Below, piece after piece: positions 1 through 64,000 of a stretch of DNA of 64,000 bases. Below the pieces are notes generated by a model. The model saw only the letters and a list, made by a program, of their open reading frames with translations, was not told the origin of the DNA and made no database searches. Position 1 is the first letter of the stretch; each line of letters starts with the position of its first letter. The translations under genes and the position numbers were made by a program. The stretch spans positions 1 through 64,000 of the forward strand of contig PWHV01000022.1 in assembly GCA_003555025.1 (NCBI GenBank). Reading direction: 5' to 3'. Source of the DNA: Methanomassiliicoccaceae archaeon (lineage in GTDB: Archaea; Thermoplasmatota; Thermoplasmata; Methanomassiliicoccales; Methanomethylophilaceae).

Positions 1-105
1 AGGGAGTGCACGGTGCACATGGTCAACACCATCCGCTCGCCGCAGGAGACGCAGTCGCTGATACGCGGGCTGCTGCTCGCCTGCGAGGACCCCCGTCAGG
101 ACTGA
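1..105 (+). CDS. C-terminal end of an unidentified protein
   Basis: Frame 1 is open from the window edge to a TGA at 103-105 and encodes the last 34 residues of a protein. The tail is ordinary coding sequence (begins RECTVHMVNT, ends CEDPRQD), and nothing in it identifies a family. The next gene starts 183 bases downstream, so this looks like the end of a separate transcription unit. Confidence 0.5.
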   Translation, partial: RECTVHMVNTIRSPQETQSLIRGLLLACEDPRQD

Positions 106-288
106 GGGCCCGAACCGCGCCCAAGCTCGAACACGCTATCAGAGGAGGCGCGCCTCCTGCCTTACGGCCAACTGTCCGCCGCCCCACGCGGCCTGGCGCG
201 ATCGGCGGCGTTCTTGAGCATCGACCATCGGCCCTAACCACCGAGGAATCAATAATAAGCACCATCGCCGTTTCGTGACGGTCCTAGC

Positions 289-1554
289 ATGACGATGATG
301 AGAAGAATCCTGTTCATAGCCCCGAGGTTCCACACCAACCAAGCGCATGCGGTCAGAGCTCTGCTCCGCTCCAGAAAGGACGTTGTATTCCTGGCACGGC
401 GCATCCGCAGCAAGGAGGACCACGATGACCTGGCGCCGGTGGTCCTGGGGGAGGGATACATCTCCGCATCGCTCCGCGGCCTTGCCGACGTCAAGACGCA
501 CAACAAGCTGTTCTCCTATCCTCCGGCGCTAAGACTGATAAGAACGGCGAGAGAGTTCCAACCCGACATCACCGTGATCCGTGAGCAGGGAGGCTATTCC
601 TCGTTATCGATGCTTCTCATGAGGGCGCTGGGATTCAAATGCGTCCTCCACACGCAGAGGCCGATCTGCAACCCTCCTGATGACGAGGGGCGCACCCCGC
701 TGACCCGGGTTCTGCAGTTCATCAGTTCGCCGTTGATGCGTTACGAGATCACGCCCCTTCTGGGTCTGACGGAGGCGGAGGGCCTTCAGGACCGAGGGCT
801 TGAAGCGGTCAGTATGGAGACCGACGGTTCAAGGGAGGAATCCGGAACGACGGACGCTTCCAGCGGGTTTGAGCCTTATAGGGTCCTGATAAGGGGGACC
901 CGCTCCCGGCACCGCGGGCGGACGGTGTTCCATGTGCCTTTCGTCGTCGAGCAGCCTTGGCCGAAGGAGGAATGGCCTGAGGAGGGGCCAGTCAGGATAC
1001 TCACGGTAGCTGAGTTCAGGGAGAGGAAGAGGGTCCTGGAGCTCGTCGAGGCGACGGCCCATCTACTCGCCGGGGGCAGGGACGTCCGCCTGACCATAAT
1101 CGGTAACGCCGGCGATGAGAGAAAGGTACGTTACCGTGACATGGTGCTCGAACGCATCGAATCCTTGGGCATTGAGGGCGCCACCGAAGTGAGGATGGAC
1201 CTCTCCCACAAGGAGACCCTGATGGAGTACCGGCATCATGACATCTTCATCCTCCCCTCCGACGACGAGCCGGCGGCCTACTCGCCGCTTGAGGCCATGG
1301 CCAGCGGTCTCCCTGTGATATGCTCAAAGGGCAACGGCACCCACGAGTACATAATTAACGCCAAGGGCGGCCTTGTTTTCGCTGAGCGGGACTTCGAAGG
1401 AATGCTCCGTTACCTGGAGAGTCTGGTCGAAGACACGGGGCTACGGAGGGGCCTGGGCAACAACGGGAAGGAGTTCGCCCGCGCTCGATTGCGTCCCGAT
1501 GTCCACTGCCAGCTCCTCGAGGGGGTCCACCGCGTCATATCCGCCGACCAATAG
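289..1554 (+). CDS. Glycosyltransferase family 4 (GT-B fold)
   Basis: A predicted cytosolic sugar transferase of 421 residues, normal for GT4. The N-terminal Rossmann half begins with RRILFIAPRFH. The C-terminal half carries the donor-binding region, with DDEPAAYSPLEAMASGLPV matching the E-x7-E nucleotide-sugar motif of GT4 enzymes. ATG codons at 289, 295 and 298 are all possible starts. An AT-rich stretch near 250-258 may be its promoter. No other cell-surface gene is adjacent, so donor and acceptor are unknown. The family call is firm; the role is not. Confidence 0.85.
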   Translation: MTMMRRILFIAPRFHTNQAHAVRALLRSRKDVVFLARRIRSKEDHDDLAPVVLGEGYISASLRGLADVKTHNKLFSYPPALRLIRTAREFQPDITVIREQGGYSSLSMLLMRALGFKCVLHTQRPICNPPDDEGRTPLTRVLQFISSPLMRYEITPLLGLTEAEGLQDRGLEAVSMETDGSREESGTTDASSGFEPYRVLIRGTRSRHRGRTVFHVPFVVEQPWPKEEWPEEGPVRILTVAEFRERKRVLELVEATAHLLAGGRDVRLTIIGNAGDERKVRYRDMVLERIESLGIEGATEVRMDLSHKETLMEYRHHDIFILPSDDEPAAYSPLEAMASGLPVICSKGNGTHEYIINAKGGLVFAERDFEGMLRYLESLVEDTGLRRGLGNNGKEFARARLRPDVHCQLLEGVHRVISADQ

Positions 1555-1556
1555 CG

Positions 1557-1564
1557 ATTTAAGC
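1557..1564 (+). promoter_or_regulatory. TATA-like element for leuC
   Basis: The sequence gatttaag lies about 26 bases before the leuC ATG at 1586, the spacing of an archaeal TATA box to a leaderless start. It sits directly after the stop codon of the glycosyltransferase gene. Confidence 0.4.
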
Positions 1565-1585
1565 GCGGATTCGGTTGGAGCGGCG

Positions 1586-2835
1586 ATGAGCGGCCGCAGC
1601 TTCGCCCAGAAGGCACTGTCCCGCGCCAGCGGATGCGATGCCGCGGTGGGGGACACCGTGGTGGCCAAGGTGGACCTGGCCATGAGCCACGAGAACGCCG
1701 CTCTGGTCTCCAGCAAGTTCCGCGAGATGGGCGCTGAGCGGATATGGGACCCTGCCAAGGTGGTCCTGGTGTTCGACCACCGCATGCCCGCCAACACCGT
1801 CTCCGCCGCCGAGGGCCATCGCAAGGTGCGGCTCTTCGCCGAGGAGGAGGGCATAGAGAGCTTCTACCGCCACGGCGAGGGCATCTGCCACCAGGTCCTT
1901 CCGGAGATGGGGCACGTGCGCAGCGGCGAGCTCATCGTCGGCTCCGACTCGCACACCACCACCTACGGGGCCTTCGGCGCCTTCGCCACCGGCATCGGCG
2001 CCACCGAGATGGCCGCGGTGTGGGCCACCGGGGAGCTGTGGTTCCGTGTCCCGGAGACATTGCGCCTGAGCATCGAGGGCCGGCTGCCGGAGGGCTGCAT
2101 GTCCAAGGACGTGATACTCAAGGCGATAGGGGAGCTGGGCGCTGACGGCGCTGACTACTGCTGCGTCGAGTACGTCGGCGGCGCGGTGGACGGGATGAGC
2201 GTGTCCTCGCGCATGGTGATGTGCAACATGGCGGTAGAGATGGGGGCCAAGGCCGGCGTCTGCTTCCCCGACGATAAGACCCGCCGCTACCTGGGGGAGA
2301 GGGGCTCCGGCGGCGAGGAGCTGTTCAGTGACGAGGACTCGGCGCAGCATTGCCACTCGATGGACGTGAGCGGCCTGGTGCCCCAGGTGGCGGCGCCGCA
2401 CAGCGTGGACAACGTCCTCCCCGCCGACGAGCTCAGCGACGTGAGCGTGGACCAGGCGGTGCTGGGCAGCTGCACCAACGGCCGCCTGGAGGACCTGCGC
2501 GCCGCCGCCTCGCTGCTCAAAGGGCGGAGGGTCTCCGCGGCCACCCGTCTCATAGTGGTGCCCGCGTCCCGCGAGACCGCGCTGCGGGCGATGGAGGACG
2601 GTACCATGCGGACGCTGATGGAGGCCGGCGCCATAGTCACGAACCCGGGCTGCGGCCCCTGCCTCGGCGCCCACCAAGGCCTCCTCGCCGCCGGCGAGAC
2701 GGCGGTGGCGACCACCAACCGCAACTTCCGCGGCCGCATGGGGTCCCCAGAGGCGGAGGTCTACCTGGCCTCGCCGCTCACCGTGGCCGCCTCCGCCGTC
2801 ACCGGCCGCATCACCGACCCGCGGGAGGTGATGCG

Positions 2836-2839
<4 letters not shown>
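1586..2839 (+). CDS. leuC: 3-isopropylmalate dehydratase / homoaconitase large subunit
   Basis: Large subunit of an aconitase-family hydro-lyase that isomerises 2-isopropylmalate in leucine synthesis, or homocitrate in the coenzyme B precursor pathway of methanogens. It has 417 residues, typical of the short archaeal form. The three 4Fe-4S ligands are visible: Cys296 in GSCTNGR, and Cys356 and Cys359 in NPGCGPCLG. The substrate motif GSDSHTTTYG is near residue 119. ATG 1586 is preferred because it gives the family N-terminus. The gene ends in CTGA, overlapping the start of the small subunit. Which 2-oxoacid pathway it serves cannot be settled from this subunit. Confidence 0.9.
2824..2830 (+). 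promoter_or_regulatory. Ribosome binding site that sets a CTG start for leuD
   Basis: GGAGGTG is a full match to the archaeal anti-Shine-Dalgarno. It lies five bases before CTG 2836, which overlaps the leuC stop as CTGA. No ATG, GTG or TTG occurs nearby in the leuD frame, so this site is the main evidence for CTG initiation. Confidence 0.65.
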
Positions 2840-3342
<503 letters not shown>

Positions 3343-3353
3343 GCGGGAAAATC

Positions 3354-3367
3354 AAAAGTTTTATAAG
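3354..3367 (+). promoter_or_regulatory. Archaeal TATA promoter of rpoK-rpsB
   Basis: A purine-rich BRE-like run followed by TTTTATAA lies just after leuD and about 45 bases before the rpoK start, so the transcript would have a short leader. Confidence 0.65.
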
Positions 3368-3409
3368 CAACAGGCTAATACGGAGATACTCCCGGTGTGG
3401 TGGCATTAT

Positions 3410-3580
3410 ATGAAGTACACTAGGTTCGAGAAGGCAAGGATCATAGGCGCCAGAGCGCTGCAGATCTCCTTCGGGGCGCCCGTCCTCGTGGAGTACCCCG
3501 AGACGATGATAGACCCCATTGACATAGCCATGCTGGAGTATGATGAGGATTTGGTCCCTATCACAGTGGCTAGAGAGTAA
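3410..3580 (+). CDS. rpoK: DNA-directed RNA polymerase subunit Rpo6 (K)
   Basis: Subunit K (Rpo6, omega homologue) that helps assemble and stabilise archaeal RNA polymerase. It has 56 residues. [20 protein letters not shown] is the hallmark N-terminal half, and the acidic end contains [19 protein letters not shown] 3410 matches family starts; an in-frame GTG at 3395 would add five residues. Ribosomal protein S2 follows after 17 bases, which reflects the conserved archaeal rpoK-rpsB neighbourhood, here without enolase between them. Confidence 0.95.
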
Positions 3581-3597
3581 AGGTCGAGGTTTTCCAC

Positions 3598-4209
3598 ATG
3601 AGTGAAGCGGAAAAGAATGAGCTTTTGGTTCCCGAGGACGTGTATCTCACTTCGGGAGTTCACATCGGCACCCAGCAGAAGAGCGCCGACATGAAGGACT
3701 TCATATACAAGGTCAGGTCGGACGGCCTGTATGTTCTGGACGTCAAGAAGACCGACGAGAGGGTCAAGGCTGTGGCCCAGTTCCTGGCCAGCTACAACCC
3801 CAAGAGGATCCTCGTGGTCTCATCCCGCCAGTACGGCCAGCGCCCCGCCCGGATGTTCTCCCAGGCCATCGGCGCACCGGTCTTCGGCGGCCGCTTCGTT
3901 CCCGGGACCATGACCAACCCCCGCATGCCCAAGTTCATGGAGCCCGATGTGATACTGGTCACCGACCCGGCGGCGGACAAGCAGGCCCTGGAAGAGGCCC
4001 TCAGCGTGGGCATACCGATACTGGCGCTCTGCGACGCCAACAACGAGACCCGCAACGTCGACGTGGTCGTACCGACCAACAACAAGGGCCGCCGCGCGCT
4101 GGCCTGCATATACTGGCTCCTGGCCCGCGAGACCTTGCTGGCCCGGGGCGACCTGAAGGCCCCTGAGGACTTCAAGATGGAGATCGAGGACTTCGAGGCC
4201 CGTCTCTGA
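3598..4209 (+). CDS. rpsB: Small ribosomal subunit protein uS2 (archaeal S2)
   Basis: Ribosomal protein of the 30S body, 203 residues, normal for archaea. The N-terminal [20 protein letters not shown], the central [13 protein letters not shown] and the [19 protein letters not shown] segments are diagnostic of archaeal/eukaryal S2. It is cotranscribed with rpoK and followed after 40 bases by the MEMO-family gene, a common archaeal arrangement. Confidence 0.97.
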
Positions 4210-4249
4210 ATCAAAACCCTTTTCATCATCCCTACTTCTTCTTCCAACC

Positions 4250-5059
4250 ATGAGATACCCGGTGGTGTCGGGAAGGTTCTACGAGAGCGAGGGCGAGCTG
4301 CTGCACAGGCAGATCGAGAAGTGCTTCCAGCACCCCCATGGCCCCGGCCCCGCCCCCTCTCCTGGATCGGAGCGGAGCATCGTCGCGGCGGTGGCCCCGC
4401 ACGCGGGGTACATGGCCTCCGGCCCCGCCGCCGCCCACGTCTACCACGAGATAATCTCCGACGGCCTGCCGGAGCTTTACGTGATAATAGGCCCGGGCCA
4501 CCGCGGCGCCGGCGCCGCGGCGGCCGTTTCCGACGAGGACTTCTGGACGCCGCTCGGCGTGGTGGAGACCGACCAGGACACGGTTTCGCGTATGAAGGGG
4601 ATAGCGGAGGTGGACCGCCGGGCGCACGAGCACGAGCACTCGGTGGAGGTGCAGCTGCCCTTCATCCAGTACATCGACCCCTCGCCGCGCATAGTGGCCG
4701 TGGTGATGAACTCCCAGGACATGGAGACCGCCGCCGAGCTGGCTGAATCGGTGGCGGAGGCCACCGCCGGCAAGGACGCGCTGGTGATAGCCTCCAACGA
4801 CATGTCCCATTACGTGAGCAGACAGAGGGCGGGCAAGGACGACGGGGCGCTGGTCGACAGGATCCTCGACCTTGACGTGGAGGGCATGTACCGCACCATA
4901 GAGGAGCGTCGGGTGAGCGCCTGCGGCTACGGCCCCATTGCGGCGGCGATGCTGGCCACGGCGCCGTCCTCGGCGCGGCTGCTGAAGTACATGGACTCCG
5001 GGGACATGATCCCCATGGACGACGTGGTGGGCTACGCGTCGGTGGCCTTCCACCGCTGA
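4250..5059 (+). CDS. MEMO1 family protein (AmmeMemoRadiSam system protein B)
   Basis: A MEMO/extradiol-dioxygenase-fold protein of 269 residues. Visible family segments are the N-terminal MRYPVVSGRFYES, APHAGYMASG with its conserved His, IIGPGHRGAG, HEHSVEVQLPF and SNDMSHYVSRQ. In archaea it recurs next to rpsB, as here. Family members are linked genomically to AMMECR1 and a radical SAM enzyme, neither of which is adjacent. The biochemical role in archaea is unknown; the family call is firm. Confidence 0.93.
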   Translation: MRYPVVSGRFYESEGELLHRQIEKCFQHPHGPGPAPSPGSERSIVAAVAPHAGYMASGPAAAHVYHEIISDGLPELYVIIGPGHRGAGAAAAVSDEDFWTPLGVVETDQDTVSRMKGIAEVDRRAHEHEHSVEVQLPFIQYIDPSPRIVAVVMNSQDMETAAELAESVAEATAGKDALVIASNDMSHYVSRQRAGKDDGALVDRILDLDVEGMYRTIEERRVSACGYGPIAAAMLATAPSSARLLKYMDSGDMIPMDDVVGYASVAFHR

Positions 5060-5064
5060 GATAG

Positions 5065-5072
5065 TTTTATCT
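5065..5072 (+). promoter_or_regulatory. TATA box, leaderless promoter
   Basis: TTTTATCT is centred about 26 bases before ATG 5095, so transcription should begin at or next to the start codon. Confidence 0.6.
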
Positions 5073-5094
5073 GCCGGCTCATTATTCCAACGCC

Positions 5095-5589
5095 ATGGAC
5101 TACGACAGCGACCTCGGCTTCTGCCCCGGATGCGGCGCCGATGTTAAAGTCAACGAGACCTTCTGCCGCAGCTGCGGGCGCAGGCTCTACGAGGAACAGG
5201 AGTCTGCACGCGCGGAACCGGTCGGCGGCAACAGGGCCCGCCTGGCCTTCATAATAATGGCGGTGGTGGGCGTCTTCCTCCTGTGGATGGGCGCCAGCAC
5301 CCTGATGGACGTCGATGCGGTGGTCAACGAGGTCCTGGCCGAGCTGGAGGGGTTCGGCTTCGATGAGGCCTTCGCCGAGCAGTTCGTGCTCTTCTACGCC
5401 TACGGGATGATAATCACCGCCCTGATAAGCCTGGTGGGCGGAGCGCTGGCGGTCACCCGCAAGTTCTGGATCGGGGCGATGATCTGCGCCATCCTGGTGA
5501 CGCTGACCACTCCGCTGTTCCTGTTCTCGGCGGGAGGGGTGCTGGCCATCTATTTCCTGTGGAGAGGTAAGGGCGAGTTCATCTCCTGA
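5095..5589 (+). CDS. Zinc-ribbon membrane protein (tandem paralogue 1)
   Basis: A 164-residue protein with an N-terminal zinc ribbon (FCPGCGADV at residues 8-16, then CRSCGRRLYE), a charged linker, and about four membrane segments from residue 47 on. The last part holds LTTPLFLFSAGG and ends with a basic stretch. The downstream gene has the same architecture, including a PLFLFSA motif, so the two look like diverged tandem duplicates. No function is recognised; zinc-ribbon membrane proteins of this kind are usually annotated only by domain. Confidence 0.75.
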   Translation: MDYDSDLGFCPGCGADVKVNETFCRSCGRRLYEEQESARAEPVGGNRARLAFIIMAVVGVFLLWMGASTLMDVDAVVNEVLAELEGFGFDEAFAEQFVLFYAYGMIITALISLVGGALAVTRKFWIGAMICAILVTLTTPLFLFSAGGVLAIYFLWRGKGEFIS

Positions 5590-5655
5590 CCTCACGGGAC
5601 GGGAGTGAGGACGGCGGCGCCAGGTCATGAGCGTGGCAAAGGCCGTCCTTCGATG

Positions 5656-5663
5656 TTTATATA
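5656..5663 (+). promoter_or_regulatory. TATA box, leaderless promoter
   Basis: TTTATATA lies about 27 bases before ATG 5687. This selects that ATG over the upstream in-frame ATG at 5627, which would precede the promoter. Confidence 0.65.
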
Positions 5664-5686
5664 CATCATCGACCATCGTGCAGAGC

Positions 5687-6148
5687 ATGCACCGGGCACA
5701 GGAGCGGAGATGCCACAACTGCGCCACCCTCTTGGTTCAAGAGGAGCTCTGCGGCCGCTGCGGGGCGGACCCCGAGGCAAGATCGTTCACCATGGACCAG
5801 GTGGCATTCTTGGCCCTGGCGCTGGTGGCGATGTACCTGGTCTGGCTGGGGGCGATAATCATCGCCGCCCCCGGGTCGGTGGTGGCGCAGTTCCTGGTGG
5901 TGTTCGAGGGCAGCGGCCTCAGCGACGCGCAGGTGGAGCTCTACGTGCTGGCGATGTCGGCGGCGATGGTCGCCTTTGGGCTGCTGGGGTTCTACGGCGC
6001 CGCCCTGGCGCTGCGCAAGCAGCGGTGGAGGCGGGCGATGGCCGTGGCCGTGGCGGTGACCGCCACCGCGCCACTGTTCCTGTTCTCCGCGCTGGCGGCG
6101 GTGGCCGCCTGGGCCCTGTGGCGGGCGCGGCCGGCGTTCCACAGCTAG
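5687..6148 (+). CDS. Zinc-ribbon membrane protein (tandem paralogue 2)
   Basis: A 153-residue paralogue of the preceding gene. The zinc ribbon is CHNC...CGRC near residues 9-25, followed by about four membrane segments with the shared ATAPLFLFSA motif near the C-terminus. It has its own TATA box, so the pair is not a simple operon. The stop TAG is embedded in a CTAG shared with the convergent gene on the other strand. Function is unknown. Confidence 0.72.
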   Translation: MHRAQERRCHNCATLLVQEELCGRCGADPEARSFTMDQVAFLALALVAMYLVWLGAIIIAAPGSVVAQFLVVFEGSGLSDAQVELYVLAMSAAMVAFGLLGFYGAALALRKQRWRRAMAVAVAVTATAPLFLFSALAAVAAWALWRARPAFHS

Positions 6149-7026
6149 ATGCGCTTCAGCTTGCCCAGCACCGGCTCGTAGATGAGGCCCTTGTCCATGA
6201 GCGAATTGCTTATCTCCTCGAATCCGACCTCGCTTATGTCCTTGCTCTGCGCCTCGTCGATGAGCTTGCTTATGGGCGCTCCCTTGCCGTCGGAGTCCAG
6301 CTCATCGATGAGGTCCATGAGGGTGTCCTCCGCGTCCACGTCCACCTCCACGCGCTCCTCCTTGTCGGCGATGGAGGAGACGTCCTCGGTGAGGCCGAGG
6401 TCCACGTCCTCGTCGGGGAGGAGGAAGCGGAAGGCCTCCTGCAGCACCCGTATGTAGCGGCCCGAGTCGGGAACGCCGTAGTAGTCCAAGGCCATGGTCA
6501 TCCCCGATGCCAGCTGCCGCGGCACCCCCTGCTTGACCAGGTCCTCCGCCGTGCCGCCGGCTGCGACCGCCAGCTTGAGCGTCCGCATCCTCTCCATGGT
6601 GGCCCGGCAGGCCTCCAGTACCCAGGCCTCGCGAACGGCCTCGTCGACCTCCACGATGCTCTCCGGCCGTATGGACACGAACACCCGGCCGTCGTCGGGG
6701 CTGAAGGTGCGCACCTTGCCCACCACCGCCACCAGCTTCGGCGGCTCCAGGTCGGCGAGGGCCGCCGAGGCCTCCGGCTGGTAGCGCCCCGCGTTCACGT
6801 AGAACGAGCCGGACGGGTCATTGACCCTCGCCCTCCACATGGGCTCGTCCTCGCTGCCGACGTTCTCCTTGTCGGTGAGCACCCCGGCGGCGAGCACACG
6901 GTTCACCTTCGCGCCCAGCGGGGTGATGAGATAAGAGGGTGACTTCTCCTCCTCCCCCTTGTAGGTCATGGAGGAGGAGTTCAGCTCGGCGGAGAACATC
7001 CTCCAGGCGGGCTCGCGGCGCATCAT
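6145..7026 (-). CDS. RPA-associated OB-fold protein (COG3390 type)
   Basis: Partner of the single-stranded DNA-binding protein RPA, 293 residues. The N-terminal half is OB-fold-like (NRVLAAGVLTDKENVG, ARVNDPSGSFYV), and the C-terminal third is a winged-helix-like segment (DLIDELDSDGKGAPISKLID, then SNSLMDKGLIYEPVLGKLKRI). It overlaps the upstream RPA gene by 4 bases. Haloarchaeal rpa operons carry the same kind of rpap gene, which supports the call. It probably acts in replication and repair at single-stranded DNA. Confidence 0.85.
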   Translation of the reverse strand: MMRREPAWRMFSAELNSSSMTYKGEEEKSPSYLITPLGAKVNRVLAAGVLTDKENVGSEDEPMWRARVNDPSGSFYVNAGRYQPEASAALADLEPPKLVAVVGKVRTFSPDDGRVFVSIRPESIVEVDEAVREAWVLEACRATMERMRTLKLAVAAGGTAEDLVKQGVPRQLASGMTMALDYYGVPDSGRYIRVLQEAFRFLLPDEDVDLGLTEDVSSIADKEERVEVDVDAEDTLMDLIDELDSDGKGAPISKLIDEAQSKDISEVGFEEISNSLMDKGLIYEPVLGKLKRI

Positions 7027-8348
7027 AGCATCGCCTCCAGCTCGTCCAGGAGCCTCTTCGCATCCGTCTTCACGTCCACATCGACGACCTCGACGGCCTG
7101 GGCGATCATCATCATGCCGTACTCGTCGCTGACCACGTTGCCGCGCATCTCCGCCGCCCGGGCGAGGAGGCGGCGCTCCATCTCCTTGGCCACCACGTCA
7201 GGGTCGTGCTGCTCCTCGGCCATGCGCTGCGCCTCCTCCATCGTTATCCCGGAGAGGGACTCGCTGAGCTCGCGGTTGACGATGCAGGTCAACGCTCCGC
7301 CGCCGTCATCGATCACCGCCTTGATGCGCAGGTCCTGTTGCGCCTCCACCCTGCCGTGGGTGATGCACTCGTCGTTGAGCACCGAGCGCCGGCACTCGGG
7401 ACAGCGGCGGATGAGGCCGGAGCCGTTCCTGATGTCGACGATGGTGCCGCGCACCAGCACGTCGAGGCCGCCGCCGACCTCCCCCAGCTCGGCGATGCTC
7501 CGCGGGGTCGAGGACTCCAGGTCCTCGAGGTCGCCGATGTCGTCGTCCACCCTGGTGATGGACACCCTCTCGCCCAGGTTGAGCTGCGGTATGCCGCGGA
7601 AGGAGCGCACGTAGGCGTCCTCGATCCTCAGCACCTCGCCCTCCTCGTGGGGGAACTCCCCCCAGGAGGAGAACTCCACCTTGCCGCTCTCATCGGCCAC
7701 GGTGCCGGTGAAGATGGTCTTCGGCTCCCCTTTGACGGTGATGTTCTTGGGCCCGGCGGACAGCACCTTCGCCGTCACGTTCACGCTCCCCATGCCGTCC
7801 ATCAGCTCCGACAGCTTCACCTCCTTGGCGGAGTACGATATCGTCCGCTGCGGCACCTCTATGTCGGCCTCCTCAACCTCGACCTCGGTCCTTTTGCCGA
7901 GGTTGATCTGCGGCCTGTCGTTCCAGGTCTTGGCGTAGGCGCTGCGGATGCTGTAGGTGCCCCCCTTCTCCAAACTGAAGCGGTCCGGCTCCCAGGAGGT
8001 GAACGGTATCGTCCCGGTGTCGTCGCCAAGGATGCCGGTGAGTATGGTCTTGGGCTCGCCGCGGGCGGTGATCTCCCGCTTGTCGGCGTGCAGCACCTTG
8101 ACGGTGAGGTCGACGTTCTGCTCGCTGCCCTCGACCTGCTCGACCTTCTTCTTCACGCCGTCGCCGGAGACGAACTCCAGCTCCTCGCCGCCGTACTTGC
8201 GCACGATCCCTCTCTTGGCCGCCTCCAGCGTGGAGCGGTAGACGTTGATGTAGGTGTCCAGCTCGCGGACGATGGTGTCCTCGTCCGCCTTCCCTTCCAG
8301 CACCCTTTTGAGTTCCTCGATGGTGGGTGTTAGCTCTTCGATGTCCAT
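7023..8348 (-). CDS. rpa: Replication protein A, three OB folds plus zinc finger
   Basis: Single-stranded DNA-binding protein of 441 residues. Two clear OB folds repeat the pattern GEPKTILTGILGDDTGTIPFTSWE and GEPKTIFTGTVADESGKVEFSSW (quoted in parts), and a third C-terminal OB contains the zinc-binding CPECRRSV...C...H. ATG 8348 is chosen over a GTG/ATG 21 bases upstream because GGAGGT lies seven bases before it. It is transcribed divergently from the membrane protein gene at 8482 and forms an operon with its RPA-associated partner. Confidence 0.92.
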   Translation of the reverse strand: MDIEELTPTIEELKRVLEGKADEDTIVRELDTYINVYRSTLEAAKRGIVRKYGGEELEFVSGDGVKKKVEQVEGSEQNVDLTVKVLHADKREITARGEPKTILTGILGDDTGTIPFTSWEPDRFSLEKGGTYSIRSAYAKTWNDRPQINLGKRTEVEVEEADIEVPQRTISYSAKEVKLSELMDGMGSVNVTAKVLSAGPKNITVKGEPKTIFTGTVADESGKVEFSSWGEFPHEEGEVLRIEDAYVRSFRGIPQLNLGERVSITRVDDDIGDLEDLESSTPRSIAELGEVGGGLDVLVRGTIVDIRNGSGLIRRCPECRRSVLNDECITHGRVEAQQDLRIKAVIDDGGGALTCIVNRELSESLSGITMEEAQRMAEEQHDPDVVAKEMERRLLARAAEMRGNVVSDEYGMMMIAQAVEVVDVDVKTDAKRLLDELEAML

Positions 8349-8395
8349 ATGTGAAACCTCCGTATGCACGGATGCCTGCCGGGATATGGTGTTAT

Positions 8396-8450
8396 CTATT
8401 AAATGTACTCAACAGGGGCCCCCGAAAATGCCCCGCCAAATGTTTAATAG
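8396..8450. promoter_or_regulatory. Divergent promoter region between rpa and the membrane protein gene
   Basis: On the minus strand CATTTAATAGA (8396-8406) is a TATA box for rpa. On the plus strand TGTTTAATAG (8441-8450) is a TATA box for the gene at 8482. The perfect GC palindrome GGGGCCCC sits between them. Confidence 0.55.
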
Positions 8451-8481
8451 TCCTTAGCCGATGGTAAACAGGGAGTTGCCG

Positions 8482-8982
8482 ATGGAGGGGCTCGTGGAGA
8501 TTCTCGCCGACACCACCGACCCGGTGGTCTATTCCATACTACTCTTCCTCTTCACCGCCATCGCCACCCTCGCCCTGCCGCTGCCGGTGGAGATGGCGCT
8601 GTTCTTCAACCTGGATCAGAACGTCTACTCCAAGGCGGCGATGGTCGGTGGCGGGAAGGCCGCCGCCGCGGTCATCGCCCTGCGCATCGGCAACTCCATC
8701 AACAAGGTGATGTCCAGCCGGCTGATGCGCACCAGCCTGGCGAAGATGTTCGTGCAGTTCTGCAACTGGCTGGTGGTCAAGTTCCACTATGCCGGGCTGT
8801 ACTTCATCCTCAGCATACCGCTGATGGTGGACACCGTGCCGGTGTACCTGTTCGGCATCTTCAACGAGGAGGGCGTCATCCGCCCGCTGCCGTTCGCCTA
8901 CGTGAACTTCCTCGCCGGCGTCAACCGCGTGCTGATAATCATGGTGATCTTCGAGCTCTACGGAGTCAAGATCGTTACCTAG
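8482..8982 (+). CDS. Polytopic membrane protein, VTT/DedA-like size
   Basis: A 166-residue protein with four or five hydrophobic segments (ILLFLFTAIATLALPLPVEMA, VGGGKAAAAVIAL, GLYFILSIPLMVDTVPVYLFG and the C-terminal VLIIMVIFELYG). The pattern resembles small VTT/DedA-type proteins but no diagnostic motif is certain. ATG 8482 is preferred: GGGAG lies seven bases upstream, and the in-frame ATG at 8461 is too close to the TATA box. No function is assigned. Confidence 0.65.
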   Translation: MEGLVEILADTTDPVVYSILLFLFTAIATLALPLPVEMALFFNLDQNVYSKAAMVGGGKAAAAVIALRIGNSINKVMSSRLMRTSLAKMFVQFCNWLVVKFHYAGLYFILSIPLMVDTVPVYLFGIFNEEGVIRPLPFAYVNFLAGVNRVLIIMVIFELYGVKIVT

Positions 8983-8992
8983 CGACCCAAAG

Positions 8993-8999
8993 TTTAAAT
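8993..8999 (+). promoter_or_regulatory. TATA box of purP (leaderless)
   Basis: TTTAAAT is centred 25 bases before the purP ATG at 9021, a leaderless spacing. Confidence 0.65.
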
Positions 9000-9020
9000 C
9001 GGGAATTGTAATGTTATTAT

Positions 9021-10091
9021 ATGGTTCCCAAGGAGAGGATTGACGCTGTTCTCGCCGAGTACGACCGTGACGACATCGTGATCGCCACGCTCACCTCGCA
9101 CTCCTCGCTGCAGATCTTCCATGGCGCCCGCAAGATGGGCTTCAAGACCATGGGATTCACCGTCAACCACGACACCCGCTACTACGACGCGTTCCCGCTG
9201 GCGAAGCCGGACGAGCTCGTCCGCCTGCAGGACTTCGACGAGATGTTCGACCGCGCCGGGGAGTTCGTGGACCGCAACGTCGTCCTCATTCCCCACGGCT
9301 CCTTCGTGGAGTACATGGGGGCCAAGCGCTTCCAGAGCCTGGAGATACCGGTCTATGGGAACAGGTCGGTGCTCCAGTGGGAGTCGGACCGCGACATGGA
9401 GCGGGAGTGGATCACCTCCGCCGGTGTCGCCATGCCGAAGATGATCGACGACGCCCGCGACATAGACAAGCCGGTGCTCGTAAAGTACCACGGCGCCAAG
9501 GGCGGCCGCGGCTTCTTCGTGGCCAAGGACTACCCGGAGTTCAAGCTGGGCATAGACCACACTCAGCCATACTCCATACAGGAGTACGTGCTGGGCACCA
9601 GGTACTACCTGCACTTCTTCTACTCGCCGCTCTCCACCGAGGGCTACCAAGCGCACGATGGCAACATGGAGCTCCTCTCCATCGACCGCCGCGACGAGAG
9701 CAACATCGACGAGATGTACAAGCTGGGAGCGCAGGAGGAGCTGAAGCGCCACGGCCTCTTCCCCTCCTTCGTGGTCACCGGCAACGTGCCGGTGGTCCTG
9801 CGCGAGTCCCTCCTGCCCAAGGCCTTCGACATGGCGGAGAAGATAGTCAAGCGCTCCTACGAGCTGTTCGGAGGCATATGGGGCCCGTTCTGCCTCGAAT
9901 CGATAGTCACCGACAAGCTGGAGTTCAAGGTCTTCGAGATATCCTCGCGCATCGTGGCGGGGACGAACCCCTTCATCTCCGGCTCTCCGTACGCGGACAT
10001 GGTCCATCCCGGCCTGAGCACCGGCTCCCGCCTGGCGTTGGAGATCCGCAAGGCGGCCGATGAGGACCGCCTGCACGAGATACTCACGTGA
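9021..10091 (+). CDS. purP: FAICAR synthetase (formate-dependent AICAR formylation)
   Basis: ATP-grasp enzyme of archaeal purine synthesis that converts AICAR, formate and ATP to FAICAR without a folate. It has 356 residues. Recognisable segments are LTSHSSLQIFHGARKMGF, VLVKYHGAKGGRGFF (ATP-grasp), SIQEYVLGTRYYLHFFYS and ISSRIVAGTNPFISGSPYA, all conserved in PurP. It is monocistronic with its own leaderless promoter and is followed by a strong hairpin before the convergent pdxS. Confidence 0.95.
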   Translation: MVPKERIDAVLAEYDRDDIVIATLTSHSSLQIFHGARKMGFKTMGFTVNHDTRYYDAFPLAKPDELVRLQDFDEMFDRAGEFVDRNVVLIPHGSFVEYMGAKRFQSLEIPVYGNRSVLQWESDRDMEREWITSAGVAMPKMIDDARDIDKPVLVKYHGAKGGRGFFVAKDYPEFKLGIDHTQPYSIQEYVLGTRYYLHFFYSPLSTEGYQAHDGNMELLSIDRRDESNIDEMYKLGAQEELKRHGLFPSFVVTGNVPVVLRESLLPKAFDMAEKIVKRSYELFGGIWGPFCLESIVTDKLEFKVFEISSRIVAGTNPFISGSPYADMVHPGLSTGSRLALEIRKAADEDRLHEILT

Positions 10092-10106
10092 GAAGGGTGG
10101 AAAGCG

Positions 10107-10125
10107 TTCCGGCGGGGCCGGAACG
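10107..10125. terminator. Hairpin between convergent purP and pdxS
   Basis: GTTCCGGC and GCCGGAAC form a perfect 8-bp stem around a GGG loop in the 42-base gap between two convergent stop codons. It could end transcription from both sides. The flanking T-runs are short, so this is a structural inference. Confidence 0.45.
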
Positions 10126-10133
10126 GTGGGGTT

Positions 10134-11042
10134 TCAGTAGCCGCGCTCGGCGTAGCGCTGCTCGAACTCGATGCTATCGGCCTGCACTCCGCGCATCGCG
10201 TCGCCCAGGCCCTTGGACACCTCGGCTATGACCCTCGGGTCGTCGTAGTTGGCCACCGCCTCCACGATCGCCTTGGCGCGGACCTTGGGGTCGGCGCTCT
10301 TGAAGATGCCCGAGCCGACGAAGACGCCGTCGGAGCCCATCTGCATCATCATCGCCGCGTCGGCGGGGGTGGCGATGCCCCCGGCGGCGAAGTTGATGAC
10401 CGGCAGCCGCTGCATCTCCGCCACCTCCTCCACCAGGTCCAAAGGGGCCTCGATCCCGCGGGCGAACATCGCCATCTCCTGGCGCTGCATACCCTTAAGC
10501 GAGCCGATGGCCTCGGTGATGGCGCGCTGGTGGCGCATCGCCTCGACCACGTCCCCGGTGCCCGCCTCGCCCTTGGTGCGCATCATCGCCGCGCCCTCGG
10601 CGATGCGCCTCAGCGCCTCGCCCAGGTCGCGGGCGCCGCAGACGAAGGGAACGGTGAACGGCCGCTTGTCCACGTGGTAGAACGGGTCGGCGGGGGTCAG
10701 CACCTCGGACTCATCGATCATGTCCACTCCCAGGGACTCCAGCACCTGGGCCTCCACGAAATGCCCGATGCGGCATTTCGCCATCACGGGGATGCTCACC
10801 GCATCCATTATATCGATTATCATCTGGGGGTCGGACATCCTGGCGACGCCGCCTTGGGACCTGATGTCCGAGGGGACCCTCTCCAGGGCCATGACCGCCA
10901 CCGCCCCTGCCTCCTCGGCGATGAGCGCCTGCTCGGCGTCGGTGACGTCCATGACCACTCCGCCCTGCTGCATGCGCGCGAACCCCCTCTTGATGAGGTC
11001 CGTGCCGTGGCGGAGTTTAGACATGTCGAGTTCGAGTGCCAT
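10134..11042 (-). CDS. pdxS: Pyridoxal 5'-phosphate synthase lyase subunit
   Basis: PdxS (Snz) builds PLP from ribose 5-phosphate, glyceraldehyde 3-phosphate and ammonia. It has 302 residues. The catalytic lysines are visible: Lys89 in [10 protein letters not shown] and Lys157 in [10 protein letters not shown]. The phosphate-binding loops [13 protein letters not shown] and [10 protein letters not shown] are intact. AGGTGA lies five bases before ATG 11042, which decides the start. The glutaminase partner pdxT is not adjacent. Confidence 0.96.
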
Positions 11043-11074
11043 AATATTCACCTGAATGAGAGTTATCACCGGTT

Positions 11075-11086
11075 TTTATTTAAGGC
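11075..11086 (-). promoter_or_regulatory. TATA box of pdxS
   Basis: On the minus strand CTTAAATAAAAA lies about 37 bases before ATG 11042, predicting a leader of about 12 bases that contains the ribosome binding site. Confidence 0.6.
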
Positions 11087-11269
11087 TTTCGCACAGATAT
11101 ATACACAAATGTACAAACTAATACATCATGCGTTCATGAAAACCACAGAGGGCCAACGGCCTCGCCGCCAGCTTCACCCCTTCGTTTCCCGTAGAAACAC
11201 TACGATATACGCACAATCGGCCCGATTCAACGACAAAGGATATGTAACCGTCTGGTGTTGAGGTAGACA

Positions 11270-12424
11270 ATGGTTTCCAAGAGGCTCCAGAGCGTGCCGG
11301 TCTCGGGGACGGTGAAGATCTCCAACGTGGTGAGCCAGTTGCGGCAGGAGGGTGTGGACGTGCTCTCCTTCTCCATGGGGGAGCCCGACTTCAGCACCCC
11401 CGACAACATCATCGGCTCCTGCATCGCGTCCCTGGAGGACAAGTTCACCCAGTACACGCCGTCCCTGGGGATACCGGAGCTCCGCGAGGCCATCGCCCGC
11501 AAGACCCGGGAGGACAACCGCATCGACTGCCAGGCCTCGAACGTGCTGGTCACACCGACCAAGCACGCCATCTTCATGGCCGCCCTCGCCTACCTGGACC
11601 CCGGGGACGAGGTGCTGCTCTCCGACCCCTCCTGGGTCACGTACGAGGCGTGCATACGCCTCGCCGGCGCCTCGCCGGCGTACGTGCCCACGAGCGACGA
11701 GACCGGCTTCGCCATGACGCCCGAGTCGGTGCTGCAGAGGGTCACCAGCCGCACCAGGATGATCATACTGAACTCGCCGTCCAACCCCACCGGCTCGGTG
11801 ATGAGCGAGGAGGACATCCGGGCGATAGCGGACATCGCCCGCGACCACGACATCATCGTGCTCTCCGACGAGATCTACGAGAAGATCATCTACGAGGGCA
11901 AGCACTTCTCCATCGCCTCCCTGGACGGGATGTTCGACCGCACGTTGACCGTGAACGGGCTGTCCAAGACCTATTCCATGACCGGATGGAGGCTGGGATG
12001 GGTCGTGGCGTCGGAGGAGAACATCAGCGCCATCAACCGCCTGCAGACCCACTCCGTGACCTGCTGCACCTCCTTCACCCAGCCGGCGGCGGTGGAGGCC
12101 CTGCAAGGGCCTCAGGACGAGATGCGGCGCATGGTGGAGCAGTTCCGCCACCGCCGCGACCTGGTCTGCGACCTCATCGAGGACATCCCGGGACTCGACT
12201 GCGTGCGCCCCCAGGGCGCCTTCTACGTCTTCCCGCGCTACGAGGCGGACATGAACTCCGAGGACTTCGCCACCCACCTCCTGAAGGAGGCGCACGTGGC
12301 GGTCACCCCTGGCGGCGCGTTCGGACCCTGCGGGGAGGGGCACTTCCGCCTGTCGTACGCGGCGAGCGAGGAGCACATCAAGGAAGGGCTGGCGAGGATA
12401 GACGATGCCATCCGCAGGCTCTGA
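11270..12424 (+). CDS. Class I PLP-dependent aminotransferase (aspartate/aromatic type)
   Basis: A fold-type I aminotransferase of 384 residues. The PLP lysine is Lys233 in NGLSKTYSMTGWRLGW. NSPSNPTGSV and SDEIYEKIIY are the conserved substrate and cofactor motifs, and FRLSYA carries the carboxylate-binding arginine. GAGGT is 6-7 bases before ATG 11270. The family includes aspartate and aromatic transaminases; specificity cannot be read from sequence alone. It lies between pdxS, which makes its cofactor, and the serine genes, but is transcribed separately. Confidence 0.9.
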   Translation: MVSKRLQSVPVSGTVKISNVVSQLRQEGVDVLSFSMGEPDFSTPDNIIGSCIASLEDKFTQYTPSLGIPELREAIARKTREDNRIDCQASNVLVTPTKHAIFMAALAYLDPGDEVLLSDPSWVTYEACIRLAGASPAYVPTSDETGFAMTPESVLQRVTSRTRMIILNSPSNPTGSVMSEEDIRAIADIARDHDIIVLSDEIYEKIIYEGKHFSIASLDGMFDRTLTVNGLSKTYSMTGWRLGWVVASEENISAINRLQTHSVTCCTSFTQPAAVEALQGPQDEMRRMVEQFRHRRDLVCDLIEDIPGLDCVRPQGAFYVFPRYEADMNSEDFATHLLKEAHVAVTPGGAFGPCGEGHFRLSYAASEEHIKEGLARIDDAIRRL

Positions 12425-12441
12425 GGCCGTCGGTCGGAAAC

Positions 12442-12449
12442 TTTATAAC
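12442..12449 (+). promoter_or_regulatory. TATA box of the aminotransferase-serA operon
   Basis: TTTATAAC lies about 75 bases before the GTG start at 12521, so a leader of about 50 bases is expected, with GGAGG just before the start. Confidence 0.55.
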
Positions 12450-12520
12450 ATCTCTCCAATTAAGGACGAAGCGTGTCCGGCCATGATGCCTGGCAACGAT
12501 GAAGGTCCAGGAGGGTTCTT

Positions 12521-13585
12521 GTGAGTCGCAGGTTGTTCACCGTCGGGCCCGTGGAGGTCAGGGAGGAGCTGATGCGGGCGATGTCCCGCCCCATGATCAT
12601 CCATCGCGGGAAAGAGTACAAGCAGCTCCATCAGGGCATAGTGGAGAAGCTCCGCAAGGTGCTGGACACCGATATGGAGATCGTCTTCGTGGGAGCGTCC
12701 GCCAGCGGTCTGCTGGAGGGCTGCTCGCGCTGCGGCATAAGCAAGCGCGCCCTGGGACTGTCGAACGGCTCCTTCGGCAAGCGCTGGAGCGATATAAGCG
12801 CCAGCAACGGCAAGGATGTCGAGCGCTGCGAGGTCCCTTGGGGCTCCCCCCTTATGCCCGACGACCTCGCCCCGATGCTCGATGACAGCTTCGACGCGGT
12901 GCACTTCGTGAGCAACGAGTCATCCACCGGCGTCCTCAACCCCACGCGCGGCATCGTCGACGCGATCAGGGAGAGGAGCGACGCCCTGGTGATGGTGGAC
13001 GGCGTCACCGCCGTGGCCGGCACCGACCTGCGCCTCCGCTCCTTGGACGTGGACGCGCTGGTGTTCGGGACGCAGAAGGCGCTGGCGCTGCCGCCGGGGA
13101 TCGCGATCGCGGCGGTGTCGCAGCGTCTGCTGGACCGCGCCGCCGCCGCGGAGGACGCGGGATACTACTTCAACATCCACCAGCTGGCGGAGAAGAACGC
13201 CGAGGGCTTCGCGCTGACCACCCCGCCGGTGTCGCTGATGTACGGCCTGGACGCGCAGCTGGACCGCATGCTCCAGGAGGGCATGCCCGCCCGCTACCGC
13301 CGACACCAGCAGATGGCGGCGCTGGTGCGGGACTGGGCCCAGGGCCGCGACGGGCTCTACGCGCCGGAGGGATACCGCTCCGACACCATATCGGTGATGA
13401 ACAAGGGCGGCATGCCCTTCGAGGCGTTCCACTCCGCCCTCAAGGAGAAAGGGTACGAGATATCCAACGGCTACGGAAAGATTAAAGACAGCACTTTCCG
13501 CATCGGTCATATGGGAGACCTCACCGTGGGCGACATCAAAGAGCTCATCGAAAGGATGGACGAGACATTGGAGGAATTGGCATGA
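12521..13585 (+). CDS. Class V aminotransferase, probably phosphoserine-forming
   Basis: A 354-residue PLP enzyme of the alanine-glyoxylate/serine-pyruvate aminotransferase family. The PLP lysine is Lys186 in FGTQKALALPPG, the cofactor aspartate is in MVDGVTAV, and the N-terminus FTVGPVEV is typical. GTG 12521 follows GGAGG by six bases. The gene overlaps serA by four bases (ATGA), which suggests it supplies the transamination step after SerA, because methanogens often lack canonical SerC. That assignment is inferred from context. Confidence 0.85.
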   Translation: MSRRLFTVGPVEVREELMRAMSRPMIIHRGKEYKQLHQGIVEKLRKVLDTDMEIVFVGASASGLLEGCSRCGISKRALGLSNGSFGKRWSDISASNGKDVERCEVPWGSPLMPDDLAPMLDDSFDAVHFVSNESSTGVLNPTRGIVDAIRERSDALVMVDGVTAVAGTDLRLRSLDVDALVFGTQKALALPPGIAIAAVSQRLLDRAAAAEDAGYYFNIHQLAEKNAEGFALTTPPVSLMYGLDAQLDRMLQEGMPARYRRHQQMAALVRDWAQGRDGLYAPEGYRSDTISVMNKGGMPFEAFHSALKEKGYEISNGYGKIKDSTFRIGHMGDLTVGDIKELIERMDETLEELA

Positions 13586-15177
13586 AACTGCTTGTCACCG
13601 ACCCCCTCTCCGAGGAGGGCATCAAGATACTGAAGGAATCAGGCATGCCGGTGGACGTCAAGCCGGGCCTGAGCGAGGACGAGCTCTGCGAGGTCATCGG
13701 CGACTATGACGGCGTGATAATCCGCAGCGGCACCACCATCACCGCCCGCGTCATCGACGCGGGCCAGCGGCTCAAGGTCATCGGCCGCGCCGGAGTGGGC
13801 GTCGACAACGTCGACGTCCCAGCGGCCACCGCCAAGGGCATCCTGGTCATGAACACCCCGTCGGCGAACATCATATCGGCGGCGGAGCACTCGCTGGCGA
13901 TGATGATGGCCCTGGCGAGGAACATCGTCTGGGCCCACCAGTCGGTGCACGAGGGCAAGTGGGAGAGGAAGCGCTTCACCGGCGTGGAGCTCTTCGGCAA
14001 GACCCTGGGCATCGTGGGCGTGGGCCGCGTGGGCGCGGAGGTGGCCAAGCGGGCCGGCTCCTTCGAGATGAAGCTGCTCGGTTACGACCCCTATCTGCCC
14101 GAGGACATCGCCGAGAAGCTGGGCGTGAAGCTCTGCACCCTGGAGGAGGTGCTGTCCAATGCTGACGTGATCACCGTGCACGCGCCGCTGACGCCGAGCA
14201 CCAAGAACATGATCGACCGCGACGAGTTCGCGATGATGAAGAGCAACGCCCTGCTCGTCAACGTGGCCCGTGGCGGCATCGTCAACGAGGACGCGCTGGT
14301 GCAGGCCTTGAGCGAGGGCACGATAGCGGGCGCCGCCTTCGATGTGTTCGAGGAGGAGCCCCTCAGTCCCTGCGAGCTGCTGGAGATGCCCAACCTCATC
14401 ACCACCCCCCACCTGGGCGCGTCCACGGTGGAGGCGCAGGAGAAGGTCTCGGTGGAGATGGCGGAGCACGTGGTGATGTTCCTCCGCGACGGAATCATAT
14501 CCAACGCGGTGAACGCGCCCCGCGGCCAGGTGGAGCCGGAGCTCGAGCCCTTCGTCTCCATGGCGGAGAGCATGGGCTCGTTCGCGCTGCAGAGCCTGGG
14601 AGGCCCGGCGGACCGCCTGGAGGTCAAGTGCTGCGGCGAGCTCGCCTCCAAGAACACCCGCATGCTCGCCCTGTCGGCGCTCATCGGCCTGCTCTCCAAC
14701 ATCGTCGGCGAGGCGACGAACATCATCAACGCCGAGTCCATCGCCAAGTCCAAGGGCATCAAGATCGTCGAGACCAAGACGGAGGAGTGCGAGCAATACA
14801 ACAACATGCTCAGCGTCAAGGTCAGCGGCAACAACGTTGGCCGCGAGGTCCGCGGCACGGTCTTCCCCGGCGGGCAGGCGCGCATCGTCGGCGTGGACCA
14901 CTACAACATCGAGATCCCCCTGGACGCGGACTTCTTCATGGCCGTCTACCGCGACGGCCCCGGCGTGATCGGCATGATAGGCCGCAAGCTGGGGGAGAAC
15001 GACGTGAACATCGCCGGCATGGCGGTGTCCCGCGAAGGGCGGGAGAAGAACGCGCTCATGCTGATGAGCGTGGACGACGCCGTCCCCGTGGAGGTCATGG
15101 AGGAGATGTCCTCCCTGGAGCGCTTCAAGGAGGCCCGCTTCATCCGCCTGACGCAGCCGCGCAGCTATATGCGTTAA
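13582..15177 (+). CDS. serA: D-3-phosphoglycerate dehydrogenase
   Basis: First enzyme of phosphorylated serine synthesis, 531 residues, the long form with an intervening domain and a C-terminal ACT domain. The NAD site is GIVGVGRVG (residues 143-151). The catalytic residues are Arg230 in VNVARGGIV, the Glu near 258 and His277 in TTPHLGAS. The ACT region starts near FFMAVYRDGPGVIGMIG and probably binds serine. Its stop TAA lies within TTAA, shared with the convergent gene. Confidence 0.96.
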   Translation: MKLLVTDPLSEEGIKILKESGMPVDVKPGLSEDELCEVIGDYDGVIIRSGTTITARVIDAGQRLKVIGRAGVGVDNVDVPAATAKGILVMNTPSANIISAAEHSLAMMMALARNIVWAHQSVHEGKWERKRFTGVELFGKTLGIVGVGRVGAEVAKRAGSFEMKLLGYDPYLPEDIAEKLGVKLCTLEEVLSNADVITVHAPLTPSTKNMIDRDEFAMMKSNALLVNVARGGIVNEDALVQALSEGTIAGAAFDVFEEEPLSPCELLEMPNLITTPHLGASTVEAQEKVSVEMAEHVVMFLRDGIISNAVNAPRGQVEPELEPFVSMAESMGSFALQSLGGPADRLEVKCCGELASKNTRMLALSALIGLLSNIVGEATNIINAESIAKSKGIKIVETKTEECEQYNNMLSVKVSGNNVGREVRGTVFPGGQARIVGVDHYNIEIPLDADFFMAVYRDGPGVIGMIGRKLGENDVNIAGMAVSREGREKNALMLMSVDDAVPVEVMEEMSSLERFKEARFIRLTQPRSYMR

Positions 15178-15461
15178 AGCTGGGACTCCACGCTGCGCAT
15201 CTTGCTCTCCAGCGCGTCCTCGGCGCCGTCGCGGTCGTCGATCTCGATCCTGGTGAGCACCCGCGACGACGAGGAGCGCACCGCCGCGTGGCAGCGCATG
15301 ATGAGCTCCATCACCTCATCCCCCTCCCCCTCCACCACGGTGGCCATGGGGGTTAAACGGTACGGCAGCCCACTGTCCCGCACGATGCGTACGCACTGCG
15401 CCACCTGCTCGCTGACGCTCTCGCCCTTGTCCAACGGCACGATGCTGAACGATGCCAACAT
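15174..15461 (-). CDS. MTH1187 family thiamine-binding-like protein
   Basis: A 95-residue single-domain protein of the MTH1187/YKOF fold (ferredoxin-like, tetrameric). Family features are MLASFSIVPLDKGESVSEQV at the start, YRLTPMATVVEGEGDEVM in the middle and RVLTRIEIDDR near the end. ATG 15461 gives the family N-terminus. No clear ribosome binding site is seen, and an alternative start lies 30 bases upstream. Homologues bind thiamine or HMP-like ligands; the function here is unproven. Confidence 0.85.
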   Translation of the reverse strand: MLASFSIVPLDKGESVSEQVAQCVRIVRDSGLPYRLTPMATVVEGEGDEVMELIMRCHAAVRSSSSRVLTRIEIDDRDGAEDALESKMRSVESQL

Positions 15462-15531
15462 GAAGGACGCATCGACACGGGGCCTAACCAATCTTTCGCC
15501 GCTCGCAGAGGGGGTAACCGGGCGAAAACCT

Positions 15532-15541
15532 TTTTATATAT
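15532..15541 (+). promoter_or_regulatory. TATA box of the DUF6015-like gene
   Basis: TTTTATATAT lies about 55 bases before ATG 15594, giving a leader of about 30 bases that contains a GGGGAGGCG ribosome binding site. Confidence 0.6.
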
Positions 15542-15593
15542 GCAATCGAAGGACTATCACTCACTGTCCCGAATTACGGGGAGGCGAAAAAAT

Positions 15594-16046
15594 ATGGATT
15601 TCACTTTGGATGAAAAACGGACACTGGACGACTCGGTAGAGCGGGAGTTCATGGTAGGTCTGTCCGAGCGAACCACTCTGACCGCCGACGACCTTACCAT
15701 GGCCATCAGGAACGGAATAGACACCCGCGGTATGCCCTCCGAGGAGGCCGGGCATCTGGCTCAGCACATACTCAATTTCTTCGGATATTCTGACCGCATC
15801 ATCGACAACATGCTCGAGCCCGAGGACCGCGACGCGTTCTATATGCTCGAGGACACCGGGATCCTCACCACCGAGCGCGAGGAGACCACCCTCTATGACG
15901 GACGCGAGTGGCGCATCCACTATTGGCTGTTCCGCCGCGAGCGCATACTGGAGCTTCTCGGCAGGGACGATGGCGCCGGGGACGTCCACATGGGTGCGGA
16001 GTCCATCTACGACGACATCCCGGAAGAGTTCTGGTCCCGCGAGTGA
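15594..16046 (+). CDS. DUF6015-like winged-helix protein
   Basis: A 150-residue acidic protein. The middle has a helix-rich stretch (SEEAGHLAQHILNFFGYSDR), then a winged-helix-like segment DRDAFYMLEDTGILTTEREE and DGREWRIHYWLF. I recognise this pattern as a family conserved in Thermoplasmata, which I believe is DUF6015. ATG 15594 follows GGGGAGG. It precedes the helicase gene by 57 bases on the same strand. A DNA- or RNA-binding role is plausible but unproven. Confidence 0.65.
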   Translation: MDFTLDEKRTLDDSVEREFMVGLSERTTLTADDLTMAIRNGIDTRGMPSEEAGHLAQHILNFFGYSDRIIDNMLEPEDRDAFYMLEDTGILTTEREETTLYDGREWRIHYWLFRRERILELLGRDDGAGDVHMGAESIYDDIPEEFWSRE

Positions 16047-16103
16047 GAAGTTTCGACCATCTCGGGGAAAACACCTTCTTAACACACCCCTTCTAGGATA
16101 GCC

Positions 16104-18005
16104 ATGCGCCTTTTCCCCTACGAGCCGCGCCCGCAGCAGGAGGCCTTCGTCTCCCTGGTGCGCGACACCGTCGCGGGGGCGGCGCATCTGGTGCTGGAGA
16201 GCGGCACCGGCACCGGCAAGACCGTCTGCTCCCTGGCGGGGGCGCTGGAGGCCGGACTCGACGAGGGTAAGCGCGTCGTCTACCTGACGAGGACGAAATC
16301 GCAGCAGCGGCAGGTGATCATCGAGGCGAAGCGCATGTCGGCGCTGCGGCCGCTGCTCGCCGTCGGCGTGCAGGGACGCAACTCCACCTGCCCGCTGGCC
16401 GCCAAGGACGAGGAGTTGAGCAAGGGCAACTCCGAGGAGCTGTCGCGCTACTGCGGCGAGCAGAAGCGCAAAGCGCTCGCCGGCGAGGGGGGCTGCGAGC
16501 ACTACCGCGCCTTCCTCTCGCTGGAGAGCGACGAGCTGCTCGCCCTCTGCCGCGAGAGGATGCCGCAGGTGGAGGAGTTCACCTCCCTCTGCGCCGAGCT
16601 CGGCGCCTGCCCCTACGAGGCCATGAAGTCGCTGCTGCCGCAGGCGGACATCGTCGTCGCGCCGTACAACTACTTCTTCGTGCCCTTCATCCGCGACCGC
16701 TTCCTGCAGTGGATGAACTGCCCCATGGAGGAGGCCGTGGTCATAATCGACGAGGCGCACAACCTCCCCGACTACCTGCGCGACGTGCAGACCACCTCGC
16801 TGAGCTGCCATCACCTGAAGATGATGCGCGCCGAGCTGGAGGAGTTCGGCGACCCCGAGGTGATGAACGGCGTCTCCGCGCTCGACGTGGCCGACATCGT
16901 GGAGGAGCTGATCGTAGAGGCGGCGGACGAGCATATCCGGGACGAGGACGGACTCATCCCCCCTGACCTGCTCAGCAGCGGCATGATGATGGAGCTGCGC
17001 AGCAGCTCCGTCTCCTTGGAGAGGATGTACCGCAGCCTCTGCGAGCACGGCGAGGTGGTGCGGGAGGCGCGCAAGGACAAGGGCCGGCTGCCGCGCTCCT
17101 ACATGCTGATACTGGGAAGCTTCCTGCTCTCCTTCGCCGCTTTGGACGAGAGGCATTACGTGAAGGTGGTCACCGGCGGCGACAACCCGTCGGTGCAATG
17201 CTACTGCCTGGACCCGGCGATCGCCGCCGAGCCGCTGCTGAACTGCCATGCCAGCATCCACATGTCCGGCACTTTGGACCCCATAACCGAGTACCGGGAC
17301 TCCCTCGGCCTCGGCGAGGGCGCGAAGGCGAGGTACTTCAAGAGCCCCTTCCCCGCCGGGAACCGCCTCGTCCTCCATGCCGAGGACGTCACCACCAAGT
17401 ACGAGGTTCTGCAGCGCGACCGCGGCATCACCCTGCGCATCCAGGAACGCGTGGCGGACATCTGCAACCAGGTGCATCGCAACGCCGCGGTGTTCTTCCC
17501 CTCCTATCAGATGATGGACCGCTTCATCCGCGACGGCGTGCTGGAGCGCATCGAGGCCGAGGTGCACATCGAGAGGAGGGGCATGCCGCAGGCGGAGCTC
17601 ATGGAGACGGTGGAGCGCTTCCGCCGCGCCGACGGCGACGTGATCTTCGCCGTCTACGGCGGACGGATATCGGAGGGCCTCGACTTTCCGGACAGCGACC
17701 TGGAGATGGCGTTGCTGGTCGGGATACCGTACCCCCGGCCCTCGGCGAGGAACCAGGCGCTGCTGGCGTACTACGACATGAAGTTCGGCAAGGGTTGGGA
17801 CTATGTGATGAAAGCGCCCACGCTGCGCAAGATGCGCCAGGCCATGGGCCGGGTGATAAGGTCGGAGAGCGACCGCGGCGCCATCGTGGTCCTCGACTCG
17901 CGCGCCGCCTCCCTGCCGCCGCTGCAGTCATCGCCGTCGGACGACATCCTGGGCGAGCTGCGGCGCTTCTTCGCCGCGGCAAAGGTTAATAATCGTGCTA
18001 CCTGA
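16104..18005 (+). CDS. XPD/DinG-type Fe-S superfamily 2 helicase
   Basis: A 5'-3' DNA helicase of 633 residues. Walker A SGTGTGKT is at 33-40 and the DEAH box at 216-219 (IIDEAHN). A cysteine cluster between them (Cys96, 117, 131, 163, 169) provides the 4Fe-4S ligands expected of XPD/FancJ/DinG. The second RecA domain holds HMSGTL, YGGRISEGLDFP and QAMGRVIRSESDRG (motif VI). It would act in repair or unwinding. The stop codon is only nine bases before carS. Confidence 0.93.
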   Translation: MRLFPYEPRPQQEAFVSLVRDTVAGAAHLVLESGTGTGKTVCSLAGALEAGLDEGKRVVYLTRTKSQQRQVIIEAKRMSALRPLLAVGVQGRNSTCPLAAKDEELSKGNSEELSRYCGEQKRKALAGEGGCEHYRAFLSLESDELLALCRERMPQVEEFTSLCAELGACPYEAMKSLLPQADIVVAPYNYFFVPFIRDRFLQWMNCPMEEAVVIIDEAHNLPDYLRDVQTTSLSCHHLKMMRAELEEFGDPEVMNGVSALDVADIVEELIVEAADEHIRDEDGLIPPDLLSSGMMMELRSSSVSLERMYRSLCEHGEVVREARKDKGRLPRSYMLILGSFLLSFAALDERHYVKVVTGGDNPSVQCYCLDPAIAAEPLLNCHASIHMSGTLDPITEYRDSLGLGEGAKARYFKSPFPAGNRLVLHAEDVTTKYEVLQRDRGITLRIQERVADICNQVHRNAAVFFPSYQMMDRFIRDGVLERIEAEVHIERRGMPQAELMETVERFRRADGDVIFAVYGGRISEGLDFPDSDLEMALLVGIPYPRPSARNQALLAYYDMKFGKGWDYVMKAPTLRKMRQAMGRVIRSESDRGAIVVLDSRAASLPPLQSSPSDDILGELRRFFAAAKVNNRAT

Positions 18006-18014
18006 TGACCTGGC

Positions 18015-18587
18015 ATGGATGCGGGAGAGGCGGCGCTCATCGCCGCCAGCGGACTGTGGCTGGCCCTGCCGGCGATGCTGCCCAACTCCGCCGCGGTGCT
18101 CTTCGGCCGCGGGGCCCCGATGGACCTCGGCAAGACCTGGCGGGGCCGTCGCCTGCTGGGCGACGGCAAGACCTGGCGGGGCTTCTTCGGAGGAGCGGCC
18201 TCCGGCATCGCCCTCGGGCTGCTGATGCTGCTGCTGGCAAACATCGCCGGATGGTCGGGCAACGGTGGCTTCGGGCCCACGGGCCAAGCGCTGGGAGTCA
18301 TCACGCTGCTGGCGGTGGGCTCGCTGCTCGGCGACATGCTGGGATCGTTCATCAAAAGACGCCTTGACGTCCCCCGGGGCGCCAAGCTGCCGGTCATGGA
18401 CCAGTACGACTTCCTCATCGGCGCGTTCCTGGTGGCGGGCATCGCCTACCCTGTGTGGCTCTACGAGAGCTATCTGCAGGGATGGAGCCTGCTGGCCTTG
18501 CTCTCGTTGCTGGTGGCGACGCCGCTGCTGCACCGGGCGATGAACATCATCGGCTACCGCATGGGGAAGAAGGAAGTGCCCTGGTGA
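18015..18587 (+). CDS. carS: CDP-archaeol synthase
   Basis: Integral membrane enzyme that transfers CMP from CTP to unsaturated archaetidic acid, giving CDP-archaeol, the branch point for polar head groups. It has 190 residues with about five membrane segments. Diagnostic motifs are LLGDGKTWRG near residue 49, then LLGDMLGSFIKRR, RGAKLPVMDQYDF and the C-terminal HRAMNIIGYRMG. It sits closely between the helicase and pyrE and is probably cotranscribed with them. Confidence 0.93.
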   Translation: MDAGEAALIAASGLWLALPAMLPNSAAVLFGRGAPMDLGKTWRGRRLLGDGKTWRGFFGGAASGIALGLLMLLLANIAGWSGNGGFGPTGQALGVITLLAVGSLLGDMLGSFIKRRLDVPRGAKLPVMDQYDFLIGAFLVAGIAYPVWLYESYLQGWSLLALLSLLVATPLLHRAMNIIGYRMGKKEVPW

Positions 18588-18591
18588 CATC

Positions 18592-19104
18592 ATGGAATTG
18601 AGACAGGCCCTGGCCGACTGCGGCGCCCTGCGCTTCGGCGAGTTCACCCTCGCCTCAGGGGAGAAGAGCGACTATTACGTTGACATAAAGAAAGCGAGCA
18701 CCAGGCCGGAGATCCTCTCCCTCATCGCGGCGGAGATGGACGCACGCCTGGCGGAGAGGCCGGACCGCATCGCCGGCGTGGTGCTGGGATCGATACCGCT
18801 GGCCACCGCCCTGTGCCTGCGCAGCGGCGTGCCGCTGCTCATGGTCCGAAAGGAGCGCAAGGCCCACGGCACCGGCTCCTCGGTGGAGGGCGACCTGCAG
18901 GAGGGCATGAGCGTGCTGGTGGTCGAGGACGTGATAACCTCCGCCGGATCGGTGATCGAGGCGGTGGACCAGCTCCGCTCGCAGGGCGCGGCGGTGGACA
19001 CCGTCATGGCGGTCATCGACCGCGAGGCCGGCGGACGGGAGGCGCTCTGGGGCGAAGGGGTGAAACTGGAGGCGCTGCTGACCGCCAGCGAGCTTCTCGA
19101 CTGA
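18592..19104 (+). CDS. pyrE: Orotate phosphoribosyltransferase
   Basis: Converts orotate and PRPP to orotidine 5'-phosphate in pyrimidine synthesis. It has 170 residues. The PRPP-binding motif is VLVVEDVITSAGS near residues 104-116. The N-terminal FGEFTLASGEKSDYYVD and the flexible catalytic loop MVRKERKAHGTGS match OPRTase. It starts four bases after carS and is followed one base later by the uracil-DNA glycosylase gene. Confidence 0.95.
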   Translation: MELRQALADCGALRFGEFTLASGEKSDYYVDIKKASTRPEILSLIAAEMDARLAERPDRIAGVVLGSIPLATALCLRSGVPLLMVRKERKAHGTGSSVEGDLQEGMSVLVVEDVITSAGSVIEAVDQLRSQGAAVDTVMAVIDREAGGREALWGEGVKLEALLTASELLD

Positions 19105-19105
19105 C

Positions 19106-19633
19106 ATGGAACCGGAGGAGGGATGCAGGCTCTGCGGCCTGCATCAGGGCAGGAGCCGCATCGTGCTGGCCAGCGGCGACCCCGCCGCACGCGTGTGCCT
19201 GGTGGGGGAGGCCCCGGGGGAGAAGGAGGACCGCGAAGGCTCGCCGTTCGTCGGCCGCTCCGGCAAGCTGCTCGACCGCATGCTCGCCGAGGAGGGGGTC
19301 GACCGCTCCAGTCTGCTGATCACCAACACCGTGAAGTGCCGCCCCCCCGGCAACCGCGACCCCCGCCCCGAGGAGATGGCCGCCTGCCGCCCCTTCCTGC
19401 TCAGCGAGCTCGCCGAGCGCGATGCGGTGGTGGCTCTCGGCCGCTCCGCCTGCCGCGCCCTCGCCGGCCTGGAGGCGCCCATGAAGGACATCGTCAACAG
19501 CAGGGTCCCCTTGGACGTGGACGGCAACGAGACCGTGCTCATCCCCACCTACCATCCGGCGGCCTGCATCTACCGCAAAGAGGCCCGCGAGGGGCTGCGG
19601 GAGACGATACGCGCCGTCAAGGGGATGCTCTGA
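19106..19633 (+). CDS. Family 4 uracil-DNA glycosylase (Fe-S)
   Basis: Removes uracil from deaminated DNA. It has 175 residues. Motif A is VGEAPGEKEDREGSPFVGRSG and motif B is PTYHPAA. The 4Fe-4S ligands are Cys7 and Cys10 (CRLC) plus two later Cys in NTVKCRPPGNRDP and MAACRPFL, the family 4 pattern. Its 3' end overlaps the convergent glycosyltransferase gene by 17 bases. Confidence 0.94.
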   Translation: MEPEEGCRLCGLHQGRSRIVLASGDPAARVCLVGEAPGEKEDREGSPFVGRSGKLLDRMLAEEGVDRSSLLITNTVKCRPPGNRDPRPEEMAACRPFLLSELAERDAVVALGRSACRALAGLEAPMKDIVNSRVPLDVDGNETVLIPTYHPAACIYRKEAREGLRETIRAVKGML

Positions 19634-20300
19634 GGAAACGCTTTCTCCACAACGCAAGGAAATTCTCCGAGCCGTCCCTCCATGACGAGAGCTTGACATC
19701 GCCGACACGCTGGCGGTAAGTGATGGGCAGCTCCTTGGCGCGGCACTTCCCCATGGCCTCTATCTTGATCTCCTGGGAGAGCGGCATGCCGTCGAAGCGC
19801 AGCTCGAAGCGGTCCAGCACCTCGCGGCGGAACACCCACATGCCGCTCTGCGAGTCCCTGATGCGAAGGCCGAAGAGCAGGTTCATCGTCTTGGTGAGCA
19901 CCCAGTTGCCGAAGCGGTGCTTGGCGCTCATCGCCCCCTCGTCCATGGCGGCGAAGCGGTCGGTGGTGATGAAGTCCAGCTCCTCGCTGCTAAGAATGTC
20001 GCAGAGGGCCGGTATGTCCTCGGCGGGGTAGGTGCAGTCAGCGTCGAGCGTGGCGATCACGTCGCCCTCGGCGGCGGCGAAGCCGGTCTTGTAGGCGATG
20101 CCGTAGCCGCGCCGCGGCTCCTCCGCCACCCTCGCTCCGCGGGCGCGGGCGATCTCCGGCGTCCCGTCGTCGGACAAGGTGTCCACCACCAGCACATCGT
20201 GCTCGTGGACGCTGCCGGAGAACGCGGAGTCTAGGTCGTCGAGGACCGCGCCGATGGACTCCGCCTCGTTCATGGTGGGGATTATTACCGTTACTCGCAA
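19617..20300 (-). CDS. GT2 glycosyltransferase, dolichol-phosphate mannosyltransferase-like
   Basis: A GT-A fold enzyme of 227 residues. The N-terminus RVTVIIPTMNEAESI binds nucleotide sugar. TLDADCTYPAED is the metal-binding DxD-type motif. DSQSGMWVFRREVL and MPLSQEIKIEAM match the DPM1/DPMS-type subgroup, which makes polyprenyl-phosphate sugars. TTG at 20300 is the apparent start. There are no C-terminal membrane helices, so it would be peripheral to the membrane. It lies beside a second GT2 gene. Confidence 0.85.
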   Translation of the reverse strand: MRVTVIIPTMNEAESIGAVLDDLDSAFSGSVHEHDVLVVDTLSDDGTPEIARARGARVAEEPRRGYGIAYKTGFAAAEGDVIATLDADCTYPAEDIPALCDILSSEELDFITTDRFAAMDEGAMSAKHRFGNWVLTKTMNLLFGLRIRDSQSGMWVFRREVLDRFELRFDGMPLSQEIKIEAMGKCRAKELPITYRQRVGDVKLSSWRDGSENFLALWRKRFLRASP

Positions 20301-20334
20301 AGGAAAACCCAGGCTTAGAAAGGGGTCTTCTTAG

Positions 20335-21138
20335 TTAATCGTTGCTGGCGGGATATCGGTCGCCGAACAGCTTGTAGCTGATGTAACCCATTCCCGCGAA
20401 GAAGGACCTCACCACGAACCAGAAGTTGATGTTCTCATCCCTCAGCATGGTCAGGAGGTTGTAGCTGCTCCACATCGTCTCCGCGTACTTCTCGGTGAGC
20501 TGCTTCCTGCCGGCGCCGTTCCAGAATGTCTGCTCGATGAACCCGTAGATCGTGGTGCGCGTCCGGTTGTAGATCACCGCATTTGGGTTGTAATGGATGG
20601 CGTACCCCTCCTCGGTCGCCCTGATGTTGAAGTCGATGTCCTCGGCGGTGATGAACCACTCGTCGACCTCCCCCACATTCTCGTAGACCTCGCGGCGGTA
20701 GGCGATGTTGCAGCCCGGCCAGCTGCAGTCATTTCCTCGGTTGTAGATCTGCACCCGCGGCAGCTGCTCCCACGACCAGAAGCCGATGTTGATGCTGCGG
20801 CCCACCACGTAATCATGCCCCTCGTCGCGGATGGAGCGGCGGATCTCCTTGAGCCAGAACGGGTTGGCGATGCAATCGCCGTCGGTCAGGGCGATGATGT
20901 CGCCCTCGGCCACGGAGAGGCCGTGATTCATGCTCTCGGCGCGGTTGTCGCCCTCGCAGTAAAGGCTGATGAAGCCGAATGTCCCCTGGTATTCGCGCAC
21001 TATCTCGCGGGTGCGGTCGGTGCTGTCCCCGTCGACGATGACGATCTCCAGCGGCCCCTCCTGCAGAACCAGCGAATCGAGGAGGTCCGCTATGCAGTGC
21101 TCCTCGTTGCGGACCTTGACCACCACGGAGACGAGCAT
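20335..21138 (-). CDS. GT2 glycosyltransferase
   Basis: A 267-residue GT-A enzyme. VSVVVKVRNEEHCIADLL is the nucleotide-binding start, IALTDGDCIANPFWL the DxD motif, and TAEDIDFNIRATEEGY carries the catalytic acid. The C-terminal region has amphipathic segments but no clear membrane helix. Located 34 bases upstream of the DPM1-like gene on the same strand, the pair probably acts on a lipid-linked glycan or surface polymer. Substrate is unknown. Confidence 0.85.
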   Translation of the reverse strand: MLVSVVVKVRNEEHCIADLLDSLVLQEGPLEIVIVDGDSTDRTREIVREYQGTFGFISLYCEGDNRAESMNHGLSVAEGDIIALTDGDCIANPFWLKEIRRSIRDEGHDYVVGRSINIGFWSWEQLPRVQIYNRGNDCSWPGCNIAYRREVYENVGEVDEWFITAEDIDFNIRATEEGYAIHYNPNAVIYNRTRTTIYGFIEQTFWNGAGRKQLTEKYAETMWSSYNLLTMLRDENINFWFVVRSFFAGMGYISYKLFGDRYPASND

Positions 21139-21288
21139 CGACTGGACAACAGAATCATTCTATTTCAAAGATGGCGATAATGCGGCATCGTTGGGTGGGC
21201 ATTCAAGCCCACGGGCCGCGGCACAGGGAACGCGCTGCAGGAAAATGCCTCATGTCTCAGGACGCCAGAAAGCTGGATGCGCCGACAA

Positions 21289-21298
21289 CTTTTAAATA
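21289..21298 (+). promoter_or_regulatory. TATA box of the smc-scpA-scpB operon
   Basis: CTTTTAAATA predicts transcription starting near 21317. That rules out upstream in-frame starts for smc and places an ATG-ATG exactly at the predicted transcript end. Confidence 0.6.
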
Positions 21299-21316
21299 AG
21301 GTCTACTTCTCTTATA

Positions 21317-21427
21317 ATGATGGTCGGGCCAGGCCCGTCCACGATGGGATGCGACAAGCTCAGGCCAGGGATGGGCTTGAGCCTCGCCCCGCTCAAGGGG
21401 TGTGGGAACTGTACCTCAGACAGATAG
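21317..21427 (+). CDS. Possible leaderless upstream ORF overlapping smc start
   Basis: A 36-codon frame starts with ATGATG at the predicted smc transcript start and ends in TAG 21425-21427, inside smc and out of frame with it. The encoded peptide contains CGNC but resembles nothing known. It may be a regulatory leader, or simply a chance frame in GC-rich DNA. A partial hairpin can form around 21358-21383. Confidence 0.25.
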   Translation: MMVGPGPSTMGCDKLRPGMGLSLAPLKGCGNCTSDR

Positions 21428-24400
21428 AGCTTGAGAACTTCAAGTCCTTCGGCGGGAAGCTGACGATACCTCTGCTGGAAGGCTACATGGCCATCACCGG
21501 CCCCAACGGCTCTGGCAAGTCCAACATCGCCGATGCGATCCTCTTCGTCCTCGGGCCCAAGAGCTCCAAGGCCATCCGCGCCGGCAAGCTGCCCGACCTA
21601 ATATTCGACGGCGGCAAGAGCCGCCGACCCGCCGAGCTCACCCGGGTCTCGCTGATATTCGACAACCACGACCGCCTCATACCCTGGGACGCCGACACCG
21701 TGAAGCTCACCAGGACGGTCAAGCTCTCCTCCTCCGGCGAAGGCTACAACTCCTATTTCTATGTGAACGACCACCGCTCCTCGCTGGGGGAGTTCGACGA
21801 GCTGCTCTCCAGCGCCAGGATATCCGCCGAGGGCTACAACCTGGTGCAGCAGGGGGACGTGACCCGCATCGTGGAGATGGGCAACCTGGAGAGGCGCAGG
21901 GTGCTGGACAACATGTCGGGAATCGCGCGCTTCGACGCGGACATCGCCAAGGCGGAGGAGGAGCGGGCGGAGACCGAGGAGAACCTGGACCGCATATCCA
22001 TCATCAAGAAGGAGCTGGAGGCGCAGCTGGAGCAGCTGGAGCAGGAGCGTGCCGAGGCCCGACGCTACCTGGACACCAAGGCGGAGCTGGACCTGGCCAA
22101 GGCGCAGCTGGCCCACAAGAGTCTGGAGCTGGCGCGCTCGGAGGCCGGGTCCGCCGAGGAGCAGATCCACTCCTACGACAACGAGATCGCTTCCCTGGAG
22201 GAGAAGCGCCGCCAACTCTTGGAAGAGGCGGCCGCATTCGAGGAGGAGAAGGGGCGCTGGGAGCAGGAGATGGAGTCCCGCGGCGGGGACGAGTACCGCG
22301 CCCTCAAGGACAAGAGGGACGAGCTGATGGTGGAGGCCGCCCGGCGCAAGGACCGCGCCGAGAGGGCGGAGTCCGACATCGCCGAGGTGGATGGCAGGGC
22401 GGCCGAGGCCGAGGAGGAGCGGCAGGCCTTGGACGCTGAGGAGGGGGAGGCGAAGACCGCCCGCGCCGCCGCCTCCGACCGCAAGGAGGCCGCCGTGGAG
22501 GAGAGGGACTCGCTGCAGGGGAGGCTGGAGACGCTGCGCCAGGAGATAGATTCCCGCGGCGGGGAGCTGGCCAGGCTGCAGGAGGAGACCGCCGCCGCCG
22601 AGGCGGAGATCGAGGAGTGCCGCGAGGCGCAGCACGCATTGACCCTGGAGCGCGGGAGCCTGGAATCGCGGATCGAGGCCTTGGAGAGGGAGCGCTCCTC
22701 CCTGGAGGAGGACATCGAGACCGCCAAGTTCGAGGCCCAGGACGCCGAGTGGCAGATGCGGGAGCTGCGCACCAGCGAAGGGGAGTCCGCCCGCCGCGCC
22801 CAGGAGCTCGCCGGAACCCTGCGCGACCTCAAACAGGAGGAGAGTCGCTGCGCCCAGGACGAGAAGGACCTGCGCCAGGCCGTCTATCGCCTCGAGAGGG
22901 AGTACAACTCTCTCAAGGCGGAGAAGGAGGCCGCCGAGAACCTGCAGAAAGGGTACAACCGGGCGGTGGCCGCCGTCCTGGAGGCGAGGGATCGCGGCAG
23001 CATAAAGGGCATCCATGGCACCATAGCGGAGCTGGCGGAGGCGGAGGAGCGCTTCGAGACCGCTGTGGCCGTCGCCGCCGGCGGGAGGATGCAGGCCATC
23101 ATCGTCGACGATGACCAGGTGGCCTCGGAGGCCATCGCCATGCTGAAGAGGAGCAAGGCGGGACGCGCCACCTTCCTGCCGCTGAGCAAGATGCAGGAGG
23201 GGCGGCCGCGGGCCAAGGCCATCATGGCCGCCGAGCGCGCGATCGGCTACGCCATCGACCTGGTCAGCTTCGACCCCGCCTACCGGGCCGCCTTCTGGCA
23301 CGTGCTCAGCGACACCGTGGTCGCCGAGGACCTGCCGTCGGCGCGCGACCTGATGGGCGGGGTGAGGATAGTCACCCTCGAGGGGGAGCTGATCGAGGCC
23401 GCCGGCGCCATGGTCGGCGGCAGCGTCGCCAAGCAGGGGATGCGCTTCGGCTCCGCCGCCGCCGGCAGGCTGGAGAAGGTGGCCGAGGAGCTGCGCCACG
23501 CCTCCGAGGAGGCGGAGCGGGCGCAGACCGAGCTGCGGACCTTGACCGAGAGGATGCGGGCCATGGAGGAGGAGCTCCGCGAAGCTTCGTCGTCCAGCCG
23601 CGACTTCGAGGAGGGGATGGGCCGCCTGGAGCGCAAGCGCGACGAGGCCCGCCAGCGCCGCGACCAGGCGAAGGAGAGGCTGGAGGCCGTCAAGCAGGAG
23701 GCCTCCGGCGAGGAGAGCTCGCTGCAGGCCAAGGACGAGGAGCTGCGCCGCTGCGCCGCTTCGCTGCAGGAGTCGCGCGGCCGGCGGGACGCCTTGAAGG
23801 AGGAGATGCTCCAGCTCGCGCCCGAGGAGGTCCAGTTACAGCTCAACGAGCTGCAGCAAGCGCTCATCGAGGCGGAGCGCGCCGCCAGCGACACCGCCGC
23901 GTCGCTGCGGGAGGCTGATTCCCGCCTGGTATCCCTGTCGGAGCGCCGCCAGGAGAACGAGGGGGAGGCGCTGCGCCTGGAGGAGAGGGCGGCCTCCCTG
24001 CGCCGGGAACGCGACCAGGCCCGCGAGGAGGAGAGCGCCATACGCACCGAGATGGCCGCCGTCAAGGGGATGATGCAGTCCATGGAGAACGAGCTGCGCG
24101 AGCTGAGGGACAAGCGCGACGACGCCTACCGCAAGTCGGTGGCGCGCTCCTCTGAGGCGGACTCGATGAAGGACCGCATCGACACCAAGAGGGACTTCCA
24201 GACCGGCCTGCGGCTGCGGCACGAGCAGGCGATGCAACGGGTCGCCCAACTGGAGAATGAGCTGGAGGCGTTCTCCGTGGAGGTGGAGCCGCCGCTGCCG
24301 TCGATGGACAGCATCCGCGGCCGCATCCGCCGCCACGAGTCTTCGCTGGAGGCGATGGGCAACGTCAACCTGCGCGCCATCGAGGACCACGAGGAGAAGA

Positions 24401-24990
24401 GCGGCCGCCACGCCCGCATGCTGGAAGAGGTGGAGAGGCTGGAGGCCCAGCGCCAGGAGCTGCTCGCGCTGATGGAGGCCCTCAACGAGGAGAAGAAGAA
24501 GGTCTTCGACGGCGTCTTCAAGGCCGTCGATGCCAACTTCCGCGAGGTGTACGCCGACCTCTCCGGCGGCGGCGATGCCTACCTCTCCCTGGAGGACCCT
24601 CAGGAGCCCTTCAAGGGAGGCCTGATGATAAACGCCAAGCCCAAGAACGGCAAGCTGCTGCGCCTGGAGGCCCTCAGCGGCGGGGAGAAGAGCCTCACCG
24701 CCCTGGCGTTCATATTCGCCCTGCAGGATCACCAGCCCTCGCCCTTCTATCTCCTGGACGAGGTGGACATGTTCCTGGACTCGGTGAACGCCGAGATGGT
24801 CGCCCGCCGCGTGAAGCAGAGCTGCGCCAAGGCGCAGTTCGTGCAGATATCGCTGCGCAAGGTGACCCTGGGCAAGGCCGACCACCTCATGGGCGTCACT
24901 CGGCAGCCCAACGGCGTGAGCAAGGTGATAATGCAGCCTGAATTCCCCGAGGTCGCCCGCAAGCTCGGGGATGCGGAGGGGAGCGCATGA
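21409..24990 (+). CDS. smc: Chromosome segregation ATPase SMC
   Basis: The condensin core ATPase, about 1,193 residues. The head has Walker A GPNGSGKS (31-38) in the N-terminal lobe. The C-terminal lobe has signature LSGGEKSLTALAF and Walker B PFYLLDEVDMFLD. Between them are two long coiled coils flanking a hinge near residues 520-680 (GSIKGIHGTIAELAEA). The family N-terminus is MYLRQIELENFKSFG, which needs CTG 21409 as start, six bases after GGGGTG. GTG 21400 and ATG 21349 are alternatives. It overlaps scpA by four bases. Confidence 0.95.
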   Translation: MYLRQIELENFKSFGGKLTIPLLEGYMAITGPNGSGKSNIADAILFVLGPKSSKAIRAGKLPDLIFDGGKSRRPAELTRVSLIFDNHDRLIPWDADTVKLTRTVKLSSSGEGYNSYFYVNDHRSSLGEFDELLSSARISAEGYNLVQQGDVTRIVEMGNLERRRVLDNMSGIARFDADIAKAEEERAETEENLDRISIIKKELEAQLEQLEQERAEARRYLDTKAELDLAKAQLAHKSLELARSEAGSAEEQIHSYDNEIASLEEKRRQLLEEAAAFEEEKGRWEQEMESRGGDEYRALKDKRDELMVEAARRKDRAERAESDIAEVDGRAAEAEEERQALDAEEGEAKTARAAASDRKEAAVEERDSLQGRLETLRQEIDSRGGELARLQEETAAAEAEIEECREAQHALTLERGSLESRIEALERERSSLEEDIETAKFEAQDAEWQMRELRTSEGESARRAQELAGTLRDLKQEESRCAQDEKDLRQAVYRLEREYNSLKAEKEAAENLQKGYNRAVAAVLEARDRGSIKGIHGTIAELAEAEERFETAVAVAAGGRMQAIIVDDDQVASEAIAMLKRSKAGRATFLPLSKMQEGRPRAKAIMAAERAIGYAIDLVSFDPAYRAAFWHVLSDTVVAEDLPSARDLMGGVRIVTLEGELIEAAGAMVGGSVAKQGMRFGSAAAGRLEKVAEELRHASEEAERAQTELRTLTERMRAMEEELREASSSSRDFEEGMGRLERKRDEARQRRDQAKERLEAVKQEASGEESSLQAKDEELRRCAASLQESRGRRDALKEEMLQLAPEEVQLQLNELQQALIEAERAASDTAASLREADSRLVSLSERRQENEGEALRLEERAASLRRERDQAREEESAIRTEMAAVKGMMQSMENELRELRDKRDDAYRKSVARSSEADSMKDRIDTKRDFQTGLRLRHEQAMQRVAQLENELEAFSVEVEPPLPSMDSIRGRIRRHESSLEAMGNVNLRAIEDHEEKSGRHARMLEEVERLEAQRQELLALMEALNEEKKKVFDGVFKAVDANFREVYADLSGGGDAYLSLEDPQEPFKGGLMINAKPKNGKLLRLEALSGGEKSLTALAFIFALQDHQPSPFYLLDEVDMFLDSVNAEMVARRVKQSCAKAQFVQISLRKVTLGKADHLMGVTRQPNGVSKVIMQPEFPEVARKLGDAEGSA

Positions 24991-25853
24991 CAGCGAGGAT
25001 AGACGGAACGGTGCTGGAGCACCTGATGTTCCACCAGTCCCTGGTGGACGACGAGCAGGACAACGAGAACATCCACCGCTACCTGGGGATACTGGAGCGG
25101 GAGGAGGGGGAGTCACTCTGCGACCCGGTGGACGAGGCGATACGCTCGGCCTTCGACCTGGTGCTCAACCACGGCATGGACCCCTGGTCCATAGACCTCT
25201 TGGAGTTCACCCGACTCTACTCGGCGAGGATGGGCGAGGAGCGCCTCGACCTGATCGTCGCCGGAAAGCTGGTGCACATGGCCTGGCGAATCCTCCGCCT
25301 GCAGAGCGAGGAGGTCGTCAGCGAGAAGGAGCGCCACGACCGCCCGTTCATGGAGTGGGACGTGGAGGCGATGTCGGAAGCGCTGTTCGAGGAGGGAGAG
25401 GGCCTGATGCCGGCGCCGGCGGTGCTGACCCCCGCGCTGCGCCGCCGCGAGCTGCGCCCGGTGTCGCTGATGGAGCTGCTGGACGCCTTCGAGGACGCCC
25501 GCCGCGAGATGGAGAGGCAGAGGCAGCGCGAGGCCCGGCCCCGCAAGGAGGTGAAGAGGTTCAGCAACCAGGCCCACGACGAGGACATGGAGAAGGACGT
25601 GGAGGAGGTCTGGCAGCGCGTGCAGAGGCTGGGGGCGGGCCCCATATCGGTCCGTGACCTGATGGGCCCCGACCACGACCGCAACATCTCCACCTTCGTG
25701 GCGCTGCTCTTCCTGGTGCGCAACGGGCTGCTGGCGGCCTGGCAGGATGACCTTCCTCGGGGCGAGGCCTTCGTGGAGATCAAGGTGGACTGGATGGAGG
25801 GCAGCGTCGAGGACGCCGTCCTCTCTGAGGCGGACGACAAGCTGGTGATGTGA
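24987..25853 (+). CDS. scpA: Segregation and condensation protein A
   Basis: Kleisin subunit that bridges the SMC heads, 288 residues. The N-terminal part (DLVLNHGMDPWSIDLLEFTRLY, then KLVHMAWRILRLQSEEV) is the SMC-neck binding region; the middle is acidic and variable; the C-terminus (ISTFVALLFLVRNGLLAAWQDD) is the winged helix that contacts the SMC cap. Start ATG 24987 overlaps the smc stop (ATGA), and scpB follows with no gap. Confidence 0.92.
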   Translation: MTARIDGTVLEHLMFHQSLVDDEQDNENIHRYLGILEREEGESLCDPVDEAIRSAFDLVLNHGMDPWSIDLLEFTRLYSARMGEERLDLIVAGKLVHMAWRILRLQSEEVVSEKERHDRPFMEWDVEAMSEALFEEGEGLMPAPAVLTPALRRRELRPVSLMELLDAFEDARREMERQRQREARPRKEVKRFSNQAHDEDMEKDVEEVWQRVQRLGAGPISVRDLMGPDHDRNISTFVALLFLVRNGLLAAWQDDLPRGEAFVEIKVDWMEGSVEDAVLSEADDKLVM

Positions 25854-26357
25854 TTGGAGCCCAAGGCGCTGCTGGAGGCGGTGCTCTTCGCCTCTCATGA
25901 GGGCCTGCGGCCGGTGGACCTCTCCGATGCCACCGGCCTCAGCGAGAAGGAGGTGCGCGACGGCCTCCGCCGACTTCAAGCCGATTACGAGGAGAGGGGC
26001 TCCGCCCTCAAGGTGCTGCGCTCCTCGGGGCGCTACTCGATATGCCTGCGCGACGAGTACCTGCCCTACGGGCAGCAGTTCTCCCCTCCCGATGTGCCGC
26101 CGTCGGCGCTGCGCACGGCGGCGATGATAGCCTACCATCAACCGGTGGAGCAGAGCGAGCTCTGCCGCAACCTCGGCTCCCGGGTCTATGACGACGTGCG
26201 CAGGCTGAGGGAGCTGGGCCTGATCGACGCCAAGAAGAAAGGGCAGACCCTGGAGCTGCGGACCAACCGCCGTTTCTCGGAGCATTTCGGCATCGATGCC
26301 CGCAGCCGCGAGGACATCAAGCGATGGATGGACTCCGCCAAGGACCGCCAAGCATAG
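25854..26357 (+). CDS. scpB: Segregation and condensation protein B
   Basis: Tandem winged-helix dimer that binds the central part of ScpA, 167 residues. LLEAVLFASHEGLRPVDLSD is the typical first winged helix and LRTAAMIAYHQPVEQSELCR the start of the second; GLIDAKKKGQTLELRTNRRFSEHFG ends it. The start is TTG 25854, immediately after the scpA stop, with GGTGAT upstream. Together the three genes encode a complete SMC-ScpAB condensin. Confidence 0.92.
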   Translation: MEPKALLEAVLFASHEGLRPVDLSDATGLSEKEVRDGLRRLQADYEERGSALKVLRSSGRYSICLRDEYLPYGQQFSPPDVPPSALRTAAMIAYHQPVEQSELCRNLGSRVYDDVRRLRELGLIDAKKKGQTLELRTNRRFSEHFGIDARSREDIKRWMDSAKDRQA

Positions 26358-26361
26358 AAAA

Positions 26362-26370
26362 GATTTAAAA
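26362..26370 (+). promoter_or_regulatory. TATA box of the Lsm gene
   Basis: GATTTAAAA lies about 35 bases before ATG 26400, giving a leader of roughly 10 bases. Confidence 0.55.
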
Positions 26371-26399
26371 AGCTAGTTCAGCTTTCTCGATTGATTTAA

Positions 26400-26615
26400 A
26401 TGGTCATGCCTCTCGCTTTAATGGAGAAGTCTTTGGACAAGAGAATTTCCCTGCTGCTTAAGGACAGCCGGATGCTGGAGGGCAAACTCACCGGTTTCGA
26501 CGACTACATGAACATGGTCCTGGAGGACACCGAGGAGTTCAACACTGACCAGAACCGACGCCTCGGCACCGTGGTGCTGCGCGGCAACAACGTTGTCAGC
26601 TTATCGACGCTATGA
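26400..26615 (+). CDS. Sm-like archaeal protein (Lsm)
   Basis: Small RNA-binding ring protein, 71 residues. Sm motif 1 spans KRISLLLKDSRMLEGKLTGFDDYMNMVLED, and Sm motif 2 is VVLRGNNVVSLS. Archaeal Lsm proteins form heptamers that bind U-rich RNA. Two in-frame ATGs (26400, 26406) are possible starts. The nucleotidylyltransferase gene begins ten bases later and may share its transcript. Confidence 0.93.
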   Translation: MVMPLALMEKSLDKRISLLLKDSRMLEGKLTGFDDYMNMVLEDTEEFNTDQNRRLGTVVLRGNNVVSLSTL

Positions 26616-26624
26616 GCGGATGAG

Positions 26625-27491
26625 ATGAAGGCGGTCATTCTCGCAGGGGGCAAGGGCACCCGGTTGCGGCCTCTCACGTTGAGCATGCCCAAGCCCTTGG
26701 TGCCCCTGGCGGGGAAGCCCCTGGTGCGCCACATAATCGACTCCCTGCCCGCCGAGGTGGACGAGGTCCTGCTGGCGGTCAATTATATGAAGGGGAGGCT
26801 GCAGGAGTACTTCGAGACCGCCGAGCTGCCGGTGAAGGTCCGCCTGGTGGAGGAGAATCGCCCCCTGGGCACCGGCGGGGCGTTGAAGAACCTGCGGGAG
26901 CACATCGACGGCACCTTCCTGGCGTTCAACGGCGACATCGTCAGCTCCTTGGACGTGAGCGAGATGCTGCGCCAGCACCGCTCCCGCGGCGGAATCGGCA
27001 CCATAGCGCTGTGGAGGGTGGAGGACCCCAGCGCCTACGGCGTGGCGGCCCTCGACGGCCACCGCATCACATCATTCCAGGAGAAGCCCCCGCCGGGCGA
27101 GGAGCTCTCCGACCTCATCAACGCCGGGGTCTACGTCTTCGAGCCGGAGGTCCTCGAGCACATACCCGACGGCGTGGTCAGCCTGGAGAAGGAGGTCTTC
27201 CCCCGCATTCTGGACCTCGGCATGAACGGGCACCTCTTCGAGGGTCACTGGGTGGACTGCGGCACCCGCTCCAGCTACCTGGAGGCGCAGAATGTGCTGC
27301 TGCGCGCCGCCGGGCCGGAGGAGAACGTCTTCTGCGAGGGCGCCCAGGTCTCGTCCGGGGCTCAACTCGAGGACTGCGCGGTGCTCTCCCGGGCGGAGGT
27401 GGCCCCCGGCGCGGTGCTGCGCCGCACCATAGTCTGTCCCGGTGCCAAGGTCGGCGCCGGGCAGAAGGTGTACGATAAGATATACCGTTGA
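26625..27491 (+). CDS. Sugar-phosphate nucleotidylyltransferase (mannose-1-phosphate guanylyltransferase-like)
   Basis: Forms an NDP-sugar from a sugar 1-phosphate and NTP, 288 residues. The N-terminal pyrophosphorylase motif is AGGKGTRLRPLT (7-18), followed by MPKPLVPLAGKPL; RPLGTGGALKN and FNGDIVSS complete the active site. The C-terminus from about 230 is a short left-handed beta-helix (hexapeptide-like repeats), without the full acetyltransferase domain of GlmU. The closest known class is archaeal GDP-mannose pyrophosphorylase, though the nucleotide is uncertain. Confidence 0.87.
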   Translation: MKAVILAGGKGTRLRPLTLSMPKPLVPLAGKPLVRHIIDSLPAEVDEVLLAVNYMKGRLQEYFETAELPVKVRLVEENRPLGTGGALKNLREHIDGTFLAFNGDIVSSLDVSEMLRQHRSRGGIGTIALWRVEDPSAYGVAALDGHRITSFQEKPPPGEELSDLINAGVYVFEPEVLEHIPDGVVSLEKEVFPRILDLGMNGHLFEGHWVDCGTRSSYLEAQNVLLRAAGPEENVFCEGAQVSSGAQLEDCAVLSRAEVAPGAVLRRTIVCPGAKVGAGQKVYDKIYR

Positions 27492-27582
27492 GGCATCTTA
27501 GATAAATGTTCTGGCACCTTACCCTTCCCCGATCCAGCGCTTGAATTTATCGGGCGGTCACGCCGCAGACGGCCAAGAAAAA

Positions 27583-27634
27583 ATATAGAGATTATATATC
27601 CTATATAGATGACCGCCATAGCTGATAAATATGC
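27583..27634 (+). promoter_or_regulatory. AT-rich promoter and palindrome upstream of the ABC transporter operon
   Basis: Within a 173-base gap, ATATAG and CTATAT form an inverted repeat around an AT-rich core, and a second TATA-like element (GATAAATATG) lies near 27623. This looks like a promoter with an operator, perhaps for a metal- or anion-sensing repressor. The regulator is unknown. Confidence 0.4.
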
Positions 27635-27664
27635 AATCATCGGTCAAGCGTTGACCTGATCGCG

Positions 27665-29311
27665 ATGAGTCTGACCAAGAGAATCGACGATCTCTCCAGC
27701 AGGAGGGGGGTACGCAACGGCTGGTTCGGATTCATTACCATATTCTTCCTCAGCTTCATCATACTGCCCACCGTCTACGTCCTCATCTACGGCCTAGCCG
27801 ACTTCCAGAACCTCAGCGACGCGGTGCTGGGCGAGCCCGAGGTCATGTCGATGATATGGGGGGCGGTGTTCACGTCTTTCAGCCTTGCCCTCCTGGTCAC
27901 CATCATCGACCTGGTCATCGGCCTGCCGATGGCATGGATAATGGTGCGCAAGGACTTCCGCGGCAAGAGGCTGCTGGACACCCTCATAGACATGCCCTTG
28001 GCATTCCCCACCGCCGCTCTCGGCTTCTCCATCGGCATATTCTGGGGACTCCCCGTGGACGCCCCCGTTCCCCCTGGGGCGTTGGGCATCGTCGCCGAGC
28101 CGTACATCCTCATAATGCTGCTCCACATCATCTTCACCTATCCCTACATGGTACGCTCACTCTCCGCCATACTGGAGCAGATAGACCAGAGCTACGAGGA
28201 GGCGGGCATGACCCTGGGCGCCAGCAGGCTCACCGCCGCCCGCACCATCACCCTGCCCCTGTTCCGCGCCGGCCTCATCACCGGATTCATACTCTGCTTC
28301 GCGCGCTCGCTGAGCGAGACCGGCGGCACCTTCATCGCGCTCATCACCGTGGGCAAGGCGGACGTGTTCTTCACCGGTCCGACGCTGATCGCCTGGTTGA
28401 AGCAGCCGGATGTGGGGGTGGCGGACGTGGAGGCGGTGCTGGCGGTGGTGAGCATAATACTCATCATCACCGCCATAGTGTTCCTGCTGATCATCAAGTA
28501 CGTGCTGGGGAGGGTGAGCGTCCCCTTCGACAAGGTCTGGCCTCGTTGGGAGAGGGTCCTGAGCCGCGGCACATTCCCTAAGGCCAAGGACCTGCTGAGC
28601 TTCGTTTTCCTCTTCACCATCGTCATCATACCGTCGTTCTTCATCTTCGCCTATCTCCTGGTCCCCGCGCCCGGGGACATGGACTGGAGCGGACTGGTGG
28701 ACGCGCTTTCCTACTCGTTCATGGTCGCCGGGATCGTCACAGCGGCGGACATCGTCCTCGGCGTCCCGCTGGCGCTCTACATCGCCCGCCACCGCGACAA
28801 GAAGCTGGCACAGGTGGTGGACTCGCTGGTGAACGTGCCGCTGATAGTGCCCACCACCGCTCTCGGCTTCTCCCTGGCCCTGTTCTGGACCACTCAGGAC
28901 CTGGTCACCAACCTCACCGTGCTGGTCATATTCGCCCACATCGCCTTCACCTATCCCCTGGTGGTGCGTAACGTCGCCGGCGCCGTCATGGAGGTGGACC
29001 CCTCCTATGAGGAGGCGGCCCGCACTCTGGGGGCCAAGCCGTTCGGCACCTTCCGCACCGTACTGCTGCCCATCATCCGCGCCTCGGTGCTCGCCGGGGC
29101 CATCCTCGCCTTCACCCGCTCCCTGGGTGAGACCGGCGCCACCGTCGCCGTCAGCGCCGAGGCCAACACCATGCCGGTCTACATCGTGAACCTCATAAAC
29201 AGCGGCGACTTCTACCTGGCATCCATCGCCGCCATGGTGCTGATAATCGTTTCGTTCATATTCATGCTGGCCCTGCGCTATTTGGTCCGGCGTGACGGAG
29301 GCGGGTACTGA
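27665..29311 (+). CDS. ABC transporter double permease (FbpB/ThiP-like)
   Basis: A 548-residue membrane protein with about twelve helices in two homologous halves. Each half has an EAA loop: SYEEAGMTLGASRLTAARTI near 180 and SYEEAARTLGAKPFGTFRTV near 450. Fused permeases of this type occur in iron(III), thiamine and phosphonate-like importers. The gene overlaps the first ATPase gene by one base. No substrate-binding protein is in the operon, so the cargo is not determined. Confidence 0.88.
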   Translation: MSLTKRIDDLSSRRGVRNGWFGFITIFFLSFIILPTVYVLIYGLADFQNLSDAVLGEPEVMSMIWGAVFTSFSLALLVTIIDLVIGLPMAWIMVRKDFRGKRLLDTLIDMPLAFPTAALGFSIGIFWGLPVDAPVPPGALGIVAEPYILIMLLHIIFTYPYMVRSLSAILEQIDQSYEEAGMTLGASRLTAARTITLPLFRAGLITGFILCFARSLSETGGTFIALITVGKADVFFTGPTLIAWLKQPDVGVADVEAVLAVVSIILIITAIVFLLIIKYVLGRVSVPFDKVWPRWERVLSRGTFPKAKDLLSFVFLFTIVIIPSFFIFAYLLVPAPGDMDWSGLVDALSYSFMVAGIVTAADIVLGVPLALYIARHRDKKLAQVVDSLVNVPLIVPTTALGFSLALFWTTQDLVTNLTVLVIFAHIAFTYPLVVRNVAGAVMEVDPSYEEAARTLGAKPFGTFRTVLLPIIRASVLAGAILAFTRSLGETGATVAVSAEANTMPVYIVNLINSGDFYLASIAAMVLIIVSFIFMLALRYLVRRDGGGY

Positions 29312-30396
29312 TGACCGTCGTTGAGATGCAGGACCTGAGAAAGCGATACGGCAAGACCGTGGCCGCCGACGGCATGTCCCTGAGGGTGGAGGACGGCGAG
29401 TACATGTGCATACTGGGCCCCACCGGCGCCGGCAAGACCACCGCTTTGCGCATGGCGGCGGGCCTGCTGGACCCCGACAGGGGGAAAGTGCTCTTCGACG
29501 GCACGGACGTGACCAGGGTGGAGCCGGAGTACCGCGAGGCGGCGATGCTCTCCCAGGTGTACTCGCTGTTCCCGCACATGGACGTCAACGGCAACGTGAT
29601 GTACGGGCCGCGGATCAAGAAATGGCATCCACGGGAGTCCGAGGACGTGGCGCACAACATGCTGGAGATGGTGCATCTGCACCGGCGCAAGGACGCCATG
29701 CCCAACGAGCTCTCCGGCGGCATGCAGCAGCGCACCGCCCTGGCGCGGGCGTTGGCCTCCGGCTCGAAGGTGCTGCTCCTGGACGAGCCGCTGCGCGCCC
29801 TCGACGCCCGCCTCCGCATAGAGCTGCGCCGTGAGATACGCTCCTTGGTGAAGGCCATGGGGATCACCGCCATACACGTCACCCACGACCAGGAGGAGGC
29901 GATGGTCATCGCCGACCGCGTGGCGGTGCTGCGCAAAGGCAGGGTGGAGCAGGTGGGTACCCCTCGCGAGGTGTTCGACAACCCGCTGACGCCGTTCGTG
30001 GCCAATTTCGTCGGCCAGTCCAACTTCTTCATCGGCAAGGTGGTCTCCAGCGGAGAGGAGACCGTGGTGGAGAACGAGCGCGGCGTGACCGTCAGGGCCC
30101 GCCCCTCGCCACACCCCATCGGCTCTGAGGTGGCGGTGGCGGTGAAGGTGGGCAACACCACCCTCAAACTGGACGAGGGCTTCTTCCTCGGCCGGGTGGA
30201 GAGGGTGCTCTACGAGGGAGTGACGATACACGTGGACGTGATGGCTGAAGGGCAGCGTTGCTCCGCCAAGCTGCCCAACCGCAAGTTCGAGGAATACAGC
30301 CCCGGGGACGAGGTGACGGTGGGGTGGCCCCCCTCCGAGGCCATCGTCTTCGCCCTGCCTCCCGGGGGCCTTCAAGAGGAGCTGAGGTTGGACTGA
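29311..30396 (+). CDS. ABC transporter ATP-binding protein with TOBE domain (1)
   Basis: ATPase of the importer, 361 residues. Walker A GPTGAGKTT is at 36-44, signature LSGGMQQR near 136, Walker B LLLDEP and the H-loop VTHDQEE. The C-terminal 120 residues form a TOBE-type regulatory domain. The D-loop region reads DEPLRALDAR where the second ATPase has DEPLSALDAR. It starts on the permease stop (TGATG) and is followed directly by a second ATPase, so the complex may use a heterodimer. Confidence 0.9.
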   Translation: MTVVEMQDLRKRYGKTVAADGMSLRVEDGEYMCILGPTGAGKTTALRMAAGLLDPDRGKVLFDGTDVTRVEPEYREAAMLSQVYSLFPHMDVNGNVMYGPRIKKWHPRESEDVAHNMLEMVHLHRRKDAMPNELSGGMQQRTALARALASGSKVLLLDEPLRALDARLRIELRREIRSLVKAMGITAIHVTHDQEEAMVIADRVAVLRKGRVEQVGTPREVFDNPLTPFVANFVGQSNFFIGKVVSSGEETVVENERGVTVRARPSPHPIGSEVAVAVKVGNTTLKLDEGFFLGRVERVLYEGVTIHVDVMAEGQRCSAKLPNRKFEEYSPGDEVTVGWPPSEAIVFALPPGGLQEELRLD

Positions 30397-31482
30397 ATGC
30401 CCCACATATCATTGGACGAGGTGACCATGAGGTTCGGCGACATCTACGCCGTCAAGGACATAGACCTGGTCATCAGGGACGGCGAGTACCTCACCATCCT
30501 GGGCCCGTCAGGATGCGGCAAGACCTCGCTGATAAAGATCATATGCGGCCTGTGGACGCCCACCGAGGGCCGGGTGTCGATAGACGGGGTGGACGTCACC
30601 GACGTGCCCATAGAGGACCGCCACGTCGGCTACGTGTTCCAGAACATCGCCCTCTTCCCGCACATGAAGGTGCTGAAGAACGTGTCCTTCGGCCCCCGCA
30701 TGCAGGGCAGGACGGTGGAGGAGGGCCGCGAGATAGCGGAGAAGTCCCTACGGCTGGTGAACATGCTCGAACGCCTGGAGATGTTCCCCCGCGAGCTGTC
30801 GGGCGGGGAGCAGCAGAAGGTGTCCATCGCCAGGGCGCTGGCCTCGGGGGCGAGGCTGATGCTCCTCGACGAGCCCCTCTCGGCCCTGGACGCCCGCGTG
30901 AGGATGGACCTGCGCTATGAGATCCGCCGCCTGGTGAAGGACCTGGGCATCACCGTGGTGCATGTGACCCACGACCAGGACGAGGCGATGTCGGTGTCCG
31001 ACCGCATCGTGGTAATGCGCAACGGCGGCATCGTGGAGACCGACACCCCCATGAGGCTGTACCGCCGACCGAACAATTTATTCACCGCATACTTCATAGG
31101 GGAGACCAACCTCATGGAGGGGATGGTCTCGGGAAAGGACGACCGCAACCTTCTGGTCAGGCTGAGGGACGGCACCGATGTCAAGGTGGGCGGCAACCGG
31201 CATTTCCAGGTGAACGATGGTGTGATCCTTTCTGTTAGGCCGGAGTACGTGTACACCGCCAAGGAGGGACTGCATTCCACCGTGCTGCAGGTGATATACC
31301 TGGGCAGCTATTGGAGGGTGGTGACCCGGTCCAATAGCGCCGACATCGTGGAGTACAACATCCCCAAGCACCGGGAGCCGCCCGCCATCGGCGACAAGGT
31401 CAGCCTGGTGTTCAACCGCAAGATGTCCATGGTTTACAAGCGGCCCCGGGAGGGCACATCGGAGGCGATCAGACTTGAGTGA
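30397..31482 (+). CDS. ABC transporter ATP-binding protein with TOBE domain (2)
   Basis: Second ATPase of the operon, 361 residues. Walker A GPSGCGKTS (36-44), Q-loop region YVFQNIALFPHM, signature LSGGEQQK, Walker B MLLDEPLSALD, and H-loop VTHDQDE. The TOBE-like C-terminus (residues 235-361) contains ILSVRPEYVY. It begins immediately after the first ATPase and overlaps the DUF47 gene by eight bases. Same length and order as its neighbour suggest an old duplication. Confidence 0.9.
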   Translation: MPHISLDEVTMRFGDIYAVKDIDLVIRDGEYLTILGPSGCGKTSLIKIICGLWTPTEGRVSIDGVDVTDVPIEDRHVGYVFQNIALFPHMKVLKNVSFGPRMQGRTVEEGREIAEKSLRLVNMLERLEMFPRELSGGEQQKVSIARALASGARLMLLDEPLSALDARVRMDLRYEIRRLVKDLGITVVHVTHDQDEAMSVSDRIVVMRNGGIVETDTPMRLYRRPNNLFTAYFIGETNLMEGMVSGKDDRNLLVRLRDGTDVKVGGNRHFQVNDGVILSVRPEYVYTAKEGLHSTVLQVIYLGSYWRVVTRSNSADIVEYNIPKHREPPAIGDKVSLVFNRKMSMVYKRPREGTSEAIRLE

Positions 31483-32158
31483 CAAGAAGGGCAAGCCCCT
31501 GTTGGAGTGGTTCGGGAGAAGGAGGGAGGACTTCGTCCTCAAGGGCATGAGAGAGCACGGTCTGATCATCATCGATTCGGTCAACGAGCTGGAGAGGGCG
31601 GTGACGGCGATGTCCAAGGGGGACGACGACACCGCCATGGGCGCCATCAACCGTCTGGTGCTCAGCGAGAAGGAGGCGGACCGCATCGAGGACCGCCTGG
31701 CCTTCAAGCTGAGCAAGGGGGATCTGGACCCGCGGGAGAGGGAGGACCTCATGCACCTGGTGCGCAAGATGGACCGCATCGCCGACTGGGCGATGGAGGG
31801 CGCCATCCACGTTCAGCTGGTCATCGAGGCGGGCATCGAGATACCCGTCCATATATGGGACGCGTTGCGGGCGGTCTGCAACGAGCTCACCCTGGCCAGC
31901 AAGATGCTGCTGCGGGCGGTGGAGAGGCTGGGCGCTGACGAGGATGACACCCTCAAGTGCATCCAGAGCATAAAGTCCCAGGAGCGGGTGATCGACGAGC
32001 TCAACGTCTCCACCCTCGCCAAGATCCTCATGGCGGACATGGATTTCCGCGGCACCATGATGGCCAAGGGCCTGCTGGAGGCGGTGGAGAAGTCCGCCGA
32101 CCGCTGCAAGGACTGCGCCGACACCATCCACATACTGATAACATCTCGCAGGGAATGA
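31475..32158 (+). CDS. DUF47 / PhoU-like protein
   Basis: An all-helical 227-residue protein of the PhoU-like DUF47 family. The two repeats contain LVLSEKEADRIEDRLAFKLS and IKSQERVIDELNVSTLAKIL with the acidic E-x-x-x-D pattern that binds metals. DUF47 proteins usually accompany phosphate transporters of the PiT type. Here the gene overlaps an ABC ATPase gene, pointing to regulation of that importer. TTG 31475 follows GGAGG by nine bases. Confidence 0.85.
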   Translation: MSDKKGKPLLEWFGRRREDFVLKGMREHGLIIIDSVNELERAVTAMSKGDDDTAMGAINRLVLSEKEADRIEDRLAFKLSKGDLDPREREDLMHLVRKMDRIADWAMEGAIHVQLVIEAGIEIPVHIWDALRAVCNELTLASKMLLRAVERLGADEDDTLKCIQSIKSQERVIDELNVSTLAKILMADMDFRGTMMAKGLLEAVEKSADRCKDCADTIHILITSRRE

Positions 32159-32162
32159 TCGC

Positions 32163-33530
32163 ATGAAGAGAAGGATTTTCGGCACCAACGGCGTGCGCGG
32201 CATCGTCAACGAAGGCATGGACTGCGCGCTGGCCCTGCAGCTGGGGAAGGCCATAGGCGGCTACATGGGCGGCAAGGTGGCGCTGGCCACCGACACCCGC
32301 ACCTCGCGCGACATGCTCGCCTCGGCGGCGGCCGCCGGCCTCAGCGCGGCGGGCGCGGACGTGATAGAGCTGGGCATCGTGGCCACCCCTGTGCTCCAGC
32401 ATTACGTCAAGACTCACGAGGACGTCAATGGAGGGGTGATGGTCACCGCCTCCCACAATCCGCCCGAGTTCAACGGCATCAAGTGCGTTGACCACGACGG
32501 CACCGAGCTTCCCCGCGACAAGGAGCAGGAGGTCGAGGACCTCTTCTTCTCGAAAATGGAATGCGCCGACTGGGACCGGGTGGGGTCGCTGCGCAGCGCC
32601 CCCGGGGCCGAGGACGCGTACCTGGAGGCGGTCACGAGGCTGGTGGACGCCAACGCGATAAGGTCCGCGGGCCTGACGGTGGTGATGGACTGCGCCAACG
32701 GCGCCGCATTCTCCGTGGGGCCGCGGCTGATGGACCGCTTGGGTGTGAGGGCCATAACCGTTAATTCCGACCCTCAGGGCAAGTTCCCCGGCCATCCCAG
32801 CGAGCCCACGAAGGAGAACCTCGGCGACCTCATATCCCTGGTGAAGGCCAGCGGCGCCGACCTCGGCGTGGCCTTCGACGGCGACGCCGACCGGGCGGTG
32901 TTCGTGGACGACGCGGGCGAATACTTGACAGGCGACAAGAGCCTGGCGATGATAGCCAAGGCCATGCTCTGCAAGAGCAAGGGCACGGTGGTCACCCCGG
33001 TCAGCAGCTCCTCCATGGTGGAGGACGTGGTGCGCTCCGCCGGCGGGACCGTGGAGTACACGCCGGTGGGGTCGCCGGTGGTCGCCCGCCGTATGATGGC
33101 GATCGACGCCCTCTTCGGCGGGGAGGAGAACGGCGGCCTCATATTCCCCGAGCACCAGCACTGCCGCGACGGGCCCATGAGCGCTGCCAAGATGCTCGAG
33201 GCCGTCGTTAGGCACGGGCCGTTGTCGCAGCAGGCGTCCTCCCTCCCGGTCTACCACACCGAGAAGCGCAAGTTCCCCTGCCCTGAAGCGCTCAAGATGG
33301 GGCTGCAGGTCTATGCCAAGGAGCTGTTCGCCGACCAGCGCCTGGACGAGACCGACGGCGTGAAGCTCATTTACGATGACGGCTGGGTCCTTCTACGCCC
33401 GTCGGGCACCGAGCCCATATTCCGCATCTATTCCGAATCATCATCGCCGCAGAAGGCAGCGGAGCGGGCGGACATCATCCAGCAGCAGCTGCAGGAAAGG
33501 CTGGAGGCCTCAGAGCAGCCACTGCAATAG
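32163..33530 (+). CDS. Phosphohexomutase (phosphomannomutase/phosphoglucomutase family)
   Basis: Interconverts hexose 1- and 6-phosphates, 455 residues. The phosphoserine is Ser97 in VTASHNPPEFNG. The metal loop is FDGDADRAV, the sugar loop GGEENGG, and the phosphate loop RPSGTEPIFR. The GEENGG form is typical of archaeal PMM/PGM, while the second mutase at 61699 has GGEPSG and sits by glmU. So this one more likely serves mannose or glucose phosphates. It starts four bases after the DUF47 gene. Confidence 0.88.
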   Translation: MKRRIFGTNGVRGIVNEGMDCALALQLGKAIGGYMGGKVALATDTRTSRDMLASAAAAGLSAAGADVIELGIVATPVLQHYVKTHEDVNGGVMVTASHNPPEFNGIKCVDHDGTELPRDKEQEVEDLFFSKMECADWDRVGSLRSAPGAEDAYLEAVTRLVDANAIRSAGLTVVMDCANGAAFSVGPRLMDRLGVRAITVNSDPQGKFPGHPSEPTKENLGDLISLVKASGADLGVAFDGDADRAVFVDDAGEYLTGDKSLAMIAKAMLCKSKGTVVTPVSSSSMVEDVVRSAGGTVEYTPVGSPVVARRMMAIDALFGGEENGGLIFPEHQHCRDGPMSAAKMLEAVVRHGPLSQQASSLPVYHTEKRKFPCPEALKMGLQVYAKELFADQRLDETDGVKLIYDDGWVLLRPSGTEPIFRIYSESSSPQKAAERADIIQQQLQERLEASEQPLQ

Positions 33531-34085
33531 ATAAACGATGCCGAAGGCCAGGAAGACCAGGCCGGCAACGGTCCTCATCTTCTTGGCCGATACCCTCCGG
33601 CCCATCCTGTCGCCGAGATAGACCTCGACGGCCACCAGCACGGTGAAGGCCAACGATGCGCCGAGGACCACTGCGGCCAGGTCGCCGCTGGACGCCGCCA
33701 GGGCGAAGATGGCTATCTGCGTCTTGTCGCCCATCTCCATGACCGCTATCAACGAGAAGGACGCCAACACTCCGCTGTCGGAGCGCACCTTGTAGACCTC
33801 GTCCTCATCCTCGGTCGGGTCCTTCCTAAGGAGGATGAATGCACCGAAGGCCAGGAACACCAGGGCGGCGAACGGCTGTATGATGGCGTCGTCGATGAGC
33901 ATGGACGCGGTGGTGCCGAGCAGCGCCCCGATGACGGAAACGATGATGAGGGCCGAGAGGGCGCCGACGAAGACCCCTTTACGGCCGTAGCGGGACGCCA
34001 GGGCGATGACGGCGAACATGCTCTTGTCGCCCAGCTCCGCCACAGAGACCAGTCCCACGGCGCTGAGCGTCACCGCCAGGTCCAT
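33510..34085 (-). CDS. TMEM165/GDT1 family cation exchanger
   Basis: A 191-residue membrane protein of the UPF0016 family, which moves Mn2+ or Ca2+ in exchange for protons. It has two homologous halves with six helices in all. Each half has the signature E-x-G-D-K-(S/T): residues 17-22 (ELGDKS) and 117-122 (EMGDKT). A charged loop (RKDPTEDEDEVYK) joins the halves. Its stop overlaps the convergent phosphohexomutase by 21 bases, and agmatinase lies four bases upstream in the same direction. Confidence 0.9.
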   Translation of the reverse strand: MDLAVTLSAVGLVSVAELGDKSMFAVIALASRYGRKGVFVGALSALIIVSVIGALLGTTASMLIDDAIIQPFAALVFLAFGAFILLRKDPTEDEDEVYKVRSDSGVLASFSLIAVMEMGDKTQIAIFALAASSGDLAAVVLGASLAFTVLVAVEVYLGDRMGRRVSAKKMRTVAGLVFLAFGIVYLLQWLL

Positions 34086-34089
34086 CGGC

Positions 34090-34935
34090 TCACTCCTTGC
34101 GGGAGACCGCCATCGCCTCCCTGATCAGGCGGGCGGCGAGGGCGGCGGTGCTGCCGTTGTCATAGGGAGGCGAGACCTCCACCACGTCGAAGCCCACCAT
34201 GCGCTCGCCGATGGCGCCCATCAGCTTCTTCACGTCGTAGGGGGTGATGCCGAACGGCTCCGGCGTACCCGTCCCCGGCGCGAAGGCGGGGTCTACCCCA
34301 TCGATGTCCACCGTCAGGTAGACGCGGTCGTTGCCGATATGGTCCAAGACCTTGTCGATGGCCTGCTCGATGCCGTGATCCAATATGGAGAAGGAGTCCA
34401 CGAAGAACGGAAGGCCCGCATCCTCCTCCTCCTTGGAGATGGAGCGGGCGCCGATCACCGCCACGTTGCCCTCGCCCACCTGGTCGGCGCAACGGCGCAT
34501 GACGCAGGCATGGCTGTTGCCCAGGCCCATGTACTCCTGGCGGAAATCGGTGTGCGCGTCAACGGAGATGACCGATATCCCATCGCCGAAGGCCTTGACC
34601 GCCGGGATGGTGACGGAATGCTCGCCGCCGATGGTTATGGGGAACTTGCCAGCGTCCACGATGCGGGAGGTCTCGATGTAAGCCGACTCGACCATATGGT
34701 CCACTTGCACATGGTCCTCGAGGTCGCCCATGTCATGGACCTTCAGATCGCCGATGTCGTGCCCGTGCTCGAAGAGGTGCATCTCGAAGTTGTACGACGC
34801 CTTGCGCACCGCATGCGGGCCGTCGCGGCAGCCCGCCCGGAACGACGTGGTGCGGTCGAAAGGCACCCCCATTATCACGTAATCGGCATCCTCGAAGGAA
34901 TGCTCGGCGTCGGCGAAGCTGACACCAGGTATCAT
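34090..34935 (-). CDS. speB: Agmatinase (ureohydrolase family)
   Basis: Hydrolyses agmatine or a related guanidino compound, 281 residues. All binuclear manganese ligands are visible: His106 in GGEHS, Asp126, His128 and Asp130 in SVDAHTD, and Asp210 and Asp212 in VDIDGVD. It lies seven bases downstream of the aIF5A gene. In haloarchaea an agmatinase acts in the route to the modified lysine of aIF5A, so the true substrate may be deoxyhypusine-type agmatinylated aIF5A. That link is inference from context. Confidence 0.93.
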   Translation of the reverse strand: MIPGVSFADAEHSFEDADYVIMGVPFDRTTSFRAGCRDGPHAVRKASYNFEMHLFEHGHDIGDLKVHDMGDLEDHVQVDHMVESAYIETSRIVDAGKFPITIGGEHSVTIPAVKAFGDGISVISVDAHTDFRQEYMGLGNSHACVMRRCADQVGEGNVAVIGARSISKEEEDAGLPFFVDSFSILDHGIEQAIDKVLDHIGNDRVYLTVDIDGVDPAFAPGTGTPEPFGITPYDVKKLMGAIGERMVGFDVVEVSPPYDNGSTAALAARLIREAMAVSRKE

Positions 34936-34942
34936 GGTTACT

Positions 34943-35320
34943 TCACATCAGGCGCTGCCGGCCCATGGCGGTGAGGTACATCACCTCTCCGCCCTCCTCC
35001 AGAGGCGAAGTTAAGTCCTCGGGGATGGGCATGGTGATGGTCTCATAGGTCTCCATGTCCATTAGCTGGGCCTCGTCGTTGCCGATGGAGAGCACCTGGG
35101 CGCGGCGCTTGTCGATCATCGGGACCTGCGCTTTGGCTTTCACCGGGGATACCAAGGTCCTCTTGGAGCCAGAGAATATACCGACGCCTTCTATCCTGGC
35201 CTTGGCGCCGCCGTGCTTACCCGGCTTGGAGGTGTTCATCGAGGTGATTTTGCAGGGCTCGTCATCGATGTTGACGTACCTGTTGACCTTCAGTTCTGAG
35301 ACTTCCTTCTGTTCCCACAT
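34943..35320 (-). CDS. eif5a: Translation factor aIF5A
   Basis: Hypusine-bearing elongation/initiation factor, 125 residues. The modified lysine is Lys35 in SKPGKHGGAK. The N-terminal SH3-like and C-terminal OB domains are both present. It is the first gene of an operon with agmatinase and probably the TMEM165-like gene. A near-leaderless promoter precedes it. Confidence 0.97.
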   Translation of the reverse strand: MWEQKEVSELKVNRYVNIDDEPCKITSMNTSKPGKHGGAKARIEGVGIFSGSKRTLVSPVKAKAQVPMIDKRRAQVLSIGNDEAQLMDMETYETITMPIPEDLTSPLEEGGEVMYLTAMGRQRLM

Positions 35321-35346
35321 GTGAATCGTTTGTTAATGACATATTG

Positions 35347-35355
35347 TTTATATAT
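35347..35355 (-). promoter_or_regulatory. TATA box of the aIF5A-agmatinase operon
   Basis: On the minus strand ATATATAAA is centred about 31 bases before ATG 35320, in an AT-rich patch between aIF5A and the end of nop5. Confidence 0.65.
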
Positions 35356-35385
35356 TTTTGTCACCGGCCCGAGAGCGCCAGGACT

Positions 35386-36447
35386 TCACCGGCGCCGTTT
35401 GCGCGGACGCTTGCCCTTGGCGGCCTTCTTCGGCGGGTCCGGGTAGCGCCGCTTGATGTCCTCCACCCGGGACTCGAACTGCTCCAGCAGCTCGTCGCCG
35501 CGGAATCCGCCCCCGTAATTATCGAGGCGGGCGGCTATCGCCGCCTTGGAGGCCAAGGCACGGGAGATGTTCCCCCTCTGCCAGTACGGCGCCCGGTGCA
35601 CCGACGGGTGCTGGTAGATGATGCCGTGCTTGGGGGGCTTCTTGTTGGAGCGCAGGTGGCGGAACATGGCCTTCTCCGCCCCCAGCAGCTGCAGCGTGGA
35701 CGCAGGCAGGCCCGACAGCCTCCCCAGCCCACCGGCCAGGGATATCATCCTCGCCGCCAGGTTGGGGTTCAGCAGGGCGCAGAGGTTAGGGGCCACCGGC
35801 TCGATGTTGTCGGCTATGTAGGATTCCAGCACCGCTCGTCTATCGTAAAGGTCTACCAAACTCTGAGCCATACCCTTTATGCTCTCAAGGTCCTCGTCAT
35901 CCATGTCCGCGCCCATCGATTCTAGGTCGAGCCCGAGCTCTTCGATCACGCCCTCGCGGCCGCCGTGCTCGGCGATCAGCTGCGCGTAGCGCCTTTCACG
36001 GGCATGGTCGGCCAGCTCGGGGAAGTGCAGGCCGTACCATTCGTGCAGCCTCTCGTTCATGAGGTTGCAGGTCTCGATGAGGTCGTCCAGGCCTCTGATG
36101 GCCTGCACCAGGTTGCGGTCCCTGGCCAGCGGCTCGCCGGTCCTCAGCCTGCCCAGCCTCACCATCACCTCATGCATGAGCTCCGGGCCGTGGGTGCTCT
36201 CGTCCGGACTTATGAACGAGGAGTCGAAGAGCCCCGGTCTGCCCAGCAGGGACTGCCTCTGCTCCGAGACCCTCACCTTCCTCTCTCCGACGAGGTCCTT
36301 CTCCTCCTCCAGCACCTCGCCCCTTTGAACCCTCGCCAGCCTCTGGGCTATCTCCTCCGCCTCGGGCGGGAACACCCTGCTGTCGATGACGCGGCTACCT
36401 TCGCAGAGGAACGAGCCGAACCACTTGGTCACCAGGAAAGAGACCAT
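35386..36447 (-). CDS. nop5: Nop5 (Nop56/58) C/D-box RNP core protein
   Basis: Scaffold of the box C/D guide RNP for 2'-O-methylation of RNA, 353 residues. The N-terminal domain binds fibrillarin, a coiled coil follows, and the NOP domain carries LLGAEKAMFRHLRSNKKPPKHG. The C-terminus is a lysine/arginine tail (PKKAAKGKRPRKRRR). ATG 36447 follows GGGGGAT and starts one base after the aldolase stop. Its usual partner, fibrillarin, is 18 kb away at 54151. Confidence 0.94.
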   Translation of the reverse strand: MVSFLVTKWFGSFLCEGSRVIDSRVFPPEAEEIAQRLARVQRGEVLEEEKDLVGERKVRVSEQRQSLLGRPGLFDSSFISPDESTHGPELMHEVMVRLGRLRTGEPLARDRNLVQAIRGLDDLIETCNLMNERLHEWYGLHFPELADHARERRYAQLIAEHGGREGVIEELGLDLESMGADMDDEDLESIKGMAQSLVDLYDRRAVLESYIADNIEPVAPNLCALLNPNLAARMISLAGGLGRLSGLPASTLQLLGAEKAMFRHLRSNKKPPKHGIIYQHPSVHRAPYWQRGNISRALASKAAIAARLDNYGGGFRGDELLEQFESRVEDIKRRYPDPPKKAAKGKRPRKRRR

Positions 36448-36448
36448 C

Positions 36449-37057
36449 TCATCCCCCTTTGATGCGGTTGACCTCCGCATCATCGAACTCCACCGCCTTC
36501 TCTCCCAGTATGTGCTGCAGCCGGGCGTGGAACTCCATCTCCTCCATGCGGTTGAAGGCCGCCATGAGGTCCTCGCCGGCGGCGAAGGCGCCGTGCTTCT
36601 CCATCAGCAGGGCGTTGCTTTGCGAGTTCTCGGCCACGGAGTCCACCAGACGCTTGGTGCCCGGGGTTCCGTACGGGCTCAAGGGCACCTCTCCTAAGAG
36701 TATGGCTCCTTCGGGCGTGAGACTTCCCAGCAACCTCTCCCCGGCCAGGGCCAGGGCGGTGCAGTAGGGCGGGTGGCTGTGCACTATGGCGCCCACGTCC
36801 GGGCGGCGTCGGTAGTACTCGAGATGCATGTGCACCTCCACCGACGGCCTCCCCGGGCCGATCACATCGCCGTCCTTGCCCATCCTGACCATCTCCCCGG
36901 CCCGCAGCAGACCCTTGTTCTTTCCTGACGGGGTTATCAGCACGTCGCCGTCTTCCAGCCTCACGCTGACGTTCCCTCCCGATGCGAATGTCAGGCCACG
37001 GTCGTACATCATCTTGCAGACCCTGGCGAGCTCCTCCCTGGCCTCCGGCTCGTTCAT
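36449..37057 (-). CDS. Class II aldolase (fuculose-1-phosphate aldolase type)
   Basis: Zinc-dependent sugar-phosphate aldolase of 202 residues. The motif SGGNVSVR is at 27-33, Glu74 is the probable catalytic acid, and the zinc ligands are His93 and His95 in IVHSHPPY plus a later His in EKHGAF. It begins one base after the mtnA stop. In methanogens MtnA plus a FucA-type aldolase recycles 5-deoxyribose 1-phosphate, or methylthioribose 1-phosphate, to DHAP and an aldehyde. Confidence 0.9.
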   Translation of the reverse strand: MNEPEAREELARVCKMMYDRGLTFASGGNVSVRLEDGDVLITPSGKNKGLLRAGEMVRMGKDGDVIGPGRPSVEVHMHLEYYRRRPDVGAIVHSHPPYCTALALAGERLLGSLTPEGAILLGEVPLSPYGTPGTKRLVDSVAENSQSNALLMEKHGAFAAGEDLMAAFNRMEEMEFHARLQHILGEKAVEFDDAEVNRIKGG

Positions 37058-37058
37058 C

Positions 37059-38060
37059 TCATTCCCCTCCCATTGAGGATATCTCCTCCGCGCTCAGAAT
37101 CCCCTTCTCGGTGATGTAGCCGCTCACATATCGCGCCGGAGTGACATCGAAAGCAGGATTCAGGACATTGGCGCCGTCCGGCGCCAGGTCCGTACCGGCG
37201 ATCACGGTGAGCTCCTCCGGCGAGCGGTCCTCTATTACAATGTCCTCCCCGCTGGCGGTTGACAGGTCGAAGGTGGACACCGGGGCGGCAACGTAGAACG
37301 GTATGTCAAGCTCCTTGGCGAGCACCGCCTTCTCGTAGGTGCCGATCTTGTTGGCGAAGTCCCCGTTGGCGACGACGCGGTCGGCGCCCACGATGACCAG
37401 GTCCACACCCTGGCGCATGAGATGCCCCGAGGCGCCATCGACCATCACCGCGTGGTCGATGCCCTCCTGCAGCAGCTCCCAGGCGGTTAGCTGCATGCCC
37501 TGCAGCCGCGGCCGGGTCTCGGACGCGTAGACCATGAACCTCCGCCCCTCGCTCCATGCTCGACGGATGGGGGCCAGCGCCGTGCCCACGTCCACGGTGG
37601 CCAGGGCGCCGGCGTTGCAGTGGGTCATGACCCGGTGCCCGTCCTCGATGAGGGGCGCTCCGTGGCTGCCGATGGCGACGCATTTCTCCACTATGGCCGC
37701 GGCGTAGCGCTCAGCGGCCTCGACGGGGCCCTCGCCCTCCTCGGTCCGCGACGCCATCCAATCGACGGCATAGAACAGGTCGTTGGCGGTGGGCCTCGCC
37801 GACTTGATGGTGGCCGCGGCCTCGGCGAGGTCCTCTCCAGCAAGCGCCGCCAGGGCCATGCCGTAGGCCGCAGCGGCGCCGATGGACGGCGCCCCGCGGG
37901 TGACCATGTCCCGTATGGCCTCCGCCACCGCGGCACTGCTGCGGTAGCGCACCATCTCCAGCGAGCGGGGGAGCAGGCGCTGGTCTATCATGACCAGCTC
38001 GCCGTCCTCGAACCATAGCGCCCTTACGTCCTGCTCCCCGTCCGCGGTCTTCACCTTCAA
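37059..38060 (-). CDS. mtnA: Methylthioribose-1-phosphate isomerase (also 5-deoxyribose-1-phosphate isomerase)
   Basis: An aIF2B-fold aldose-ketose isomerase of 333 residues. Key segments are VTRGAPSIGAAAAYG, MTHCNAGALATVDVGTALA, YASETRPRLQGMQLTAWEL (catalytic cysteine is in the preceding THCN), VGADRVVANGDFANKIGTYE with the catalytic Asp, and NPAFDVTPA. It starts at TTG 38060 after GGGGTGA. It is the first gene of an mtnA-aldolase-nop5 operon, divergent from a V4R-type regulator. Confidence 0.94.
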   Translation of the reverse strand: MKVKTADGEQDVRALWFEDGELVMIDQRLLPRSLEMVRYRSSAAVAEAIRDMVTRGAPSIGAAAAYGMALAALAGEDLAEAAATIKSARPTANDLFYAVDWMASRTEEGEGPVEAAERYAAAIVEKCVAIGSHGAPLIEDGHRVMTHCNAGALATVDVGTALAPIRRAWSEGRRFMVYASETRPRLQGMQLTAWELLQEGIDHAVMVDGASGHLMRQGVDLVIVGADRVVANGDFANKIGTYEKAVLAKELDIPFYVAAPVSTFDLSTASGEDIVIEDRSPEELTVIAGTDLAPDGANVLNPAFDVTPARYVSGYITEKGILSAEEISSMGGE

Positions 38061-38080
38061 GAAGGACTCACCCCTTGCCT

Positions 38081-38173
38081 ATGGGCCCGGTCGTAGATTA
38101 AACTGATGGGCCACATTCCCATAGGGGAACCGATACGACAACATTAATTAAGAAATATCGTTATGGCCCATCG
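38081..38173. promoter_or_regulatory. Divergent promoters with repeated ATGGGCC operator
   Basis: ATGGGCC occurs at 38081-38087 and 38106-38112, and in inverse at 38165-38171; GATGGGCCA (38105-38113) and TGGCCCATC (38164-38172) are perfect 9-bp inverted copies. The first two flank the minus-strand TATA box for mtnA (AGTTTAATCT, 38095-38104), and the third covers the expected start of the regulator transcript, whose TATA-like ATTAATTAAG is near 38142. The layout fits one repressor controlling both directions. Confidence 0.6.
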
Positions 38174-38179
38174 GTCCCC

Positions 38180-38917
38180 ATGAACGAAACCGCCTTTGAT
38201 GTGTATTCTACCAACACCGGTTTGAGGCAGATATGCAACCCGGTGCGTCAGAAGATACTGGCGGAGCTTCAAGGCAAGGACCTCTCCCTCACGGAGATAG
38301 CCACTTTGACCGGGAAGGCGCAGTCCACCCTGTCCGTTCATTTGGACAAGATGGTCAAGGAGGAGCTGGTCTCCTCCCGTGACGACCCGGCGGACAACCG
38401 TCGCAAGATCTTCTACCTCTGCTCCCGGGCGGTGGCGAAGTCCACACCGCCGTCGCAGGAGATGAACGAGTACCTGCACCAGACGGTGCTGGAAGCCGCA
38501 GGGACGCCCTCCTCGTTCCTCAAAGGGATGATGAGGTCCATACTCATCGGCCTCGAGGCCATCGGGCTGTCCATAGATCCCGCCATGTACGAGATAGGCA
38601 CGGAGGTCGGCAAGGCCCTGGCGACGGCGGTGGAGTCGGAGAGCGTCGAGGACATCATATCCGAGCTGCAGGAGTTCTACGAGCTGCATGACATGGGCGA
38701 GGTCTGCGTCTACACCTTCGTGCCGCTCACCATCATCATCAGGGACGATTACGACACCAACCCCCAGACGGGGATCAAGCTCTGCCTGCTCCACGAAGGG
38801 GTCTTCAAGTCGGTGCTCGAGGAGCGCACCGGGCGCGGCTTCCGCATCGCTGAGAACGAGTGCTTCGGCATCGCCAACAACTACTGCAAGTTCGTCATCG
38901 AGCCCGTCTACAACTAG
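38180..38917 (+). CDS. Winged-helix regulator with C-terminal V4R domain (MsvR-like)
   Basis: A 245-residue transcription regulator. Residues 12-85 are an ArsR-type winged helix (RQKILAELQGKDLSLTEIA, then TLSVHLDKMVKEELV). Residues 115-243 are a V4R ligand- or redox-sensing domain ending ENECFGIANNYCKFVIEP. Cysteines 176, 202, 228 and 236 lie in the V4R part. Methanogen MsvR has the same order and responds to redox through cysteines. It is divergent from mtnA, and the repeats between them suggest it controls that operon and itself. Confidence 0.85.
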   Translation: MNETAFDVYSTNTGLRQICNPVRQKILAELQGKDLSLTEIATLTGKAQSTLSVHLDKMVKEELVSSRDDPADNRRKIFYLCSRAVAKSTPPSQEMNEYLHQTVLEAAGTPSSFLKGMMRSILIGLEAIGLSIDPAMYEIGTEVGKALATAVESESVEDIISELQEFYELHDMGEVCVYTFVPLTIIIRDDYDTNPQTGIKLCLLHEGVFKSVLEERTGRGFRIAENECFGIANNYCKFVIEPVYN

Positions 38918-39561
38918 GCGCGCTCCTTTTCAGGCGTATGCTCGACCGCATAGCGCAGCAGCACCCCGTCGCCGAGCCGCTCATGCCCCATGAAACGCAG
39001 GCGCAACGCGTCCACCCCGTCGCGGCCCTCGCCGTCGACCGGCGAAGGCGCGCCGGAGCCGCCGATCATCAACGGGCCCACGAAGACCAGGTACTCGTCC
39101 ACCAGTCCATCCTCGAACAGCGAGGCGATGAGCTCGCCGCCGCCCTCCACCATGACCGTGGCGACGCCGCGCCTGCCCAGCTCCTCCATGGCGGCCCTTA
39201 GGTCCACCCTCCCCTCGCCGCAGGCGAAGGAATCGGCGTCCGGCGGCGGGGAGGTGCCCTCGGCGTGGAACAGCAACGTCCCCGCCCGGGGGTCCAGGAC
39301 CTTCGCGTCAGCGGGGGTGCGCCCGTTGGAGTCAACCACGACACGCAACGGCCCCTTTCCGGGAGGCAGTCCTTTGACGGTGAGATGCGGGTCGTCGGCC
39401 AGCACCGTCCCCACCCCCACCATTATGGCGTCGCTGTCGAGGCGGAGGCGCTTCACCCTCTTGATGTCCTCGTCGCTGGATATCCTCAGCTGGCGGCGGT
39501 CCCGTCCCGCTATCTTGCCGTCGGCGCTCATGGCGCAGTTGACTATGACCTTGGGCCTCAT
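38914..39561 (-). CDS. arfC: Diaminohydroxy-ribosylaminopyrimidine 5'-phosphate reductase
   Basis: Reductase of archaeal riboflavin and F420 synthesis, 215 residues, RibD C-terminal (DHFR-like) fold. Recognisable segments are NCAMSADGKIAG, RRQLRISSDEDIKRVK, GVGTVLADDPHLTV, and VMVEGGGELIASLFEDGLVDE. ATG 39561 follows GGAGGAG and overlaps the rtcA stop by four bases. Its stop shares a CTAG with the convergent regulator. Confidence 0.93.
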   Translation of the reverse strand: MRPKVIVNCAMSADGKIAGRDRRQLRISSDEDIKRVKRLRLDSDAIMVGVGTVLADDPHLTVKGLPPGKGPLRVVVDSNGRTPADAKVLDPRAGTLLFHAEGTSPPPDADSFACGEGRVDLRAAMEELGRRGVATVMVEGGGELIASLFEDGLVDEYLVFVGPLMIGGSGAPSPVDGEGRDGVDALRLRFMGHERLGDGVLLRYAVEHTPEKERA

Positions 39562-40589
39562 CCACTCTCCTCCGGAATGACCTCGATGCGATATCCTTTC
39601 GGCAAACGGTAGACGGCGAAACTCACATCCAGGAAGGTCTCCAGCAGGTCCATCTGGCTGAGCAGGTGCTTGCTGATGCGCCACACCCGGAAGCTGCTGA
39701 CGCCCTTCGCCAGTGCCATGTAGGGCACCAGCTGGTCGGCGGCATGGACGTCCAGCGTGCCGCCGCCGTCCATCTCCACGATGAGGTCCTTGGCCGCCTC
39801 CTGCCCCACCACCTGCGCTGGGGTGCCCCGCGACCCCAGGGCGCTGGCTCCGAGCATGCCGTGGCGGAAGTCCGCCGCCAGTGATATCCCCGCCCCGGTG
39901 GAGCCGCCCTGCCGCTCGTCCCTCTCCACCTCGATGACCGCCAGGTCGGAGAGCATCTCCTGGCAGGACCAGGCCATCTCGTCGACGATCCTCCCCGGCA
40001 GGTTCTGACTGTAGCTCCGCGTCCTGACGCTCTGTATCTCGCCGAGCTCCTCGATGACCAGGGGCCTCAACTCCTTCGCCGGCCGCACCGTCACATTGAC
40101 ATGCCCCCTTCCCTGGGGGTAGAAGCCCCGTTCGACGATCTCCATCTCGGCCTCGACGCCCATCCGCGACAGCAACGGGAAGAGCACCTGAGGGTAGAAG
40201 TCGATGGGCGGGGCCCATTTCACGTTGGTGCCGCCGTGGATCTCCATGCTCACCGCCGAGTCGTGCGATTGGGCGCAGAGCAGCATCGCCTGCAGCACCA
40301 GGCTGATGCTGCCGGCGCTGCCCACGTCAAAGACCATCTTGCTGGGGCCCCCCTCGCCGGGGCGGAAGACCAGCTCCCGCGACCCCGGCTGGTTGCCCAC
40401 CACCCAGGAGTCGTTCATTCCCGCCACCGCCCTGATGGCGGTGCAGTGCTGCCGCGACAGCCCTTGGGTGGGGCGGTTCTCGCGGATGTTGGTGAGACGG
40501 ACGTCGTTGCCGGTGAGGGCGGCCAGGGCGATGGACGTGCGCACGATCTGCCCTCCGCCCTCCCCCCTGGAACCGTCAATCTCGATCAT
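39558..40589 (-). CDS. rtcA: RNA 3'-terminal phosphate cyclase
   Basis: Makes 2',3'-cyclic phosphate ends on RNA with ATP, 343 residues. The hallmark is IDGSRGEGGGQIVRTSIALA at the N-terminus. HGGTNVKWAPPIDF and the ...DVHAADQLVPYMALAKG segment with the nucleotidylated histidine match RtcA. ATG 40589 is preferred because GGGTGAG is then correctly spaced; ATG 40592 is adjacent. arfC follows with a four-base overlap. Confidence 0.94.
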   Translation of the reverse strand: MIEIDGSRGEGGGQIVRTSIALAALTGNDVRLTNIRENRPTQGLSRQHCTAIRAVAGMNDSWVVGNQPGSRELVFRPGEGGPSKMVFDVGSAGSISLVLQAMLLCAQSHDSAVSMEIHGGTNVKWAPPIDFYPQVLFPLLSRMGVEAEMEIVERGFYPQGRGHVNVTVRPAKELRPLVIEELGEIQSVRTRSYSQNLPGRIVDEMAWSCQEMLSDLAVIEVERDERQGGSTGAGISLAADFRHGMLGASALGSRGTPAQVVGQEAAKDLIVEMDGGGTLDVHAADQLVPYMALAKGVSSFRVWRISKHLLSQMDLLETFLDVSFAVYRLPKGYRIEVIPEESG

Positions 40590-40659
40590 CATCTCACCCG
40601 TCAAAAGACATATACGGGGCAATACAAAAGCTTAAGGTGGCCACAGCGGCCAACGCCGC

Positions 40660-41481
40660 TCAGGCCTGGCTCTTGATGTGCACATCGCGCTGCGGGAAGG
40701 GTATCTCGATGTCGTTCTCGGCGAAGGCCTCGGAGACGGCGGCGGTGAGGTCCCACTCCACCATCCAAAGGTCGTCGGTCTTGGTCCAGGCTCGCAGCTG
40801 CAGGTCCACAGAGGAGTCGCCGTAGCTCATGACGATGACCATGGGCTCCGGGTCGTCGTGGACGCGGGGGTCGCTCCTCATGAGGTCGATGCAGACCCTG
40901 ATGGCCTTCTGCAGGTCGGACTTTTTGCTTACGTGCACATCCACCGCCGCCCTGCGGGTGGGCATGCGCGAGTGGTTGATTATGGGCGATCCCCATATCA
41001 GGCGGTTGGAAATGACTATGTGCTGGTTGTCAAAGGTCCTTATCTCGGTTGACATCATGCCCACCATCTTGACCACGCCGAAATGGCCGGCGACCTCGAC
41101 AATCTCATTGATGTCCATCGGCCGCAGGGCGGCGATCCACACTCCGGAGGTGAGGTTGGTTACGGTGTCCTGCATGCCGAATCCGAGGATCAGGCCTATC
41201 ACCGCCGACAGGCCTAGGACGACGGAGTCCACCGCCACGCCCAATGATGACAGGAAGACCAGCACCACTATGATGTACAGCAGTATGGTCAGCAGCCGGG
41301 CGAGGAACTCGCTGCCGAGGTCGGACAGCCTACTCCTCTTCAGGCTCTTATGGAAGAAGGAGGCCAGGAACTTGGCCGCGCTCAAACCGATGGCGAGGAC
41401 CAGTAGGGAGAGCAGGAGCTCGAGCACGCTGAGACCGGTGAGCGGAATCTGTGTGTCCAGCCGGTCCAGGTTTAAGGCCAT
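40660..41481 (-). CDS. Small-conductance mechanosensitive channel (MscS family)
   Basis: A 273-residue channel protein. Three hydrophobic segments span residues 18-105. The pore-lining third helix is GLSAVIGLILGFGMQDTVTNLTSG, and the beta domain contains VAGHFGVVKMVGMMSTEIRTFDN. The C-terminal alpha/beta vestibule is complete. It would open under membrane tension. It is the last gene before tRNA-Gly and is transcribed alone. Confidence 0.92.
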   Translation of the reverse strand: MALNLDRLDTQIPLTGLSVLELLLSLLVLAIGLSAAKFLASFFHKSLKRSRLSDLGSEFLARLLTILLYIIVVLVFLSSLGVAVDSVVLGLSAVIGLILGFGMQDTVTNLTSGVWIAALRPMDINEIVEVAGHFGVVKMVGMMSTEIRTFDNQHIVISNRLIWGSPIINHSRMPTRRAAVDVHVSKKSDLQKAIRVCIDLMRSDPRVHDDPEPMVIVMSYGDSSVDLQLRAWTKTDDLWMVEWDLTAAVSEAFAENDIEIPFPQRDVHIKSQA

Positions 41482-41587
41482 TCGTATCCTGCTCCTTAAT
41501 GCGGGGGCGGCGCCCTCCCATTAAGGTCTGTTAGGCAGGCGGAGTTAGAAAAGCATTGCCCCCGAGGGCAACACCGATACGAAGGAA

Positions 41588-41662
41588 TGGTGCGACTGCC
41601 GGGATTCGAACCCGGGTTAGAGGCTTGGGAAGCCCCGGTCCTAACCACTAGACTACAGTCGC
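41588..41662 (-). tRNA. tRNA-Gly (anticodon CCC)
   Basis: On the minus strand the acceptor strands GCGACTG and CAGTCGC pair fully. The D-arm is GTC-TAGTGGTTA-GGAC, the anticodon stem GGGGC/GCCTC surrounds loop TTCCCAA with anticodon CCC, and the T-arm is CCGGG-TTCGAAT-CCCGG. The discriminator A and an encoded CCA follow (41588-41590). No intron is seen. Confidence 0.96.
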
Positions 41663-41740
41663 CTAGGACGGTGTATCAAATCCTGGTTTAAAACGCTTAT
41701 CGCGCTCTCACGCTGGGTCGCTTGTAAGGGATGCGAAGGG

Positions 41741-41748
41741 TTTTATCT
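41741..41748 (+). promoter_or_regulatory. TATA box of the phosphonate operon
   Basis: TTTTATCT lies about 35 bases before ATG 41779 and selects that start over an ATG at 41761, which would be upstream of the predicted transcript start. Confidence 0.6.
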
Positions 41749-41778
41749 AAACGTAAGGTGATGGGCAATGCGGAACCC

Positions 41779-43083
41779 ATGAACGAGAAGCAGGTATACG
41801 TCGGGATGAGCGCCGACCTGGTGCACCCCGGCCATCTGAACATAATCAAGAAGGCCGCCGAGATCGGCGAGGTAACGATAGGCCTTCTCACCGATGAGGC
41901 CATCGCCCGCTACAAGCGCCTGCCTTACATGCCGTACGAGCAGAGGAGGGCGGTGGTGGAGAGCATCAAAGGGGTGTCCCGCGTGGTGCCGCAGGAGAAC
42001 TTGGACTACCGGCCCAACCTGCGCCGCTATCGGCCCGACTACGTGGTGCACGGCGACGACTGGAAGGAAGGGGTGCAGAAGGAGGTCCGCCAGCAGGTGA
42101 TCGACGCCCTTCAGGAGTGGGGAGGCGAGCTGGTGGAGGTGCCCTACACCGAGGGCATCTCCTCCACCGCCCTCAACAAGGCCATCAAGGAGATAGGCAC
42201 CACCCCCGACGTCAGGCGCTCGAAGCTGGCGCGGCTGCTCAAGGCCAAGCCCATCGTCAGGCTGCTGGAGGCCCACAACGGCCTCACCGGCCTCATCGTC
42301 GAGAACGTCAGCGTGAACGACGACAACGGCAGGGCGGAGTTCGACGGGATATGGGCGAGCTCGCTGACGGAGTCCACCGCCAAGGGCAAGCCCGACATCG
42401 AGGCGGTGGACGTCAGCTCGCGGGTGACGACGCTGAACGAGATGCTGGAGGTGACCACGAAACCGATAGTCTTCGATGCCGACACCGGGGGGAAGATAGA
42501 GCACTTCCAGTTCACGGTGCGCACCCTGGAGCGCCTGGGGGTGTCCGCCGCCATCATCGAGGACAAGACCGGCCTGAAGAAGAACTCCCTCTTCGGCACC
42601 GACGTGGAGCAGACCCAGGACAGCATCGGCAACTTCTGCGCCAAGATACGGGCGGGCAGGGCGGCCCGGGTCACCGACGAGTTCATGGTCATCGCCAGGA
42701 TCGAGAGCCTCATCCTGGGCAGGGGTATGGAGGACGCCCTGGAGCGCGCCCGCGCCTACGTGGAAGCGGGCGCGGACGGCATACTGATACACAGCCGCTC
42801 CCCGGAGCCGGACGAGATATTCGAGTTCTGCGACGGCTACGTGGCCATCCCCGACCGGGTGCCGTTGTTCGTGGTCCCCACCAGCTACAACCAGGTCACC
42901 GAGGACGAGCTCCAGGCCCGCGGCGTGAACGCGGTGATATACGCCAACCACCTGATACGCGCCGCCTACCCGGCGATGATGGAGGTGGCATCCTCGATAC
43001 TCAGCAACCGCCGCTCGGCGGAGGCCGACTCCCGGCTGATGTCCATAAAGGACGTCATCGAGCTGATACCCGGTGGCAAGTGA
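41779..43083 (+). CDS. pepM: Phosphoenolpyruvate mutase fused to a cytidylyltransferase domain
   Basis: Forms the C-P bond by converting PEP to phosphonopyruvate. The 434-residue protein has two domains. Residues 1-140 are a TagD-type nucleotidyltransferase with HPGH at 16-19 and the late ISSTALNKA motif. Residues 155-434 are PEP mutase: [15 protein letters not shown], the metal site near FDADTGG (232-238) and the mutase signature [10 protein letters not shown] (261-270), which separates it from isocitrate lyase relatives. The nucleotidyltransferase presumably makes a CMP-activated phosphonate. It leads a three-gene operon. Confidence 0.93.
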
Positions 43084-44189
43084 TGATCCCTCCCAAGGAA
43101 GTATGCGACGCGCTGACCGCCAAGGGTCTTGACGCCTTCATCGGCGTGCCGGACTCCCTGCTGAAGGACTTCTGCGCCTTCGTATCCGGCTGCGGCCTGC
43201 ATCACGTGGTCGCCGCCAACGAGGGCAACGCCGTCGCCCTCGCCGCCGGCCGCTACATCGGCAGCGGCCGGCCGTCAATGGTGTACATGCAGAACTCCGG
43301 CATCGGCAACGCCGTGAACCCACTGCTGTCCCTGGCGGATCCCGAGGTCTACGGCATACCGCTGATGCTGATGATCGGCTGGAGGGGGGAGCCGGGCAGC
43401 AAGGACGAGCCCCAGCACGTGAAGCAGGGCAAGGTCACCCTGGAGCTCTTGAAGTCCATGGGCGTACCGTATATGGTCATGGACTCCGCCACCGAGAACG
43501 TGGCGGAGAAGGTCTCCGCCCTCTACGACCGCATGATGGAGCGGCGCGGGCCGGTGGCGCTGGTGGTGCGCTCGGGGGCGTTCGAGCGCTGCAGCTGCCA
43601 GCACCGCTTCGATGACTATCCGATGTCGAGGGAGGAGGCGCTGCAGACCGTCCTGGATTCAGTGGGTCCCGAGGACGTGACGGTCTGCACCACCGGCAAG
43701 GCCTCGCGCGAGCTCTACGAGCTGCGGGAGGGCCGTGGCGAGGGCCACGGTAACGACTTCCTCACCGTGGGCTCCATGGGCCACGCGTCCTCCATCGCCC
43801 TGGGGATCGCGACCGCCCGTCCGGAGAGGAGGGTGCTGTGCATCGACGGCGACGGGTCGATGCTGATGCACATGGGCGCCATGGCCGTCATCGGCCAGAG
43901 CGATGCGCCCCTCCTCACGCACGTGGTGATCAACAACGGCGCCCACGAGTCGGTGGGGGGCCAGCCCACCGTCGCCCACGCGCTGGACATGCCCGCCATC
44001 GCCAGCGCCTGCGGCTACCGCCGCCCGGCCAGGGCGGATACCGCCGCCGATCTGGCCGATGCCCTGGCATCGGGGGCGGACTTCGTGGAGGTCCGTGTGA
44101 GCCCCGGGTCGCGGGCCGACCTCGGCCGTCCCCGCGGCTCCCCCTCCGATAACATGAAAAAGCTGATGCGCACATTGGAGGTACGGTGA
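43083..44189 (+). CDS. ppd: Phosphonopyruvate decarboxylase
   Basis: TPP-dependent enzyme that decarboxylates phosphonopyruvate to phosphonoacetaldehyde, pulling the unfavourable mutase reaction forward. It has 368 residues. The catalytic glutamate is Glu47 in ANEGNAVALAAG. The TPP-binding motif runs from GDGS (256-259) to NNG (284-286), followed by AHESVGGQPT. Sulfopyruvate decarboxylase of coenzyme M synthesis is a close relative, but the one-base overlap with pepM (TGATG) argues for phosphonopyruvate. Confidence 0.92.
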   Translation: MIPPKEVCDALTAKGLDAFIGVPDSLLKDFCAFVSGCGLHHVVAANEGNAVALAAGRYIGSGRPSMVYMQNSGIGNAVNPLLSLADPEVYGIPLMLMIGWRGEPGSKDEPQHVKQGKVTLELLKSMGVPYMVMDSATENVAEKVSALYDRMMERRGPVALVVRSGAFERCSCQHRFDDYPMSREEALQTVLDSVGPEDVTVCTTGKASRELYELREGRGEGHGNDFLTVGSMGHASSIALGIATARPERRVLCIDGDGSMLMHMGAMAVIGQSDAPLLTHVVINNGAHESVGGQPTVAHALDMPAIASACGYRRPARADTAADLADALASGADFVEVRVSPGSRADLGRPRGSPSDNMKKLMRTLEVR

Positions 44190-45319
44190 ATCACATGTGG
44201 TCTTTCCATCTTCCCACCGAGGTCCTGTTCGGCAACGGCGTCTACGGGGACATGCCCCTGCCGGAGGGGGATAGGGTGCTGGTGGTCACCACCTCCGGCT
44301 CCACGGAGCGGGGCACGCTGGCCCCCCTCATGGAGCGCATGGCCGACAGGAAGGTCGAGATGTTCACCGGCGTCAGGCCGAACCCCGACCTCGACGGGAT
44401 CGACGAGGCGGCCGACGGCATGCGCCGCCTGGGCATCGAGGCGGTGGTGGCCGTGGGCGGCGGGAGCAGCATCGACACCGCTAAGGCGCTTGCAAGGCTC
44501 CTGCCCAATCCCGGGCTCACCCTCTCCGACAACCTCAGGGGAGGCAAGGCGGCGAAGGAGCCGCCGCTGCCGCTGACGGCGGTGCCCACCACCTCCGGGA
44601 CAGGGTCTGAGGTGACCCCCTTCGCCACCATATGGGACCGCCGCGACGAGGTCAAGAGGTCGGTGGACGGCAAGGGCGTCTTCCCCGCACGGGCGGTGGT
44701 GGACCCGATGCTCACCCTCACGCTCCCCCGCGACCAGACCATCGCCACCGGGATGGACGCCATCTCTCACTCCTTCGAATCGATATGGAACAGCGACACC
44801 ACCCCGGTGAGCACCTATTTCGCATTCAGCTCCCTCTCGTTGTCATTGGATTCCCTGGCGCGGGCGGCGGCCGACGGCTCCGACATCGAGGCGCGGGAGC
44901 TGATGTCCGAGGCCAGCCTCCTGGCGGGCATGTCCATCAGCCAGACCCGCACCGCCGTGGCCCATTCCATGAGCTACCCCATCACCATGGAGATGGGCCT
45001 GGACCACGGCATAGCCTGCTCGTTGATGCTGCCGGAGCTGCTGCGCTACAACGCCGGGGCCGACGACGGCCGCCTGCAGGCGCTGTCCATGGGCCTGGGG
45101 TACCGCGGGCCCGAGGAGCTGGCCGAGGGCCTGGAGGACCTGCAGACCGACCTGGGCCTCGATGCGATGTACCGCGGTTGCGAGGAGGTCGACATCCTAA
45201 GCCTGGACAAGCGGATGCTCGCCGACAGCAGGGCGGCGAACAACATGCGCCCGGTGGGAGAGGAGGAGCTGCGCCGCATCCTATCGGACATGGACGCCCG
45301 CCTGCGGCGGGGACCATAA
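44186..45319 (+). CDS. Iron-containing alcohol dehydrogenase, probable phosphonoacetaldehyde reductase
   Basis: A group III alcohol dehydrogenase of 377 residues. The NAD(P) site is VAVGGGSSIDTAKAL, then PTTSGTGSEVTP. Metal ligands lie in ATGMDAISHSFES and MGLDHGIACSL. It overlaps ppd by four bases (GTGA), so it most likely reduces phosphonoacetaldehyde to 2-hydroxyethylphosphonate, as relatives in phosphonate clusters do. The start is GTG 44186, with GGAGG four bases before; ATG 44195 is an alternative. Confidence 0.88.
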   Translation: MNHMWSFHLPTEVLFGNGVYGDMPLPEGDRVLVVTTSGSTERGTLAPLMERMADRKVEMFTGVRPNPDLDGIDEAADGMRRLGIEAVVAVGGGSSIDTAKALARLLPNPGLTLSDNLRGGKAAKEPPLPLTAVPTTSGTGSEVTPFATIWDRRDEVKRSVDGKGVFPARAVVDPMLTLTLPRDQTIATGMDAISHSFESIWNSDTTPVSTYFAFSSLSLSLDSLARAAADGSDIEARELMSEASLLAGMSISQTRTAVAHSMSYPITMEMGLDHGIACSLMLPELLRYNAGADDGRLQALSMGLGYRGPEELAEGLEDLQTDLGLDAMYRGCEEVDILSLDKRMLADSRAANNMRPVGEEELRRILSDMDARLRRGP

Positions 45320-45351
45320 GCGATTTCATCCGCTAACGGTATCAATTCACC

Positions 45352-46263
45352 ATGCCCTCCTACGCGGTGCTGCATCGCAGCGGCGATCTCCGCCGCCGCG
45401 CTGAGGAGGCGGTCGCCGCCCTCGCCGACTGCCGCTGCTGCCCTCACGAATGCGGCGTCGACCGCCTGTCGGGAGAGACGGGATTCTGCGGCGTCGGCCG
45501 CCACGCGCTGGTGGCCAGCTACGGCCCCCATTTCGGCGAGGAGCCGCCGCTGGTGGGCAGGAGGGGCTCGGGGACCATCTTCTTCGCCGGCTGCAACATG
45601 CGCTGCGATTACTGCCAGAACCATGACATCAGCCAGGAGCGTCACGGTCGCGCCGTCGATGCCCGCGGGCTCGCCGACATCATGCTCCAGCTGCAGGACA
45701 TGGGCTGCCACAACGTCAACCTGGGGACCCCGTCGCACGTGGTCCCCCATCTGCTGGAGGCCTTGGACCTGGCGGCCGCCGACGGCCTCCGCCTGCCGCT
45801 GGTGTACAACAGCGGAGGCTACGACTCCCTCTCGGCCCTGGAGCTGCTCGATGGCGTGGTGGACATCTACATGCCCGACGCCAAGTACGACGACGAGGCG
45901 ACGGCGCGGTCCTTCTCCAACGTTGAGGACTACCGGCGCATCATGCGCTCCGCCCTCCGGGAGATGCACCGCCAGGTCGGCGACCTGGTGCTGGAGGACG
46001 GCGTCGCCGTCCGCGGCATGGTGATCCGCCACCTCGTCCTCCCGCAAGGGATGTCCGGCAGCGACGGGGTGCTGCGCTTCATCGCCGAGGAGCTGTCCCG
46101 CGACAGTTACGTGAACATAATGGACCAGTACCGTCCGGGATGGAAGGTTCTTTCCTCCCCGCAGGAAAAGCACCGCCCCTTGGCCCGCCGCACAAGCGGC
46201 GAGGAGCACCGCCGCGCCCTCCAGGCGGCCCGCTCGCAGGGCCTGCACCGCTTGGCGCGGTGA
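45352..46263 (+). CDS. PflX-like radical SAM protein
   Basis: Radical SAM enzyme of the PflX group (COG1313 type), 303 residues. The 4Fe-4S ligands are Cys81, Cys85 and Cys88 in CNMRCDYCQN. An N-terminal cysteine set (CRCCPHECGVDRLSGETGFC, residues 27-46) may bind another cluster. VASYGPHFGEEPPLVGRRGS and NLGTPSHVVP are typical. The group is annotated as resembling pyruvate formate-lyase activases but no glycyl radical enzyme is nearby. It is 32 bases after the phosphonate operon; a link to that pathway is possible but unsupported. Confidence 0.87.
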   Translation: MPSYAVLHRSGDLRRRAEEAVAALADCRCCPHECGVDRLSGETGFCGVGRHALVASYGPHFGEEPPLVGRRGSGTIFFAGCNMRCDYCQNHDISQERHGRAVDARGLADIMLQLQDMGCHNVNLGTPSHVVPHLLEALDLAAADGLRLPLVYNSGGYDSLSALELLDGVVDIYMPDAKYDDEATARSFSNVEDYRRIMRSALREMHRQVGDLVLEDGVAVRGMVIRHLVLPQGMSGSDGVLRFIAEELSRDSYVNIMDQYRPGWKVLSSPQEKHRPLARRTSGEEHRRALQAARSQGLHRLAR

Positions 46264-46267
46264 GAAT

Positions 46268-46284
46268 TGGAAAAAACGGTTTGA
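46268..46284 (-). terminator. T-rich end of the catalase transcript
   Basis: The 25-base gap between convergent genes reads GTTTTTTCC on the minus strand directly after the catalase stop, the kind of oligo-T signal archaeal polymerase terminates on. Confidence 0.4.
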
Positions 46285-46288
46285 AAGG

Positions 46289-47728
46289 TCAGACCAGGTC
46301 ATCCTCGCTCAGGCCCAAGCCAACGGCGACGCGGCGGCCGTAGTCGGCATCGGCCTTGAAGAAACTCTTCACCTGGCGCTGCTGGATGTCGCGGCGGGCG
46401 TTGCCCAGATGCGCCACGATGTTCTTCACCAGGTTGGCACGGTCCTGGTCGTTCATGGCCTTATTGTACAGCGCCCCGGCCTGCACGAAGTCGTCGTTCC
46501 CGTGCTTGTAGGGCTGGCGCCCCGCCATCCCCGCGACCTGGTACATCGGCTCGCCCTCCCCGGGCACCGGGTCGGCGGCGTAATGGCTGTTAGGCCAGTA
46601 GTTGGGCCCGTCCCCCATGTTGCCGTCGGTGCGCATGGCGCCGTCGCGCTGGTAGTTGTCCACCTTGGCCTTGCTGGCGTTCACCGGTATCTGGTGGTAG
46701 TTGGCGCCCAGGCGGTAGCGGTGGGCGTCCGGGTAGGCGAAGAGCCTCCCCTGCAGCATCTTGTCCTCCGAGGCGGCGATGCCGGGCACGAAGTTGCCAG
46801 GGGAGAACGCCGCCTGCTCCACCTCAGCGAAGTAGTTGGCCGGGTTGCGGTCGAGCACCATCCTGCCGATGTCCATCGGCGGATAGTCCCCGTGGGGCCA
46901 GACCTTGGTCACGTCGAAGGGGTCGAAGCGGTACTCCTCCGCCTCCTCCGGGGTCATGATCTGCACCTGCAGCGTCCAGGATGGGGGATCGCCCCTCTCG
47001 ATGGCCTCGTGGAGGTCGCGGGTGGCGTGGTCAGGGTCCTTGCCCTTCACCTCCTCCGCCTCCTCCATGGTGAGGTTCTCGACGCCCTGGTCGGTCTTGA
47101 AGTGGTACTTCACATAGAACATCTCGCCCCGGTAGTTGTACCACTTGAAGGTGTGGCTGCCGTAGCCGTTCATGTTGCGGTAGCTGCGCGGCGTGCCGCG
47201 GTCGGAGAACAGTATGGTCACCTGGTGCACCGACTCCGGGGTGAGCGACAGGAAGTCCCAGAACATGTCCGGGTCCTTGAGATTGGTCCCCGGCTTCCGT
47301 TTCTGGGTATGGATGAAGTCAGGGAACTTCAGCGGGTCGCGGATGAAGAACACCGGGGTGTTGTTACCCACCAAGTCGTAGTTCCCGTCCTCGGTGTAGA
47401 ACTTGACCGCGAAGCCGCGCGGGTCCCTCTCCGCGTCGGCGGAGCCCTTCTCCCCGCCGACGGTCGAGAAGCGCACGAACACCTCGGTGCGCTTCCCCAC
47501 CTCGGAGAGGAACTTGGCCTTGGTCCATTCGCTCACGTCCTTGGTCAGTTCGAAGTAGCCCCCGGCGCCGGTGCCCTTGGCGTGCACCACCCTCTCGGGG
47601 ATCCTCTCGCGGTTGAAATGTGCCAGCTTCTCCACCAGGTGGACGTCCTGTATCAGCACCGGGCCGGGGTTCCCCGCCGTCATACTGTCCAGGTCGTTCT
47701 CCACCGGTCGCCCGAAGTTAGTCGTCAT
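46289..47728 (-). CDS. Monofunctional haem catalase
   Basis: Decomposes hydrogen peroxide. It has 479 residues, the small-subunit clade length. The distal histidine is His49 in [30 protein letters not shown] holds the haem-pocket residues, and the proximal tyrosine is in [14 protein letters not shown] near 330. ATG 47728 follows a purine-rich GAGGATCTGAAAAGG site. Such catalases in anaerobic archaea are generally thought to come from bacteria by transfer. An MFS gene lies upstream in the same direction. Confidence 0.96.
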
Positions 47729-47777
47729 CCTTTTCAGATCCTCGCCCCCTTGCAGGGAAAATATGCACGGGCCAAGC

Positions 47778-47787
47778 ATTTAAGTTT
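47778..47787 (-). promoter_or_regulatory. TATA box of the catalase gene
   Basis: On the minus strand AAACTTAAATG lies about 50 bases before the catalase ATG, so a leader of roughly 25 bases is predicted. Confidence 0.5.
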
Positions 47788-47830
47788 CACCGAAGCGACG
47801 ACGACTTGGTAGCTCCGCGCCCCGGTATGC

Positions 47831-49114
47831 TCATTCAGGCGGCTTCTCCACCGAGAGGAACGCGCAGAGGGTGGCCACCAGCATGCAGAGGAACATGAAC
47901 AGCCACAGCGACTTGAACTCCGCCAGCTCGGTGCCGGTGGTGACGAAGAGGCCGGAGACGCTCTGCATCACCGCCGCACCCGCGAAGGGGAAGATGTTGA
48001 GCGACGCTATCACCGTGCCGATGATGGCCAAGGGGAAGAGCTCCTTCAGCTGCGCGAAGGCCACCACGAACCAGCTGCCGAAGAAGCCGAAGCAGAAGGT
48101 GATGGCCCCCTGCGCCCCCATGGTGGCGAGATCCCCGGCGGTGAGCCACATGAACCCCCATAGCAGCGTGAAGATGGCCGTTCCCATGATGAGGACCTTC
48201 CTCCTCGACCTCAGCACCCGGTCGGAAAGGACCCCGGACACCGGAGCGCCGCAGATCATCCCCGCCCCCACCAGGGTTATGAGGAGGCTGTAGTCCTCCA
48301 TGCCGTAGATGTTGCGGTAGTACATGCCCGCCTGCAGGCCCTGGAATGTCATTATGCAACCGTAGATGATGAAGAACCATATCGCCAGGGGCCAGAACTT
48401 CCTGCCCGAGCTGAAGGCCATGGTCATGCCCTGGCGCAACGGTATCACCTCGTCGCCGGCGCCCGGCGGCGGGGAGCCCCGCTCCGCGGTCTCCACCTCT
48501 TGGATGCTGGGCAGCCCGCGGAGGCGGGGCCGGTCGATGACTATGGCATAGACAAGCACCGTAAGGGCGATGGTGAACAGGCCCAGCAGGATGTAGGTAT
48601 TCTGCCAGCCGTAGCTGGCGGTCATAACCGCCAGCGGCGTGGCCGCCACGATCGCCCCCACGTTCCCCACTGCCAGCAGTATGCCGGTGAGGGAGGCGAA
48701 CTCGTTGCTGCGGAACCACATGGCGAAGACCCTCATCGCCGGGATGTAGACCATGGCGACACCGGCGCTGATGAGCAACCTGCCCAGCAGCACCACCTCG
48801 AACGACGGCGCGAACGCGCTCAGGAAGGAGCCGAAGGCCGCCAACGATAAGAAAACGATCAAGGTCCTCTTCGGCCCCCATCGGTCGGCGAGCACGCCGC
48901 TGGGGAACTGCAGGGCGGTGTAGACGAAGAAATAGGCCGAGCCGAGCATGGCCACCGATGACGCGCTCACCTCGAAGATGTCGGCGATGTCCCCGCCCAC
49001 CACCGAGGTGGAGGTGCGGTGGAAGTAGACCAGGAAATAGCCCAGCGCCAGCACCGCGAATATCAGCCAGCGGTAGCGCAGCAGTCTCCTGACACTTCCC
49101 TCTTCCAACACCAT
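47831..49114 (-). CDS. Major facilitator superfamily transporter
   Basis: A 427-residue secondary carrier with about twelve membrane helices and a hydrophilic central loop (residues 205-235, charged and proline-rich). The MFS loop motif appears as GVLADRWGPKRT after helix 2. ATG 49114 is chosen since GGAGGAAGAGGAAGG precedes it and any longer frame would run into tRNA-Val. Substrate is unknown; the overall form is that of nitrate/organic anion-type MFS carriers. Confidence 0.88.
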   Translation of the reverse strand: MVLEEGSVRRLLRYRWLIFAVLALGYFLVYFHRTSTSVVGGDIADIFEVSASSVAMLGSAYFFVYTALQFPSGVLADRWGPKRTLIVFLSLAAFGSFLSAFAPSFEVVLLGRLLISAGVAMVYIPAMRVFAMWFRSNEFASLTGILLAVGNVGAIVAATPLAVMTASYGWQNTYILLGLFTIALTVLVYAIVIDRPRLRGLPSIQEVETAERGSPPPGAGDEVIPLRQGMTMAFSSGRKFWPLAIWFFIIYGCIMTFQGLQAGMYYRNIYGMEDYSLLITLVGAGMICGAPVSGVLSDRVLRSRRKVLIMGTAIFTLLWGFMWLTAGDLATMGAQGAITFCFGFFGSWFVVAFAQLKELFPLAIIGTVIASLNIFPFAGAAVMQSVSGLFVTTGTELAEFKSLWLFMFLCMLVATLCAFLSVEKPPE

Positions 49115-49209
49115 GCCTTCCTCTTCCTCCGGTGCAAAGAACGACCGCCATGTTGATAATGGCTGTCGCCTGGTATAGAACAGCTCGTCGAACGAAATGC
49201 GAGGGGGGA

Positions 49210-49285
49210 TGGTGGGCTCGGCCGGATTTGAACCGGCGGTCTCCGCCATGTCAAGGCGACGTCATAACCCCTAGACTACGAGCCC
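49210..49285 (-). tRNA. tRNA-Val (anticodon GAC)
   Basis: On the minus strand the acceptor GGGCTCG/CGAGCCC pairs fully. The D-arm is GTC-TAGGGGTTA-TGAC, the anticodon stem TCGCC/GGCGG encloses loop TTGACAT with anticodon GAC, and the T-arm is GCCGG-TTCAAAT-CCGGC. Discriminator A and CCA are encoded (CCA at 49210-49212). Confidence 0.96.
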
Positions 49286-49448
49286 TAGGGAACGGGGATA
49301 CCTGTTTTTATTATTATATCTTTCCACCGCCGGCCGGGGCACTGGCATTCCGCCATCGGCCACCGCTCCCCCGCCGCGGGGAACAGGCGCCCAATTGCAT
49401 GCGGCCGCGTAATCTATTAATCACCCGAGTCAATGGTCCAATGGTATC

Positions 49449-49688
49449 ATGACCGAGATAATCCTTTTCACCAAGCCCGAATGCCAGAAGTGCGACCACG
49501 TCAAGGAGCGGCTGCCGGCGGGCGTCGACATGGAGATATTGGACGCCGACAGCGTCGACGGCATGGCCGAGGCGGCATACTACGAGCTGCTGGAGGAGGA
49601 GTTCCCCGTGCTGGTGGTGGACGAGGAGGTGGTCACCGGGGCCATCAGGATCCTCGAGCGCCTGAGGTCGATCGTCGGGAGCGGATGA
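49449..49688 (+). CDS. Glutaredoxin-like small redox protein
   Basis: A 79-residue thioredoxin-fold protein with the redox motif CQKC (Cys12 and Cys15) after IILFTKPE. FPVLVVDEEVVTG carries the cis-proline. It has an archaeal promoter-like element near 49413. Its stop overlaps the kae1 start (ATGA). The partner protein is unknown. Confidence 0.85.
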   Translation: MTEIILFTKPECQKCDHVKERLPAGVDMEILDADSVDGMAEAAYYELLEEEFPVLVVDEEVVTGAIRILERLRSIVGSG

Positions 49689-50686
49689 TGCTCACGCTGG
49701 GCATCGAGGGCACCGCCCACACCGTGGGTGTGGGCATCGTCGACGATGACGCCAATGTCCTTGCCAACGAGATGGAGATGTACCGCCCTCCGCAGGGCGG
49801 CATCCATCCCCGCGAGGCCGCGAACCATCACGCCGAGCGCGTGACCCCGGTGATAAGGAATGCCCTCGACGCCGCCGGCGTCTCCGCCTCGGACATCGGA
49901 CTGGTGTCCTTCTCCCGCGGCCCCGGGCTCGGGCCCTGCCTGCGCACGGTGGCCACCGCCGCCCGCTCCCTCGCCCTCTCCCTGGGCGTGCCTCTGTTGG
50001 GGGTGAACCATTGCATCGCCCATCTGGAAATAGGCATAGCCAGCACCGGATGCCGCGACCCGGTGCTGCTCTACGCGTCGGGAGGCAACACCCAGGTCAT
50101 CGCCTTGGCGGAGGGCCGCTACCGCATCTTCGGCGAGACCTTGGACATCGGCATCGGCAACATGCTGGACAAGCTCGGCCGCGAGCTCGGCCTCGGCTAC
50201 TACGCCGGACCGGCCATAGAGAAACTGGCCCTGGAGGGAGAGCGCTACCACGAGCTGCCGTACTCGGTCAAAGGGATGGACGTGGCCTTCTCCGGCATAA
50301 TGACCGCCGCCGTCGCCCTGCAGCGAAAGGGAGTCCCGCTGGAGGACATATGCCACTCGGTGCAGGAGACCTGCTTCGCCATGCTGGTCGAGGTGACCGA
50401 GAGGGCGATGGCGCACATCGGCAAGGACGAGCTGCTGCTGGGCGGCGGCGTGGTCCAGAACAACAGGCTCCGCGCCATGGCGGAGGCCATGTGCGCCGAG
50501 CGGGGGGCGCGGATGCACGTCCCCGAGCCCCGCCTCTGCGTGGACAACGGGGCGATGATCGCCTGGACCGCGAAGCTGATGCACGACGCGGGCATCAGGA
50601 CGAAGGTCGAGGACACCAAGGTGGACCAGCGCTTCCGCACCGATGACGTGGAGGTCATCTGGCGGCCGAAAGCTGCTCCCCTATGA
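49685..50686 (+). CDS. kae1: tRNA N6-threonylcarbamoyladenosine synthase catalytic subunit Kae1
   Basis: Transfers threonylcarbamoyl to A37 of ANN-decoding tRNAs, as the core of the KEOPS complex. It has 333 residues, so the Bud32 kinase often fused in euryarchaea is not fused here. Metal ligands are His109 and His113 in NHCIAHLEIG. GIEGTAHTVG is the ASKHA phosphate loop, and GGGVVQNNRL plus the late LCVDNGAMIAW are also diagnostic. ATG 49685 overlaps the upstream stop; ATG 49688 is equally possible. Confidence 0.95.
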   Translation: MMLTLGIEGTAHTVGVGIVDDDANVLANEMEMYRPPQGGIHPREAANHHAERVTPVIRNALDAAGVSASDIGLVSFSRGPGLGPCLRTVATAARSLALSLGVPLLGVNHCIAHLEIGIASTGCRDPVLLYASGGNTQVIALAEGRYRIFGETLDIGIGNMLDKLGRELGLGYYAGPAIEKLALEGERYHELPYSVKGMDVAFSGIMTAAVALQRKGVPLEDICHSVQETCFAMLVEVTERAMAHIGKDELLLGGGVVQNNRLRAMAEAMCAERGARMHVPEPRLCVDNGAMIAWTAKLMHDAGIRTKVEDTKVDQRFRTDDVEVIWRPKAAPL

Positions 50687-52007
50687 CGCGGTCCAGCTCC
50701 TGCAGGAACTCCTCCTCCCTCTCCAACGGCACCGCGGCGCCGCTGGCGATACGGTGGCCGCCGCCGCTGCCGCCCGCCTGCGAGCTCGCGTGTCGCAAAG
50801 CCGCCGCCAGGTCGATGCCGGCGGCGAGCTGCTCGTTGGTCCCTCGCCCGGACACGCGGACGCTGGTCTCTTTGCGGCTGAGGCCGAAGCAGGGGAGGCG
50901 GCTGTCGCCGAGATACTGCATGGCCACGCCGCAGACTATGCCGGTGAATCCCGAGGAGGGGCTGTGGAAGTACTGGATGTTCTCCATGCTCTGCAGGCCC
51001 TGCTCCTCTAGCTCCAGCACCATGCGCACCACCTCATCGAGGTACTCCATGCGCAGGTCCCTTGCCTGGCGCATCGCCCCCTCATCCCCCAGGGCCAAAG
51101 CGACGCCGAGGCTCTCCTGGTCCTTGCGCCCGCAGGCGTTGAGCAACGATGCCAGCTCCTCGGCGTCCATGCCCCAGCCGTCGAGGCGGTAGCGGGCCCT
51201 CGAGACCTCCTTCATCGTCGCCAGGCTAACGCCCTGGTCGACAAGGCGCAGGGCGATCAGCGAGGAGAGCCGGCGGCGGGACTGCTCGTCGAGGTCGCTG
51301 TCCTTGGTCCCCGGCGGTATACCGGCGCCGTTGAGGAAAGCGTCCACCTCCTCCGGTCTTCCGCTCACCCCCGCGATGTAAGGGTCGGTGCTGTGGTAGA
51401 GGGCGGAGCGCAGCTCGCCCGCAGGCACCAGCGACCCGGCGCCCTCTTGGATGTGGCCGCGGGCCACTCCCTCGGCCAGCAGGTGGGCGTTGACCCCGGT
51501 GGGCCCGTTTATGTGCTGGCGGTCGCCGGCGATGCCGGCGAAGGCCACTTGGACCAGGTCCCAGTTGGCGGGGTCCATCTCCACCGCCAGCATCAGGGAG
51601 AGCGACCCGGCGCAGGCGGAGGTCATGCCGTCGATGCCGAAGTGGTGCGGGTTGACGTAGGGAAGGTCCTCCCGGTCCTCGCCGTCGAGGTGGTGGTCGA
51701 GGACGATGACGTCCTTGCCGGTCGAATAGAGGGCGTCGAGATAAGAGGCGCCCATGTCGGCGACGATGACGCAATCGCAGTCCGAGGCGGCGATCTCCTC
51801 CGCCCCCTGCGCGCTCAGGGCCTTGTGCAGCCGCACATGGACATCCTTGCCGCCGCGGATGAGGGCGGCGGAGAGGACGCCGGCGGCGGAGATGCCGTCG
51901 GCGTCGTAGTGCGAGGCGACCTGCACATGCTGGTGCTTGGCCAGGACCTCGGCGCAATATGAGAAACGTGAAAGTAGTTTCGGGGGAAGCTGGACGCTAC
52001 CGTCCAT
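50655..52007 (-). CDS. RecJ-like DHH-family single-strand nuclease (GAN type)
   Basis: DHH/DHHA1 phosphoesterase of about 450 residues. Motifs in order: SHYDADGISAAG (DAD metal site), VIVADMGASY, VLDHHLDGE (DHH), and the C-terminal DHHA1 motif GSGGGHRIASGAAVP. Archaeal proteins of this group accompany the GINS-MCM replisome or degrade RNA and DNA ends. The start is uncertain between GTG 52019 and ATGs 52013 and 52007; GTGAGG suits 52007. Adjacent to rps15, a conserved archaeal pairing. Confidence 0.92.
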   Translation of the reverse strand: MDGSVQLPPKLLSRFSYCAEVLAKHQHVQVASHYDADGISAAGVLSAALIRGGKDVHVRLHKALSAQGAEEIAASDCDCVIVADMGASYLDALYSTGKDVIVLDHHLDGEDREDLPYVNPHHFGIDGMTSACAGSLSLMLAVEMDPANWDLVQVAFAGIAGDRQHINGPTGVNAHLLAEGVARGHIQEGAGSLVPAGELRSALYHSTDPYIAGVSGRPEEVDAFLNGAGIPPGTKDSDLDEQSRRRLSSLIALRLVDQGVSLATMKEVSRARYRLDGWGMDAEELASLLNACGRKDQESLGVALALGDEGAMRQARDLRMEYLDEVVRMVLELEEQGLQSMENIQYFHSPSSGFTGIVCGVAMQYLGDSRLPCFGLSRKETSVRVSGRGTNEQLAAGIDLAAALRHASSQAGGSGGGHRIASGAAVPLEREEEFLQELDRVIGEQLSAAR

Positions 52008-52015
52008 GGGCATCC

Positions 52016-52471
52016 TCACTTGAGCATCAGCTCTGCGGTCTTGATGGAGTACTTCCAGCGGGGGGACAGGACCCCTTTCTTCTTGTAGTACTTCTCGAGG
52101 CGGCGTATCCTGGACTCGACCAGCTGCAACGCCCTCTTGTTGCTCACGTCCATGCGGTGCTCCTTGAGGTGGCCGCTGAGGTTGATGGCCTTCCTCATGA
52201 GATTGGCCATGTCCTCGGGGATCGCGGGCAACAGATCGTTCTCCACCATGATCTCGGTGATGGTCTTGCCAGTGGCCAGCTTTACATCGGGGATGGCGTG
52301 CTGGTCCCTCAGGACCAGGCCTATCATCGCCGAGGAGGCTCCGTCGTTGGCCATGCTGACGACCTTTTCTTTTATGTCCTCAGCGGAATACGGCACCCAC
52401 TCCGGGTTCTCGGTGGCGGGGGGCCTGTGTGAGGCTGACTTACCTTTCTTTCTAGCGTGCATTCTTGCCAT
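52016..52471 (-). CDS. rps15: Small ribosomal subunit protein uS15 (archaeal S15)
   Basis: A 30S protein of 151 residues with the archaeal N-terminal extension MARMHARKKGKSASHRPP. WVPYSAEDIKEKVVSMANDG and the core LSGHLKEHRMDVSNKRALQL identify it. GGAGG six bases upstream selects ATG 52471. It is followed by the RecJ-like gene with overlap or near-overlap. Confidence 0.97.
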   Translation of the reverse strand: MARMHARKKGKSASHRPPATENPEWVPYSAEDIKEKVVSMANDGASSAMIGLVLRDQHAIPDVKLATGKTITEIMVENDLLPAIPEDMANLMRKAINLSGHLKEHRMDVSNKRALQLVESRIRRLEKYYKKKGVLSPRWKYSIKTAELMLK

Positions 52472-52563
52472 TAGGATCCTCCAAATGAATCGTCTGGCGG
52501 CGAGGCTTTTTGCCAATCCTACTCCTAGTATTTAAGCCCTTCACCCCTCGCCGCGCGCCCCGG

Positions 52564-52932
52564 TCAGTATGTCCTGTTGGCGGGCAGCGCCCCCCGCACT
52601 CCGCCGCGGGGGTCGTCCACGTCGCCATGGTAGCGGGGTATGAGATGGACGTGCATGTGCATGACGGTCTGGCCGGCGGCCTCGCCCACGTTGACGCCGA
52701 TGTTGTAACCGTCGGGGGAGCGCTCGCGGTCGAGCAGCTCCTTGGCCTCGTCCAGAAGCTCCCCGGCCGCCTTCAGCTCCTCGGCGTCGGCCTCGAAGAG
52801 GCCTCTGAAATGGCGGAAGGGTATGATTAGCAGGTGCCCCGGGCTGGCGGGGTAGCGGTCTTCGCGCGCGTAGCACCAGCGGTTGCGGAGCAGGACCTCC
52901 TCCTCGGGCGGGGCGCAGAACGGGCAGCTCAT
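52564..52932 (-). CDS. HIT family nucleotide hydrolase/transferase
   Basis: A 122-residue histidine-triad protein. The triad HMHVH is at residues 92-96 within QTVMHMHVHLIPRY. The N-terminal CPFC may bind zinc. Members hydrolyse nucleoside phosphoramidates or diadenosine polyphosphates. The gene stands alone upstream of a divergent small gene. Confidence 0.92.
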   Translation of the reverse strand: MSCPFCAPPEEEVLLRNRWCYAREDRYPASPGHLLIIPFRHFRGLFEADAEELKAAGELLDEAKELLDRERSPDGYNIGVNVGEAAGQTVMHMHVHLIPRYHGDVDDPRGGVRGALPANRTY

Positions 52933-53020
52933 GGTTCTTATCCCTCATGCCCTCGCACGTCTATAAGGCGAACGCCTCCGATGAGATGCGGGCCGACCCT
53001 GCCGCTGCGGGACGGACACA

Positions 53021-53029
53021 ATTAAATAT
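53021..53029 (+). promoter_or_regulatory. TATA box, leaderless promoter of the small accessory peptide
   Basis: ATTAAATAT is centred about 22-25 bases before ATG 53046, fitting a leaderless transcript and selecting that ATG. Confidence 0.6.
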
Positions 53030-53045
53030 CCGCGACAAAAATCCA

Positions 53046-53219
53046 ATGCCAGATGTCAGGAGACTCATCGAAGGCCTCCCGTCGTCGCAGCGCAGGGGGG
53101 CCACCCTGCTAGGCATCGAGGACCCATGGGTCCTGCTCGCATATCTGCTGTCCTTCATCGTCGCCGCCGGGTGCATCGCCTACGGCCTGCTGAACTGGAA
53201 CGAGGGCGGGGACGATTGA
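53046..53219 (+). CDS. Symporter small accessory-like membrane peptide
   Basis: A 57-residue protein with one membrane helix. The segment LLGIEDPWVLLAYLLSFIVA and the end YGLLNWNEGGDD resemble the small accessory subunits encoded beside sodium:solute symporters in archaea. Here there is a 17-residue basic N-terminal extension, and no symporter gene is adjacent; TBP follows convergently three bases later. The family call is from memory and moderately sure. Confidence 0.65.
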   Translation: MPDVRRLIEGLPSSQRRGATLLGIEDPWVLLAYLLSFIVAAGCIAYGLLNWNEGGDD

Positions 53220-53222
53220 TGC

Positions 53223-53768
53223 TCAGATGAGGCCGGCGTCGCGCAGGTCCTCGGCGATGTTGTCCACCGCCTTCTCCACGTCGTGGAACGTCTTGGCGCC
53301 GGTGCAGACCAGCTTGCCGGAGCTGAAGAGCAGCAGGACCACCTTGGGCGACTCCATGCGATAGACCAATCCGGGGAACTGCTCCGGCTCGTACTCCACC
53401 TTCTCCAGGCCCAGGGTGATGGCGAGGGCGTTGAGGTTGATCTCGCGGCCGAGGTCGGAGGAGGCCACCATGTTCTGCACCTCGATCTCCGGCCTCTCGA
53501 AAACCTCCACATTCTGCTCCCGGAGGCGGGCGGAGATGAAGGCGATGGCCTCATGCGCCTGGTCCAGGTTCTTGGCCCCGGTGCAGACCGCCTTGCCGCT
53601 GCGGAACAGCAGTATGGCGGTCTTGGGCTCCTTGATGCGGTATATGAGGCCGGGGAAGCGCTCGGGGTCATAGTCCGCGCCCTCCATGCTCAGGGAGATA
53701 GACTGGAGGTCCAGGCTCTTGGCCACTGCGGTGGATGAGACCACGTTCTCGATACGGACTGACGCCAT
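53223..53768 (-). CDS. tbp: TATA-box-binding protein
   Basis: General transcription factor that bends the TATA box, 181 residues. Two direct repeats each contain F-P-G-L-(I/V)-Y-R (residues 38-44 and the second near 128-135) and LLLFSSGK/ILLFRSGK with V-C-T-G-A-K. ATG 53768 follows GAGAGG. Confidence 0.97.
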   Translation of the reverse strand: MASVRIENVVSSTAVAKSLDLQSISLSMEGADYDPERFPGLIYRIKEPKTAILLFRSGKAVCTGAKNLDQAHEAIAFISARLREQNVEVFERPEIEVQNMVASSDLGREINLNALAITLGLEKVEYEPEQFPGLVYRMESPKVVLLLFSSGKLVCTGAKTFHDVEKAVDNIAEDLRDAGLI

Positions 53769-53801
53769 TTTTCACAACCTCTCCCGGTGATTTTTATGAC
53801 T

Positions 53802-53809
53802 GTTTATAA
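53802..53809 (-). promoter_or_regulatory. TATA box of tbp
   Basis: On the minus strand TTTATAAA lies about 38 bases before the tbp ATG, giving a leader of about 12 bases. Confidence 0.6.
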
Positions 53810-54154
53810 AGGTTGTTCGAGACCCATCAAAGAGTATGCCCAACGCAGCACCTCTATGTACTCGTCACGGGGAAAGGCCAGAGGCTCAGGGAGCTCGCGG
53901 AAGAAGCAATGCTCCATCTCGCCCTCTCTCAGCGCGGCGCCGGCCTCGCCGGCGCAGACGTTGCTGTCGTACACGGGGCGGCAGCCCTTGACCTTAAGCT
54001 CGAGTCCGCACTCCTCCGCGAACTCCCGGCGGGCGGCGTCGCGTATGGACTCGCCCTCCTCGATGCCACCGCCGGGCATCTCCCAGCCGCGGCGGGGGTT
54101 GCGTATCATCAGGAACTCGCCGTCGCGTATGCCCACGCAGTAGACCGTGCTCAC
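53804..54154 (-). CDS. Nudix hydrolase
   Basis: Hydrolyses nucleoside-diphosphate-linked compounds, 116 residues. The Nudix box runs from residue 28 to 50 (GGGIEEGESIRDAARREFAEECG in two parts) and is intact, with R-E-x-x-E-E. It starts at GTG 54154, overlapping the fibrillarin stop by four bases, so it is cotranscribed with it. Substrate unknown. Its 3' end overlaps the tbp promoter. Confidence 0.9.
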   Translation of the reverse strand: MSTVYCVGIRDGEFLMIRNPRRGWEMPGGGIEEGESIRDAARREFAEECGLELKVKGCRPVYDSNVCAGEAGAALREGEMEHCFFRELPEPLAFPRDEYIEVLRWAYSLMGLEQPL

Positions 54155-54804
54155 GCCCGCACCACCACCATGGCGTGGTCCTTCTCGTAGGGCTCGAGCA
54201 TGCGCACGTCGACGACGCTGAGGCCCTCCGACTCCAACTTGGCGACGGCACGCTCCAGGATCTTGGCGGGGGCGGCGGTGACGTCCTCGGAGCGCGACTT
54301 CAGGGCCAGCATGCCCCGCTCGGCGCCGAAGGCCCTCATGTTCTCAGCCAGCATGGAGGCCTGGCCCTTCTGTGCCACGTCCTGGTAGACCACTGACGCT
54401 CCCTCCACTGCGAAGGCCAGGTCCTGAGGACGGCCGGCGTCCCCCATCACTGGGAGCATGTTGCGGCGCCGCCCGCAGACGGTGACCAGGTCGCGGAACG
54501 AGCGCGGCGAGACCTCGACGCAATACACGGTCCCGCGGTCGAGGAGGTCGGAGAAGTGGGACGCGGTGGTGCCGCTGGCCGCCCCCAGGTAAAGGAGGCG
54601 GTCGTCGCGGCGCAGCGGCAGCTCCCCTCCCCGCGCCATGAAGGCGGCGGGCTTGCTGCGCTGCAGCGACCACTCCCGCCATTCAGCGCCGTTGCGGCTG
54701 TGCAGCCTCTCGCCGTAGACCTTGCTGCCAGGGTCCAGGGAGCGGGTGAGGATGCGGCCGTCCCGCTCTGCCAGCCTCTCCTCCAGCCCGTCGGTGACGC
54801 GCAT
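54151..54804 (-). CDS. flpA: Fibrillarin-like rRNA/tRNA 2'-O-methyltransferase
   Basis: Catalytic subunit of the C/D-box RNP, 217 residues. The SAM site is LYLGAASGTTASHFSD. VYCVEVSPRSFRDLV, VVYQDVAQKGQASML and the C-terminal LEPYEKDHAMVVV match fibrillarin. It heads an operon with the Nudix gene. Usually adjacent to nop5 in archaea, it is about 18 kb from nop5 here. Confidence 0.95.
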   Translation of the reverse strand: MRVTDGLEERLAERDGRILTRSLDPGSKVYGERLHSRNGAEWREWSLQRSKPAAFMARGGELPLRRDDRLLYLGAASGTTASHFSDLLDRGTVYCVEVSPRSFRDLVTVCGRRRNMLPVMGDAGRPQDLAFAVEGASVVYQDVAQKGQASMLAENMRAFGAERGMLALKSRSEDVTAAPAKILERAVAKLESEGLSVVDVRMLEPYEKDHAMVVVRA

Positions 54805-54825
54805 GCTTTATGCATGGTCGCCTTC

Positions 54826-54833
54826 CATATAAG
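54826..54833 (-). promoter_or_regulatory. TATA box of flpA (leaderless)
   Basis: On the minus strand CTTATATG is centred 26 bases before ATG 54804. The rest of the gap from 54834 to 55046 shows no supported gene. Confidence 0.6.
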
Positions 54834-55046
54834 GGTATCAGACCCGGCGAGGAGGAACAGATGAGGGAGCCACGCTCGACGGCGTCCCCGGGCCTCGGCG
54901 CTCATCGGCAGGCCCACGATGGAGGGGCGGGTCGTGGACCTTCGCGATGGGGATGGCCGCGACCGGCAAGGGAGCTCCGCCATCGCTTTCCGCTCGGGAA
55001 TGTACCGACCAAAAGGGCCCGGCCGCCGACTTTTTGGACGGATGGC

Positions 55047-55934
55047 TCACAGGCGCAGCAGATACTCGGCTATCCCGTAGCCCTTCCTGCCGCGCCAGTC
55101 GTACTCCGCCAGCGTCTCGAACAGGAGGCTGCGGGCGCCGTCCTTCTCGAAAGGCAGGGCGGTCTCGCGGACGACGGCGCCGGATATCAGGTGCCGTTTG
55201 CCCTCCTCGTCGGCGATGTCGATGTCGAAGGACTGCGGCCCCCCTTTCGCGGCGTATCGCGTCTCCACCGTGGCGCGGCGCACCGCCAGGCTGCGGCCGT
55301 CGCGGTGCACGAAGCCCGCCACCACCTCGCCCTCGTCCAGCACCAGGCGGGTGAGGTTGAAGGCCGTCCTGCGGTCGAGCTGGCAGTTGATCCACATCCA
55401 CTCCCGCGGGGCGTTCCAGTCGCGTACGCCCCAGCTGTGGTCCCTCTCGCCCAGGCCGCGGACCCTCCGCACCTCGCCGCCGAGGGCCACCTTGCCCACC
55501 GCCTCGCCGTACTGCTCCCGGTGCTCGGCGGCCACCGACGCCGCCAGCCGCTCCCCCTCGGCGGAGACGCAGCGGCGGTAGTCGAACTCCTCGTTGAGCG
55601 GCGTCCACAGCACGTCCATATCCGCGTCGATGGGTATGGGACCGTCCTCGGTCATGCTCGCCAGCTGCCCGCTGAAGGCCAGCCTCCAGCCCTGTCCCTC
55701 CGGTGCGAAGGAGAGTCCACCGGCCTCAAGGCCGCCGCCCGCCCCGTCCGCTCTCATGCCGCAGACCATGCCCGGCGACATCATGAACAGGAAGGCCTCC
55801 TTGACGCCGCGGTTGGGCCGCAGGCCGATGCGCATGAACGCCGTCAGCTCCGCCTCGCGGTCATGGAAGTTGAAATACAGGCTCTCGCTCCAGTCCTCGT
55901 GTTCCCCCGCCTCGCGGGGCTCGAATCCGTCCAT
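55047..55934 (-). CDS. CrtC/AttH-like lipocalin-fold protein (DUF7064-like)
   Basis: A 295-residue soluble beta-rich protein. The best-conserved region is RVRGLGERDHSWGVRDWN near residue 160, which I recognise from the hydroxyneurosporene synthase (CrtC)/AttH-like superfamily. A second segment, WMWINCQLDRRTAFNLTRL, follows. No signal peptide or membrane helix is seen. It starts one base after the end of the large RPH-like gene, so the two are an operon and probably work on the same small hydrophobic molecule. Confidence 0.65.
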   Translation of the reverse strand: MDGFEPREAGEHEDWSESLYFNFHDREAELTAFMRIGLRPNRGVKEAFLFMMSPGMVCGMRADGAGGGLEAGGLSFAPEGQGWRLAFSGQLASMTEDGPIPIDADMDVLWTPLNEEFDYRRCVSAEGERLAASVAAEHREQYGEAVGKVALGGEVRRVRGLGERDHSWGVRDWNAPREWMWINCQLDRRTAFNLTRLVLDEGEVVAGFVHRDGRSLAVRRATVETRYAAKGGPQSFDIDIADEEGKRHLISGAVVRETALPFEKDGARSLLFETLAEYDWRGRKGYGIAEYLLRL

Positions 55935-55935
55935 A

Positions 55936-58446
55936 TCATTCCTCCAGCACTATGACGCCCTCGTTGCCGTCGACCGTCAGCATCTGACCGTCGCGCAGCA
56001 TCCTGGTGGCCGACTTCACCGCGGTGACCGCCGGCACCCCGTACTCCCGCGAAACAACCGCACCATGGGACAGTATGCCCCCGGTCTCGGTGACCAGGCC
56101 GCCGAGGCGGTGGAACACCGCCGTCCATCCCGGGTCGGTGTTGGAGGCCACCAGCACATCGCCCTCCTCCACCGCAGCCAGGTCGGCCACCGACTCCACC
56201 ACCCGCGCCCGGCCGCGGAACACCCCCGGGCTGGCGGCGCTGCCCTGTATCCTCTTCCCGCCCTCCGTCTCCGACACGGTGTCATCGAACTCCGCCCGGC
56301 CGCGCAGGAACTTCGGCGGCAGCGTGCCGCGGTGGCGCATGAAGTCGCGGCGTCGCGGGGGGATGCGCCGCCGCATGTCCCCGCCCGCCAGGGAGAACAA
56401 CTCGTCGAGACGGAGGAAGAAGACATCCTCCTCCTCGTCCAGCCACCCGTCGGAGTGCAGCCGCCGCCCGTACTCCAGCAGCACCAGCCGCTGCCGGAAC
56501 AGGATGTGGTCCAGGTAGAAGCGCTGGTTCTCGCGGAAGAGCAGGTAGGTCTGCGCCAGGTCGAGGACCCTGCGGAAGAGCAACGCCCGCAGGACGCCGC
56601 CCTTCATCCCCCTCACCCTCTCCATGACCTCCCGCTCGGCCTCGAGCCTCTCCTCCCTGCGCTCCCCCTCCACCTCCGCCAGGTCGCTGCCGGAGTCCAT
56701 CAGCGCCCTCAGCACGTCCAGGACCATCCCCGGGTCCTCCGCCCAACGCGGGTGGAGGATCTCCCGGGTGTGGCCGCGGTGGCCGTAGTCGAAGAGGAAC
56801 TCCTCCAGGCGGTCGCGGAATCTGTCGAGCATGGGGTCGTCCTCCAGCAGCTGCATGAAGGCGCGGTTGTCGGACTTGCGCAGCGCGTAGGCGACGTGGC
56901 GGTCCTTGGCCGCCTCCCGCGCCAGCCGGGAGAGGGCGATGTTGGTCTCCAGCGTGCGGTTGCCCGGGAGGCCGGACATCAGTTTCGAGTAGAGGCCGCC
57001 GCTCCCATCGTCCAACCAGCTGCGCAGCAGGTGGCGCAGCATCATGTTGGAGGCGATGGAGTGGCTAACCATGCCGTAGCGTATCAGGCGGTAGTGGCCT
57101 ATGGCCGCCTCCTCCACTTGGCGGTAGGCGTCCCGCAGCCCTTCGTAGCCCATGGCGGCGAGGTCGAGGCGGTCGAAGCGGGAGCACATCCCCATGAACC
57201 CTTTGGCCCAGCGCCGGTAGGCCTCGTCGGTGCGGGACAGCATCCCGTCGGGGTCGCGGACGGCCACCAGCAGCTGGGACATCAGCGCCCTGCCGGTCCG
57301 CGAGGGCGAACGCGATATCCTCCCCCTCTCGCTCTCCGGGTAGTAGTTGAGAAGCTCCGGGGAGCGGGCGTAGCGGGGGTAGTAGCTGAACGCCTGCTCC
57401 AGAACCCAGGTGTTGAAGTACACGTGCGAGCGGTGCAGGCGCAGCAGGGGCGCGTCCTCGATCTCCTTGTAGCCCATGATGCGGGCGCCCTCGTGGTTCA
57501 CGTGCTCGGTGAGCATCGGGCCCATCACCGAGAAGAACAACGGGGTTACGGCATCGGCCCAGTACTCGTCCCCGTAGGCCCTGGTCCACAGTATGCCGTC
57601 GTCCTCGGCCACGGTGGTTATCGGCCGGGACTGCAGCAGCCAGGCGCCGTGGCCGTCGATGGCCCATTCCACGTCCTGGGGCCCGCCGAAGAGACGCTCC
57701 AGCTCCTCGCCCATGGCGGCGAGGCCGGCGGCCTCCCTCTCGCTGAGGATGTCGCCCCCGCCCGCCACGGCGCCGTCGCGGCCGACATGGTATCGCTCCG
57801 GGGCCTTCGTCCCCGCGGCCAGGCCGTCACCGAGACCGCGCACCGCCTCGATGACGGAGCGTTCCTCGCCGCTCACCGGGTCCACGGTGAACATTATCCC
57901 CGCGCAGCGGGCGTCGACCATTCCCTGCAGCACCACCGCCATCCCTCCCTCGGAATGCGTCACGCGGGCGTCGTGGCGGTAGGCGATCGCCCTCTCGTTC
58001 CAATAGGAGGCCCAGCAGCGCTTGGCCGTCGCAGCGGCCTCCGCCGGCGGCACGTTGAGGAAGGAGTCCTGCTGGCCGGCGAAGCTGGCCTCCGGCATGT
58101 CCTCCGCCATCGCCGAGGAGCGCACCGCCACCGGCCCGTCGGCGGCCGCCTCGATCTCCCGCCGCAGCCCCTCCGGGACCTCGGCGGCGGCGAACATCGC
58201 CTGTATCCCGTCGGCGGCATGGCGCAGCTGGCCGCGGTCGCTGAAGTCCAGGTCTTCGAGGACGGACTCTATCCGCGGTCCGAGGCCGCTCTCCGCCAGG
58301 AATTGGCGGTAGGCGGCGACGGTGACCACGCTGCCCCCGGGGACGGGGAGGCCGGCGGCCGTCATGGCCGCCAGGTTGTGGCCCTTGCCGCCGGCGACGC
58401 CCGCCTCGGCGGCCTCGCTGTCCGAAAGCCTGAGCACCCTCTTCAT
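55936..58446 (-). CDS. Rifampicin phosphotransferase-like PEP-synthase-family enzyme
   Basis: An 836-residue three-domain phosphotransferase. The N-terminus is an ATP-grasp domain (VAGGKGHNLAAM, VRSSAMAEDMPEASFAG, MFTVDPVSGEE, then LLQSRPITT near 305). The middle 400 residues are helical, like the substrate domain of RPH. The C-terminus is the swivelling phosphohistidine domain with TDPGWTAVFHRLGGLVTE and His794 in GGILSHGAVVSREYG. The PEP/pyruvate barrel of true PEP synthase is missing. Substrate unknown. ATG 58446 is chosen from the upstream TATA-like ATGTATTATCC. Confidence 0.85.
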   Translation of the reverse strand: MKRVLRLSDSEAAEAGVAGGKGHNLAAMTAAGLPVPGGSVVTVAAYRQFLAESGLGPRIESVLEDLDFSDRGQLRHAADGIQAMFAAAEVPEGLRREIEAAADGPVAVRSSAMAEDMPEASFAGQQDSFLNVPPAEAAATAKRCWASYWNERAIAYRHDARVTHSEGGMAVVLQGMVDARCAGIMFTVDPVSGEERSVIEAVRGLGDGLAAGTKAPERYHVGRDGAVAGGGDILSEREAAGLAAMGEELERLFGGPQDVEWAIDGHGAWLLQSRPITTVAEDDGILWTRAYGDEYWADAVTPLFFSVMGPMLTEHVNHEGARIMGYKEIEDAPLLRLHRSHVYFNTWVLEQAFSYYPRYARSPELLNYYPESERGRISRSPSRTGRALMSQLLVAVRDPDGMLSRTDEAYRRWAKGFMGMCSRFDRLDLAAMGYEGLRDAYRQVEEAAIGHYRLIRYGMVSHSIASNMMLRHLLRSWLDDGSGGLYSKLMSGLPGNRTLETNIALSRLAREAAKDRHVAYALRKSDNRAFMQLLEDDPMLDRFRDRLEEFLFDYGHRGHTREILHPRWAEDPGMVLDVLRALMDSGSDLAEVEGERREERLEAEREVMERVRGMKGGVLRALLFRRVLDLAQTYLLFRENQRFYLDHILFRQRLVLLEYGRRLHSDGWLDEEEDVFFLRLDELFSLAGGDMRRRIPPRRRDFMRHRGTLPPKFLRGRAEFDDTVSETEGGKRIQGSAASPGVFRGRARVVESVADLAAVEEGDVLVASNTDPGWTAVFHRLGGLVTETGGILSHGAVVSREYGVPAVTAVKSATRMLRDGQMLTVDGNEGVIVLEE

Positions 58447-58534
58447 ATCCGACCGCTGCCTATGCGGGTGGTAGGATAATACATTTTCAGCTGGAACACA
58501 AGCCAATTATAGGGCCCATTACAATGAACGAGGG

Positions 58535-59311
58535 ATGATGGAGCTTTTGGAGGAACTCTCGGTACTAATACGCGACATAGCCCGCGGCATGCCTGAGGCG
58601 GGCGAGCGCGGCATGGAGGTATGCCTCGGCGCCGACGGGACGCCGACCACGCAGATCGACAAGTGCGCCGAGAACGTGGCCCTCGCTCTCCTGGAGGAGA
58701 GGGACGCCCCCCTAAACGTGCTCAGCGAGGAGATAGGGTTCGTGGACCGCGGTCACGACCGCACCCTGGTCATCGATCCCATCGACGGCACTCACAACTC
58801 CATCATGGGCGTGCCCCTCTACACCGCGTCGCTGGCGGTGGGCAAGGAGAGCCTCCGCGACGTCGAGTACGCATACATCCGCAACCTGGTCACCGACGAC
58901 GTCTACAGCGCCGTCAAGGGCCAGGGCGCGTACCACAACGGACGGCGCATGAGCGCTCGGTCCCATTCCGACCCTGACGAACTGACGATGATGCTCTACC
59001 TCGGCTGCGGCGCCCACCCGGACACCTTCAAGCTGCTCAAGGGCTGCCGCCGCACCCGCGCCTACGGCTGCGCGTCGATCGAGATGTGCCTGGTGGCCGA
59101 CGGGGCCGCCGACGGGTTCATGATGAACTCCGAGGACCCCTCCAAGAGCATAAGGGTGATCGACATCGCCGCCAGCCATCTCATCCTCCGCGAGGCGGGG
59201 GGAGAGGTCTACGACCTCTCCGGCGAGCCGATGGACATGCCCTTCGACATCGCCGCCAGGCAGAACTTCCTCGCCGTGGGGGACAGCAGGTTGAAGGAGG
59301 TGCTGCTCTGA
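58535..59311 (+). CDS. Inositol monophosphatase / fructose-1,6-bisphosphatase family (archaeal type IV)
   Basis: Metal-dependent sugar phosphatase of 258 residues. The acidic motif is SEEIGF near 64-69, and the metal site is DPIDGTHN (81-88). The C-terminal WD-like motif appears as RVIDIAASHLILREAGG. Archaeal members hydrolyse both inositol 1-phosphate and fructose 1,6-bisphosphate. It is coupled to the NAD kinase gene by a CTGA overlap; in M. jannaschii the same two activities are fused in one protein. Confidence 0.92.
   Translation: MMELLEELSVLIRDIARGMPEAGERGMEVCLGADGTPTTQIDKCAENVALALLEERDAPLNVLSEEIGFVDRGHDRTLVIDPIDGTHNSIMGVPLYTASLAVGKESLRDVEYAYIRNLVTDDVYSAVKGQGAYHNGRRMSARSHSDPDELTMMLYLGCGAHPDTFKLLKGCRRTRAYGCASIEMCLVADGAADGFMMNSEDPSKSIRVIDIAASHLILREAGGEVYDLSGEPMDMPFDIAARQNFLAVGDSRLKEVLL
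59296..59302 (+). promoter_or_regulatory. Ribosome binding site that sets a CTG start for NAD kinase
   Basis: GGAGGTG lies exactly five bases before CTG 59308, which overlaps the phosphatase stop as CTGA. The sequence and spacing equal those of the leuD start at 2824-2838. Confidence 0.65.
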
Positions 59312-60114
59312 GGTACGGGGTCTACACCAACCTGAGCATCGACGAATCCACCGCGGTCACGCGCCAAGTGCTGGACTGCCTCAAGGGCGAGGAGGTGGTG
59401 CTGGAGAGCATGACCGCCGAGGCCCTGGGTATGGAGGGCGAGCATCTGGACGATATGGATGTGGACCTGCTGGTGACCGTGGGCGGCGACGGGACCATAC
59501 TGCGGGCGATGCAGAAGAACGATGCCATAATCCTCGGGGTCAACGCGGGGATGGTGGGATTCCTCGCCGAGGTGGCCCACGACGAGATACCGCAAGCGAT
59601 GGAGAGGGTGCTCAATGGCGAGTACTTCATCGAGAAGCGCTTCAAGCTGCGCACCGACTACGAGGGCAAAAGACTGGCCGACGCTATGAACGAGGCGGTG
59701 ATACACAGCGACGCGGTGGCGAAGATACGCCACTTCCGCATTATGGTCGACGATCAGGTGGCCACCGAGCTGCGCGCCGACGGCGTGATCGTCTCCACCC
59801 CCACCGGCTCCACCTGCTACGCCATGAGCGTCGGCTCCCCCATCATCGACCCGCACGTGAACGCCTTCGTCTTCGTGCCCATGGCCCCCTTCAAGTTCGC
59901 CGCCCGGCCGATGGTGGTGCCCAGCAGCGCCCGCATCAAGGTGGAGCTGCTAATGGACAAGGGCTGCCTGCTGGTCATCGACGGGCAGCGGGAGTACCAT
60001 ATCCGCGGCAACAGCAGCGTGGAGTTCTCCCTCTCCAAGAACTACGGGCGCTTCCTCCGCTTCGAGGACAACTTCTACGCCCGGATGCAGGAGAAGCTGG
60101 TAGGTTCGCTATGA
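59308..60114 (+). CDS. nadK: NAD kinase, probable CTG start
   Basis: Makes NADP from NAD, 268 residues. The signature is VGGDGTILRA (GGDGT at 59-63). GVNAGMVGFLAEV and DGVIVSTPTGSTCYAMSVGSP complete the nucleotide sites, and DGQREY is near the end. With CTG 59308 the protein begins (M)RYGVYTNLS. No ATG, GTG or TTG near this point is in frame. It ends in ATGA, overlapping the JAMM gene. Confidence 0.93.
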   Translation: MRYGVYTNLSIDESTAVTRQVLDCLKGEEVVLESMTAEALGMEGEHLDDMDVDLLVTVGGDGTILRAMQKNDAIILGVNAGMVGFLAEVAHDEIPQAMERVLNGEYFIEKRFKLRTDYEGKRLADAMNEAVIHSDAVAKIRHFRIMVDDQVATELRADGVIVSTPTGSTCYAMSVGSPIIDPHVNAFVFVPMAPFKFAARPMVVPSSARIKVELLMDKGCLLVIDGQREYHIRGNSSVEFSLSKNYGRFLRFEDNFYARMQEKLVGSL

Positions 60115-60479
60115 GCCGGTGGACCATCGAGCGCGAGGTCATCGAGTCCGTCAACGAGTCCGCCCGCTACAGCATGCCCAACGAGTTCCTCTGTCTGCTG
60201 CGGGAGGAGGAAGGGGTGATATGCGAGCTGGTGCTGCTGCCCGGTACGTTGAGCGGCGAGAGCCACGGCATACTGGATGTGAACATGGCTCCGATATCCT
60301 ACGGCGTGGCGGGCTCGGCCCACTCCCATCCCAGCCACAGCAACGAGCCATCCGACCCCGACATCGGCTTCTTCAACTCCATTGGCGGGGTGCACATCAT
60401 CACCTGCCTCCCTTACGATGAGAACAGCTGGAGGGCCTATGACAGCTCGGGAAGGCCCTTGGACGTCGACCTGGTCTAG
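60111..60479 (+). CDS. JAMM/MPN+ metalloprotease-like protein
   Basis: A 122-residue single-domain protein with a full zinc-protease JAMM motif: Glu25, then His71-x-His73-Pro, Ser81 and Asp84 in the segment SAHSHPSHSNEPSDPD. Archaeal JAMM proteins cleave ubiquitin-like SAMP conjugates. It is the third gene of a phosphatase-NAD kinase-JAMM operon. No ubiquitin-like gene is nearby. Its stop lies in CTAG shared with the convergent glmU. Confidence 0.87.
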   Translation: MSRWTIEREVIESVNESARYSMPNEFLCLLREEEGVICELVLLPGTLSGESHGILDVNMAPISYGVAGSAHSHPSHSNEPSDPDIGFFNSIGGVHIITCLPYDENSWRAYDSSGRPLDVDLV

Positions 60480-61702
60480 ATGACCTTCGAGTCGGGTCCC
60501 AGCATGCCGAAGGCCTTGGCGCCGGCGCCGATGACCGCCCTCTCGAACACCACCGTGCCCGGCAGTATCATGGCGTTGATGCCGGTCTCCACGTCATCGC
60601 CCATGATCACTCCGAGCTTGCGGCGGCCGCTGTCGATGAAGCCGTCCTTGCCCATGACCTTGATGCCGCGGTGGTCGAAGCGGAGGTTGGCCACCTTTGT
60701 TCCGGAGCCGAGGTTGCAGCGCTCGCCGATGACGCTGTCGCCCACGTAGTTGTGGTGCGGTAGATTGGTGTCGGCCATGACGACGCTGTTCTTCACCTCG
60801 GAGGCGTTGCCGACGCGGCAGCGCGGCCCCAGGCAGGTGCTCGGCCGGATGTGGCAGTTGGGGCCGATGTCGCAGTCCGCCGATATGTACGCCGGGCCTT
60901 CGATGTAGCTGCCGCTGCGGATTCGGGCGCCCTCCTCCACCACCACGTCGCCGATGACGGCCGCGCCGTCCTCGACCGTTCCTTCCACCCTTCTCCCCTG
61001 CGAGGCCATCAGGGTCTCGTTGGCTTTGAGAAGGTCCCAGGCCTGGCCCACGTCCATCCACGGGCCGCGCAGCTGATGCACCGCCACGCCCTCGGCCGCG
61101 GACATGGCCGACAGCGAGTCGGTGATCTCGTACTCGCCGCGGGCGGAGAGGCCGGTGTCGCGTATATGGGGGAAGATTCCGGGGTCGAAAAGGTAGATGG
61201 AGGCGTTTATGAGGTCGCTACGGGGGCTCTCAGGCTTCTCGGCGATGCGCAGCATCCTCCCGCCCTCGGCCTCGATGACGCCGAAGCGGGAGGGGTCCTC
61301 GGCCTTGGCCGCCGCCATTACGCTCACACCCTCGCTCTCGTAGCGCTCCCTCATGGCCACCAGGTCGCCGCGTTCCACCAGCACGTCCCCCGCCAGGCAG
61401 AAGAACGGCCCGTCCATCATGCCCTCGGCCCTGCCGATGGCGTGGGCGGTCCCCTTCCTCTCCTTCTGCTCCAGGTACCTTATGCTCACTCCTGTGCCCT
61501 CGCCGTTGCGGTAATGGGAGCGGATGCGGTCGCCCCGGAAGCCGGTGACGATCACCACCTCCTCCACCCCCGCTTCTTTGAGGGCATCGATGGCGTGGGT
61601 GAGGAACGGCCTCCCCGCCACCGTCAGCAGCGGCTTGGGGGTGTTGCTCGTCAAGGGGCGCAGCCGGGTGCCTTCGCCGGCCGCGAGCAGCAGGGCCTTC
61701 AT
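60476..61702 (-). CDS. glmU: GlmU-like bifunctional sugar-1-phosphate nucleotidylyltransferase/acetyltransferase
   Basis: A 408-residue enzyme with an N-terminal pyrophosphorylase domain (MKALLLAAGEGTRLRPLT, then TPKPLLTVAG, LAGDVLVERGD) and a C-terminal left-handed beta-helix from about 235, carrying the acetyltransferase-type HHNYVGDSVIGERCNLGSGT. In archaea such proteins make UDP-GlcNAc from glucosamine 1-phosphate. It overlaps the upstream phosphoglucosamine mutase gene by four bases. Confidence 0.92.
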   Translation of the reverse strand: MKALLLAAGEGTRLRPLTSNTPKPLLTVAGRPFLTHAIDALKEAGVEEVVIVTGFRGDRIRSHYRNGEGTGVSIRYLEQKERKGTAHAIGRAEGMMDGPFFCLAGDVLVERGDLVAMRERYESEGVSVMAAAKAEDPSRFGVIEAEGGRMLRIAEKPESPRSDLINASIYLFDPGIFPHIRDTGLSARGEYEITDSLSAMSAAEGVAVHQLRGPWMDVGQAWDLLKANETLMASQGRRVEGTVEDGAAVIGDVVVEEGARIRSGSYIEGPAYISADCDIGPNCHIRPSTCLGPRCRVGNASEVKNSVVMADTNLPHHNYVGDSVIGERCNLGSGTKVANLRFDHRGIKVMGKDGFIDSGRRKLGVIMGDDVETGINAMILPGTVVFERAVIGAGAKAFGMLGPDSKVI

Positions 61703-62991
61703 GACATGCACCTCCGCAGCAGCGCCTCGGCGCTCTCCACCGTCTCCTTCAGCCTCTCCCCGTCCCGCGCCTCGGCGGTGAGCCTGATGATGGGCTCCGT
61801 CCCCGAGAAGCGTATCAGGAACCAGGCGTCGCCGAGGTTGACGCGGAAGCCGTCGATGTCGATGACCTCCTCGCATTCCAGGGAGCCGACCTCCTCCTCC
61901 AGCGCCGCCTCGATGGCGCCCTTCGCCTTGTCGTAGCGGTACTTCCTCTTCTCCATGGGATAGGAGGGGAGGGAGTCGACGCGGTCGCAGAGCCGGCCCT
62001 CGGATGCCATGCTGGCGATGAGGGCCGCCGCGTAGACCCCGTCCGGGCAGTAGCCCTGGTCGGCGAAGACGAACGTCCCCGAGGGCTCGCCGCCGAAGGC
62101 GATGCCCTGTTTCTTCATCGCGTCCGAGATGTACACGTCGCCGACACGGGTGCGCAACACATCACCAACCAGGTCCTCGATGGCCAGGGAGGCGTCTATG
62201 GGCACCGCCACGCGTCGCGGCCGCAGGTGGTCGACGAACATCGCCAGCAGAACGTCCCCGCTCAGGTAACGGCCCTTCTCGTCGACGGCCACGACGCGGT
62301 CGCCGTCGCCGTCGTGGGCCAGGCCTATGCCCCCATGGGTCCTGACCAGCGAAACAAGGTCCTGGAGGTTCTCCTCGGTGGGCTCCGGCATCCTCCCCGG
62401 GAAGCGGCCGTCCATCTGGCAGTTGAGGGTGAGCACCCTGCCGCCCATGTCGCCCAGGAGGCCGGGGGTGATCAGCGAGGTGGGCCCGGCGGCGCAGTCC
62501 AGGACCACGTCGCCGTCGCAGCTCAGCTGTGATGCCACCGCCTGGCGGTGCTCCTCGAGGGCGCCCTCGTGGCGATGCATGCCTCCCAGCATGTCGTAGG
62601 GGCGGTTGATGAAATCGGAATCGATGATGCGGCGCTCCACCATGGCGGTCTGCTCGGGGTCGAAGGCGGAGCCGTCGGGGTTCCACATCTTGACGCCGTT
62701 GTACTCCGCGGGATTATGGGACGCGGTGACCATCAGCCCGGCATCGTACCCCGCCGCGGCGCGGGCGAGGGTGGGCGTGGGCAGCACGCCGGCGCAGTAG
62801 GCGTCCGAGCCCACCGAGCAGATCCCCGCCACCAGGGCGCTGACCATCATGTCGCCCGATGTGCGGGTGTCCTTGGCGATGACTATCCTCTCATTCAAGG
62901 CTCCCACCGAGGCGCCTATGGACATCACCAGCTCGGGGGTGATGAGCTCCCCCACCTTGCCTCTTATACCGGATGAGCCGAACAGCGACAT
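61699..62991 (-). CDS. glmM: Phosphoglucosamine mutase
   Basis: Converts glucosamine 6-phosphate to glucosamine 1-phosphate, 430 residues. The phosphoserine is Ser91 in VTASHNPAEYNG. The metal loop is HDGDGDRVV, the sugar loop GGEPSGTF, and the phosphate loop RFSGTEPIIR. The coupling to glmU (ATGA overlap) sets this enzyme, rather than the paralogue at 32163, as the GlmM. Starts at ATG 62991. Confidence 0.92.
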   Translation of the reverse strand: MSLFGSSGIRGKVGELITPELVMSIGASVGALNERIVIAKDTRTSGDMMVSALVAGICSVGSDAYCAGVLPTPTLARAAAGYDAGLMVTASHNPAEYNGVKMWNPDGSAFDPEQTAMVERRIIDSDFINRPYDMLGGMHRHEGALEEHRQAVASQLSCDGDVVLDCAAGPTSLITPGLLGDMGGRVLTLNCQMDGRFPGRMPEPTEENLQDLVSLVRTHGGIGLAHDGDGDRVVAVDEKGRYLSGDVLLAMFVDHLRPRRVAVPIDASLAIEDLVGDVLRTRVGDVYISDAMKKQGIAFGGEPSGTFVFADQGYCPDGVYAAALIASMASEGRLCDRVDSLPSYPMEKRKYRYDKAKGAIEAALEEEVGSLECEEVIDIDGFRVNLGDAWFLIRFSGTEPIIRLTAEARDGERLKETVESAEALLRRCMS

Positions 62992-63100
62992 TTCTATCGC
63001 GGGGGCATGCCCTCGGTGAGTTATCTTTCTTCCTATATCCCCGCGGGACGGCAGCGCGATAGCCCTTTACACGCTGGCTCATAAGCGCTGTTATTAGTAA

Positions 63101-63158
63101 CTTTTATATATCAAAAAAGGTCTGGATGGAGGTTTTTTTGGCAAAGATATATATATTC
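63101..63158 (+). promoter_or_regulatory. Double TATA region of the 72-residue protein gene
   Basis: CTTTTATATA (63101-63110) and AAGATATATATATTCG (63144-63159) are two strong TATA-like elements about 45 bases apart. The second should give a transcript starting near 63180 with a 40-base leader. Confidence 0.6.
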
Positions 63159-63179
63159 GACACTGAAATAGCAACCTGA
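63126..63179 (+). CDS. Possible 17-residue leader peptide
   Basis: A frame from ATG 63126 to TGA 63179 lies 20-25 bases after the first TATA box and would be leaderless. The peptide MEVFLAKIYIFDTEIAT has no known match. It overlaps the second TATA box, so it may be chance. Confidence 0.2.
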   Translation: MEVFLAKIYIFDTEIAT

Positions 63180-63198
63180 CCATACTGGACAGGTATGG
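63180..63198 (+). promoter_or_regulatory. Leader hairpin next to the ribosome binding site
   Basis: CCATAC and GTATGG form a 6-bp stem with a 7-base loop, ending seven bases before the GGAGGG ribosome binding site at 63205-63210. It could be a protein-binding or translational control element. Confidence 0.4.
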
Positions 63199-63217
63199 AT
63201 AGCAGGAGGGATAGGAA

Positions 63218-63436
63218 ATGGTAATGGAGAAAATTAGCATAATAAAAGCGAGGCAGATCGCCGAGAACAAGGGTCTCAAGCCCGGCCGCGTCAAGGGCAC
63301 CGACGGTGTACAGTTCACCAAGGGCAACAACGACAGGCTCGAACTCATCAGCTGGGAGGATTTCCAGGACGCCCTCATGAAGAGGGGCCTGGCCATCTAC
63401 GAGAGCGGCGGCTGGATGAAGATAATGAAGTCCTGA
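63218..63436 (+). CDS. Conserved-looking small protein, unknown function
   Basis: A 72-residue basic protein. Segments such as SIIKARQIAENKGLKPGRVKG and LISWEDFQDALMKRGLAIYE suggest a small helical fold, perhaps nucleic-acid binding; I do not recognise the family. It has a strong ribosome binding site, double TATA box, leader hairpin and a strong terminator, all signs of an abundant, regulated product. ATG 63224 is an alternative start. Confidence 0.7.
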   Translation: MVMEKISIIKARQIAENKGLKPGRVKGTDGVQFTKGNNDRLELISWEDFQDALMKRGLAIYESGGWMKIMKS

Positions 63437-63452
63437 AAGGCCGGTCCTTTCC

Positions 63453-63495
63453 TTTTTTTTCCACCGGGGCTCCGGCCCCGGTGACCACCTTTTTT
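63453..63495 (+). terminator. Hairpin and T-tracts after the 72-residue protein gene
   Basis: An 8-base T-run (63453-63460), a perfect hairpin ACCGGGGC-TCCG-GCCCCGGT (63463-63482) and a second T-run (63490-63495) follow the stop codon. Another T-run is at 63502-63507. Confidence 0.7.
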
Positions 63496-63535
63496 GCCAA
63501 GTTTTTTGTACAATAAGGTGATTCAGCGTCCTTAA

Positions 63536-63623
63536 GCAGGGGTTACCGAGCCTGGCCAAAGGTGCTAGATTCAGGGTCTAGTCGTGCAGACGTTCGAGGG
63601 TTCGAATCCCTTCCCCTGCACCA
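63536..63623 (+). tRNA. tRNA-Leu (anticodon CAG)
   Basis: Acceptor GCAGGGG/CCCCTGC pairs fully. The anticodon stem CTAGA/TCTAG encloses TTCAGGG with anticodon CAG. A long class II variable arm (near TCGTGCAGACGTTCG) fits leucine. The T-arm is AGGG-TTCGAAT-CCCT. Discriminator A (63620) and CCA (63621-63623) are encoded. Confidence 0.96.
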
Positions 63624-63658
63624 TTCTTCTCCACCGTTGCAGCGTCATCGATGAAACC

Positions 63659-63666
63659 GTTTATAC
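63659..63666 (+). promoter_or_regulatory. TATA box of thiI (leaderless)
   Basis: GTTTATAC is centred about 27 bases before ATG 63689. Confidence 0.55.
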
Positions 63667-63688
63667 CCGGGAGGGGATTACCGTTGCG

Positions 63689-64000
63689 ATGAAAGTCATC
63701 CTGGTACGCTACGCCGAGCTAGGGCTGAAGAGCAGGATGGTGCGCCGGCGCTTCGAGAACCTGCTCCGCGACAACATCCTCTCCGCCCTGTCCAGCGATG
63801 GCGTCGAGGCCCTGCTCCGTTCCGACGAGGGGCGGTTCTACGCGGAGGCGGACGACACCGAGGCCGCCGTGCGGTCGTTGCGGAGGGTCTTCGGCGTGGC
63901 ATCGGTGAGCCTCGCCGAGACCTGTTCCAGCGATCTAGAGGACATCAGGTCGAAGGCGGCGGAGTACTCCCGCGGCCGCATGCGGGAGGGCCAGTCATTC
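63689..64000 (+). CDS. thiI: ThiI-like tRNA sulfurtransferase, N-terminal part
   Basis: The first 104 residues of a protein cut by the window edge. RYAELGLKSRMVRRRFENLL is the N-terminal ferredoxin-like/THUMP signature of ThiI, which makes 4-thiouridine at position 8 of tRNA. RVFGVASVSLAET follows as in the THUMP domain. The PP-loop domain lies beyond the window, so the call rests on the N-terminus. Confidence 0.85.
   Translation, partial: MKVILVRYAELGLKSRMVRRRFENLLRDNILSALSSDGVEALLRSDEGRFYAEADDTEAAVRSLRRVFGVASVSLAETCSSDLEDIRSKAAEYSRGRMREGQSF

Follow-up and report, generated by a model that had tools for sequence, protein, structure and literature searches.

Genes and features of the mtnA-msvR locus

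The DNA analysed here is a 64,000-nucleotide stretch of contig PWHV01000022.1 from a Methanomassiliicoccaceae archaeon, referred to below as the window. A run of genes headed by mtnA leads away from one side of a 119-bp intergenic region, and a gene for an MsvR-type regulator (msvR) leads away from the other. The features, in window coordinates, are as follows.

34090-34935, minus strand: arginase/agmatinase family gene (domain match; same order in relatives)
34943-35320, minus strand: translation factor 5A gene (domain match; same order in relatives)
35386-36447, minus strand: nop5/Nop56 C/D-box RNP subunit gene (PF01798), starting 2 bases beyond the aldolase stop
36449-37057, minus strand: class II aldolase-family gene (PF00596; no NCBIfam equivalog above cut-off)
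37059-38060, minus strand: mtnA, S-methyl-5-thioribose-1-phosphate isomerase (TIGR00512 equivalog, 370.9 bits against a cut-off of 279)
38081-38087, plus strand: ATGGGCC copy 1
38094-38101, minus strand: probable mtnA TATA box by position, TTAATCTA on the minus strand, in an invariant run (5/5)
38104-38109, minus strand: TGATGG (CCATCA on the minus strand), invariant 5/5, candidate BRE/TFB-side flank of the mtnA TATA box
38106-38112, plus strand: ATGGGCC copy 2, inside GATGGGCCA at 38105-38113, plus strand
38144-38150, plus strand: TTAATTA, probable regulator-gene TATA box, in an invariant run (5/5)
38163-38166: ATGG at copy 3, the only invariant part there (5/5)
38165-38171, minus strand: ATGGGCC copy 3, inside GATGGGCCA at 38164-38172, minus strand (TGGCCCATC on the plus strand)
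38180-38917, plus strand: MsvR-type regulator of 245 aa, with a winged helix at 7-88, a V4R domain at about 108-244 and Cys202, Cys228 and Cys236

An initial annotation of this DNA had read a salvage operon for deoxyadenosine or methylthioadenosine (MTA) here and had linked nop5 to it; the salvage operon stands, and nop5 does belong to the same run of genes. Salvage of MTA and 5'-deoxyadenosine by MtnA and a class II aldolase is described in PMC6302742, and mtnA, the aldolase and MTA phosphorylase are all present in this genome; in contrast to that system, the aldolase here has no specific model above its cut-off (82.8 bits with the MtnB dehydratase model TIGR03328, under the cut-off of 137.05). 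The salvage reading is sound because MTA phosphorylase is also encoded, elsewhere in the genome. The order mtnA-aldolase-nop5 recurs in 24 of 27 loci from relatives, the other three being cut by contig ends.

Relatives here are members of the order Methanomassiliicoccales, for which 147 genomes were searched and a regulator match was found in 111. After exclusion of eight matches weaker than 1e-25, msvR is divergent from mtnA within 350 bp in 93 of the remaining 103 genomes, with 104-297 bp between matches. In six of the other ten the genes are divergent at 428-1496 bp, and in four mtnA is on another contig or has no listed match. These counts span related genomes and are not independent. No mtnA was found in the 3.7-kb locus of an MsvR-like gene from another class of the phylum (L131). 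The pairing bears on a reading that we consider unlikely, in which the regulator no longer controls mtnA in the window's genus and the pair persists only within a conserved run of genes. The genes downstream of mtnA also keep their order, the window's mtnA-msvR region has no recognisable MsvR box, and mtnA occurs in 141 of the 147 genomes, including genera without an msvR match, so that mtnA does not depend on the regulator. Against this, the close divergent pairing is kept while the other side of msvR varies, which suggests a shared promoter with a use.

The resemblance of the regulator to MsvR, also proposed in the initial annotation, is borne out by its domains, by three cysteines at the published spacing and by a score of 216.5 bits with the NCBIfam MsvR model NF053755. 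That score is 3.5 below the equivalog cut-off of 220 bits, and the protein is therefore filed as MsvR-type rather than as the NCBIfam equivalog; eight members of the order, orthologous and adjoining mtnA, pass at 225-238 bits. It is the sole full-length MsvR match in the genome. Pfam HTH_5 is above its cut-off and V4R, at 27.9 bits, is under its cut-off of 31, while structure prediction (mean pLDDT 92.7) gives a winged helix of the MarR/ArsR type followed by a V4R-type domain, so that Pfam and structure together give the N-terminal winged helix and C-terminal V4R domain of MsvR. The last three cysteines (C202/C228/C236) are separated by 26 and 8 residues, as are C206, C232 and C240 of MaMsvR, a match of spacing and not of alignment; the MaMsvR residues were studied by mutation, according to PMC3729527.

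Sequence searches of the PDB gave matches confined to the winged helix. In comparisons made with the predicted structure, the V4R fold (about 108-244) resembles those of MopR (5kbi; Z 10.7, rmsd 3.2, 130 aligned), DmpR (6iy8; Z 10.6) and MJ1460 (2oso; Z 10.9, rmsd 6.5). The V4R-like folds of BcsD, H-NOX and TRAPP score equally high, and ligand or zinc binding thus does not follow from the fold. The cysteines of MopR presumably have the same spacing as those of the window's regulator. Zinc is held in MopR-type V4R domains by three Cys and one Glu (PMC10715001); the position of that Glu is not fixed in the order's regulators, with E225 in 19 of the 46 members that have C202 and C236.

The ATGGGCC repeats and their conservation

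The initial annotation saw an operator in three copies of ATGGGCC, two of them forming perfect 9-bp inverted repeats, which flank the TATA box of mtnA and cover the start of the regulator gene. The three copies and the inverted pair GATGGGCCA/TGGCCCATC are indeed present, and copies 1 and 2 lie on either side of the probable mtnA TATA box. The regulator start is not covered by copy 3, which ends 8 bases short of the ATG at 38180. When the 119-bp intergenic region was dinucleotide-shuffled 2000 times, 3.1% of the shuffles contained a perfect 9-bp inverted repeat, 3.35% contained some 7-mer in three copies and 0.3% contained both. Across the window ATGGGCC occurs 19 times against 17.6 expected, and 13 of 537 equal-length tiles combine a perfect 9-bp inverted repeat with a 7-mer present three times. 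The combination is mildly unusual for its own intergenic region and is not unusual for the window.

A genome-wide search found GATGGGCCA 21 times in 1.4 Mb, with two copies at this locus, 18 within plausible reading frames and one outside any convincing gene. ATGGGCC was rejected as a genome-wide operator, given the 18 copies inside genes. The inverted pair at this locus is the only close one in the genome. One copy is found in front of the gene for MTA phosphorylase, which catalyses the preceding step of the pathway, at 96 bases from the IGIIGGSG codons; it was rejected as an operator because ATGGGCC is missing at that place in all five other genomes of the genus.

For motif work, 61 of 67 msvR-mtnA loci read were used, those in which the two gene starts lie no more than 260 bp apart; the other six were excluded. 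ATGGGCC is found in five of the 61 regions; these are all five members of the window's genus that have the region (the window's own genome and four others), each of which retains at least one copy, and none of the 56 regions elsewhere contains it. The individual copies are less stable. In the nearest relative, whose regulator is 93% identical, copy 1 reads ATCGGTCC and copy 3 reads AATGGCCCTTC. The three other members have GATGGCAT or GATGGCCC for copy 2, and where copy 3 would stand they have GATGGGCC, in the opposite sense. No conservation of copy 1 was found in the four other members of the genus. The initial annotation had staked its operator on conservation of the repeats, and here the outcome is divided: copy 1 and the inverted 9-mers are lost in relatives, whereas within the genus copies 2 and 3 keep their ATGG cores.

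Invariant runs of at least four columns in the five-way alignment are TAGATTAA, TGATGG, TTAATTA and ATGG; in the same comparison only 11 of 70 fourfold sites of the regulator gene are invariant. Some constraint on the ATGGGCC motif is therefore real, since besides the TATA boxes only the TGATGG and ATGG runs are invariant. As judged from this alignment, constraint acts on both TATA boxes and on the ATGG cores at copies 2 and 3, but does not extend to copy 1 or to the inverted symmetry. Immediately upstream of the mtnA TATA box, where archaeal promoters have their BRE, stands TGATGG; in other clades CCAAT-like letters are found here. We infer the TATA and BRE roles from these positions.

Positions 38106-38122 also form an ATGGG-N7-CCCAT dyad, the only one in the window. 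At the same place the nearest relative has the longer-armed ATGGGCC-GGA-GGCCCAT, and the other members of the genus have no such dyad there.

The constrained cores might instead be explained by an ATGG(G/C)CC core that a different factor recognises, or by a leader or core-promoter element peculiar to the genus and shared by the two divergent genes. The invariance of TGATGG and ATGG at both promoters, set against the fourfold sites, argues for such an element. The spacing of the cores differs (57 and 50 bases) and the comparison has only five sequences, and we regard this explanation as improbable.

MsvR boxes at mtnA and hdrA

The MsvR box in the literature is TTCGTAN4TACGAA, and every known msvR gene is said to have it upstream (PMC3729527). 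No box of this type was found in the window's 119-bp region, where the best match has 5 mismatches (p=0.81) and only scattered half-sites occur, TATCGT at about 38156 and TACGA at about 38133, on either side of the msvR TATA box. Likewise, no conserved dyad was found in the window's genus (score 22 of 30, p=0.545), g23 (p=0.39), g28/25 (p=0.10) or g11 (p=0.775). The dyad of g8 (p=0.015) was rejected as an MsvR box, being the TATA-like TTATTAAC. In genus g30 all eight mtnA-msvR regions have the MsvR box between the TATA boxes of the two genes, at one or two mismatches, and in g20 the palindrome ACGAACGTTCGT occupies the same place; such dyads exceed column shuffles in both genera (g20, p<0.005; g30, p<0.015). 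Locus L182 has an exact box at the msvR start beside mtnA. Over the 61 regions, TTCGTA occurs in 18 against 4.7 expected and TATCGT in 20 against 5.5 expected, counts uncorrected for kinship. In the g20 palindrome (L025, L035, L090, L092 and L093) the half-sites are reversed in order relative to the known box, and at L035 it extends to a 22-bp perfect palindrome.

In the window's own genome, at up to two mismatches, there are 9 box places and 18 for the reversed pattern. The box has no excess as a class here, and the hdrA place described next rests on conservation rather than on counts. HdrA belongs to the enzyme that reduces the CoM-CoB disulfide. The best box in the genome, TTCGTGAATATACGAA, has one mismatch and is flanked by a zinc-ribbon gene and an HdrA-type gene:

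L158 1501-1516 (G000:C7:67412-67427): own hdrA box, exact TTCGTN6ACGAA

TTCGTN6ACGAA is found in front of hdrA in all six genomes of the genus, five of which match the published box exactly. The exact box occurs in 29 of the 147 genomes of the order, and in 16 of the 29 loci read it stands in front of hdrA (five in g1, one in g4, five in g8 and five in g10; at the g1 locus L167 the hdrA start was seen in the sequence, with no tblastn match). At these places, 17 with the window's own copy (L158, L164, L166-L169, L172, L174, L175, L177-L179, L181, L183, L184, L186 and L187), the box lies 259-291 bases from the hdrA start where measured, and its central four bases and flanks vary. The whole order has 35 exact boxes against 21 reversed-control matches, and g1, g4, g8 and g30 have 25 against 2. 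The eight g30 loci with an exact box have it away from hdrA, near genes for an Mrp-type iron-sulfur carrier (L189, L195), a universal stress protein (L191, L194, L195) and a HEAT-repeat protein (L188, L190, L192). The remaining exact boxes lie within a reading frame (L173), at a locus without an hdrA match (L180) or on short contigs (L176, L185). Genera g6, g7 and g9 (34 genomes, with no or weak regulator matches listed) have two exact boxes, those of L173 and L180, neither with hdrA at the locus.

Two other repeats were seen in the genus. A CACCCC(T)...TTTCCGATGGAAA-like inverted repeat lies near the hdrA box in all six genomes (about 1570-1590 in L158; also L164 and L166-L169). A TTCGTN6ACGAA palindrome common to two genomes (1501-1516 in both L170 and L171) precedes a gene whose product begins MKRNFKTDPN, presumably ribosomal protein L18e.

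The hdrA box bears directly on the proposed operator. If ATGGGCC were a genus-specific operator through which the regulator represses mtnA and itself, this would account for the three copies with their unique close inverted pair, for the restriction of the motif to the genus and for the invariant ATGG cores. The copy 1 sequence and the inverted symmetry are gone in the nearest relative and beyond, however, and most genomic copies of the 9-mer are inside genes. All 29 aligned orthologues share the winged-helix stretch KAQSTLSVHLDKM unaltered, and it changes little in a wider set, the recognition helix being the same as in clades with TTCGT-type dyads. It would therefore be surprising if the regulator had moved to an unrelated operator such as ATGGGCC. 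ATGGGCC is probably not the regulator's site, because the known MsvR site is preserved elsewhere in the same genus, ahead of hdrA. We consider this operator very unlikely; the motif looks like an ordinary promoter feature. The initial annotation is right in what it saw in the sequence and about the regulator and the pathway, and probably wrong about the operator.

The reading that we prefer, to which we assign a probability of about 0.6, is that the region is a divergent promoter in which ATGGGCC is not the operator, and that the regulator recognises TTCGTA-type half-sites, with its one well-kept box in the genus at hdrA. The stretch would be a pair of compact divergent promoters between the MsvR-type thiol/V4R regulator and the mtnA-aldolase-nop5 run. 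What is constrained in copy 2 most likely belongs to the core promoter next to the mtnA TATA box. The conserved ATGG at copy 3 lies downstream of the probable TATA box of the regulator gene and ahead of the start codon, and neither copy 1 nor the perfect 9-bp symmetry is shared beyond the window's species. The regulator most likely recognises TTCGTA-type half-sites, as in other methanogens, and would act through such boxes as an MsvR-type repressor or switch, with hdrA its best-supported candidate target in the genus. The mtnA/msvR promoter pair may be an old target whose canonical box has been lost here, where the regulator would either act through degraded half-sites (TATCGT, TACGA) or no longer act. 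Gene order, protein family and domains, the cysteines, the lack of the box in this region, its occurrence at hdrA and the poor conservation of the repeats are observations, whereas we infer DNA binding, repression and redox control for the window's system.

Redox cysteines and comparison with known MsvR systems

In MaMsvR, the reduced protein binds and represses, and oxidation releases it. Redox sensing by the window's regulator is possible, judging from the presence of the cysteines. Both C202 and C236 are kept in 46 of 67 members of the order examined and both are lost in 21, and the order-wide MsvR alignment places the losses in g2, g3, g5, g8, g10, g11, g12 and g14; the C228 position is Thr in all f6 members read. 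The mtnA gene is still divergent within 260 bp in 19 of the 21, and hdrA boxes persist in g8 and g10, where both cysteines are lost in all members read. A pure thiol switch is complicated by this persistence. A broader model, which we put forward tentatively and at less than even odds, is that in this order an MsvR-type regulator couples the salvage of SAM by-products to the thiol/disulfide state of energy metabolism. In one family it would control hdrA by way of a strictly kept box; in another it would control mtnA-aldolase-nop5 and itself by way of a box between the divergent promoters; in the lineages that lost the cysteines and keep the pairing and the hdrA box, the V4R pocket would sense something other than thiol oxidation.

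Among open-licence papers, no literature was found on MsvR in Methanomassiliicoccales or on MsvR with mtnA, and MsvR together with heterodisulfide reductase led to PMC3960522 and to PMC11619418, the latter mentioning MsvR nowhere but among its references. Although MsvR has been studied as a redox regulator of methanogens, little is known of its regulon, and the comparison yields predicted targets. These are hdrA in four genera that belong to one family and, in g30, mtnA/msvR together with the regions beside the genes for the Mrp-type iron-sulfur carrier, the universal stress protein and the HEAT-repeat protein. Because redox cysteines have been lost in nature without loss of the gene pairing, the question whether MsvR is purely a thiol switch can be tested directly. 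The mtnA pairing and the hdrA box, rather than the ATGGGCC repeat, are the points of note.

The known MsvR proteins of Methanosarcina acetivorans and Methanothermobacter thermautotrophicus, as described in PMC3729527, combine a winged helix with a V4R domain and have a small divergent or upstream promoter region adjoining the gene, as here. The same source reports that Methanosarcina MsvR did not bind the oxidative-stress promoters tested. Known msvR genes are said to have the box upstream, whereas the window's msvR has no box upstream and the box of its genus lies at hdrA. The partner of msvR is fpaA in Methanothermobacter, with none in Methanosarcina, according to PMC3729527; here it is mtnA.
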